A stretch of DNA of 39,885 nt, taken from contig JAHFUJ010000007.1 of NCBI GenBank assembly GCA_023265105.1, positions 1 through 39,885 on the forward strand, in the 5' to 3' direction. Positions 1-39,885 of the stretch are shown one piece after another; position 1 is the first letter of the stretch; the number at the start of each line of letters is the position of its first letter. Source of the stretch: Acidobacteriota bacterium. GTDB lineage: Bacteria > Acidobacteriota > Vicinamibacteria > Vicinamibacterales > CAVVIG01. The notes beneath the pieces were generated by a model. The model made no database searches. It was not told where the DNA came from and saw only the letters and a list, made by a program, of their open reading frames with translations. A program made the translations under genes and the position numbers.

Positions 1-672
<672 letters not shown>

Positions 673-680
673 TTGCTTAC

Positions 681-770
681 GCTTTCAGCTTTCAGCTTTC
701 AGCTATCAGCCTTCAGCGTTCAGCCAAAGCGCTTGCCGCACTGAGAGCTGAGAGCTGACAGCTGACAGCT
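681..770. repeat. Two facing heptamer arrays between rpsG and fusA
   Basis: On the mRNA strand, starting just after the rpsG stop, there are about four 7-nt units (AGCTGTC twice, then AGCTCTC twice; 741-770), a 16-base spacer, then about six units of the form GCTGAAN/GCTGATA (681-724). Units of the first block are largely complementary to units of the second, so the transcript could fold into a long imperfect hairpin with several equivalent registers. The arrays fill the whole rpsG-fusA gap, and a shorter block of the same words lies in the rpsL-rpsG gap. Confidence 0.85.
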
Positions 771-774
771 ATTC

Positions 775-1248
775 CTACCATCGATAGTGTGCGAAAGCCT
801 TATTGGCCTCTGCCATCCGATGCGTGTCCTCTCGCTTCTTGACGGCGCCGCCGCGCAGGTTCGACGCGTCGAGCAGCTCGTTGGCGAGCTTCTCCTGCAT
901 CGTCTTGCCGTCGCCGCGCGAGGTCGCGTAGCCGACGATCCAGCGGATGCTCAGCGACAGGCGACGGTTCGGGTTCACTTCGACCGGCACCTGATAGTTG
1001 GAGCCGCCGACGCGGCGCGACTTCACTTCAAGGCTCGGCTTGACGTTGTCGATCGCCTTCTTGAAGACCTTCAACGGATCGTCTCCGGTCTTTTCCTTGA
1101 TGATGTCAAAGCTCTTATAGAGGATGCGTTCGGCCGTGCTCCGCTTGCCGTCGCTCATCACGCAGTTGATGAACTTGCTGACGAGCGCGCTCTGATAGAG
1201 CGGGTCGGCCGCGATGTCGCGCTTGGGAATCTCTCGTCTACGTGGCAT
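775..1248 (-). CDS. rpsG: 30S ribosomal protein S7
   Basis: Primary 16S rRNA-binding protein that nucleates the 30S head. The 157-residue product begins [16 protein letters not shown] and carries the S7 core ([36 protein letters not shown]) and a C-terminus ending AFAHYRW, all standard for bacterial S7 of about 156 residues. ATG at 1248 is preceded by an AAAGAG-like weak ribosome site. Second gene of the str operon, 31 bp after rpsL and about 100 bp before fusA. S7 is the classical autogenous regulator of this operon in Escherichia coli by binding the rpsL-rpsG spacer; here that spacer is short and contains heptamer repeats, so conservation of that mechanism cannot be assumed. Confidence 0.98.
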
Positions 1249-1256
1249 CTCTTTTT

Positions 1257-1274
1257 AGCTTTCAGCTGTCTGCC
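1257..1274. repeat. Short heptamer block in the rpsL-rpsG gap
   Basis: On the mRNA strand this 18-base stretch reads as two to three degenerate copies of the same 7-nt words (GGCAGAC, AGCTGAA, AGCT) that make up the larger arrays between rpsG and fusA. It lies between the rpsL stop at 1280 and the rpsG start at 1248. Confidence 0.65.
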
Positions 1275-1279
1275 ATTTT

Positions 1280-1654
1280 CTACGCCTTTGGTCTCTTCGC
1301 TCCGTACTTCGAACGCCCTTGTTTGCGCCCCTGCACGCCCACCGCGTCGAGCGTGCCGCGGACGACGTGGTAGCGGACGCCAGGCAGGTCTTTCACGCGG
1401 CCGCCGCGGATGAGCACGAGCGAGTGTTCTTGCAGGTTGTGGCCGACGCCCGGAATGTAAGTCGTCACTTCGATGCCGTTGGTCAAACGCACGCGTGCCA
1501 CTTTTCTGAGCGCCGAGTTCGGCTTCTTCGGCGTTTGCGTGAAGACGCGGACGCAAACGCCGCGCTTCTGCGGACTGTTCTGCAGGGCCGGACTCTTCGT
1601 CTTGCTGACAATCTTCTTGCGACCGTTTCTGACGAGCTGACTGATCGTCGGCAT
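1280..1654 (-). CDS. rpsL: 30S ribosomal protein S12
   Basis: Decoding-centre protein of the 30S subunit. The 124-residue sequence has the hallmark stretches [12 protein letters not shown]-like (here [13 protein letters not shown]), [11 protein letters not shown] and [13 protein letters not shown]. Lys43 and Lys88, the residues whose substitution gives streptomycin resistance in other bacteria, are both lysine, so no known resistance substitution is visible at those positions. First gene of the str operon: upstream there is no rpoC but a gap of about 480 bp with a candidate promoter and then a divergent gene. ATG at 1654 follows the tandem 24-bp repeats of the leader. Confidence 0.98.
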
Positions 1655-1672
1655 TGACTTGCGTCTTTCTTG

Positions 1673-1736
1673 ATCCGGGGGCCCTACCCTTGCTCAATCC
1701 GGGGGCCCTGCCGTTTCTCAATCCGGGGGCCCTACC
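1673..1736. repeat. 24-bp direct repeat, three copies, in the rpsL leader
   Basis: The word ATCCGGGGGCCCT(A/G)CC begins at 1673, 1697 and 1721, a period of exactly 24 bp. Copies one and two also share the end (TGCTCA, TTTCTCA); copy three diverges after the core. Each copy contains the palindrome GGGCCC. The block starts 19 bp upstream of the rpsL ATG, inside the inferred 5' leader of the str operon. Confidence 0.9.
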
Positions 1737-1976
1737 CCGGCCGCCGGCGTCCACATGACAGCACGCTCGCACCGCCGACGCCTCAGCGGTCGATTTGTCG
1801 CTCCAGGCCTGGAAGCCCTAAAGGCTTGGCGCCTGAAAACCTTGGCTACCCTATGCTCGTAGTAATTCGCGCGATCGGACGGTCGTTCCCGAAACACGGG
1901 ACCGAGACGCTTCCTGAGCGGCTTGTTCTTTGCTCCGGCGCTAGATAGGGTGTCCTAGCTCCGACAGAACCTGACG

Positions 1977-2006
1977 AATATAGCACGCCGGCTGCTGGCG
2001 GCGCAA
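1977..2006 (-). promoter_or_regulatory. Candidate sigma-70-type promoter of the str operon
   Basis: Read on the minus strand: a -35-like TTGCGC (2001-2006), an 18-bp spacer and a -10-like TATATT (1977-1982). Start would be near 1970, giving a leader of about 315 nt before rpsL. It is the best match I could find in the gap by eye; the -35 box is only half consensus. Confidence 0.4.
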
Positions 2007-2117
2007 CTCCCGGTCGAGACCGAACCCCTTGCATCAAGATCGCGTAAAGGGTCGTGTATATTGATACGGTTCCATCTGAAGAACGGCTTTCGTTGGGCGC
2101 GGTGAGTTCAACGCGCT

Positions 2118-2123
2118 AAGGAG
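2118..2123 (+). promoter_or_regulatory. Ribosome binding site deciding the TTG start
   Basis: AAGGAG, 9 bases before the TTG at 2133. It supports the TTG start of the YceI-like gene, for which no upstream ATG or GTG is suitable. Confidence 0.7.
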
Positions 2124-2132
2124 AGTGAGAGG

Positions 2133-2843
2133 TTGAAGTCACATAGCCGTATCGTGGCACTGATCGCTGGTCTCGCCGTGCTTGGACTCAGTGGCTCGCC
2201 AACCTCGGCTCGGACACCGGCAGGAGCTGGTCAGGGACGAGGAGGCGCAGGAGGCTCGGCCGCGCCAGCTCCGGCCCCGACGGGTCCGCCAACTCCGTCC
2301 AAGCTCGAGATATCCGAGGGAACCAAGGCGAGGTACAAGGTGCAAGAACAGCTCGTCGGAATCGCCTTTTTTAGCGAGGCTGTGGGCACGACCGAGGCGG
2401 TCACTGGCACAATCGTGCTTGGGGCGGATAGCTCCATCAACAGTAGTCAGTCCAAGCTGATCGTCGACCTGCGCACCCTCAGGAGCGATCAGCAGTTGCG
2501 CGACGGGTACCTTCAGCGCACGACACTCCAGACTGACAAGTTTCCACTTCTTGAATTCGTTCCGCGTCGTGCGGTTGGCTTGCCGTCTCCGCTTCCGGCG
2601 TCCCCACGACCCCAAGCGGTAGGGTTTCAGCTCATCGGCGATATGGCCCTTCACGGCGTCACAAAAGAAGTCGTCTGGAACGTCGTAGCGACGGTTACCG
2701 CCGACACCGTTGCGGGGCGTGCCACGACCACGTTGCTCTTCTCGACGCTTGGTTTGAGCAAGCCATCGGTCCCGCTTCTACTGAGCGTCGACGACAAGAT
2801 TCAACTTGAAGTCGAGTTCAAGTGTAAGCGCACGGCGTTGTAG
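2133..2843 (+). CDS. YceI-family exported protein
   Basis: 236 residues. The N-terminus is a signal peptide (hydrophobic stretch IVALIAGLAVLGL, likely cleavage near SPTSA), followed by a Gly/Ala/Pro-rich linker (about residues 28-55) and a YceI-type lipocalin-like domain: GTIVLGADSSINSS, DLRTLRSDQQLRDGYL, the TDKFPLLEF segment and LHGVTKEVVW. YceI proteins bind long isoprenoid or lipid molecules in a beta-barrel; the ligand here is unknown. The start is TTG at 2133, chosen because AAGGAG (2118-2123) sits 9 bases upstream and the signal peptide begins immediately. The gene is alone on its strand, divergent from the str operon and convergent with the PP2C gene. Confidence 0.85.
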   Translation: MKSHSRIVALIAGLAVLGLSGSPTSARTPAGAGQGRGGAGGSAAPAPAPTGPPTPSKLEISEGTKARYKVQEQLVGIAFFSEAVGTTEAVTGTIVLGADSSINSSQSKLIVDLRTLRSDQQLRDGYLQRTTLQTDKFPLLEFVPRRAVGLPSPLPASPRPQAVGFQLIGDMALHGVTKEVVWNVVATVTADTVAGRATTTLLFSTLGLSKPSVPLLLSVDDKIQLEVEFKCKRTAL

Positions 2844-2911
2844 CGACGCGCGTCGCTACTGTCATTTCGCTCAGGAGTCAGCCGTCGTGTGGATCTCAAC
2901 GTTCGACGGCT
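2841..2911. terminator. Two dyads between convergent genes, possible bidirectional terminator
   Basis: TAGCGACGC/GCGTCGCTA is a perfect 18-bp palindrome at 2841-2858 whose first three bases are the stop codon of the YceI-like gene. A second dyad, AGCCGTCG (2880-2887) with CGACGGCT (2904-2911), is perfect over 8 bp with a 16-base loop. They lie between two converging genes. Neither is followed by a run of T, so intrinsic termination is uncertain. Confidence 0.4.
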
Positions 2912-2972
2912 TGCCACCAAACGAGGTGCATGTCGGCGTTGGGATCACGCGCGTTTTCTGCTTTCGTTTGCG

Positions 2973-3815
2973 TTAGTCCGGAAGGTACCGCGCCACGACA
3001 GCCGTACAGTTGTCTCGACTGCCGCGCGACAGGGCGGCGCGGACGATCTTGGCCGCAATCTCGGCGACGTGATCGTTTTCAGCGAGCAGCCGCTCCAGGC
3101 GCCGCTCGTCCAGCACGTCGTGCACACCATCGGTCGACAAGAGCAGCAATTCCCCACCCGTCAGCCTCTCTTCGACGAGATGGACGTCGGTGCGCGGTCG
3201 CGCGCCCACGGCGTTTGTCAGCACATTCCGCATTGGATGATGCCGCAGGATCGCCGGATCGGCGTCCGCGTCGTCGGCCAGCACTGAAGCCATCCACGAA
3301 TCGTCGTGCGTGAGTTGGCGAATCCGGTTGTTTGCGACCAGATACAGGCGGCTGTCGCCGACGTGCCCGACCGAGAGTCTCGTCCCCTCGATCATCGCCG
3401 CGACGACCGTCGTGCCCATGCCGGCGTACCCGTCTGAGCTGACGGCGGTCTCGAGAATCTGCATGTTGGCAAGGTGGATCGCCGTGCGAAGCTGATTGCC
3501 GGTTTCCGACAGCGACGGATCGAACCCGAAGGGCCAGGTCCGGGCGTTGTCCGCGCGCTGGAAGTCGTGGAAGCCGGCGATGAAATCGACGGCCGCGTCG
3601 ACCGCCATCCGCGCGGCGACTTCGCCGGCGTTGTGGCCGCCCATGCCGTCGGCGACGACACAGAGGCGCAGCTCCTCGTCGATCGCGAAGTAGTCTTCGT
3701 TAGTGAGCCGGACCCGGCCCTTTTCGGTTACCCCGTACGCCTGCAACACGCGACACCCTTGAAGGTCTGGTGCTGTATCGGCCACCGGACATGCCTTCGA
3801 CAGCGGTGTGCACAT
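2973..3815 (-). CDS. PP2C-family serine/threonine protein phosphatase
   Basis: 280 residues, cytosolic, a metal-dependent phosphatase of the stand-alone bacterial PstP/PrpC type. The motifs appear in order: RLTNEDYF (Asp41), VVADGMGGHNAGE (Asp56), GMGTTVVA (131-138), GHVGDSRLYL (Asp154), LTHDDSW, NVLTNAVG, LLLLSTDGVHDV (Asp229) and SRDNCTAVV (Asp268); the acidic metal ligands are all present, so the enzyme should be active. It has no membrane segment. No Ser/Thr kinase or FHA protein lies beside it, so its substrate cannot be guessed. ATG at 3815 is used; about 25 residues precede the conserved domain, so a slightly later start is possible. Confidence 0.92.
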   Translation of the reverse strand: MCTPLSKACPVADTAPDLQGCRVLQAYGVTEKGRVRLTNEDYFAIDEELRLCVVADGMGGHNAGEVAARMAVDAAVDFIAGFHDFQRADNARTWPFGFDPSLSETGNQLRTAIHLANMQILETAVSSDGYAGMGTTVVAAMIEGTRLSVGHVGDSRLYLVANNRIRQLTHDDSWMASVLADDADADPAILRHHPMRNVLTNAVGARPRTDVHLVEERLTGGELLLLSTDGVHDVLDERRLERLLAENDHVAEIAAKIVRAALSRGSRDNCTAVVARYLPD

Positions 3816-3869
3816 AACGACTCATTGGACGCCGCCCCGGCCAGGGACGACGAGGGCGCCGCCGAGCGG

Positions 3870-3891
3870 GCGCACAAATCCACTTGTGCGC
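3870..3891. promoter_or_regulatory. Perfect 8-bp dyad upstream of the SnoaL-like gene
   Basis: GCGCACAA (3870-3877), six-base spacer ATCCAC, TTGTGCGC (3884-3891). It lies between the divergent PP2C and SnoaL-like genes, 45 bp before the start of the latter. It could be an operator for a dimeric regulator or a 5' hairpin in the transcript. No regulator family is identified. Confidence 0.5.
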
Positions 3892-3925
3892 GGCGGACGT
3901 AAAAGGTGGCAGAATCTACAGCCTC

Positions 3926-3931
3926 AGGAGG
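3926..3931 (+). promoter_or_regulatory. Consensus ribosome binding site
   Basis: AGGAGG, 5 bases before the ATG at 3937. It selects that ATG over an in-frame ATG 43 codons upstream, whose extra residues look non-coding and overlap the dyad at 3870-3891. Confidence 0.85.
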
Positions 3932-3936
3932 CGAAT

Positions 3937-4350
3937 ATGCAGGAAGCTCAGAATACCCAGGTTGTTCAGGCGGCCTACGCCGCGTTCGGCCGCAGCGACG
4001 TCCAAGGGGTGCTCGCCGTTATGCACGACGACATCCTGTGGAAGCCGGTCACCGGCGCGGCACGGCACGTGCCGACGGCGGGCGAACGGCGTGGCAAGGC
4101 GGCAGTCGGCGAGTTTTTCAAGATCGTTGGCGAGACGATCGCGTTCAGCCGGTTCGAGCCGCGCGAGTTCATCGCGCAGGGTGACAAGGTCGTGACGCTC
4201 GGGCACTACACCGGGAAAACGCCTGCGGGCAAGACTTTCGATTCCGATTTCGTGATGGTGTTCACGCTGCGCAACGGCAAGGTGAGCCAGTTCCAAGAAT
4301 TCCTGGACAGTGCCGCGATCAACGCCGCATTCGAGACAGCAGCGGTTTAG
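3937..4350 (+). CDS. SnoaL/NTF2-like domain protein (ketosteroid-isomerase-like)
   Basis: 137 residues forming a single NTF2-like fold: VVQAAYAAFGRSDVQGVLAV at the N-terminus (cone helices), HDDILWKPV, the GKAAVGEFF segment, and the C-terminal strands KVVTLGHYTGKT, FVMVFTLRNGKVSQF and QEFLDS. This family includes small isomerases and polyketide cyclases but also many proteins of unknown ligand; no catalytic assignment can be made. The start at 3937 is fixed by AGGAGG. It ends 11 bp from the convergent HTH gene at 4362. It has no signal peptide, so it is probably cytosolic. Confidence 0.85.
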   Translation: MQEAQNTQVVQAAYAAFGRSDVQGVLAVMHDDILWKPVTGAARHVPTAGERRGKAAVGEFFKIVGETIAFSRFEPREFIAQGDKVVTLGHYTGKTPAGKTFDSDFVMVFTLRNGKVSQFQEFLDSAAINAAFETAAV

Positions 4351-4361
4351 CCGCCACAGGC

Positions 4362-5009
4362 CTACAGGCGCTCGGAGCTGCGCAGGAGTCGGAGGAACCT
4401 TTGGGCTCCTGCGCGGTGCGCCGACGGGTGCCGGCTGGCCAGATAGGTCTCGATGGCCCAGACGGCGGGTGTGCAGCCGAGCGTCGCGAGCGCGACGGCG
4501 TGATAGAGCATCGCGCACGCCGCGAGCGACGACGCCTTTCCGATCGGAAGAATCGCGGACAGGGTCAGCGCCGCAGTCAGCACGGCGGAGGCATCGGCGA
4601 TTGCTGCAACGATCCGGCCGGTCTGGGAAAACGCCAGCGGCGGAAGTTCGGGTTCGGGAGAGGAGGCTCGTCGATCGTTCTCGGCGACGAGGTCGTCCTT
4701 CCATCGAAGGTCGTGCCCCATCAACGCGGCCTGTTCACGCACGACGCGTTCGGCGCGACGGTCGCCCTGCGGAAACCACCGGCAGAACTCATTGACCGTC
4801 ACAGTGGGATCGGCGCCGATTTCGAGTGCGTACGCGCGAAGGTAGGCGCGCGCGTAGATGCCGGCCGGCCAGCGCGAGAAGTCGTTCCTCTCCATCGCCG
4901 CCCACAGATCACGGCCGATCTTCGTGGCGGCGGCGATCTGCTCCAGCGTGACGCCCCGCTGCACACGCAAACGTCTCAGATTGGGTCCGAAGGCGTCCTG
5001 TTCACTCAT
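4362..5009 (-). CDS. RodZ-like helix-turn-helix membrane protein
   Basis: 215 residues. Residues 8-68 are the N-terminal HTH of the RodZ type (LRRLRVQRGVTLEQIAAATK, then GIYARAYLRAYA). A charged linker follows to about residue 125, then two hydrophobic stretches (about 133-156 and 160-190) and a short basic tail. Classical RodZ has one membrane helix and a periplasmic beta domain; here the C-terminal domain is missing and there are two helices, so a role in cell shape is doubtful and a membrane-tethered regulator is equally possible. The start at 5009 (MSEQDAF) is chosen because the domain begins at once and GAGGAG lies 12 bases upstream; an ATG 23 codons earlier has no ribosome site. Confidence 0.75.
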   Translation of the reverse strand: MSEQDAFGPNLRRLRVQRGVTLEQIAAATKIGRDLWAAMERNDFSRWPAGIYARAYLRAYALEIGADPTVTVNEFCRWFPQGDRRAERVVREQAALMGHDLRWKDDLVAENDRRASSPEPELPPLAFSQTGRIVAAIADASAVLTAALTLSAILPIGKASSLAACAMLYHAVALATLGCTPAVWAIETYLASRHPSAHRAGAQRFLRLLRSSERL

Positions 5010-5137
5010 CGACGTGGTCGACTCCTCGCAAGAATGCGACCACGGCACATGCAGCCGCCGTGGCCGCAAACGGCACACGGCGATTTCGGCAGTGTCTCAT
5101 TTTTCCACAGCCGATTACGATTCGCGCTACCGGAACG

Positions 5138-5614
5138 TTAGTCGAATTCGCGCCGCGGACCGGCCTGGTCCGGCCCAACGCGGCCGGCGGCGATGTCCGC
5201 CTTGAAGTAGTTCTCGCCGCGAATCGGCGCGCCCGCCAGACGCCGCAACATGGCCAACTGGCCAATGTGCGTCAGCGCGTCGGCGATCGGTCCTTGAAAC
5301 AGCTGCTCTGCCGGACATGACAGCGGCGCATTCGACGCCAGGTACTCGTCGAACTGGCGCAGCGTGTCGAAGAAGCGCCCGACTTCGCGGTCCCACGAAA
5401 GCGGCTGCGAATCGCGCCACACCTGAGCGCCTTTGGCGAGCGACAACGCCCAGTCGAAAAGATCTCCGATGTGGGTGAGAATCTGCGCCGGCGTTCGCGA
5501 TCCCTCGGCCACCCGATATGTCGCGAAGCTATCGGGAGCAGCCCGAAGCGCCTTGCCTCCGCGATAGGCGACGGTCGCGACGGTGTGGCGCAACAGGGCG
5601 TGGGCAGCGTCCAT
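5138..5614 (-). CDS. DinB-superfamily protein
   Basis: 158 residues, a four-helix-bundle metal-binding protein of the DinB/YfiT type. Typical landmarks are the first metal histidine in ILTHIGDLFDWAL (His48) and a second in DALTHIGQLAMLRRLAG (His116), followed by the RGENYFKADI motif often seen in this subfamily. Members are thiol transferases or of unknown function; the activity here is unknown. The ATG at 5614 is supported by GGAGGA 6 bases upstream. A longer upstream reading through the helicase tail is not credible. The gene follows the helicase by about 55 bp on the same strand, separated by a strong palindromic repeat that also ends in the ribosome site. Confidence 0.85.
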   Translation of the reverse strand: MDAAHALLRHTVATVAYRGGKALRAAPDSFATYRVAEGSRTPAQILTHIGDLFDWALSLAKGAQVWRDSQPLSWDREVGRFFDTLRQFDEYLASNAPLSCPAEQLFQGPIADALTHIGQLAMLRRLAGAPIRGENYFKADIAAGRVGPDQAGPRREFD

Positions 5615-5620
5615 CTCCGA

Positions 5621-5626
5621 TCCTCC
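5621..5626 (-). promoter_or_regulatory. Ribosome binding site at the edge of a repeat
   Basis: On the minus strand GGAGGA, 6 bases before the ATG at 5614. It begins one base after the palindromic repeat at 5628-5667, so the repeat insertion sits right at the translation start region. Confidence 0.7.
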
Positions 5627-5627
5627 A

Positions 5628-5667
5628 GGGGACAGGCCCCCTTGTCTTACACGGGGGGGCTGTCCCC
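5628..5667. repeat. Palindromic repeat, GGGGACAGG type
   Basis: GGGGACAGGCCCCC at the left and GGGGGGCTGTCCCC at the right are complementary except for one position, with a loop of about 12 bases containing TTGTCTTACA. It lies 2 bp beyond the helicase stop codon and abuts the DinB-like gene's ribosome site. It resembles the small REP-like elements scattered in acidobacterial genomes. There is no T run, so it is not an obvious intrinsic terminator. Confidence 0.8.
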
Positions 5668-5669
5668 GC

Positions 5670-7019
5670 CTACCGTTGTCGACTTCTCCACGACCGGCCC
5701 GGGCCGCGAGGATGATCGCGCCGATCGACGACGGGGCCATGCGCCTGGCCTGTTCGTGGGGCGCCCTGCCATCCCTGCTCGGCCGCGAGGCGGCGAGTGG
5801 CTTTCTCTTTCGCGCGGGCGCGCTCCTGGGTCTTCCTGGCGCGGATCTCCGCGATTCGCTGCGCCAGCGGCACTTCGAGCCGCGCCTCCTGGCGCGCCGT
5901 GTAATCGAAGTCGGGCACGGTGACGCGCGGCAGCCGGTGGCCGATCGCGCGCTCGATCGCGCGCAAATCGCCCTCTTCTTCGGGTGACACAAAGGTAAAC
6001 GCGGCGCCGGTGGCTTCGGCGCGCGCCGTGCGTCCGACGCGGTGGATGTAATCGTCTGGGACCACCGGCACGTCGAAATTCACGACGTGCCCCAGCGCAG
6101 TGACGTCGATCCCGCGCGCGGCGATGTCGGTGGCGACAAGGACGCGGTACTTTCCGCTCTTGAATCCAGCCAGCGCTTCGGTCCGCTGCGGCTGGGACCG
6201 GTTGCCGTGAATGCGCTCGGCCTTGAGCCCGTGCTCCACGAGATGTTTCGCGAGCCGATTGGCGCGATGTTTCGTCCGCGTGAAGACGAGCGCGTCGTGC
6301 ATGTCGCCCTTGTGCAACAGCCTGACCAGCAGCGCCGGCTTGAGATGCTGCGGCACGGGATAGACCGCATGCGTGATCCCGACGGCGGGCGCCGAGCGCC
6401 GCTCGATATTGATCATCGCCGGTTGCTTGAGCATCTCGCGCGACAGTTCCGCAATGGGCGCCGGCATCGTCGCGCTGAAGAACAGCGTCTGGCGCCTGGC
6501 CGGCAGATGCCGGAGGATCCGGCGGATGTCGGGCAGGAAGCCCATGTCGAGCATGCGATCCGCCTCGTCGAGCACGAGGTGCTCGAGGCCGGCGAGCCTG
6601 GCGTACGGCATACGGAAATGATCGAGCAGGCGGCCGGGTGTGCCGACGATCACGTCGACGCCGCTCCGGAAGGCATGCTCTTGTGGTCCCATGCCGACGC
6701 CGCCGAAGACCGACGCGGCGGTGATCGGTGTGTGGACCGCGAGGTCGTTGAGATCTTCAAGAATCTGGGCCGCGAGCTCGCGCGTCGGGGTGATCACAAG
6801 CGCGCGGGTCACGCCCCGCGGGCGATCCAGCAGCTTGTGGAGGATCGGGAGCAGAAATGCGGCGGTCTTGCCGCTGCCGGTCATCGCACAGGCGAGCACG
6901 TCGCGCCCTTCGAACGCCGGCGGAATCGCGTCAGCCTGAATCGGCGTCGGTCGGACAAACCCGAGATCTTTGAGGCCCCTGAGGAGACTGGGATGAAGTT
7001 TCAGATGACTGAACGGCAC
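5670..7019 (-). CDS. DEAD-box RNA helicase, RhlE type
   Basis: 449 residues, an ATP-dependent RNA unwinding enzyme of the cytosol. Motifs in order: Q motif GFVRPTPIQ (20-28), motif I AMTGSGKT (45-52), PTREL (78-82), TPGR (127-130), DEAD (151-154), SAT (182-184), the ARGIDV region and HRVGRTAR (326-333). The tail from about residue 375 is rich in Arg, Lys, Ala and Glu, as in RhlE-like helicases that use it to bind RNA. The start is GTG at 7019. Downstream is the DinB-like gene; upstream are two repeat families. Nothing essential is missing. Confidence 0.93.
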   Translation of the reverse strand: MPFSHLKLHPSLLRGLKDLGFVRPTPIQADAIPPAFEGRDVLACAMTGSGKTAAFLLPILHKLLDRPRGVTRALVITPTRELAAQILEDLNDLAVHTPITAASVFGGVGMGPQEHAFRSGVDVIVGTPGRLLDHFRMPYARLAGLEHLVLDEADRMLDMGFLPDIRRILRHLPARRQTLFFSATMPAPIAELSREMLKQPAMINIERRSAPAVGITHAVYPVPQHLKPALLVRLLHKGDMHDALVFTRTKHRANRLAKHLVEHGLKAERIHGNRSQPQRTEALAGFKSGKYRVLVATDIAARGIDVTALGHVVNFDVPVVPDDYIHRVGRTARAEATGAAFTFVSPEEEGDLRAIERAIGHRLPRVTVPDFDYTARQEARLEVPLAQRIAEIRARKTQERARAKEKATRRLAAEQGWQGAPRTGQAHGPVVDRRDHPRGPGRSWRSRQR

Positions 7020-7085
7020 AGGTCATTATGGCAGGGTCTAGTACGGGGCGTCCGGCTTCCCAGCCTATGAAGAGATCGCGCTAAA

Positions 7086-7175
7086 CGCGGAGGCCGCAGA
7101 GACCGCAGAGGAAATCCTCAAAACGATTCTCTGCGAGTTCTGCGCGCTCTGCGTTCAAACGTGGCTTTTTTTCAC
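7086..7175 (-). repeat. Dispersed GCAGAG-type repeat, copy 1
   Basis: Read on the minus strand from 7175: GTGAAAAAAAG, then CACGTTT, then CGCAGAG, CGCAGA and CGCAGAG spaced by a few bases, then GAGAATC and a partly self-complementary tail (CTCTGCGG, CTCTGCGG). The same order of words occurs on the plus strand at 28768-28850. It fills the upstream region of the helicase gene. No coding frame is apparent. Confidence 0.75.
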
Positions 7176-7184
7176 AACCTCTTC

Positions 7185-7353
7185 AGCCGGACCGTCGCCG
7201 GTACGTAGTGTCGTCGGTACGTGGTGTCCGGCTTTAGCCGGACCGTCGTCGGTACGTAGTGTCCGGCTTTAGCCGGACCGTCGTCGGTACGTAGTGTCCG
7301 GCTTTAGCCGGACCGTCGTCGGTACGTGGTGTCCGGCTTTAGCCGGACCGTCG
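7185..7353. repeat. Tandem 35-bp palindromic array
   Basis: Three exact-length 35-bp units lie at 7236-7270, 7271-7305 and 7306-7340, preceded by a 51-bp variant (7185-7235) with an internal duplication and followed by a 13-bp partial unit. Each unit runs AGCCGGACCGTCGTCGG, TACGTAGTGT (or TACGTGGTGT), CCGGCTTT. At every junction GTCCGGCT-TT-AGCCGGAC forms a perfect 8-bp stem with a 2-base loop. There are no unique spacers, so it is not a CRISPR array. The last codons and stop of the DDAH gene lie inside it. Confidence 0.95.
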
Positions 7354-8119
7354 CAGAAAAGATCAGGCTGCAGCAAGTGATCGCGCCCTCGGCTTTCGCG
7401 ATTTCGCTGACGTCGACCGCGCGCACGCGGAGACCGCGCCGTTCCAACCGCTCGCGCGTGCGCGGAAATGACGCCGCGTAGACCACCTCGCCGCCCACGC
7501 GCAACGCATTCGCGCCGGACGGCTCGTCGGGATGCACGTCGATGAGTTCGACGGTCGAGAAGGGCTCGATCGAGACCCAGTCGCGATTGACGAGCAGGAG
7601 ATCGTCGGCGAGGGCGGTCACGGCGGACTTGAGATGCAGGCATCCGCCGAGGCCGACGCCCACGACGGTGTAGCCGTGCCCGCCAAGAAACTGTCGCATT
7701 TGGTCGATCGCCGGGGCATTGGTTCGGCTGGAACAGCCGACGAAGACCGTGTGGCCGACCACGAGCACGTCGCCGCCGTCGGCCGTTCCTGGTGCTTCAA
7801 TGTGCCGAAGCGGGCGATATCGACCGAGCGTCTCAGCGACCTCAGGCGTTTCGTGGCGGCGCGACGGGGCGCCGGGCCGCGTCACGATCGCGATCTCATC
7901 GAAGACGACGGCGATGTCCTCGACAAACATCGAATCGGGCATGTCTGGGCCCGCGACGAGGCGAAGGATCGTGCAACCGGCGCCGGCAAGAGCCTCCTCG
8001 TAGGCGGCGTGCTCGGCGCGCGCCACGTCGATGTCGATCGCGCGGCGCGGCAGATGCGTCAGCTCGCAGCGCCCGATCGCGGGGCTGACCTCCCGGGTCA
8101 CCGCGACGAGATCAGACAC
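7304..8119 (-). CDS. Dimethylarginine dimethylaminohydrolase family protein with repeat-derived tail
   Basis: 271 residues. The amidinotransferase-superfamily enzyme DDAH hydrolyses N-omega-methylated arginines to citrulline and methylamines. Catalytic-type residues are visible: MFVEDIA (Glu67/Asp68), CLHLKSAVT (His162) and AITCCSLIF (Cys249), the same numbering as the characterised Pseudomonas aeruginosa enzyme, so activity is likely. Arginine deiminase-like hydrolysis of another guanidino compound cannot be excluded. The last 16 residues, ATVRLKPDTTYRRRSG, and the TAA stop are encoded by the 35-bp repeat array, so the original C-terminus has been replaced or extended. The start is GTG at 8119, overlapping the stop region of the DUF1330 gene by 8 bp, so translational coupling is likely. 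Confidence 0.85.
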   Translation of the reverse strand: MSDLVAVTREVSPAIGRCELTHLPRRAIDIDVARAEHAAYEEALAGAGCTILRLVAGPDMPDSMFVEDIAVVFDEIAIVTRPGAPSRRHETPEVAETLGRYRPLRHIEAPGTADGGDVLVVGHTVFVGCSSRTNAPAIDQMRQFLGGHGYTVVGVGLGGCLHLKSAVTALADDLLLVNRDWVSIEPFSTVELIDVHPDEPSGANALRVGGEVVYAASFPRTRERLERRGLRVRAVDVSEIAKAEGAITCCSLIFSATVRLKPDTTYRRRSG

Positions 8120-8399
8120 CCTCCACCACGATCATGTTGGTCGTCGACGCGCTCTGCCGCAGCGCCTTCGGGTGCCGGTACTCTTCCGAAGCCCACCACT
8201 CCTTCGCGCGTTGCAGGCTCGGAAACTCGAGCACGACAAACCGGAGCGGCTCCCACGAACCTTCGAGTTTTTCCGCCTTGCCTCCGCGGGCCAGATACTT
8301 GCCCTCGTAGCGGGCCACGGTGGCGCCGGCCACTTTGACGTACTCGGCGAAGCGTTCCGGGTTGGTCACCTCGATATTCAGGATCACGTATGCAGCCAT
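8112..8399 (-). CDS. DUF1330 family protein
   Basis: 95 residues. The sequence follows the DUF1330 pattern: AAYVILNIEVTNPERFAEY, GKYLARGG, LRFVVLEFPS, AKEWWASEEY and LRQSASTTNMIVVEG. The fold is a dimeric alpha-beta barrel of the ferredoxin-like type; function is unknown. The start is fixed at 8399 by family length; the frame continues upstream only as the shadow of the cystathionine synthase gene. It is the middle gene of a three-gene operon, 44 bp after the cystathionine synthase and overlapping DDAH by 8 bp. Confidence 0.9.
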   Translation of the reverse strand: MAAYVILNIEVTNPERFAEYVKVAGATVARYEGKYLARGGKAEKLEGSWEPLRFVVLEFPSLQRAKEWWASEEYRHPKALRQSASTTNMIVVEGV

Positions 8400-8443
8400 G
8401 GCCCAATAATAATGGACTTTCCCCTTTGCCGGAGCGAGACCTC

Positions 8444-9811
8444 TCAGAGCACCCGGATCAGATCCGACCGGGTGATGATGAACGTCTTCTCGGTCTTGAA
8501 ATCGCGCACCAGGACGGCCGGGTTCTGCGGCGTGATCATCGTGGACAGCAGATCGACCGGCGTCGAGATGTCGACGAATGGAAACGCCGGCTGCATGATC
8601 GACTCGACCGGATGGCTCTTGATGTCGCCGTTCCGCACGAGCGCTTCGTAGAGGTGCGTCTCGTTCAGCGATCCGATCAGCCGCTTGTCGCGCGTGATCG
8701 AAATCTGCGAGAAGTCGTGCTCGCTCATCACGCGCACGGCATGCTCGACCGGCTCGTTGGACTCGACAGAGAAGAGCTCGCCGGACAGGCCCGACGCCAC
8801 CAGATCGCGCGCCCTCATGCCGGTCTTCTCGAGGAACCCCTTCTCGCGCATCCAGTCGTCGTTGAACATTTTCCCGAGATAGCGCGATCCATGGTCGTGA
8901 ACGATCACGACGACCACGTCGTCTTTGCGGAAGTGATCTTTGAGCTGTAGCACGCCGGCCATCGCCGAGCCGGCCGAGTTGCCGGCGAAGATTCCTTCTT
9001 CGCGCGCGATCCGGCGCGTCATGATCGCGGCGTCTTTGTCGGTGACCTTCTCGAAATGATCGACGATGTCGAAGTCCACGTTCTTCGGGAGAAAATCCTC
9101 GCCGATCCCTTCGGTGATGTACGGGTAGATCTCGTGCTTGTCGAAGAGACCCGTCTCTTTGTATTTCTTGAACACCGAGCCGTACGTGTCGATGCCCCAC
9201 ACCTTGATGGTCGGGTTCCGCTCTTTCAGGAACCGGCCCACGCCGGTGATGGTGCCGCCCGTGCCGACGCCGGCGACCAGATGCGTCACGCGACCGTCGG
9301 TCTGCTCCCAGATTTCCGGCCCGGTCTGCTCGTAGTGCGCCGCGGTGTTCGAGAGGTTGTCGTACTGATTCGCTTTCCAGGAGTTCGGCACCTCCGTCTC
9401 GAGGCGCGACGACACCGAGTAGTAGGACCGCGGGTCGTCGGGGTCGACGTTGGTCGGACACACGATGACTTCCGCACCGAAGGCTTTCAGCGCGTCGACC
9501 TTTTCTTTCGACTGCTTGTCGGTCGTCGTGAAGATGCACTTATAGCCCTTGACGACGGCCACAATCGCCAGGCCCATGCCGGTGTTGCCCGACGTCCCTT
9601 CGATGATGGTGCCGCCCGGCTTGAGCAGCCCGGCGCGCTCGGCATCCTCGATCATCTTGACCGCCATGCGGTCTTTGATCGAGTTGCCGGGATTGAACGT
9701 CTCGAGCTTGGCCAGGACGGTCGCGTGCACGAGGCCCTTGGTGATCGTGTTGATGCGCACCAGCGGTGTGTGGCCGATCGCGTCGAGAATGGTGTCGCAG
9801 ACCTTCTTCAT
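8444..9811 (-). CDS. cbs: Cystathionine beta-synthase with C-terminal CBS domain pair
   Basis: 455 residues, a PLP enzyme joining serine (or O-acetylserine) with homocysteine or sulfide. The PLP lysine is Lys46 in NPGNSIKDR, the substrate loop is GTSGNTG (72-78) and the phosphate-binding loop is GVGTGGTITG (181-190). Residues from about 325 to the end form two CBS motifs (Bateman module), as in human CBS, but the N-terminal haem domain is absent. This architecture favours cystathionine beta-synthase over plain cysteine synthase, although the distinction is not absolute. It is the first gene of the operon with DUF1330 and DDAH. ATG at 9811; divergent from the M16 peptidase 65 bp away. Confidence 0.9.
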   Translation of the reverse strand: MKKVCDTILDAIGHTPLVRINTITKGLVHATVLAKLETFNPGNSIKDRMAVKMIEDAERAGLLKPGGTIIEGTSGNTGMGLAIVAVVKGYKCIFTTTDKQSKEKVDALKAFGAEVIVCPTNVDPDDPRSYYSVSSRLETEVPNSWKANQYDNLSNTAAHYEQTGPEIWEQTDGRVTHLVAGVGTGGTITGVGRFLKERNPTIKVWGIDTYGSVFKKYKETGLFDKHEIYPYITEGIGEDFLPKNVDFDIVDHFEKVTDKDAAIMTRRIAREEGIFAGNSAGSAMAGVLQLKDHFRKDDVVVVIVHDHGSRYLGKMFNDDWMREKGFLEKTGMRARDLVASGLSGELFSVESNEPVEHAVRVMSEHDFSQISITRDKRLIGSLNETHLYEALVRNGDIKSHPVESIMQPAFPFVDISTPVDLLSTMITPQNPAVLVRDFKTEKTFIITRSDLIRVL

Positions 9812-9876
9812 ACAGGCGTCGGGTGCCCTTGAAATATACTAGGTTCGGCGGCCGGACGAAGACCTGCTAAAGTGAG

Positions 9877-12723
9877 ATGATGCACCAACGGCTTTCTCGC
9901 GCCGCCGCGCTCGTTCTCCTCCTCCTGGGGCTTGCGTCGCCTGCCGGCATTCTCGCCCAGCCCGCGGCGGCGCAAGCGTTCAACTTACAGGACGCCATCC
10001 CGTTCGACTCGGCGATTCATACCGCCGCGCTGCCGAACGGTCTCACGTACTTCGTCCGCCGGAACGCCCGGCCCGAGAAGCGGATCTCCTTGCGGCTGGC
10101 CGTGAAAGCCGGCTCGCTCAACGAGGCGGACGATCAGCAGGGGCTGGCGCACGTCATCGAGCACATGGCCTTCAACGGCGGCGCCCATTTCAAGCCGGGC
10201 GAATTGGTGTCCTACTTCGAATCCAAGGGCGCACGGCTTGGACCGCACGTCAACGCCTATACGAGCTTCGACCAGACGGTTTACATGCTCGACCTTCCCA
10301 CCGACGACCCGACGGTCGTCGCCAAAGGGCTGGACGCGCTCGCGGATTTCGCGGGTGGGCTCACGCTCGATCCCAAGGAGGTCGAGAAGGAACGCGGGGT
10401 CGTCATCGAGGAATGGCGGGGCGGCCTGGGCGCGAACTCGCGCGTGCGAGACAAGCAGGTGCCGATCCTCTATTACCAATCCCGCTACGCGGAGCGCCTT
10501 CCGATTGGCAAGCCTGACGTTATCCGTACCGCACCGGTCGAGCGCCTGCGCGCCTTCTACGACACGTGGTACCGCCCCGAGCGTATGGCGTTGATTGCGG
10601 TCGGCGACATCGAGCCGCAGCAGATCGAAAACGCGATCACGTCGACCTTCGGGACCCTCAAGGCGAGGGCCGCGGCGGCGCCCCTCCCGGCCAGCACCGT
10701 CCCGCTTCACCAGCAGCCGCTCGTCAGCATCGTCACCGACTCGGAGCTGACGCGGTCGACCGTGCAGATTGTGCGGAAGCGCGCGAAAGAGAGCGGGCTT
10801 CGCGTCGCCGACTACCGGCGCGACCTCGTGCAACGCCTGGTCGAGCACATGTTCAACGAGCGGCTCACCGAGCTCGCTCGAAGGCCGGATGCGCAGTTCC
10901 TCGGCGCCGGGGTGTCCGGCGGTGCGCTCGGCCCCGCCGTCTCGACCTTCTCGATTGCCGCCGCCGTGCAGGACGGCAAGCTCGAAGAAGGCGCCGGCGC
11001 GATCGCCGTGGAGGCCGAGCGGGTGAGGGAGTACGGCTTCTCCTTGTCCGAGCTGAACCGCGCGAAGCAATGGATGGCGGCGTTTTACGAGCGGGCGTAC
11101 AACGAGCGCGACAAGACCGAAACTGGCTCATTCGCGCAGGAATGCCTCGCCTATTTTCTTGAGGACGAGCCGACGCCGGGCATCGCCTACGAATACGGGC
11201 TCGTGCAGCAGATATTGCCGGGCATCTCCCCGGCCGACACTTCCAGTATGGGGCAGAGCCTGCTGGCGGCTGGCAGCCGCGTCGTCCTGGCCGTGTCGCC
11301 CCAAAAACCCGGCATCCGTATTCCGTCCGACGCGCAGTTGCAGGCGGCGCTCCTCTCGGCGGAGCGCACGGCGGTCACGGCGTGGAGCGACACGACGACG
11401 ACGCGCGAGCTGATGGAACGGAAGCCAGCCGCCGGGGCGGTGGAATCACGACGCACCCTCGAGACGCTCGGCGTCACCATCGTCCGCTTCGCAAACGGCG
11501 TCGAAGCGTGGCTCAAGCCGACCGATTTCAAGAACGATCAGGTGCTGTTCTCGATGAATGCGCTCGGCGGCGCCTCGCTCGCGCCGGCGGCCGACTTCCT
11601 GGAGGCGTCGCTCGCGCCGGCGTATGTCGAGCTGTCCGGCACCGGGGGATTGAAGGCGCTGGACCTGCAGAAGCTCCTCGCCGGCAAGCTGGCGTCGGCC
11701 TCGCCGTTTATTTCGCTCTCCATCCACGGGATCTCGGGAAGCGCGGCACCCTCGCAGCTCGAGACGGCGCTGCAACTGCTGTACGAGAAATTCACCGCGC
11801 CGGGTGACGATCCCGACGCGCTGGTGTTGATGAAGCGGCAACTGGACGCCAGGGTCGCGAATCGGGATCAGGCGCCGCTGCAGGTGTTCGGCGAGCGCGT
11901 GGGGCTGGTGAACACGTCGAATCACTACACGGCGCAGCCGGTCACGCCCGATCGAGTCGCGGCGCTTACCAAGGAAAAGATGATCGCATTCTATCGCGCC
12001 CGGTTCTCGAATGCCGCCGACTTTACGTTCTTCCTGGTCGGCGCGTTCAAGCCGGAGGACGCGATCCCCCTGCTCGCGCAGTACGTCGGCTCCCTTCCGT
12101 CAACGGGAAGAAAGACGTCGCAGTTCAAGGATCTCGCGATTCACTTTCCGGAATCCGTGGAGCGCGTTCGCGTCGAGAAGGGACGGGAGCCACGCGGCCA
12201 GACCGTGATCAGCTTCTTCGCCGATCCGCCGCCGGATCCGTCCGAACAAGAGAATTTGGCCGCCGCCACGACAGTGCTCGACATTGCGCTCCGCGACATT
12301 CTGCGCGAGGACCTGGGACAGACCTACACTGTCTCGGTCGGGTTGGACCAGTCGCTGCCGCAGCGCGGCGACGGGCACACAATGGTGAGCTTCGGGGCGG
12401 CGCCCGAGAACGTCCAGACGATGACGGATCGCGTGCTGCAGGAAATCAAGCGCCTGCAGCAGGACGGACCGTCCGCCGATCTGACGAACCGCGCCAAGGA
12501 ATCGGCGCGGCGCAGTTACGAGACGGCGTTGAAGCAGAACGGCTACTGGCTGCGGCGCTTCGAGGCGGTGCTCGCCCTGGGAGACGACCCAGCGGAGATC
12601 GTGCGACGCCACGACCGGATCAACGCCGTCACGCCGCAGACCCTGCAGGACATGTTCAGGCGCTACTTCCCCTTCGATCGATCCACGGTCGTGACGCTGA
12701 TGCCGGCCCTGAGCACACCATAA
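9877..12723 (+). CDS. Exported M16 zinc peptidase, PqqL-like
   Basis: 948 residues. A signal peptide covers about residues 1-34 (ALVLLLLGLA core). The active N-terminal half has the inverted zinc motif in HVIEHMAFNG (His92, Glu95, His96) and the third ligand at Glu172 in EKERGVVIEEW. A second M16 pair follows in the C-terminal half, including an Arg/Tyr-type substrate loop (LREDLGQTYTVSVGLD). The size and motif match single-chain periplasmic M16B peptidases of the PqqL/insulinase type. The start is the first of two adjacent ATGs at 9877. The M3 peptidase gene begins 4 bp after the stop, so the two are almost certainly co-transcribed and probably digest peptides in the same compartment. Confidence 0.93.
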   Translation: MMHQRLSRAAALVLLLLGLASPAGILAQPAAAQAFNLQDAIPFDSAIHTAALPNGLTYFVRRNARPEKRISLRLAVKAGSLNEADDQQGLAHVIEHMAFNGGAHFKPGELVSYFESKGARLGPHVNAYTSFDQTVYMLDLPTDDPTVVAKGLDALADFAGGLTLDPKEVEKERGVVIEEWRGGLGANSRVRDKQVPILYYQSRYAERLPIGKPDVIRTAPVERLRAFYDTWYRPERMALIAVGDIEPQQIENAITSTFGTLKARAAAAPLPASTVPLHQQPLVSIVTDSELTRSTVQIVRKRAKESGLRVADYRRDLVQRLVEHMFNERLTELARRPDAQFLGAGVSGGALGPAVSTFSIAAAVQDGKLEEGAGAIAVEAERVREYGFSLSELNRAKQWMAAFYERAYNERDKTETGSFAQECLAYFLEDEPTPGIAYEYGLVQQILPGISPADTSSMGQSLLAAGSRVVLAVSPQKPGIRIPSDAQLQAALLSAERTAVTAWSDTTTTRELMERKPAAGAVESRRTLETLGVTIVRFANGVEAWLKPTDFKNDQVLFSMNALGGASLAPAADFLEASLAPAYVELSGTGGLKALDLQKLLAGKLASASPFISLSIHGISGSAAPSQLETALQLLYEKFTAPGDDPDALVLMKRQLDARVANRDQAPLQVFGERVGLVNTSNHYTAQPVTPDRVAALTKEKMIAFYRARFSNAADFTFFLVGAFKPEDAIPLLAQYVGSLPSTGRKTSQFKDLAIHFPESVERVRVEKGREPRGQTVISFFADPPPDPSEQENLAAATTVLDIALRDILREDLGQTYTVSVGLDQSLPQRGDGHTMVSFGAAPENVQTMTDRVLQEIKRLQQDGPSADLTNRAKESARRSYETALKQNGYWLRRFEAVLALGDDPAEIVRRHDRINAVTPQTLQDMFRRYFPFDRSTVVTLMPALSTP

Positions 12724-12727
12724 AACC

Positions 12728-14779
12728 ATGTCCACGAACTCCATGCGATCGCTTCGTCTCGTCGTCGCCCTCGTCCTTCTCTCAAGCGCCGCGGGCCTGC
12801 AGGCGCAGAGCGCCGCTCCAGCGGTCGGCGCGACGAGCGCCCCGTTCTGGAGCGGAATGTCCGACGCGGCGTCCTTCGAGCGGGCCATGGACGCGCGTTT
12901 GGCCCACGCACGCGAGACGCTCGCTCGCGTGACCTCGATCAAGGCCGCGCGCACCATCGACAACACGCTCCGGCCGTACGACGATGTGGCGTTGGAGCTG
13001 GACGCCGTGGGGTCGCAGGCGGGATTAATCCAAGCCGTCCATCCCGACGAACAGGTCCGTCAGACCGCCGAACGCGTCACGCAGAAGGTCGGCGCGCTGG
13101 CGACCGAGCTGTCGCTCAATCGCGGCGTCTACGAGGCCATCAACGGTCTTGACGTGAGCCGGGCGGATCCGGAGACGAAGTACTTCGTGCAGCGCACGCT
13201 GCGCGACTTCCGGCTTGCGGGCGTCGACAAGGACGAGGCGACGCGCAAACGCATTCAAGCCTTGCGCGACGAGCTGGTGGTCGTGGGACAGGACTTCGAT
13301 CGCAACATTCGGACCGACCTCAGAACGGTCACCGCCAAGAGCGCCGCGGAGCTGGACGGCCTTCCCGCCGACTACATCGCCCGGCACAAGCCGGACGCCA
13401 ACGGCGTCGTCACGTTGACGATCGACTATCCCGATTCGCTGCCGGTGTTCTCGTACGCGAAGAGCGAGGACCTCCGGAAGCGGATGTACATGGAATATCA
13501 GAACCGCGCGTACCCGAAGAACATCGGGGTGCTCGACACGATGATCGCGAAGCGCGCGGAGCTTGCACGGCTGATCGGGTACGACGATTGGGCGAACTAC
13601 ATCACCGCCGACAAGATGGTCGGGAGCGCGACGAAGGCCTCCGAGTTCCTCGATCGCATCATCGCCGCCTCCGGGTCCAAGGCCCAACGCGAGTTCGACG
13701 TGATTCTGAAACGCAAGCAGCAGGACGGGCCGGGCACGACCGTCGTCAACGCGTGGGAGAACACCTACTACTCGGACCTGGTCCGCAAAGCGAGCTACGA
13801 CTTCGACTCGCAGTCGGTCCGACCCTACTTCGCGTTCGATCGCGTGAAGCAAGGGTTGCTCGACGTCACCAGCAAGCTGTTCGGCGTCACGTACCGGCCG
13901 CTCGCGAACGTGCCGGTATGGGACCGGTCGGTCGAGGCGTACGAGATGCTGGAGAACGGCCGGCTCGTCGGCCGGTTCTATCTCGACATGCATCCCCGTC
14001 CTAACAAGTACAACCACGCGGCGCAGTTCGGCATCCGCACGGGTGCCGCGGGACGGCAGATTCCCGAAGCCGCGCTCGTCTGCAATCTGCCGGGCGGACA
14101 GCCTGGCGATCCGGGGTTGATGACGCACGACGACGTGGTGACCTTCTTCCACGAGTTTGGACACTTGGTGCATACCCTCGTGTCCGGGCGCCATCAGTGG
14201 GTCGGCATCAGCGGCATCAGCACCGAGCAGGACTTCGTCGAGGCGCCGTCGCAGATGCTCGAGGAGTGGACGTGGGATCCCGCGACGCTGGCGACCTTCG
14301 CGAAGCACTACCAAACCAACGAGCCGATTCCCGCGTCGCTCGTGAAGCAGATGCGGCGCGCGAGCGAGTTCGGCAAGGCGCTCGGCGTGCGGCAGCAAAT
14401 GATCTACGCGAAGCTGTCCCTTTCCGTGTACGACCGCGATCCGAAGTCGGTCGACACGACGGCGATGGTCAAGGAGCTGACCAACACCTTACGGCCGTTC
14501 CCGTACGCCGAAGGGACGCATTTCCAAACCTCATTCGGTCATCTCGATGGCTACTCCGCCGTCTACTACACGTACATGTGGTCGCTCGTCATCGCGAAGG
14601 ACCTGTTCAACCACTTCGATCGCGCCAATCTCCTCGCGCCGCAAGTCGCGCACAAGTACCGCGACACGATTCTCGCGCCCGGCGGGTCGAAGCCGGCGGC
14701 TACGCTCGTTCAAGATTTCCTCGGCCGTCCGTTTGATTTCAAGGCGTGGGAGGACTGGCTGAACCGGGAGGAACAATAG
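12728..14779 (+). CDS. Exported M3 family zinc oligopeptidase
   Basis: 683 residues, related to thimet oligopeptidase and dipeptidyl carboxypeptidase. The N-terminus has a signal-like segment (SLRLVVALVLLSSAAGLQAQ). The zinc site is HEFGH (His475, Glu476, His479) with the third ligand near Glu505 in FVEAPSQMLEEW. The closing segment FPYAEGTHFQTSFGHLDGYSA and the YYTYMWSLVIAKDLF stretch are typical of the M3 fold. M3 enzymes cut short peptides; a secreted form paired with an M16 enzyme suggests scavenging of peptides in the periplasm or outside the cell. ATG at 12728, four bases after the M16 stop. Confidence 0.93.
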   Translation: MSTNSMRSLRLVVALVLLSSAAGLQAQSAAPAVGATSAPFWSGMSDAASFERAMDARLAHARETLARVTSIKAARTIDNTLRPYDDVALELDAVGSQAGLIQAVHPDEQVRQTAERVTQKVGALATELSLNRGVYEAINGLDVSRADPETKYFVQRTLRDFRLAGVDKDEATRKRIQALRDELVVVGQDFDRNIRTDLRTVTAKSAAELDGLPADYIARHKPDANGVVTLTIDYPDSLPVFSYAKSEDLRKRMYMEYQNRAYPKNIGVLDTMIAKRAELARLIGYDDWANYITADKMVGSATKASEFLDRIIAASGSKAQREFDVILKRKQQDGPGTTVVNAWENTYYSDLVRKASYDFDSQSVRPYFAFDRVKQGLLDVTSKLFGVTYRPLANVPVWDRSVEAYEMLENGRLVGRFYLDMHPRPNKYNHAAQFGIRTGAAGRQIPEAALVCNLPGGQPGDPGLMTHDDVVTFFHEFGHLVHTLVSGRHQWVGISGISTEQDFVEAPSQMLEEWTWDPATLATFAKHYQTNEPIPASLVKQMRRASEFGKALGVRQQMIYAKLSLSVYDRDPKSVDTTAMVKELTNTLRPFPYAEGTHFQTSFGHLDGYSAVYYTYMWSLVIAKDLFNHFDRANLLAPQVAHKYRDTILAPGGSKPAATLVQDFLGRPFDFKAWEDWLNREEQ

Positions 14780-15394
14780 GCCCGGCTTTCATCTGTGCGT
14801 AGCGCCGTCATGGCCTGCGTCACGCAGCGGTCGTGCCGGTGGCTGCGGTCGCCTCGCGCGCCGGGAAGGCGGCCGTCGCTCGCGCTCGTTCCCTCCCGCA
14901 CCGACTATCAGCTGATGCCAACGACGTCCACGTCGCGGCAGCACCAGCCTTGCTCATCCAAACGCCACGGATCACGCGGACCGGAGTCGGCGCGCAGAAT
15001 CGCGTCGTCCGACTTCCGGAACGGGCTGGCGTCGGCGCGCTCAGACGGCCGCTGCCACCGGCACGACCGCTGCATGGGACCGCGCTGCTGAACGGCGTCG
15101 GGCGCGGCCAACCGTGGGAGGGCGGCCGGACTCGATTTGCCAACGCGCGACGCAGGTTCTCATCGCGGCGATCCTGACCCCCACGATCCGTGGCGCTCGC
15201 ATGACCACTGGCGGCGCTTGCCGTGCATCGCCCATATTGAAGCCAGCCGATGATCGCCGCGGGAGCGGCACGGGTACGAACCGGAGACGCGCGTTCCGGC
15301 GCCCGACCCGGTTGGCCGTGATCGATGCCGTCCAGCAGCGTGACCGTAACGATCCGTCGCTACGCAGTGGTGAAAACCGCAATAGAATGCCGCC
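14780..15394. other. Largest gene-free gap, 615 bp
   Basis: Between the M3 peptidase and truA. It contains a long inverted repeat (14824-15073, listed separately). All frames here are short and rich in Arg, Ser and Ala; none has a recognisable domain, a ribosome site and a start together. I could not identify a decayed gene or an RNA gene. The last bases are the upstream region of truA. Confidence 0.5.
14824..15073. repeat. 250-bp element bounded by inverted repeats
   Basis: The left arm begins with a 20-bp sequence (14824-14843, starting GCAGCGGTCGTGCC) whose exact reverse complement ends the right arm (15054-15073). Similarity continues inward with a few mismatches and one indel to about 41 bp per arm (to 14863 and from 15033). 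The 169-bp interior has no recognised gene. Flanks GGCCTGCGT and GGACCGCGC are only weakly alike, so a target duplication is not established. A MITE-like element or a structured RNA are both possible. Confidence 0.7.
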
Positions 15395-16222
15395 GTGCCC
15401 CGCTTCAAGCTGACGATCGAATACGCCGGCACCCGGTACAGCGGATGGCAGATCCAAAAGAACGCCAAGACCGTGCAGGGCCTGCTCGATCGCGCCGTGC
15501 GCACGGTGTCGGCGCGCACGGACTTCGAGCTCTACGGATCGGGCCGGACCGACGCGGGCGTGCACGCCCTCGCACAGGTCGCACATCTGGATCTCAGCAC
15601 GACGCTGCCGCCGGACACGCTGCGCGGCCGGCTCAATGACGAATTGCCGGCCGACATCAACATCCTGGCCGCCGAGGTCGTGCCGCACCGCTTTCACGCC
15701 AGACACGACGCCGTCGCCCGCCGCTATCTGTATCAGATCGCGCGGCGGCGGACGGCGTTTGCCAAGGCGTACGTGTGGTGGGTCAAAGACCCGATCGTCG
15801 TCGACCGCATGCGCGAGGCGGCGCCGTCGTTCGTCGGCATGAAAGACTTCCAGTCGTTTGGGGCCCGAGCACAAGAAAACGATAACCGGATGCAGCAGAC
15901 CGAGCGCTCCACGCTCGTGCTCGTCGATCGCCTTGACATCGCGGAAGACGGCGATCTGGTGCTCGTCGCCATCGAAGGATCGCACTTCTTGTGGAAGATG
16001 GTCCGCCGGATCGTCGGCGTGCTCGTCGAGATTGGGCGTGGCGGCCTCGAGCCGGCGGCCGCGGCGACGTTTCTTGCCAGCGCGTCGGGGGCGCCGGCGC
16101 GTCTCACCGCGCCGCCATCGGGACTGTTTCTCGAGCGGGTGTATTACGGGCACGACGCGCGAACCGTCTCGCTCCGCGCCGCCACGCCGATCAGCCCGTG
16201 CGCTACTTTCCGGGCTGGGTGA
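15395..16222 (+). CDS. truA: tRNA pseudouridine synthase A
   Basis: 275 residues. Converts uridines 38-40 of the tRNA anticodon arm to pseudouridine. It begins with the family signature LTIEYAGTRYSGWQ, the catalytic Asp53 lies in GSGRTDAGVHA, and RRYLYQI, SHFLWKMVRRIVG and a C-terminal PPSGLFLERVYY are all present. The start is GTG at 15395, directly before the conserved domain. The last 20 bp overlap tail-to-tail with the pilX gene on the other strand; the final residues after VYYGHD are not conserved in the family. Confidence 0.96.
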   Translation: MPRFKLTIEYAGTRYSGWQIQKNAKTVQGLLDRAVRTVSARTDFELYGSGRTDAGVHALAQVAHLDLSTTLPPDTLRGRLNDELPADINILAAEVVPHRFHARHDAVARRYLYQIARRRTAFAKAYVWWVKDPIVVDRMREAAPSFVGMKDFQSFGARAQENDNRMQQTERSTLVLVDRLDIAEDGDLVLVAIEGSHFLWKMVRRIVGVLVEIGRGGLEPAAAATFLASASGAPARLTAPPSGLFLERVYYGHDARTVSLRAATPISPCATFRAG

Positions 16223-18902
16223 TCTGCGTGAAGCCGGTGGTGTTGACGTCGCGGAACATCGGCGTGCGCGGCGGGAGCAGGGCCGGCGTCAGGAAATCGA
16301 CGTCGAAGTTGTAGCCGCGTGTGGGAGGTTTGTACACGTTGGTGCAGCACTTGTAGGTGCCTAGCGCCTGACGGTTGTAGTAGAAACTCGCGATCGCCCC
16401 GCGGTAATTGAGCGTGCGGCCGCCCCAGTCCTCCAGATACCGCAGGAAGTTGTGCGCGCCGCCGTCGGTTCCGAAGTCCTGCGGCGAGACCCACCCCGTC
16501 GGGCGCGGAAACGACGGCCCCTTGCCGGAAATGACCGCGAAGCGGTACCAGGTGTCGGTCGCCGTACGCTGCGCCGGATCCTCCGGTGCGAGGAACGAGC
16601 TTCTGTCGTTCCAGTTGTTTGAGAGCAGGGTGAGCGCGTCCGCCATGAACGCGGTCGCCACGTGAGGATTGCCGAAGCCGTTCGCCGCCGATGCGTTGTA
16701 ATCGCCCCGCAGGTACACCGGATTTTCCGAGGCGACCGTCAACCCCGGCGCGATGACGTTGCCGAGCGTGCCGTTGACGATCTTCAGCGCGCGGCGGAAG
16801 AACAACGGCCGATTCACCTGCGCGACGGTTGCGGCGACGGCCGTGAACGGCGTCGCGGCGTTGTTGAGCGGCGCAATCCCTCCGGCGGGCACGATGGGTG
16901 TTTGCCCGTACGCGTCCAGCGCGCCGTTGGTGTTGATGTCCTCGCCGGCATCCAGCACCGCGTTGGGCGTGCCGGTCACCGTGATGGGATTGACGAAGTC
17001 TTCGACCCCGTACTCCGCGGTTTCCTGTCCGCCCGCGTTCCGGTTGTTTCGCCGGTCGGAGAAATACACGACGTAGCCGGTGACGTTCATCGCGTTGGCG
17101 CCCTGGGCGCCGATGCCTCCCTGCAACCATCGTCTCAGATTGTTGACGTCGAGCTCGACGTACGACATCACGCCGCCGAGCGTCACGGTCGTGGTGTTGG
17201 TCGCCACGCTGTCGCGCACGTTGCCTTCGCGCGTGTCGAAGAGGGCGTTGGGCCAGTAGTCGGTCGCCGTGACGCTGCCGTTATTGCAGCCGCCCGGATT
17301 GTCCTTGAGCCGCTCGATCCGGATGACGGCGTTCGGGTTGGGATCCTGCGGATTGCACAAGCCGGCGTTCGAGAGCTGCTTGCCGGCCATGCCCAAGTTG
17401 AGGATGTCCAGCGTCACGTCGGACCACACGCCGTTGATGTCCTGCTTCTCGATCTTGATGTAGCCGCCGATGAGACTGGTGTTGAGCGGCGTCCGGTAGC
17501 CGGTCTCGACCGTCACCCCTGCGTTGGTGGCGGGCGTTCCCACGCAGCCCGTGAAGCGCGGCCCGGGAAGGTTGGTCGCGGCGCCGGTGCACCACACCGC
17601 TCGGCCGTTGACGAAGATATCCCCGGGCACGACGAAATTAGCGATGGAATTCACCTGAATGGTCGCGGCGCCCGCCAGCGTGTTGACGGTTGTGGTCGTG
17701 GTGATGGCCGCCGGTCCCGGCGCCAGACCTGCCGACACGGCGAGCGGAGGATGTGTCGCGTCGACCGTGTACCCGGCCGGCGGTCCCCCGGTCCAGTCGA
17801 GCAGCACGGGCTGCGTCGCCTGAGTCACGGTCGGCAGGTTCTGGATCGCCTGCGGCGTGTCGGACAGCAGAATCCGGAGGCTCGCCATGGAGAAGTACCG
17901 CTGACCGAACAACGTCGGATTCGCCGTATCCTCGTTCGCCGCGCCCGGACGCCGGATCAGGTCGGTCGTCTGTCCGCCGACCGTGATGAGCGGCAGGTCG
18001 AGTCGTTTTGCGCCGGTGCGCACGTTGCGGATATAGCCGTGATACGCCCCCAGCGACACGTTGGTCCATGTCGGCTCGTTTTGCGAGGAGCCGAGAGTGG
18101 CCGTCAGGCTTCCCTCGGTCGTCAGCAGATTGCGGGTCGCTCCGGGTTTATAAGCGACCGCGACGTTGCCTGTGTAGTTCGTGCTCGTTTGCCATCCATT
18201 TGAGAGGTTGGTGCGAACCACTTCGCCGACCGCCGTGATGCGATCGGCCATGGTGAGCGTCGCGCCGCTGGCGAGGAAGAGGTTGCCGTTGGTGTGCACG
18301 CGTCCACCGAAGTTGAAGTTCGGTCCGGCAAAGAAACTGAGGTCGGTGTCGGAGAACGTGCCGAACTGAAACACCGGAATGGTGACGGTGTTGACGGTCC
18401 GCTCGAGATGCACTTCGCCGTTGGTCGGCGTGCGAGCCGTCACGTCGATGGTGTACGGCGTAATCAAGCCCTGCAGCCCCTGGTAGGGCCCGGACAAAAT
18501 CGTGTGGTTCGACGCCTGCGGATTGCCGTTGCCGTCCGGCGGAAAGCTCAAGGCATAGCCCGACGTCCCGTCCGCGGCGACGTAGGTGACACCCGACAGC
18601 GCGGGCCGAACGCTCGTCGTCTGCAGCCCGTCGAGCTGCGTTCTCGTCGGCGCAAAATTGACCTCGAACAGATTGCCGAGGTCGGCTGTCAGCTTCTCGA
18701 GGCCCGCGTGCGAGGCATAAAACGCCTGGCTGCGGTTCTGGTCGATGCCGCGGAGCTTGCTGTCGCTCATGACGACGAGCGTGAAGCCCACGAGCAGCGA
18801 CGAGACGAGAAACATCATCATGAGCGAGGTGACGAGCGCGACGCCGCGTTCGCCCGGCGCGGCGGCGCGTGTGTCCGACGGTGAAAGTGCTCGTGCGCCC
18901 AT
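16203..18902 (-). CDS. pilX: PilX-like minor pilin / pilus assembly protein, very long
   Basis: 899 residues. The N-terminus fits the PilX N-terminal domain: GERGVALVTSLMMMFLVSSL (membrane helix with a type III-like signal but without the usual FTLxE), then QAFYASHAGLEKL. The rest is a long, Thr/Asn/Gly-rich, beta-type extracellular region with GGRVHTNGNLF and ENPVYLRGDYNA stretches common in long PilX-like proteins, and a Cys pair near the C-terminus (YKCCTNVY). Typical PilX is about 200 residues, so this is a much enlarged form. Last gene of the minor-pilin operon, 14 bp after pilW; it overlaps truA by 20 bp at the 3' end. Confidence 0.8.
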   Translation of the reverse strand: MGARALSPSDTRAAAPGERGVALVTSLMMMFLVSSLLVGFTLVVMSDSKLRGIDQNRSQAFYASHAGLEKLTADLGNLFEVNFAPTRTQLDGLQTTSVRPALSGVTYVAADGTSGYALSFPPDGNGNPQASNHTILSGPYQGLQGLITPYTIDVTARTPTNGEVHLERTVNTVTIPVFQFGTFSDTDLSFFAGPNFNFGGRVHTNGNLFLASGATLTMADRITAVGEVVRTNLSNGWQTSTNYTGNVAVAYKPGATRNLLTTEGSLTATLGSSQNEPTWTNVSLGAYHGYIRNVRTGAKRLDLPLITVGGQTTDLIRRPGAANEDTANPTLFGQRYFSMASLRILLSDTPQAIQNLPTVTQATQPVLLDWTGGPPAGYTVDATHPPLAVSAGLAPGPAAITTTTTVNTLAGAATIQVNSIANFVVPGDIFVNGRAVWCTGAATNLPGPRFTGCVGTPATNAGVTVETGYRTPLNTSLIGGYIKIEKQDINGVWSDVTLDILNLGMAGKQLSNAGLCNPQDPNPNAVIRIERLKDNPGGCNNGSVTATDYWPNALFDTREGNVRDSVATNTTTVTLGGVMSYVELDVNNLRRWLQGGIGAQGANAMNVTGYVVYFSDRRNNRNAGGQETAEYGVEDFVNPITVTGTPNAVLDAGEDINTNGALDAYGQTPIVPAGGIAPLNNAATPFTAVAATVAQVNRPLFFRRALKIVNGTLGNVIAPGLTVASENPVYLRGDYNASAANGFGNPHVATAFMADALTLLSNNWNDRSSFLAPEDPAQRTATDTWYRFAVISGKGPSFPRPTGWVSPQDFGTDGGAHNFLRYLEDWGGRTLNYRGAIASFYYNRQALGTYKCCTNVYKPPTRGYNFDVDFLTPALLPPRTPMFRDVNTTGFTQITQPGK

Positions 18903-18916
18903 GGGTGTGGCAATCC

Positions 18917-19927
18917 TTATTGATAGCGAGGAACGAACGCGAGGCTGCGCAAGCTGACCTGCGTCCCCACGTGGTTACGGATGTAGTCGTGCGTGCGCGT
19001 GCTCTGCGCTTCCGATCGCACGCCCACATGCAAGTTGACCTTGCGGATCTGCGCCGGCGTGTTGGGCGCGACCGGCTCCGGCAGGTTGGTCGGGTTCGTG
19101 ACGCCGTCGACCAAGTCGTACGTAATCATCAGATCCTCGACGACGCCCGCCAACGCCCGCGGCGTCGAGCGATTCACCACCCGCACCAAACGCGGCGAGC
19201 CCGGCGTCGTAAAGGGATCGACGTAATACGTGATCATCAGCACGCGCATCGCGGTGATGGTATTCGCCTGGAACGCGCCGTTGGTCTGGAGCTGCATGAT
19301 GCAGCCTGCAGTCGCGTCGCGTTGGTTCAAATTGAAGTCGTCGCCGGCGGCGAAGGACACCGTCTGGCCGGACACCGAGGTCACTTGCTGGAGCACGTTC
19401 GCCGTGCCCTCGAACAGGATCAGGTCGCCCGGACGAATCGCCGTCGCCGGATTCGTGATGGAGACGGACGCTGGAACGGTCATGCTCGATCCGTCGGCGG
19501 CGATCGTGGGAAAGACCTGAGAGAGATCCAGGCTCGTGTCAACCATCAGGACCGTAACCATGTCAGTCGCCTTGCCGTCGACAACCGGGCCGAGCCCAGG
19601 GCCCGGCGTGACCGCCTGGATGACATCGAGCGCCGGATCGAAGGTGTACGGAGTGCCGGGGGGGCTCGGTCTGTTGACCGCCGTCGTGCCCGGTCCCGAC
19701 GGCGTGGGAATGCCGCCGATCGGAATCAGGCGACCTGCCTGCAACAGATCGCGCACCATGAGGTTCGTGCCGGCGCGCAGGTTCTGGCTCGAATCGGCCG
19801 TCAGCGTGGCGGCGTCGTTCAGATCGAGCGCGCCCTTGAACGTCATCGCCGTCGACGACAGCACGAGCAGCGACAAGGCCGTCGCGACCAGCAGCTCTGT
19901 CAGCGTGAAACCGCGTTCGTCAGACAT
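18917..19927 (-). CDS. pilW: PilW-like minor pilin
   Basis: A type IV pilus minor pilin with prepilin signal ERG/FTLTELLVATALSLLVLS: a short basic leader, Gly-Phe cleavage site, Glu5, then the hydrophobic helix. The C-terminal region (ITYDLVDGVTNPTNL and RKVNLHVGVRSEAQS) is typical of PilW-like proteins. The ATG at 19927 (leader MSDERG) is preferred because type IVa leaders are usually six to ten residues and it overlaps the pilV stop by 8 bp; an in-frame ATG at 19939 would add four residues. Likely translationally coupled to pilV. Confidence 0.82.
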   Translation of the reverse strand: MSDERGFTLTELLVATALSLLVLSSTAMTFKGALDLNDAATLTADSSQNLRAGTNLMVRDLLQAGRLIPIGGIPTPSGPGTTAVNRPSPPGTPYTFDPALDVIQAVTPGPGLGPVVDGKATDMVTVLMVDTSLDLSQVFPTIAADGSSMTVPASVSITNPATAIRPGDLILFEGTANVLQQVTSVSGQTVSFAAGDDFNLNQRDATAGCIMQLQTNGAFQANTITAMRVLMITYYVDPFTTPGSPRLVRVVNRSTPRALAGVVEDLMITYDLVDGVTNPTNLPEPVAPNTPAQIRKVNLHVGVRSEAQSTRTHDYIRNHVGTQVSLRSLAFVPRYQ

Positions 19928-20456
19928 AATTGGAGACATAGGTGATCAATTCGTACTGGCGCAGGGTGGAGCCCTGCTGATACTTGACGGTGACCTTGAT
20001 CTGGCGAAGCGCCGGCTCGATGTCCCGAATCTCGATCTCGCGGGTGAATCCGTTCAACACGATGACCTGGTCGTCGGCCGTGCCGACGACGTTGTCCGGC
20101 CCGGGGTCGACGACTTGCTCCACGGCGCCGTCATCGGCGGTGTTGACGAGGCCGTCGATGCCAGAAGTCCTCAACGATTGCGGGCCATCGAGGAAGACGC
20201 CGCCGTCGCTGCCCGAGACGCCATGCAGGTTGCGAATCTGCGCCCACGTCAGCACGCGGGTGTCGCGCGCGGTGAAGACGCTTTCAATCGCCTCCGACGC
20301 CTTTTGCGTGGCGATCAGGTCGCCCGGCGAGCTGACCACGTAACTCATGCCGCGCGCCAGCACGCCGATGCCGCCGAGCATGCCGACCGTCAACACGCCC
20401 ATCGAGACGATGGTTTCGAGCAGCGAGAAGCCGCTCGCCGAGGTCATTCTTCGCAT
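19920..20456 (-). CDS. pilV: PilV-like minor pilin
   Basis: 178 residues. Prepilin leader of nine residues (MRRMTSASG), then FSLLETIVSMGVLTVGMLGG, a classic PilV start with Glu at position 5 of the mature protein. The mature region has KASEAIESVFTARDT (common to PilV and GspI) and a C-terminal strand-rich part ending YELITYVSNYV. ATG at 20456, 4 bp after the stop of the FimT-like gene. It helps initiate or decorate the type IV pilus together with its neighbours. Confidence 0.8.
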   Translation of the reverse strand: MRRMTSASGFSLLETIVSMGVLTVGMLGGIGVLARGMSYVVSSPGDLIATQKASEAIESVFTARDTRVLTWAQIRNLHGVSGSDGGVFLDGPQSLRTSGIDGLVNTADDGAVEQVVDPGPDNVVGTADDQVIVLNGFTREIEIRDIEPALRQIKVTVKYQQGSTLRQYELITYVSNYV

Positions 20457-20460
20457 ATGG

Positions 20461-21024
20461 TCACTTCTCCCAACTCGAGCCCTTCCAGCGGTACGCCCTG
20501 ATTCGACTCGTCGCGCCGAGCACAGTCACTGCGCGCGCCGAGCGAGGCTGCCCTGGGATGGCCATGAAAATCGTGCCGTTGACGGGAACGCCTTGGTCGT
20601 CGATGAGCTCGCCTTCGCTCGTGAAGTAGATTGCCGTCGTCGTTCCGAAATCGGTGGCGTTGTTATTCCCGAACGCGTCAGGTGTGTCAGGCAGTCCCGG
20701 TGTCAGGCCGAATCGCACAGCGCCCTCGAAATCGATCGATCCAACCAGGGTCGTTCCGTTGGGCACGTCCTGACGGAGAATTTGAATCCTGTGAGGAGCG
20801 GTGAACACCACCTGCATGTTGCGCCGCTGGGTCTGCGCCAGCTCGCGCGCGAGGTTGAACTCGGCGATCGCGGCGCGCATCGCGCCGTCACCTTTCATCG
20901 ATGGCAGCGCGATGTTGATTTCGGCGAGCGCCATCGACGTGCCGACCGCCATAATCGTGACGACCAGGACGGTCTCGATGAGCGTGAAGCCGCGACGGTC
21001 GGAGGAAGATGAATTGGTTCGCAC
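20461..21024 (-). CDS. FimT/GspH-like minor pilin
   Basis: 187 residues from a GTG at 21024. Prepilin signal RRG/FTLIETVLVVTIMAVGTSMA followed by the GspH/FimT layout (AIAEFNLARELAQTQRRNMQVVF, then a C-terminal beta domain with IYFTSEGEL and RIRAYRWKGSSWEK). First gene of the minor-pilin operon. The start is uncertain: the GTG gives a 13-residue leader, whereas a TTG at 21087 gives a leader of 34 residues, unusually long; neither has a clear ribosome site. FimT-type minor pilins can bind DNA in natural transformation, but nothing here shows that. Confidence 0.78.
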   Translation of the reverse strand: MRTNSSSSDRRGFTLIETVLVVTIMAVGTSMALAEINIALPSMKGDGAMRAAIAEFNLARELAQTQRRNMQVVFTAPHRIQILRQDVPNGTTLVGSIDFEGAVRFGLTPGLPDTPDAFGNNNATDFGTTTAIYFTSEGELIDDQGVPVNGTIFMAIPGQPRSARAVTVLGATSRIRAYRWKGSSWEK

Positions 21025-21153
21025 GCCACGGGACGGGGCAAGCGGCGGGCCGGAAGAGGCCAGGTGAGCTAAGCGCTCTGATTGCAATCGGTTGTGGCGA
21101 GCTGGGGGAGGGCCAAGCCTGAACGGAACTTACAAAGCCGTTGGTGGTCGCAC

Positions 21154-21183
21154 AATCTACGCGGTCGCGAGAAAATCTGTCAC
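21154..21183 (-). promoter_or_regulatory. Candidate promoter of the minor-pilin operon
   Basis: On the minus strand GTGACA (21178-21183), an 18-bp spacer and TAGATT (21154-21159). Transcription would start near 21147, before the FimT-like gene and after the DUF3810 stop at 21226. Found by eye; -35 is five of six, -10 four of six to consensus. Confidence 0.4.
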
Positions 21184-21225
21184 TATCGCCAGGATTGGGG
21201 GCTGACCAACGAACAAGGAGCACCA

Positions 21226-22290
21226 TCAACGAACAAGAGGCGTCCAGTCGGGTCCAAACCGCACGCCGAGCGCCAGCCGTACCACTTCCGCATAACTCGC
21301 CGCGCCCGCTTCGACTCGATTCGCCTTCAGGTACTGATCGTAGACGCGCCAGCCCTCGGCCGAGAGCCAGGGGCTGATCTGACGCTGGATTCGAACCGCG
21401 ATCGCCCGCAAATCGTCTCGGGGCCCAGCCGCAAGCTGGCCACTGAGCTCGGCCCGGTCGCGAACGCCGACCGCGCGAATCGCCTCGCTGTACAAGAACA
21501 ACCAGCCGCTGTATTGTTCGCCTTCCGTGCCGCGCAGGCACATCAGCCACCCGAGGAAGTTGGCTTCGCCTTCATCGGCAAACCCGGCCAGGTGGCTCCA
21601 CTCGTGCGCCACGACGAAGGGCCGTTCGAACGGCAAGAGATCGCTTGCGACCAGCGTTTCGAGAAAGTACGGATCGGTCATGCCCTCGACCGCGGCGCGG
21701 CGAAAATACAGATCGAGCAGCGTCTGCTTGGGTCGCCCGGGCACGGCGAGGCGCGCGGCACCAAGCTCGCGCTGCACGCGCGCGAAGGCCTGCGCGAGCG
21801 GCGCGTCGATGGCATCGGCCGGAGGCCAGCCGTTCGCATGCGCCCGATCGTGCAGCGCGTTGGCCTGCGCGATTGTGGTCGACACAAGGACGCGGGCCGC
21901 CTCGGGCGACACGGTGCGCGCGTCGAACTGCAGCTTGCCGGCGAGCGGGACGCGGCGGTAGTTCAGTCCCCAGAGCGCGAGAAACAGCAGGTACAGGATC
22001 GCCGTCCATACGACCGTGCGTGCGACGGCTCGTGCGACGTGGCGCGCCCATCCTCCGCGCCTCGCTCGCACGATGTCGACAGCCACCGACACGAGCCACG
22101 CGCCGATGGCGATAACGAGCAGGGCGTCGAAAAGCGCAAAGGGAAGGCGGTTTGACGCCCACGTGAGGCGAGGCTGGAGCGCGAGATACAGACCGTCAGA
22201 GTAGAAACGTTCCACCACGCCGGGCGGCAGCGGGGCGGCGGCGGCGCCGACCGCCACAACGACCAGTGCCGGGCGCCAGAGCGCGCTCAC
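21226..22290 (-). CDS. DUF3810 membrane protein with HExxH metal site
   Basis: 354 residues. Three hydrophobic segments occupy the N-terminal part (ALVVVAVGAAAAPL, FALFDALLVIAIGAWLV and WTAILYLLFLALWGL). A globular domain follows with VVAHEWSHLAGF (His229, Glu230, His233) and a downstream DEGEANFLGW that probably gives the third ligand, typical of DUF3810 and suggesting a membrane zinc peptidase, although no substrate is known for the family. The GTG at 22290 is chosen because it overlaps the stop of the upstream hydrolase gene as GTGA, and the conserved protein begins there. The two genes form a small operon. Confidence 0.85.
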   Translation of the reverse strand: MSALWRPALVVVAVGAAAAPLPPGVVERFYSDGLYLALQPRLTWASNRLPFALFDALLVIAIGAWLVSVAVDIVRARRGGWARHVARAVARTVVWTAILYLLFLALWGLNYRRVPLAGKLQFDARTVSPEAARVLVSTTIAQANALHDRAHANGWPPADAIDAPLAQAFARVQRELGAARLAVPGRPKQTLLDLYFRRAAVEGMTDPYFLETLVASDLLPFERPFVVAHEWSHLAGFADEGEANFLGWLMCLRGTEGEQYSGWLFLYSEAIRAVGVRDRAELSGQLAAGPRDDLRAIAVRIQRQISPWLSAEGWRVYDQYLKANRVEAGAASYAEVVRLALGVRFGPDWTPLVR

Positions 22291-22964
22291 GCCTGCAGCT
22301 CGCGGCGGAAGAAGGCGATCGTCTTCGCCCACGCGTCGGCCGCGGCGGCCGCGTCGTAGACTTCGGGACGTTCGTCGTTGAAGAAGGCGTGCTGGGCCAG
22401 CGGATACGTGTGAAAGTCGTGCCGTTTCCCGAGCGCCGTGAGCTGCCGGCCCAGGTCTTTGACGACGTCCGGCGTGACAAACGTGTCGTTGCCCGCGTAG
22501 AGCCCGAGTACGGGTGCCTGCAGCGTCGCCAGATCGGGCTTGACGTTGGGATGGCCTCCGTAAAAGATCACGCACGCGCCGACTTCAGGATTGCGGCTCG
22601 CCGCAAACAGCGACAGCGCGCCACCCATGCAAAATCCAACCGTGCCCACTTTCTGGCCGGTGACGTCGCGCTCGGCCGCCAGGTGGTCGATGGCCGCGGC
22701 GAGATCGCGCGCCGCTTCGTCGATGCGAAGCGCCATCATGAGCTTTCCGGCTTGATCCGGCCCCTTCGCGCTCTGCCCGTGATACAGGTCTGGCGCCAAC
22801 GCCACGAATCCCTCCATTGCGAACCGGTCGGCGGTGCGCTCGATGTGCGGCACCAGCCCCCACCACTCCTGGATCACAATGACGCCCGGTCCGGGCCGAG
22901 CCGGCCGCGCGAGATACCCCGGCGTGGTGTGGCCGTTGCTCTTGAACGTGATATGCTCGCCCAT
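22287..22964 (-). CDS. Dienelactone hydrolase family protein
   Basis: 225 residues, alpha/beta hydrolase fold, cytosolic. The nucleophile is Cys112 in GFCMGGAL, the acid is Asp160 in AGNDTFVT and the base is His192 in HAFFND; the oxyanion-side Glu in IQEWWGL is also present. This is the Cys-His-Asp triad of carboxymethylenebutenolidase, but the family contains many general esterases and no aromatic-degradation genes lie nearby, so the substrate is open. ATG at 22964 has a strong purine-rich ribosome site (GAGGGAGGAA). It overlaps the DUF3810 gene by 4 bp (GTGA). Confidence 0.9.
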   Translation of the reverse strand: MGEHITFKSNGHTTPGYLARPARPGPGVIVIQEWWGLVPHIERTADRFAMEGFVALAPDLYHGQSAKGPDQAGKLMMALRIDEAARDLAAAIDHLAAERDVTGQKVGTVGFCMGGALSLFAASRNPEVGACVIFYGGHPNVKPDLATLQAPVLGLYAGNDTFVTPDVVKDLGRQLTALGKRHDFHTYPLAQHAFFNDERPEVYDAAAAADAWAKTIAFFRRELQA

Positions 22965-23140
22965 GATTCCTCCCTCTGTTTTTGTTCAGGCACTGAATTG
23001 ACGCGCTACAGGCAAACTATGCGCCACGATTGACCCACAAGTGTCCAGTAAACAACGACTTAGCCTGCTTCAACTTGGAGCGGCATCCTGCGTCCCTGCC
23101 CGTGGCGGCCAGTTACTTGCTTGAGGACTTGAACGTCTCG

Positions 23141-23170
23141 TGTTAGCATTGACATAGATGGTTGCTAACA
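23141..23170. promoter_or_regulatory. Operator-like dyad enclosing a TTGACA box
   Basis: TGTTAGCA (23141-23148) and TGCTAACA (23163-23170) are perfect 8-bp inverted repeats with a 14-bp spacer; centre-to-centre spacing is 22 bp, two DNA turns. TTGACA, a perfect -35 consensus, begins at the first spacer base (23149). The region is unusually AT-rich for this window and runs into TATATACT at 23193-23200, but spacing to a good -10 is not ideal (TATTGT is 20 bp away). It lies about 80 bp before the exported protein gene that heads the kinase cluster. Confidence 0.5.
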
Positions 23171-23248
23171 TCATTATTGTCATTTAGAGTCATATATACT
23201 GCGTCTGCAGGTACGGCCAGTTTCGGCCGATAACACACGAGGATTGTA

Positions 23249-23809
23249 ATGTACCGACCCATTCTCGCCCCAATCGGCGTCTTCGTCGCGGCCACGACCC
23301 TTGGGATCGGCGCCCAGCAGCCGGCGCACCCGGTCACTTCGGCGCGCGCCGTCGTTCCCACGGTGAGCACGATGCCGCCGAGCGCCCCGGTCTCGCGGCT
23401 GTTTCCGGGGACCCGTCCCAACGTGTTCGCCATCATCCAGGGCAACGCGCTCACTTCGACGTACGGCGAGTTGCCGAACGCGATCGTTCGGCTGCGCGAC
23501 GCGCGAGCCGGCGGAATTCTCGACACGCAGCTGACCGACAAATCGGGTCTCTTCGCGTTCCGCCCGATCGATCCCGGAGCCTATATCGTCGAGATCGTCG
23601 GCAACGATCAATCGATTCTCGCGGCGAGCCAGATGCTGACCGTCGCGGCCGGCGAGGCCGTGTCGGCGATCGTCAAGCTGCCGTTCCGCATTCCACCACT
23701 CGCCGGGGTGCTGGGCCACACGGTGCAGTCGGCTGCGGCGGTGTCATCGGCGGCCGCCGCGACAGGCGTGCTGGCGGCCACAGTTACGACGCAAGTCACT
23801 CCTCAGTAG
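23249..23809 (+). CDS. Exported carboxypeptidase-regulatory-like beta-sandwich protein
   Basis: 186 residues. A signal peptide (PILAPIGVFVAATTLGIGA) is followed by a Pro/Ala/Thr/Ser-rich stretch and, at about residues 75-125, a carboxypeptidase D regulatory-like beta-sandwich: NAIVRLRDARAGGILDTQLT, KSGLFAFRPIDPGAYIVEIV. The C-terminus is Ala/Thr/Val-rich without a domain. Such domains act as extracellular binding or structural modules; a specific role is not known. GAGG lies 9 bases before the ATG. It ends 11 bp before the kinase gene and shares its strand, so co-transcription from the AT-rich region upstream is likely. Confidence 0.75.
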   Translation: MYRPILAPIGVFVAATTLGIGAQQPAHPVTSARAVVPTVSTMPPSAPVSRLFPGTRPNVFAIIQGNALTSTYGELPNAIVRLRDARAGGILDTQLTDKSGLFAFRPIDPGAYIVEIVGNDQSILAASQMLTVAAGEAVSAIVKLPFRIPPLAGVLGHTVQSAAAVSSAAAATGVLAATVTTQVTPQ

Positions 23810-23820
23810 ATCGCGCGGCG

Positions 23821-26085
23821 ATGAAGGACTCTCCGGTCAAGACGCCGCATCCTGGGCCATCGGCCGGGCCGACCTCCGGGACCGGTCCGGCGCCGGCGCC
23901 ACAGGCCCATTTCCCAACCGACAACGATGTCCACCTGTTGGACCGCGTCGCGGTCGTCTATCGCTATCGCTACATCGCCATGACGGTGTTCGTGCTGGCG
24001 GCGATGGCCATGATGATTCAAGGGTATACCGCCATTCAGGTGTACCAGACGCAAGCGCGGCTCCTCATTGAAAACGAGCGGTCGACGACGCTTCCGGGAT
24101 TGACGAGCGCGCCCGACGCGTTTTATGAAGACCCGGAACCTTACTACGAAACGCAGTACAAGATTCTGCGGGGTCGCGATCTCGCGCGCCGCGTGGTCAA
24201 GCGCGTCAAGCTCGAGACGATTCCGGAATTCAATGGAACGGCCGTGGCTCCGCCGTCGCCGGCCACGCTCCTCGGCGACGCGCGGCGACGGATTCTCGGG
24301 CTGTTCACGACGCCGCCGGCCGCCGAGCCGCCGAAGGCCGATGAGTCGCAGGACGAATCGGCGCTCGTCAGTGCCTTCATCGGGCACGTCACGGTCCAGC
24401 CTGTCCGCGGCAGCCGGCTCGTCGACGTGCTTTTCGACTCGCAGACCGCCGCGTTCGCCGCGGAGGCCGTCAACGCACTGGTGGATGAGTATGTGAATCA
24501 GAACCTCGCGTTCAAGCTGCAGGGCGCGCAGAACATGCTGGAGTGGCTCGGCAAGGAGCTCGCCAACCAGCAAAAAAAGGTGGAAGACAGCGAGCGCGGG
24601 CTCGCCGAATACCGCGATAAGCAGAACGCGATGTCGCTCGACGACAAACAGAACATCGTGCTGGCGCGGCTTAACGCGCTGAACGACGGCGTCAACAAGG
24701 CCAAAGCGAACCGCATCCAGAAGGAGTCGCTGTTCAATCAAGTCAAGTCGCTGCCGGCCGGCGCCGCGCCCGATACGCTTCCGATCATCGCGCAGAACGG
24801 CGCGATTCAAAATCTGAAAGCCAAGCTCGCCGATCTGCAGCGCGAGAAGGCGCGGCTGTCGGAACGGTACGGCGAGAAGCATCCGGCGCTGCAGAACGTC
24901 ATGGCGAGCCTTCAGGACGCGCAGCGTCAGCTCGATCTCGAAACGCAGAAAGCACTGACCAGCGTCCGAAACGAATACGAATCGGCTCTCATCGAAGAAC
25001 AGACCTTCGCGCGCTCGCTCGAAGGCGCCAAGGCCGACGCCGTCGATCTGAACCGCAAGAGCATCGACTACGGCGTGATGGAGCGCGAAGCCAAGAGCAA
25101 TCGCCAGATCTACGAAGCGCTGCTCCAGCGCGAGAAGGAACTGCGCGTGTCGAGCAACAGCCGCTCCAACAACGTGCGCATCGTCGATCGCGCCGAGGTC
25201 CCGAAATCGCCGATGTCGGCGGGTGGACGCCGCACCTGGCTCGTGTCGCTGGCTGTCGGGTTCGTGCTCGCGATCGGTGTCGCGTTCGGGCTCGATTACA
25301 TGAACGACACGATCAAGACGCCCGAAGATGTCGCGCGGCGTCTCAAGATGCCGTTCCTCGGCCTCGTGCCGTCGGTCCGCGGCGACAAGCACCCGGTGCT
25401 GGCGTCGTCAAACGTGCCGCACGATTTCGGCGAGGCCTTCAGAACGCTGCGGACGGCGCTGATCTCCAGGTACCAGGGAGACGGCACGAAGATCATGCTC
25501 GTCACGAGCGCGCAGCCGCTCGAAGGCAAGACGACGACGGCGTGCAATCTGGCGATGGCGTTGGCCTATGGCGGCGCGCGAGTCCTCGTTATCGACGGCG
25601 ACATGCGCCGGCCGGGGCTGCACCGCCCGTGGCGTCTGACGAACGAGCGCGGCCTGTCGCAAGTGCTGATCGGACAAGCCCGCGTCCGCGACGTGATCCA
25701 GCGCACGATCGATCCGAATCTGCTGGCGATTACGGCCGGCCGGACGCCCCCCAATCCGTCCGAGCTCTTGTCGTCGGATCGGATGAAGACGCTGCTGACG
25801 AATCTTTCTCACGGTCCGTTCGATTGGATCATCATCGACACGCCGCCGATCCTCGCCGTCACCGACGCGGTCATCCTCGCGCCCCTGGTCAACGGCGTCA
25901 CGTTCGTCATCGGCGCCGAGATGACCAGGCGCCGTCTCGCAGAGCGGGCGCTCGAAACCATCCTCAACAGCCATCCGAAAATGGTCGCCGTCGTCTTGAA
26001 CAAAGTCGACTTCGCGCGGAATAGGTACTACTATTCACGCTACTACGGCCACCAGTACAAGAACTACTACCAAGCCGCGGTCTAG
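23821..26085 (+). CDS. Wzc-type polysaccharide co-polymerase / tyrosine autokinase
   Basis: 754 residues, inner membrane. Order of parts: first membrane helix (about 51-72), Wzz-type domain, long coiled-coil region (about 215-425), GNVR segment ending in VDRAEVPKSPMSAGG, second helix (about 471-493), then a cytosolic BY-kinase domain with Walker A LEGKTTTACN (Lys570), Walker A' VIDGDMRRPG (Asp592, Asp594) and Walker B DWIIIDTPP. The last 20 residues contain eight tyrosines (736-738, 741-742, 746, 749-750), the usual autophosphorylation cluster. It controls export and chain length of a surface polysaccharide. No Wza-type outer membrane channel or dedicated phosphatase is seen in the window. 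Confidence 0.93.
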   Translation: MKDSPVKTPHPGPSAGPTSGTGPAPAPQAHFPTDNDVHLLDRVAVVYRYRYIAMTVFVLAAMAMMIQGYTAIQVYQTQARLLIENERSTTLPGLTSAPDAFYEDPEPYYETQYKILRGRDLARRVVKRVKLETIPEFNGTAVAPPSPATLLGDARRRILGLFTTPPAAEPPKADESQDESALVSAFIGHVTVQPVRGSRLVDVLFDSQTAAFAAEAVNALVDEYVNQNLAFKLQGAQNMLEWLGKELANQQKKVEDSERGLAEYRDKQNAMSLDDKQNIVLARLNALNDGVNKAKANRIQKESLFNQVKSLPAGAAPDTLPIIAQNGAIQNLKAKLADLQREKARLSERYGEKHPALQNVMASLQDAQRQLDLETQKALTSVRNEYESALIEEQTFARSLEGAKADAVDLNRKSIDYGVMEREAKSNRQIYEALLQREKELRVSSNSRSNNVRIVDRAEVPKSPMSAGGRRTWLVSLAVGFVLAIGVAFGLDYMNDTIKTPEDVARRLKMPFLGLVPSVRGDKHPVLASSNVPHDFGEAFRTLRTALISRYQGDGTKIMLVTSAQPLEGKTTTACNLAMALAYGGARVLVIDGDMRRPGLHRPWRLTNERGLSQVLIGQARVRDVIQRTIDPNLLAITAGRTPPNPSELLSSDRMKTLLTNLSHGPFDWIIIDTPPILAVTDAVILAPLVNGVTFVIGAEMTRRRLAERALETILNSHPKMVAVVLNKVDFARNRYYYSRYYGHQYKNYYQAAV

Positions 26086-26086
26086 A

Positions 26087-26245
26087 CCGAGTCGGCTCGA
26101 ACCAGCCGCAACGGCGATCGCGCTGGCGATCGCCTGGATTCTCTTCGCGTTCGGCGGCCGAGAGACCTGGACGCTGGTCCCGCTGTTCGCCGCGCTTCTC
26201 GCCGCGCTTGTCGTCGTCCGCCCCCCGCTTGCACGGCCTCCCTAC
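26087..26245 (+). other. Probable N-terminal coding extension of the ligase-like gene, without a normal start codon
   Basis: This stretch is in the same frame as the gene starting at 26246 and reads as two typical membrane segments (AIALAIAWILFAFGG, WTLVPLFAALLAALVVV). The frame is open back to a TGA at 25997, yet contains no ATG, GTG or TTG; the nearest candidates are CTG at 26123 or ATT at 26033, inside the kinase gene. A rare start codon or a base error in the assembly are both possible. Confidence 0.65.
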
Positions 26246-27499
26246 GTGGTCATCGACGCGGCGCTCGCCCTGGCGCTCCTCGCCTCTCTGTGTCAGCTCG
26301 TCCCGTTGCCGCCCGGCTGGCGCGATCTGCTGTCGCCGCACGCGGTCATCGTCGAACGCACGCTTCGCGTCGGTGCTGCCTGGATCTCGCCCGCCGAGGA
26401 GCACGTCGCGCGACCGCTCAGCATTCAGCCAACCCAGACGGACATCAGCCTGCTGACGGGCGTGGCGGCGATCATCCTGTTTTGGATCGCCCGCGCGCTA
26501 TTCGAAGCGGGCGGAGTGCGTCGCACGACCGCAAGAGTCGCGTGGATCGGGTTCGCGGTCTCTCTCGTCGCGATCGTCCAACGCGCGACCTCTTCAGGCC
26601 TCATGTACTGGATTTGGCAGGTTCCCGGCGGGAAGCCCTACGGCCCGTTCGTCAACCGCAATCACATGGCCACGTGGCTCGTGATGGCGATTCCGCTGGC
26701 GGTCGGCTGCCTGTTGACGCGTGTCCGCTCGAGGACCGCCGGGCGCGGCAGCCGCCTGCCTGCGATCGTGCAAGTGCTTGGCGATGCGGAGCTGTTGTGG
26801 TTGGCGGGCTCGGCGGCGCTGATGCTGGCGGCGGTGCTGATTTCGTTGTCGCGATCCGGCGTGGTGGGTCTGGCTGCCGGTGCGATCGTCGGCGGGGCCA
26901 TCGCGGTTCCCCGGCTTCGAAGGGCCGAGCGCCGCTGGCTGTGGGTGTTACCGGCGGGTGCGGTGGCGGTCGCGGTGTTCTACGCAGATCCGGGTGCGCT
27001 CGCCGACCGCTTCGCGCGCGCCCGCACGCTCGGTGCCGGAGGCCGGGCCGAGATCTGGCGTCAGACGCTGCCGATCATCCGGGATTTCCCGGTGACCGGC
27101 ACCGGAATCGGCACCTACGAACGGGCCATGCTGGTGTATCAAGAGGGGAGCCGGCGGTTCACGTTCAATCAGGCACACAATCAGTACCTGCAGCTCGCCA
27201 CCGAAGGAGGGCTGCTGGTGGCCATCCCCGCGCTCGTCGCCGCGGCGGCATTCGTCGTACTCGCGACGGCGCGGATCGGGCACGATCGGTCGGGGGCATT
27301 CTGGATTCGGGCGGGCGCGGTTGCGGCGCTGACGGGAGTGGCGACGCAAAGTCTCTGGGAGACCGGCCTGCGGATGCCCGCCAACGCGGTGTTGTGCGGC
27401 CTCATCGCAGCGATTGCCGTCCACGAGCCGCGCGTCAACCACAGTGAGGAAATACCTGCCACAGCGTCACGAAGCCACACAAAGAATCCCTCCCTTTGA
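26246..27499 (+). CDS. O-antigen ligase / Wzy-like polymerase family protein
   Basis: 417 residues from the first conventional start (GTG at 26246), but coding signal continues about 50 codons upstream (see the preceding entry). A polytopic membrane protein with about ten helices; the conserved periplasmic loop is present: RAEIWRQTLPIIRDFPVTG, GIGTYE, and NQAHNQYLQLATEGG near residue 310. This family either polymerises repeat units or ligates finished chains to a carrier. It directly follows the Wzc-type kinase, so it probably belongs to the same pathway. The last residues (about HSEEIPATASRSHTKNPSL) fall inside an imperfect palindrome whose loop supplies the stop, so the native C-terminus may be altered. 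Confidence 0.82.
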   Translation: MVIDAALALALLASLCQLVPLPPGWRDLLSPHAVIVERTLRVGAAWISPAEEHVARPLSIQPTQTDISLLTGVAAIILFWIARALFEAGGVRRTTARVAWIGFAVSLVAIVQRATSSGLMYWIWQVPGGKPYGPFVNRNHMATWLVMAIPLAVGCLLTRVRSRTAGRGSRLPAIVQVLGDAELLWLAGSAALMLAAVLISLSRSGVVGLAAGAIVGGAIAVPRLRRAERRWLWVLPAGAVAVAVFYADPGALADRFARARTLGAGGRAEIWRQTLPIIRDFPVTGTGIGTYERAMLVYQEGSRRFTFNQAHNQYLQLATEGGLLVAIPALVAAAAFVVLATARIGHDRSGAFWIRAGAVAALTGVATQSLWETGLRMPANAVLCGLIAAIAVHEPRVNHSEEIPATASRSHTKNPSL

Positions 27500-27516
27500 C
27501 GTCGTGACTCCGTGGC
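27458..27516. repeat. Imperfect palindrome spanning the ligase stop codon, possible terminator
   Basis: GCCACAGCGTCACGA (27458-27472) pairs with TCGTGACTCCGTGGC (27502-27516) at 13 of 15 positions, with a 29-base loop that contains the TGA of the upstream gene. Five T residues follow at 27519-27523, so it could terminate transcription between the converging genes. The words resemble the common CCACGAAG/CTCCGTGG type of bacterial intergenic repeat. Confidence 0.6.
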
Positions 27517-27564
27517 CATTTTTCTCCGTGTTTCTGTGGCCGCGGATGCGGCAGCCGCGATCGG

Positions 27565-28755
27565 TCAGAGGGCGAAGGATCGGAAGAGAAGCTTGCGCGC
27601 CGGCGCGTGTCTGAACAGCGCCCGAATCAGATCGCGATGGCGGTTGAAGCGGACGGTCTTCCGGACGATCGGCATGATGCCGTCGGTCCGGGCGAGGTCG
27701 AACAGCTCGTCGATGTCGTCGTCGCTCAACCGGGACGCGACCGATCGCAAGGCGTGCTGCGCGTCGAATTCGTCGGCGAGCAGATCGCGCCAGGCCTGCT
27801 CGTACGCGGCGAGCGTGGCGGCGTCGAGATGATCGTGCTCGAGCGCGTCACCGCCGATCTCGGCGGCGAGCGCGCCGCTGAGAATGCTGTAGTAAATGCC
27901 GCCGCCCGTCGTCGGCTTCACCAGTCCGGCCGCGTCGCCAACGACGAGCAACCGGTCGCCGTACGTGCGCGCGATCGCCCCGAGCGGCAGCAGCTTCTGC
28001 CGCGGCGGCGCGTCATCGTCCACGACACCCCACCGTTGGGCCACGTGCGCCAGCATCCGAGCGTAACAGCCCAACACATCGGCGGACGCCATCACGCCGA
28101 CGCGGACAGACAGCTCCGCGCCGCGCGTGACGGGAACGGCCCACGCGAACCCGTCGGGCGCGACGCCGCGGCCGAAATGCAACTCCAGTTCCGACTCGCG
28201 GGTGGCGCGCAATTCGCGCTGGGCCGTGTGCAGATACGCCTGCGGCAGCCCGAGGCCGAGCCGCCGCTGAAACGCGTAGTTCGCACCGCACGCGAGCACC
28301 AGCAGGCGCGCGCGCACCCAGCGCTCGCCGACGAGCGCGCGCACGCCGGAGGGATCCACCTCGACCGACGACACGCGAACGCCGGTCCGCAGCGCGGCAC
28401 CGGCGCCAGCGGCGCGCTCGGCGAGCGCGCGGTCGAACGCGGGGCGATCGATGACGGTCGCAAGGGGCGACGGCGTGGAGTAGGTGACCGTGATGCCTGA
28501 AGGCGAGACAAATCGCGCACTGGCCAAGGCGTTCAGGGTGGCATCGCGCGGTAAATTGAACTCTTCGAAGCTCTCGGCCGCGAGGATGCCGGTGCAGTGC
28601 ACCGGATCGCCAATCGTCGGATGTTCCTCGCAGAGCAGGACGCCGACGCCGCGGCACGCGAGCCGCTCGGCCGCGACCAGACCGGCCGGGCCTCCGCCGA
28701 CGATCAGGACATCGACCGACGCGTCGGCACCCAGCTCATGCATGTGCATTGTCAT
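27565..28755 (-). CDS. Geranylgeranyl-reductase-family FAD-dependent oxidoreductase
   Basis: 396 residues. The Rossmann FAD motif is VLIVGGGPAGLVAAERLA (GGGPAG at 20-25), the PxxC-like stretch DPVHCTGIL follows, and the second FAD motif is LLVVGDAAGLVKPTTGGGIYY. This is the pattern of geranylgeranyl reductases and related flavoproteins that saturate isoprenoid chains, but the family also includes other hydroxylases and reductases. Three in-frame ATGs open the gene (28755, 28749, 28743) without a clear ribosome site. It sits between the two halves of the polysaccharide locus, on the same strand as the glycosyltransferases but separated from them by a 92-bp gap holding a repeat. Confidence 0.82.
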   Translation of the reverse strand: MTMHMHELGADASVDVLIVGGGPAGLVAAERLACRGVGVLLCEEHPTIGDPVHCTGILAAESFEEFNLPRDATLNALASARFVSPSGITVTYSTPSPLATVIDRPAFDRALAERAAGAGAALRTGVRVSSVEVDPSGVRALVGERWVRARLLVLACGANYAFQRRLGLGLPQAYLHTAQRELRATRESELELHFGRGVAPDGFAWAVPVTRGAELSVRVGVMASADVLGCYARMLAHVAQRWGVVDDDAPPRQKLLPLGAIARTYGDRLLVVGDAAGLVKPTTGGGIYYSILSGALAAEIGGDALEHDHLDAATLAAYEQAWRDLLADEFDAQHALRSVASRLSDDDIDELFDLARTDGIMPIVRKTVRFNRHRDLIRALFRHAPARKLLFRSFAL

Positions 28756-28767
28756 TATAAGGAGCGT

Positions 28768-28850
28768 GTGAAAAAATGCGACGTTTTAGCGCAGAGTACG
28801 CAGAGTTCGCCGAGAATCCTCCGAATTTTCTTCTCGCGAGCGGTCTCTTA
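28768..28850 (+). repeat. Dispersed GCAGAG-type repeat, copy 2
   Basis: Read on the plus strand: GTGAAAAAATGCGACGTTT, GCGCAGAG, ACGCAGAG, TTCGCCGAG and AATCCTCCGAATTTTC. Order and spacing match copy 1 at 7086-7175, which lies in the opposite orientation. This copy fills the gap before the geranylgeranyl-reductase-like gene and touches the 3' end of the sugar transferase gene. Confidence 0.75.
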
Positions 28851-29453
28851 TACTTTTCGGCCGCGCGCCTCCCACTCTGCACGCCCGGTGATCCAGAACG
28901 ACAAGAGAATGAGCTTCATATCGAGGCAGAAGCTCGCGTGCTTCAGATAGAGGAGATCGAGCCTGAACTTGCTGGCACGCGAGAGGTCCCGCGGCGCGTA
29001 CACCTGCGTGAGCCCGGTAAGGCCGGGACGCACGCCGTGCCGCTGCTGATAGCCGGGAATGTCGTGCAACGCAATCAACCGGCCGTCGCCGCGCACCTCG
29101 ACCTCGCCCGGCCGGAGCGGTCGCGGCCCGACGAAACTCATGTCGCCAACCAAGATGTTCCAGAGCTGCGGCAGCTCGTCCATCGCCGTGGCACGAAGCA
29201 CGCGCCCGACGCGCGTCACGCGCGGGTCGTTCTCGGTCGCCTGAATCGGTCCGGTCTTCGCCTCGGCGTCGGGGCGCATCGACCGGAACTTCAGCGCCTG
29301 GAACACGCGGCCGCCGCGTCCCACGCGGCCTTGGGGGAAGAAGACCGAGCCGCCGTCCTCCAGCTTGATGGCGGCGGGGATCACCGCCCAGAGCGGCGCC
29401 GACGCGATCAAGCCGATCGCGGCGAGCGTCACGTCAAACGTCCGTTTGATCAT
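28848..29453 (-). CDS. Polyprenyl-phosphate sugar-1-phosphate transferase (initiating enzyme)
   Basis: 201 residues, a bacterial sugar transferase of the small monotopic type (PglC-like catalytic core). One N-terminal re-entrant hydrophobic segment ([19 protein letters not shown]), then [24 protein letters not shown], and the signature [31 protein letters not shown]. It transfers a sugar phosphate from a nucleotide sugar to the lipid carrier and so starts repeat-unit assembly. The larger WbaP/WcaJ membrane and Rossmann parts are absent. It lies 61 bp after the third GT4 gene and ends the glycan operon before a repeat. Confidence 0.92.
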
Positions 29454-29514
29454 TCGTCACGGCTCGCGGGGACCCCTCACGGCGCCGGGGCCTCCGCCTC
29501 CGCTCGCTTTCCCT

Positions 29515-33621
<4,107 letters not shown>

Positions 33622-33625
<4 letters not shown>

Positions 33626-34719
33626 GCGGCGTGCCCCGGCGCGGCCGGCCACAGGACCAGATGCCGCAAGCGGTCGGCGAAATGCTGTGCGGTGAACGTC
33701 TGCCGGAAGCGCGCCTGCCCGATACGGCCGAACCGATCGCGCAGCTCGGCGTTCAGGAACAGGCGCGAGACGGCGCCGACAAGCGCCTCGTCGTCGCGCG
33801 AGGGGACGACAAGGCCGGTCACGCCGTCCTCGACGATCTCGGCCGGCGCGCCCGGTCCGCTGATGCACGCCTTGCCCGCGCGCATCGCTTCGAGGAACAC
33901 GAGGCCGAATCCTTCGCCCTCGCTCGGCAGGACGAAGAAGGTGCAGCGTCGATACCAGGCAGCCAGCTCGTCGTCGGTTACGACACCGACGAACCGCACG
34001 GCGTCGGTCACGCCGAGCTCGGCCGCGATCGCCTCCAATCGGCGCCGATCATCGCCGTCGCCCACGAGCACCAGCGTCGCGCGCGGCGCGCGCGCTCTCA
34101 CCGACGGCCACGCGCGGATCAAACGCTCGTGGCCTTTGTACGTATCCGCGGACGACATCCGCGAGACCATCAGCGCGACGTCGTCTGGCGCGGACACGTC
34201 CGGCGATGCCGAGCGCGCCTCGGCCGGGAGGCCGAGCGGGCAGACGTCGATCGATCGGTCTTTGAACCGTGGATTCGCCCGCACGAAGCGATCGGCGGTG
34301 TGGCGGGAGATGGCAATCAAGCGGCCGCAGCGATCGGCCACGAACCGCTCGGCCGCCGTGAGCGGGCGCCAGACCTCGACGCCAAGCAGGAAGAGGGCGG
34401 CGCGCGCGCCGCGCAGCAGCATCGGCACGGCAATCGACGCCACGTGCACGTGCATCAAGACGACGAGCGTGTCGTCACAACGACGGGTGGCGCGCTCGAT
34501 CGCCCACGATCCGAGCTTCAGCCGCGAACCCGCGGCCAGCCGCGTGCGCGTTCGGGCCGGTATCGCGTAGGCGGCCGGAACATCGGTGTCGCGGAACGAC
34601 CACACGTCGATCGGCTGGCGGAACGCGCCGGCGAGCGCACCAACCGTCTCGCATCCGAGACGTTGCACGCCGCCCCGCGCGAACAGCTCGGTCGTCACGA
34701 TGAGAAGGCGATCGGGCAT
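33622..34719 (-). CDS. GT4 family glycosyltransferase
   Basis: 365 residues. Opens RLLIVTTELFARGGVQRL, the Gly-rich acceptor-side loop of GT-B enzymes; the donor domain has VSRMSSADTYKGHERLI, LVLVGDGDDRRRLEAIA and the E-x7-E motif in GEGFGLVFLEAMRAGK, followed by APAEIVEDGVTGLVV. It probably adds one sugar to the lipid-linked repeat unit on the cytosolic face. The ATG at 34719 is the first credible start; the long upstream frame is the shadow of the neighbouring gene. The stop overlaps the carbamoyltransferase start (GTGA). Confidence 0.9.
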
Positions 34720-34751
34720 CGCTATAGCCTTTTCAGGCTCCGGCCCGTCAT

Positions 34752-35918
34752 TTAGTGCTCCACGGCGCGTTCGTACGCCCTGAGCATCTGACCCGCCAAA
34801 CGGTCCCAACACAGGTAGGTGCGGACCTCGCGACGGCCGTTGGCTCCCATGGCCCGCGCCGTCGGCCGATCGGCGATCAAGGTCGTCAGCGCGGCACCAA
34901 CCGCGTCGGCGGTGTTGTCCACCCAGAAACCCGCGCGCCACGCCTCGATCTGCGGCCACGGACAGTTGCGGCTGACCACGACCGGAAGGCCGGCGGCCAT
35001 CGCCTCCGCGACGCTCAGACCGAAGTTCTCGGAATGCGAGGCCAGGGCGAACGCGTCGGCGCTGGCCAGCGCGAGCCGGCGATCGTCGCCCGTCAGGTGG
35101 CCCGCAAAATGGACGCGGCCGGCGAGGATCAGATCGCGCGCGGCCGTCTGGAGGCGTTCGATGTATTCCGGCTCGCCGGTCCCGGCCACGAGCAGGCTGA
35201 CTCGTTCCGCGGGCAGACGCCGGAAGGCCTCGATGAGTGTCTCGAGACCCTTCTTGGGATGCAGACGTCCGAGGAACAACACGAGGAAATCGGCGGGCTG
35301 CACGCCGAAGCGCGCGCGGAACGCGTCGGAACGGTCCGGCACCGGCGCGTCGAGATCGTCGAGGCCGTTGGGTACGAGCACGGTCTCGGTGCCTAACCGG
35401 AGGGCGGCGATCACGTCGGACTCTTCCTGGCTCGTCGCGTGGAGGAGGCGTGCGCCCCGAAGCGTTGGGGCCTCGACGAGCCAGTAGCTGAGCCACTTTG
35501 TTTCCATCCGCCCGTGATCGAACGACCACGGGTGCAGCATGCCGCGCGGCGAAAGAACGTACGGCAGTCCGGTGCGCCGGCACCACCGTGCGGCCGTCCA
35601 CCCGAACAGATTCCAGCAGCCGTGCACGTGGACCAGATCGCAGCCACGGTGACGCGCGTCGAGGACCCGCGTCAGCGCCGCCGACCGGAAGTATCGTTTT
35701 GGAAACGACCGCGGCACGTACGTCACCGGTACGGTGTCGAACGTCGCCTGTCCGGTCACGGACGGCGGAAGTTCATCCGCGCCGTTCGCGGTGGTCGTCA
35801 CGACGTCGACCTCGACGCCGGCGCGCTGGAGCGCGCGACACAGACCGAGTACGCTTCGCGGCGGGCCGCCGTAGACGAACGCGGGGGCGAAATACGGCGT
35901 GATGTGCAGAATCCGCAT
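34752..35918 (-). CDS. GT4 family glycosyltransferase
   Basis: 388 residues. Starts MRILHITPYFAPAFVYGGPP, with the acceptor loop GGPPRSVLGLCRALQRAG; the donor half has FLGRLHPKKGLETLIEAF, VAGTGEPEYIERLQ and the E-x7-E motif in SENFGLSVAEAMAAGLPVV. The fold and length are normal for GT4; the sugar is unknown. The ATG at 35918 begins exactly at the conserved strand; 50 further in-frame residues upstream overlap the polymerase gene and look non-coding. Spacing is 19 bp from the upstream gene and 32 bp to the next. Confidence 0.9.
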   Translation of the reverse strand: MRILHITPYFAPAFVYGGPPRSVLGLCRALQRAGVEVDVVTTTANGADELPPSVTGQATFDTVPVTYVPRSFPKRYFRSAALTRVLDARHRGCDLVHVHGCWNLFGWTAARWCRRTGLPYVLSPRGMLHPWSFDHGRMETKWLSYWLVEAPTLRGARLLHATSQEESDVIAALRLGTETVLVPNGLDDLDAPVPDRSDAFRARFGVQPADFLVLFLGRLHPKKGLETLIEAFRRLPAERVSLLVAGTGEPEYIERLQTAARDLILAGRVHFAGHLTGDDRRLALASADAFALASHSENFGLSVAEAMAAGLPVVVSRNCPWPQIEAWRAGFWVDNTADAVGAALTTLIADRPTARAMGANGRREVRTYLCWDRLAGQMLRAYERAVEH

Positions 35919-35937
35919 CAGCGAACCGAACGGCTCG

Positions 35938-37407
35938 TCACTGGCTCCACTGCTGAAACGGGTCCGGCACGGCCTCCGGCTCGGGCTGGACTGGATGTCG
36001 TGACAGGTAGTAATCGAGGAACAGCGCCGGGCCACCGAGGTAGATGACCAGTGTGCCGAACAACCCAAGCGTCTTCACCCACGACCGCTCGAACAGGTAC
36101 AGCGCGAGCCAGAAAATCACGGCCAGAAGGCCGGCGCGCAGCTCGTCGTGTCGGATGCGTTTGCTCAAGGTCTCGTACGCGAGCCCGGCGAGCAGTCCGA
36201 AGAGCAAGATTGGGACGAACATCCATGGCAGGCCGAAGTCGATGTACGATTCCGCCGCGTAGCCGAAGGCGATACTGGTCCCCTCCTCCGTGCCAGCGAC
36301 GTAGACACCCGAGTATTTCCGGACCATCTCGCTGTCGTTCTGCAGTTCCGCCTTCGTCGGGAAGAACACTCGAGGGCTCAAGATGTGTTGAAGCGCTCCG
36401 AGAATGATCGAGCCCTCTGTGTGCGGCAGCACCGAGGGCACTCGGCTCACCGCCAACGCTGGGTAGTAGACCACCCACATGCGATCGATCAGGGTATCGG
36501 TGTCATTGGTGACATCGTGCTCGTCCTGCCACCAGTTCGACGACAACGCCGCCATTCGGTCGACCTGAGCACCTTTGGACCTGGCAAACGTTTCGTTATC
36601 GAACTCCTGCCGGTATTGGACCCGGACGCTCATCCACATCACGCTGATGACGAGCATCGCGGCCCCGAACGTCCCGAGCAGGGCCCAGTGCTGCAGCCGC
36701 CGCGGTTTGAAGACCTCGAACAGGGCGACGACCGCCATGACCAGCGGCTCGCGGAACCCCGCAAAGAAGCCGCTGACCCCGAGCACGACTTCGAAGACCA
36801 TCAACGCGCCGATCAAGAGCCAGCGCAGGACCGGCTGGCTGAGCCGCCGCAGGATGATGAACAGCACGGCGAGGTGCACGAACCTCGACGCAAGAATCGG
36901 CTGAGTAAAATCAGGGAACTCGTACGCCAGGTCTTGCATCGTGCCTTGCAACGCGAGGACGACGACGTACAAGATCAGCAGGCCGCGCCACCCGAGCGGG
37001 ACCATCGCGTGTCGCTCGGTGTCCGTCGCCGACGTGGCCCGCCGGATGGCTTCGATGCCTGCAGAGAGCCCGACGATGAGGCTCGCAACGCATCCGAGGC
37101 CGATTAGCATCATCGGACGGTAATCGGAGAGGTACATCGTCGCGATTCGGCGTCCGGTCGCTGCGTAGTACCACATGCCCGCCGTCACCTGGACCCACTG
37201 AAACGTCATCGCCATCGGGAGAATCGGCAATCCATCGTCATCGCGGAGGTATCTCCACGCGATCCACAACACAGCGATGGCCGGCGCGGCGATCCAATCC
37301 TCGGCGGCAACCCAGGCAGTCCCCGCAATCGCCGAGAGCGCCAGGAACTCGCCCAACGACCAACCCCGCGATCCGATGGATGCCGGCCACATCATGGTCT
37401 CGGTCAC
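35938..37407 (-). CDS. Putative oligosaccharide repeat-unit polymerase (membrane protein)
   Basis: 489 residues with about ten to twelve hydrophobic segments, including FLALSAIAGTAWVA, MLIGLGCVASLIVGL, LLILYVVVLALQG and FVPILLFGLLAGLAY. A large loop between about residues 270 and 370 (from RVQYRQEFDNETFAR to the SIAFGYAAESYIDFGLPW stretch) sits before the last helices, the layout of Wzy-type polymerases. There is no strong signature motif, so the call rests on topology and on its place between the flippase and glycosyltransferases. ATG at 37407, 16 bp after the flippase stop. Confidence 0.65.
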   Translation of the reverse strand: MTETMMWPASIGSRGWSLGEFLALSAIAGTAWVAAEDWIAAPAIAVLWIAWRYLRDDDGLPILPMAMTFQWVQVTAGMWYYAATGRRIATMYLSDYRPMMLIGLGCVASLIVGLSAGIEAIRRATSATDTERHAMVPLGWRGLLILYVVVLALQGTMQDLAYEFPDFTQPILASRFVHLAVLFIILRRLSQPVLRWLLIGALMVFEVVLGVSGFFAGFREPLVMAVVALFEVFKPRRLQHWALLGTFGAAMLVISVMWMSVRVQYRQEFDNETFARSKGAQVDRMAALSSNWWQDEHDVTNDTDTLIDRMWVVYYPALAVSRVPSVLPHTEGSIILGALQHILSPRVFFPTKAELQNDSEMVRKYSGVYVAGTEEGTSIAFGYAAESYIDFGLPWMFVPILLFGLLAGLAYETLSKRIRHDELRAGLLAVIFWLALYLFERSWVKTLGLFGTLVIYLGGPALFLDYYLSRHPVQPEPEAVPDPFQQWSQ

Positions 37408-37423
37408 GCTTCAATCACCCTTT

Positions 37424-39034
37424 CTACAAAGGACACGCGTCTCGCGCGGCCTCGGCGGTCGGCGGCGCTGCCTGTCGCTCCGGCCGAAACAGCAGGAACG
37501 CGCGCAATCGTCCGCCGGCAGGGAGGTTCAGCAGCAAACGGCCGACGATGGTCCGGAAGCCGACGCGCATCACGACAAAGCTCGCGGCGCCAAAAACAAC
37601 ACTTGCGACCGCGAGTGCGACGATCGGTCGCGGGCTCACCGCGCGAACCGGAACCAGGTGCACGGCCAGAAGGGCCGCCAGCGCCGCAGTCAAGGGCGGG
37701 AGCACGACCGTGTAAACCCAGCGGCGCTCCAGCAGCCGCGACGCCCACCACACGCTGACGAGCGACGCGGCGATCTGTCCGCCGGCCAGGGCCCAGCTGT
37801 ACGGAAGCGCGTCTCTCGTTGTCCACGCGGCCGCCAGCGCCGCGATGCCGGCGGTGGAGGCCACGGCATTGATCGCCAGGCACGTTCGCAGCTGCCCCGC
37901 GGCCATCACAATCCCCGACGCCGTGGCCATGACGGCCAGCGAGAGGCCGATCAGCGCGCCGGGCCAAATCAAGGGATCCATCGCCGCCCATTTCGTGCCG
38001 TACAACACGCGCGACAGGATGGGGCCCTGCTGGCCGATAAAACACGCGCCCGGGAGGGCAACGAGGAGCATAACCTGCAAGTAGGTTGTGGCATGGACGG
38101 CGTAACGCTCACGATGTCCACTATGGCGCGGCAGGAACGGGTAGACGACGTCGATTAGGAGAGCGCCGAAGCGGCCGAGCGTCGCGCCGTAGAGCGCTTG
38201 CGCGCGATTGATGAGGCCCATCGCCGCAAATCCGAGCGGCGCGGGCAGGACTGCCGCTTCGATCGCGCCGCGAATCCCGCCCATGACGTTCGAACCGGTG
38301 CGCTGCAGCCCGAACCGCGCCTGCGCCGTGTACCGCCCCCACGACGGCCAGCGCCACCAGCCCTGCCTGGGCCGCCACCCGCGGAGGATCAGCAAATCGA
38401 CCGTAAAGGGGAGAGCGGCAACGACGTTGCCGCCGATCACGATGGCGTACGCGCGGAGGCCGAACAGAGCGAGGGCCAACGTCGTCACGAGACGCATGGT
38501 CGTGCCGATGCCGGCCACGATTCGGAGGCGCCGAAGATCGAGCTGCCGCCGCAACATCGTCGCGCCCAGCGCATTCGGCCAGTCCAGAAACACGCCGAAC
38601 GCCGCGATGTGGAGGAGCGGCGCGATCGGTCGATAGCTCGGCACGAACCAGCACAGGCCGGCGAGGCCATGGCAAAAGAGCGCCTGCGCCAACTGGATGT
38701 AAAAGCCGCAGGTCCAGTGCAGATTCCAGTCGGGTTCGTCGTGATCCGGCAACTGCAGCGCATGCTCGAAGAATACGTGGGCGTTGAACAGGTTGACGAA
38801 CCCCAGCACGCCGCCGACGGTGGCCACGCGGCCGTAGTCTCGTGGTGGGATGAGGCGTACCAGCACGAGCATCGACGCAAAGCTGAAAATCACGTCGAAC
38901 ACCTGAAACACCGCGCTCCACGTGAGGCCCTGGATCAATAGACGCCGGCGTTCGCCGGGCGCGGGGCCCACCGGCGCCGGCGTGGCGAATTCCTGGATAC
39001 CGACGCCGTCCAGGTCGTCGGGGCTCAGCCTCAT
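37424..39034 (-). CDS. Wzx-type oligosaccharide flippase
   Basis: 536 residues, MOP superfamily, inner membrane. About twelve to fourteen helices; the opening ILQ/LLIQGLTWSAVFQVFDVIFSF and VRLIPPRDYGRVATVGGVLGFVN, and the mid-protein FGLQRTGSNVMGGI and GLINRAQALYGATLGRFG, are typical of lipopolysaccharide/exopolysaccharide flippases. It moves the lipid-linked repeat unit across the membrane. ATG at 39034 overlaps the stop of the amidotransferase-like gene by 4 bp (ATGA). The cytosolic C-tail is Arg/Ala/Pro-rich. Confidence 0.9.
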   Translation of the reverse strand: MRLSPDDLDGVGIQEFATPAPVGPAPGERRRLLIQGLTWSAVFQVFDVIFSFASMLVLVRLIPPRDYGRVATVGGVLGFVNLFNAHVFFEHALQLPDHDEPDWNLHWTCGFYIQLAQALFCHGLAGLCWFVPSYRPIAPLLHIAAFGVFLDWPNALGATMLRRQLDLRRLRIVAGIGTTMRLVTTLALALFGLRAYAIVIGGNVVAALPFTVDLLILRGWRPRQGWWRWPSWGRYTAQARFGLQRTGSNVMGGIRGAIEAAVLPAPLGFAAMGLINRAQALYGATLGRFGALLIDVVYPFLPRHSGHRERYAVHATTYLQVMLLVALPGACFIGQQGPILSRVLYGTKWAAMDPLIWPGALIGLSLAVMATASGIVMAAGQLRTCLAINAVASTAGIAALAAAWTTRDALPYSWALAGGQIAASLVSVWWASRLLERRWVYTVVLPPLTAALAALLAVHLVPVRAVSPRPIVALAVASVVFGAASFVVMRVGFRTIVGRLLLNLPAGGRLRAFLLFRPERQAAPPTAEAARDACPL

Positions 39035-39885
39035 CGGGTCGATTCGAGCCGCATCCGGCGCAGGCGCCGCAGCATGTGCTCGGCGCGATAGAGGTTCATG
39101 GGAACTTCGATGGCCACTTCGTGCCGATCAAAGGCGAGTGCGAGCGTTCGTTCGAGGTCGGAGCGATCGAAATATTCCGCGACGAGCGCCGACCGGTCCG
39201 TGAGGCACTCGGTGAGCGCACGACGGATTGCAGGCGCGGCGCACCAGGCATTGACGTCGCACGCCGTGCGCACCCACGGCCGCATCGGCACGCCGATGCG
39301 CGCGATGAACGGCTGCACCGCCCTATACGCAAGACGGGCGCCCTTGATGGCGCTGCGCGAGGGCCATCCGGCCGACGGTCGCACGCCGCTTTTCTGCCAG
39401 GGCACGCGCGCGAGCGCCGGGTAGAACCGGTTCAGCAGCTCGCGCTGGGCCCGGCGCGTCCGGCGGTCGGCGAGCGGCAGCCCGGCGCAGTAGTCGACCA
39501 ACGCGTAGTCCATGAACGGCTTCCGCACTTCCAGGTCGTTGACGGCCAGGTGCGGCCAGCCGTTCGTCGCGCGGCGCCACTTGTTCTCGACCATCCACGC
39601 CCACGCGCTGGGCGCATCGGTGGCGCTCGCCACCACCCTCTCGCGAGCCGTCTCCTGATTGAGGCTGACCGGGGACGGCCAGTATGGAATATCGTCGAAC
39701 GCCGACTCGGGCGTCAGGTCAAGTCCGGTTCCGGCCATCACGGCATCGCCGAGATAGCCGCTCAGCTCGAACTCCATCAGGCCGCTCATCGCCTGCACGA
39801 GCCCCGCATGATGTGCATTCACCAGGTCGACGAGGCCGTCGTGCTCGAGGGTGAGCGCGAGCCGCCGCTGGAGCCAGTCCTCGCC
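39031..39885 (-). CDS. Asparagine-synthase-like amidotransferase (partial, C-terminal)
   Basis: The frame is open at the right edge; 284 residues of the C-terminal part are present. Recognisable are FELSGYLGDAVMAG (the family's SGxGGDExxxG position), RKPFMDYALVDYCAGLP and LADRRTRRAQRELLNRFYP, as in AsnB-type synthetase domains. Two acidic positions expected in the GGDE motif read as LGDA here, so activity may differ from ordinary asparagine synthase. In polysaccharide loci such proteins are thought to form amides on sugar acids or amino acid substituents; that is an inference. It is the first gene visible in the operon, overlapping the flippase start by 4 bp. Confidence 0.82.
   Translation of the reverse strand, partial: GEDWLQRRLALTLEHDGLVDLVNAHHAGLVQAMSGLMEFELSGYLGDAVMAGTGLDLTPESAFDDIPYWPSPVSLNQETARERVVASATDAPSAWAWMVENKWRRATNGWPHLAVNDLEVRKPFMDYALVDYCAGLPLADRRTRRAQRELLNRFYPALARVPWQKSGVRPSAGWPSRSAIKGARLAYRAVQPFIARIGVPMRPWVRTACDVNAWCAAPAIRRALTECLTDRSALVAEYFDRSDLERTLALAFDRHEVAIEVPMNLYRAEHMLRRLRRMRLESTR

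Follow-up and report, generated by a model that had tools for sequence, protein, structure and literature searches.

The question raised by this locus is why the reading frame of an enzyme gene runs on beyond the end of the enzyme's fold into a tandem array of palindromic repeats. In the window, the whole 39,885-nucleotide stretch of acidobacterial DNA that was analysed, an array of 35-bp palindromic units overlaps the 3' end of a minus-strand open reading frame (ORF) of 271 amino acids with the C-terminus SATVRLKPDTTYRRRSG-TAA. The features of the locus are as follows.

7361-8119, minus strand: DDAH-like enzyme, residues 1-253 of the 271-amino-acid ORF at 7304-8119 (PDB, Pfam ADI, NCBIfam, residue check)
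7355-7360, minus strand: Phe254, the last conserved residue and end of the DDAH fold, and Ser255 (chain ends of solved DDAHs)
7304-7354, minus strand: REP-encoded predicted tail ATVRLKPDTTYRRRSG and TAA (translation, array limits, REP-unit frame table)
7181-7353, plus strand: array assigned to the GTAG type of REP, period 35 bp (TRF, tagged-palindrome count)
7221-7244, plus strand: REP core 1, GTGG-T-GTCCGGCT-TT-AGCCGGAC-C
7256-7279, plus strand: REP core 2, GTAG tag
7291-7314, plus strand: REP core 3, GTAG tag, the loop holding the gene's TAA at 7304-7306
7326-7349, plus strand: REP core 4, GTGG tag, the minus strand reading VRLKPDT
5670-7019, minus strand: DEAD-box helicase-like ORF, downstream and codirectional (identity read from sequence)

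Matches to the PDB entries 3rhy, 1h70 and 3bpb (E 4e-42 to 1e-40, with 3rhy at 4e-42) extend over residues 29-254, and the Pfam ADI score of 35.5 bits is above the cut-off of 22.8. Equivalents of the catalytic Cys249 and His162 are present, and position 114 is Asp, not Glu. The NCBIfam DDAH equivalog models were matched but their cut-offs were missed (best 217 bits vs 340), and the predicted protein is therefore named DDAH-like; the initial annotation had called it DDAH. In the three solved DDAHs (dimethylargininases) the chain stops opposite residue 254, in agreement with the earlier statement that the fold ends soon after Cys249.

TRF reported a period of 35, 4.1 copies and 98% matches at 7210-7353, and a degenerate partial unit takes the array out to 7181; the initial annotation had recognised the array and had placed it at 7185-7400, limits that are here revised to 7181-7353. 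The tagged palindrome GTRGTGTCCGGCTNNAGCCGGACC is present four times, vs an expectation of 0 from shuffles, and has the form GTRG-T-GTCCGGCT-TT-AGCCGGAC-C in the four copies. By coordinates, Ser255 (7355-7357) lies outside the repeat, Ala256 (7352-7354) sits at the array border with two repeat bases out of three, and everything from residue 257 through residue 271 to the stop codon is encoded entirely by the repeat. The last 16 residues and the TAA are thus read from the array in an open frame, as had been proposed. The GTRG tag comes first on the plus strand, and the array is accordingly inverted relative to the DDAH-like gene; a ribosome on that gene would meet the TAA in its second hairpin, in the apical loop. 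A 200-nt region at the array folds much better than its shuffles (z -6.07), and no Rfam match near the gathering score was obtained in the array region. A CRISPR-like array was ruled out, the unit being a dispersed palindrome that is also found singly and without spacers.

Other repeats were observed in the window. A hairpin of another kind, with heptads CTCTGCG, is found at 7081-7160 between the DDAH-like and helicase genes; 16 of the 77 contigs sampled contain such motifs in pairs, 30 times in all. Short heptamer arrays of GCTTTCA and CTGACAG, both seen again elsewhere in the genome sample, lie at 681-770 directly downstream of an rpsG-like ORF (775-1248), and a 24-bp unit in 2.7 copies lies at 1673-1737 directly upstream of an rpsL-like ORF (1280-1654), its core not being found elsewhere in the genome sample.

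The repeat unit consists of an unpaired GTRG tag, one base, a perfect 8-bp stem and a two-base loop. In 867 kb of stretches of the genome, some of which were chosen as contigs bearing REPs, 52 REP clusters were found, 90 of 99 exact palindromes carry GTRG one base from the stem, and the loops are TT (39), TC (37) or TG (13). The genome (G000) has the palindrome at 320 sites, and the tagged pattern with both stem variants, GTCCGGCT/AGCCGGAC or GTCCGCCT/AGGCGGAC, gave 411 matches genome-wide against 0 for the reversed control. Across 297 genomes sampled throughout the phylum the exact-stem form is confined to the same order, and a scan of named genomes found it in at least 54 stretches; among the matches listed, every record bore the label of an acidobacterial group. 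Judged by its sequence characters, the array belongs, as a tandem cluster, to a GTAG-type family of repetitive extragenic palindromes (REPs) in this acidobacterial order: the tag, the perfect short stem with a small loop and the high dispersed copy number are accompanied by a preference for gene 3' ends and by a gene for a REP-associated tyrosine transposase (RAYT) between inverted REP copies. This identity had been missed in the initial annotation, together with the transposase in the same genome and the published cases of stops and C-termini provided by REPs (PMC3733652).

The RAYT gene lies at G000:C36:26400-26900. Its product matches Y1_Tnp, scores 93.8 bits against the NCBIfam model REP_Tyr_transpos (NF047646; cut-off 80), and has the HUH motif, the catalytic Tyr and the NP(L/V)(R/K)xG motif described in PMC2817692, read in the ORF as DHVHLL and RYVLENPLRAG. 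The REP of the array flanks this gene on both sides in opposite orientations; near the two remaining Y1_Tnp genes (C167, C440) this REP is absent, and the C36 gene alone was therefore assigned to the family. Among 60 relatives the REP copy number lies between 0 and 552 and is greater in those that have a close RAYT (p = 0.0002, 60 genomes, kinship ignored). Some genomes (G023, G012) have REPs and no detectable close RAYT, and G008 has a RAYT of 54% identity and no REPs. The REP family was most likely spread by the RAYT of the same genome, a single-strand transposase. In five species (G000, G014, G038, G022 and G050; loci L183, L184, L186, L189 and L191) the loop of the REP that follows the RAYT gene contains the gene's own stop (...SG*), and in G040 (L199) the stop is in the loop of a REP with a different stem, giving the end SDG*. 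RAYTs of relatives (flanks L192-L199) were also observed between palindromes with other stems, such as GGGTCC/GGACCC, GCGACCCT/AGGGTCGC and GCGACGGCT/AGCCGTCGC, and several REP-RAYT pairs therefore exist in the order.

The three frames of the REP unit read YVVSGFSRT, GT-stop (the TAG of the tag) and RSVRL in one orientation, and VRLKPDTTY, RRSG-stop (a loop TAA or TGA) and GPAKAGHY in the other. Because a period of 35 bp is not divisible by three and one frame has a stop in the loop, a ribosome would be halted within about three inverted units, units with a TG loop excepted. The DDAH-like gene has one unit in the RLKPDTT frame and then the stop in the next loop.

Close orthologues of the DDAH-like protein were found in many family members. 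In about 20 relatives the conserved part ends with CCSLIF or a close variant, and the tails that follow are mostly short and unrelated between species. An orthologue from the same genus (locus L017) ends CCSLVFAA-TGA (TTCGCGGCG-TGA) and is followed by the start of the same helicase gene, with the array absent; the protein of this sister species is 77% identical, too low a value for the exact insertion point to be fixed. A REP at the end of this gene is absent from most of the orthologues in the roughly 20 related genomes, and a homologous tail in the absence of the repeat, which would have told against the earlier reading, was seen in none of them. By this comparison, the tail is not native.

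Recurrence of such ends at other genes was examined through ORFs entering REPs, of which 102 candidates, many of them shadow frames, were reduced to 28 by a coding-frame test, and most of the 28 were then checked with Pfam. In this genome, REP-derived ends are present in an HlyD-type fusion protein (VRLKPDATTGTP), RimM (NTRSG), an NAD(P)H-hydrate dehydratase/epimerase (EEGSG) and an S9 peptidase (GPAQAGRHV...). In relatives they are present in a lipoyl ligase A/B-type protein (VRLKPDTTYAL), a DUF2304 protein (VRLKADATT...), a glycosyltransferase, a C26 peptidase, an amidohydrolase, an MFS transporter and an EVE-domain protein, and tag-derived stops end a lipoyl synthase-like radical SAM protein, an ABC ATPase, a cytidylyltransferase-like protein and a pyridine nucleotide oxidoreductase. 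Tails of the RLKPDTT kind, which the initial annotation had suggested for proteins unrelated to one another, were found directly in the DNA (HlyD-type, lipoyl ligase-type, DUF2304 and RimM proteins), and a literature search for the peptide RLKPDTT returned nothing. RimM orthologues end in EKSG in G014, in EVRLKPDTTGT in G011 and in VGRRMKPDVT, apparently a diverged version, in G001. The rimM gene (L214, L220, L221) was seen with a REP or REP-like end in several species and in differing frames, which suggests repeated insertion at one gene end. In a separate observation, the enolase ORF at L126:11266-12843 has 526 amino acids and a Pfam match that stops at residue 430, and another frame holds a normal-looking enolase C-terminus that ends with a stop in a REP tag (...AGRSAIRTIST*), which makes a frameshift likely, whether a real one or an error of the assembly.

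Both in this genome and in the relatives, gene 3' ends show a strong enrichment of REPs. Of 43 REP clusters in this genome, 6 enclose the stop of the upstream gene, as do 19 of 95 in the relatives, and the cluster overlaps the stop or lies 0-14 nt past it in 14 of 43 and 39 of 95, vs a baseline of 5.7% and 7.0% of intergenic bases, respectively; these fractions are estimates, because genes were called with a simple codon-usage caller.

Insertion of a mobile GTAG-type REP followed by growth of the array very probably explains the tail. A REP would have landed at, or a few bases from, the stop codon of the DDAH-like gene and would then have grown to the array of 35-bp units; with the former stop lost or displaced, the ribosome would continue into the repeat, and the tail would be a by-product of the landing site of the element, probably tolerated because it lies beyond the end of the fold. 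Most likely the tail has no function. An error of assembly or annotation, with the gene truly ending earlier or the array mis-joined, is very improbable, even though the genome is a many-contig draft, repeats are prone to error and the enolase ORF seems frame-shifted near a REP: no stop lies between the conserved Cys249 and the array, the architecture recurs in independent assemblies (MELA, MEKU, JACQZV and others), and the order of the helicase gene is identical in the sister genome. The copy number of the array rests on the assembly, because the genome is fragmented (452 contigs, 80% complete).

The RLKPDTT motif shared by unrelated proteins could also point to a tag peptide that works in localisation, degradation or binding and was spread by selection to many proteins, but the peptide follows mechanically from the DNA, several of the kinds of end offered by three frames in two orientations are seen with no clearly favoured frame, and tail-less orthologues exist, so that such a tag is hardly to be believed in. 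A more serious proposal, and one compatible with REP insertion, is that the element is kept at the stop for a function, its mRNA hairpin, met by the ribosome at the final codons, slowing termination and lowering the output of the enzyme. The strong folding of the 200-nt region makes a regulatory role of the hairpins possible, and the enrichment within 15 nt of gene 3' ends, the RAYT stops in the loop in five species and a precedent in E. coli, where REPs within 15 nt of a stop reduce translation according to a summary in PMC12306157, fit with it. The same enrichment is, however, equally expected if selection removes insertions elsewhere, the REP is missing at this site from most DDAH orthologues, and the frame, hence the tail, varies freely from case to case; retention for such a function is a tentative alternative with the balance against it. 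The wider idea that the REP is a portable termination module of the order, whose tag and loop stops end unrelated genes including that of its transposase and whose stop in an RNA loop tunes translation, is a doubtful one.

The kind of event favoured here, REP insertion at a gene end, is already known. Di Nocera et al. (2013; PMC3733652) reported that GTAG REPs supply stop codons and encode C-termini, with slightly more than 10% of them at the ends of coding regions and with the tags giving TAG stops. Their superfamily resembles the present family in the tag (GTAG/GTGG), which is unpaired, in the TY loop and the perfect stem of 6-9 bp, in having hundreds of copies scattered through the genome and placed at the 3' ends of genes, and in the RAYT between inverted copies; the present family differs in being acidobacterial, in its stems (GTCCGGCT/AGCCGGAC or GTCCGCCT/AGGCGGAC) and in the use of loop stops besides tag stops. 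The REPs of Stenotrophomonas maltophilia and their group 3 RAYT (Nunvar et al. 2010, PMC2817692; PMC8266576) share the GTAG tag, 8-bp perfect palindrome and short loop, and the HUH, Tyr and NP(L/V)(R/K)xG motifs, whereas the family described here has another stem sequence and another host phylum. Rickettsia palindromic elements likewise are palindromic repeats in ORFs that add residues to unrelated proteins, but, as summarised in PMC3733652, they lie within ORFs and some of their carrier proteins are expressed, whereas here the element ends the protein. The E. coli REPs also place a hairpin at or directly past the stop codon, whereas the hairpins here are inside the reading frame, with the stop in the loop. 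Neither this acidobacterial REP family nor the loop stop of its RAYT gene turned up in a limited literature search.

Puzzling ends of acidobacterial proteins, such as RLKPDTTY, SGFSRT, GPAKAGHY and RSG, would on this explanation be the translated ends of mobile hairpins, and C-terminal motifs common to proteins in such genomes would be no evidence of homology. The many natural insertions, including those at rimM, may serve as a set for asking what effect a hairpin has when it replaces the end of a gene.
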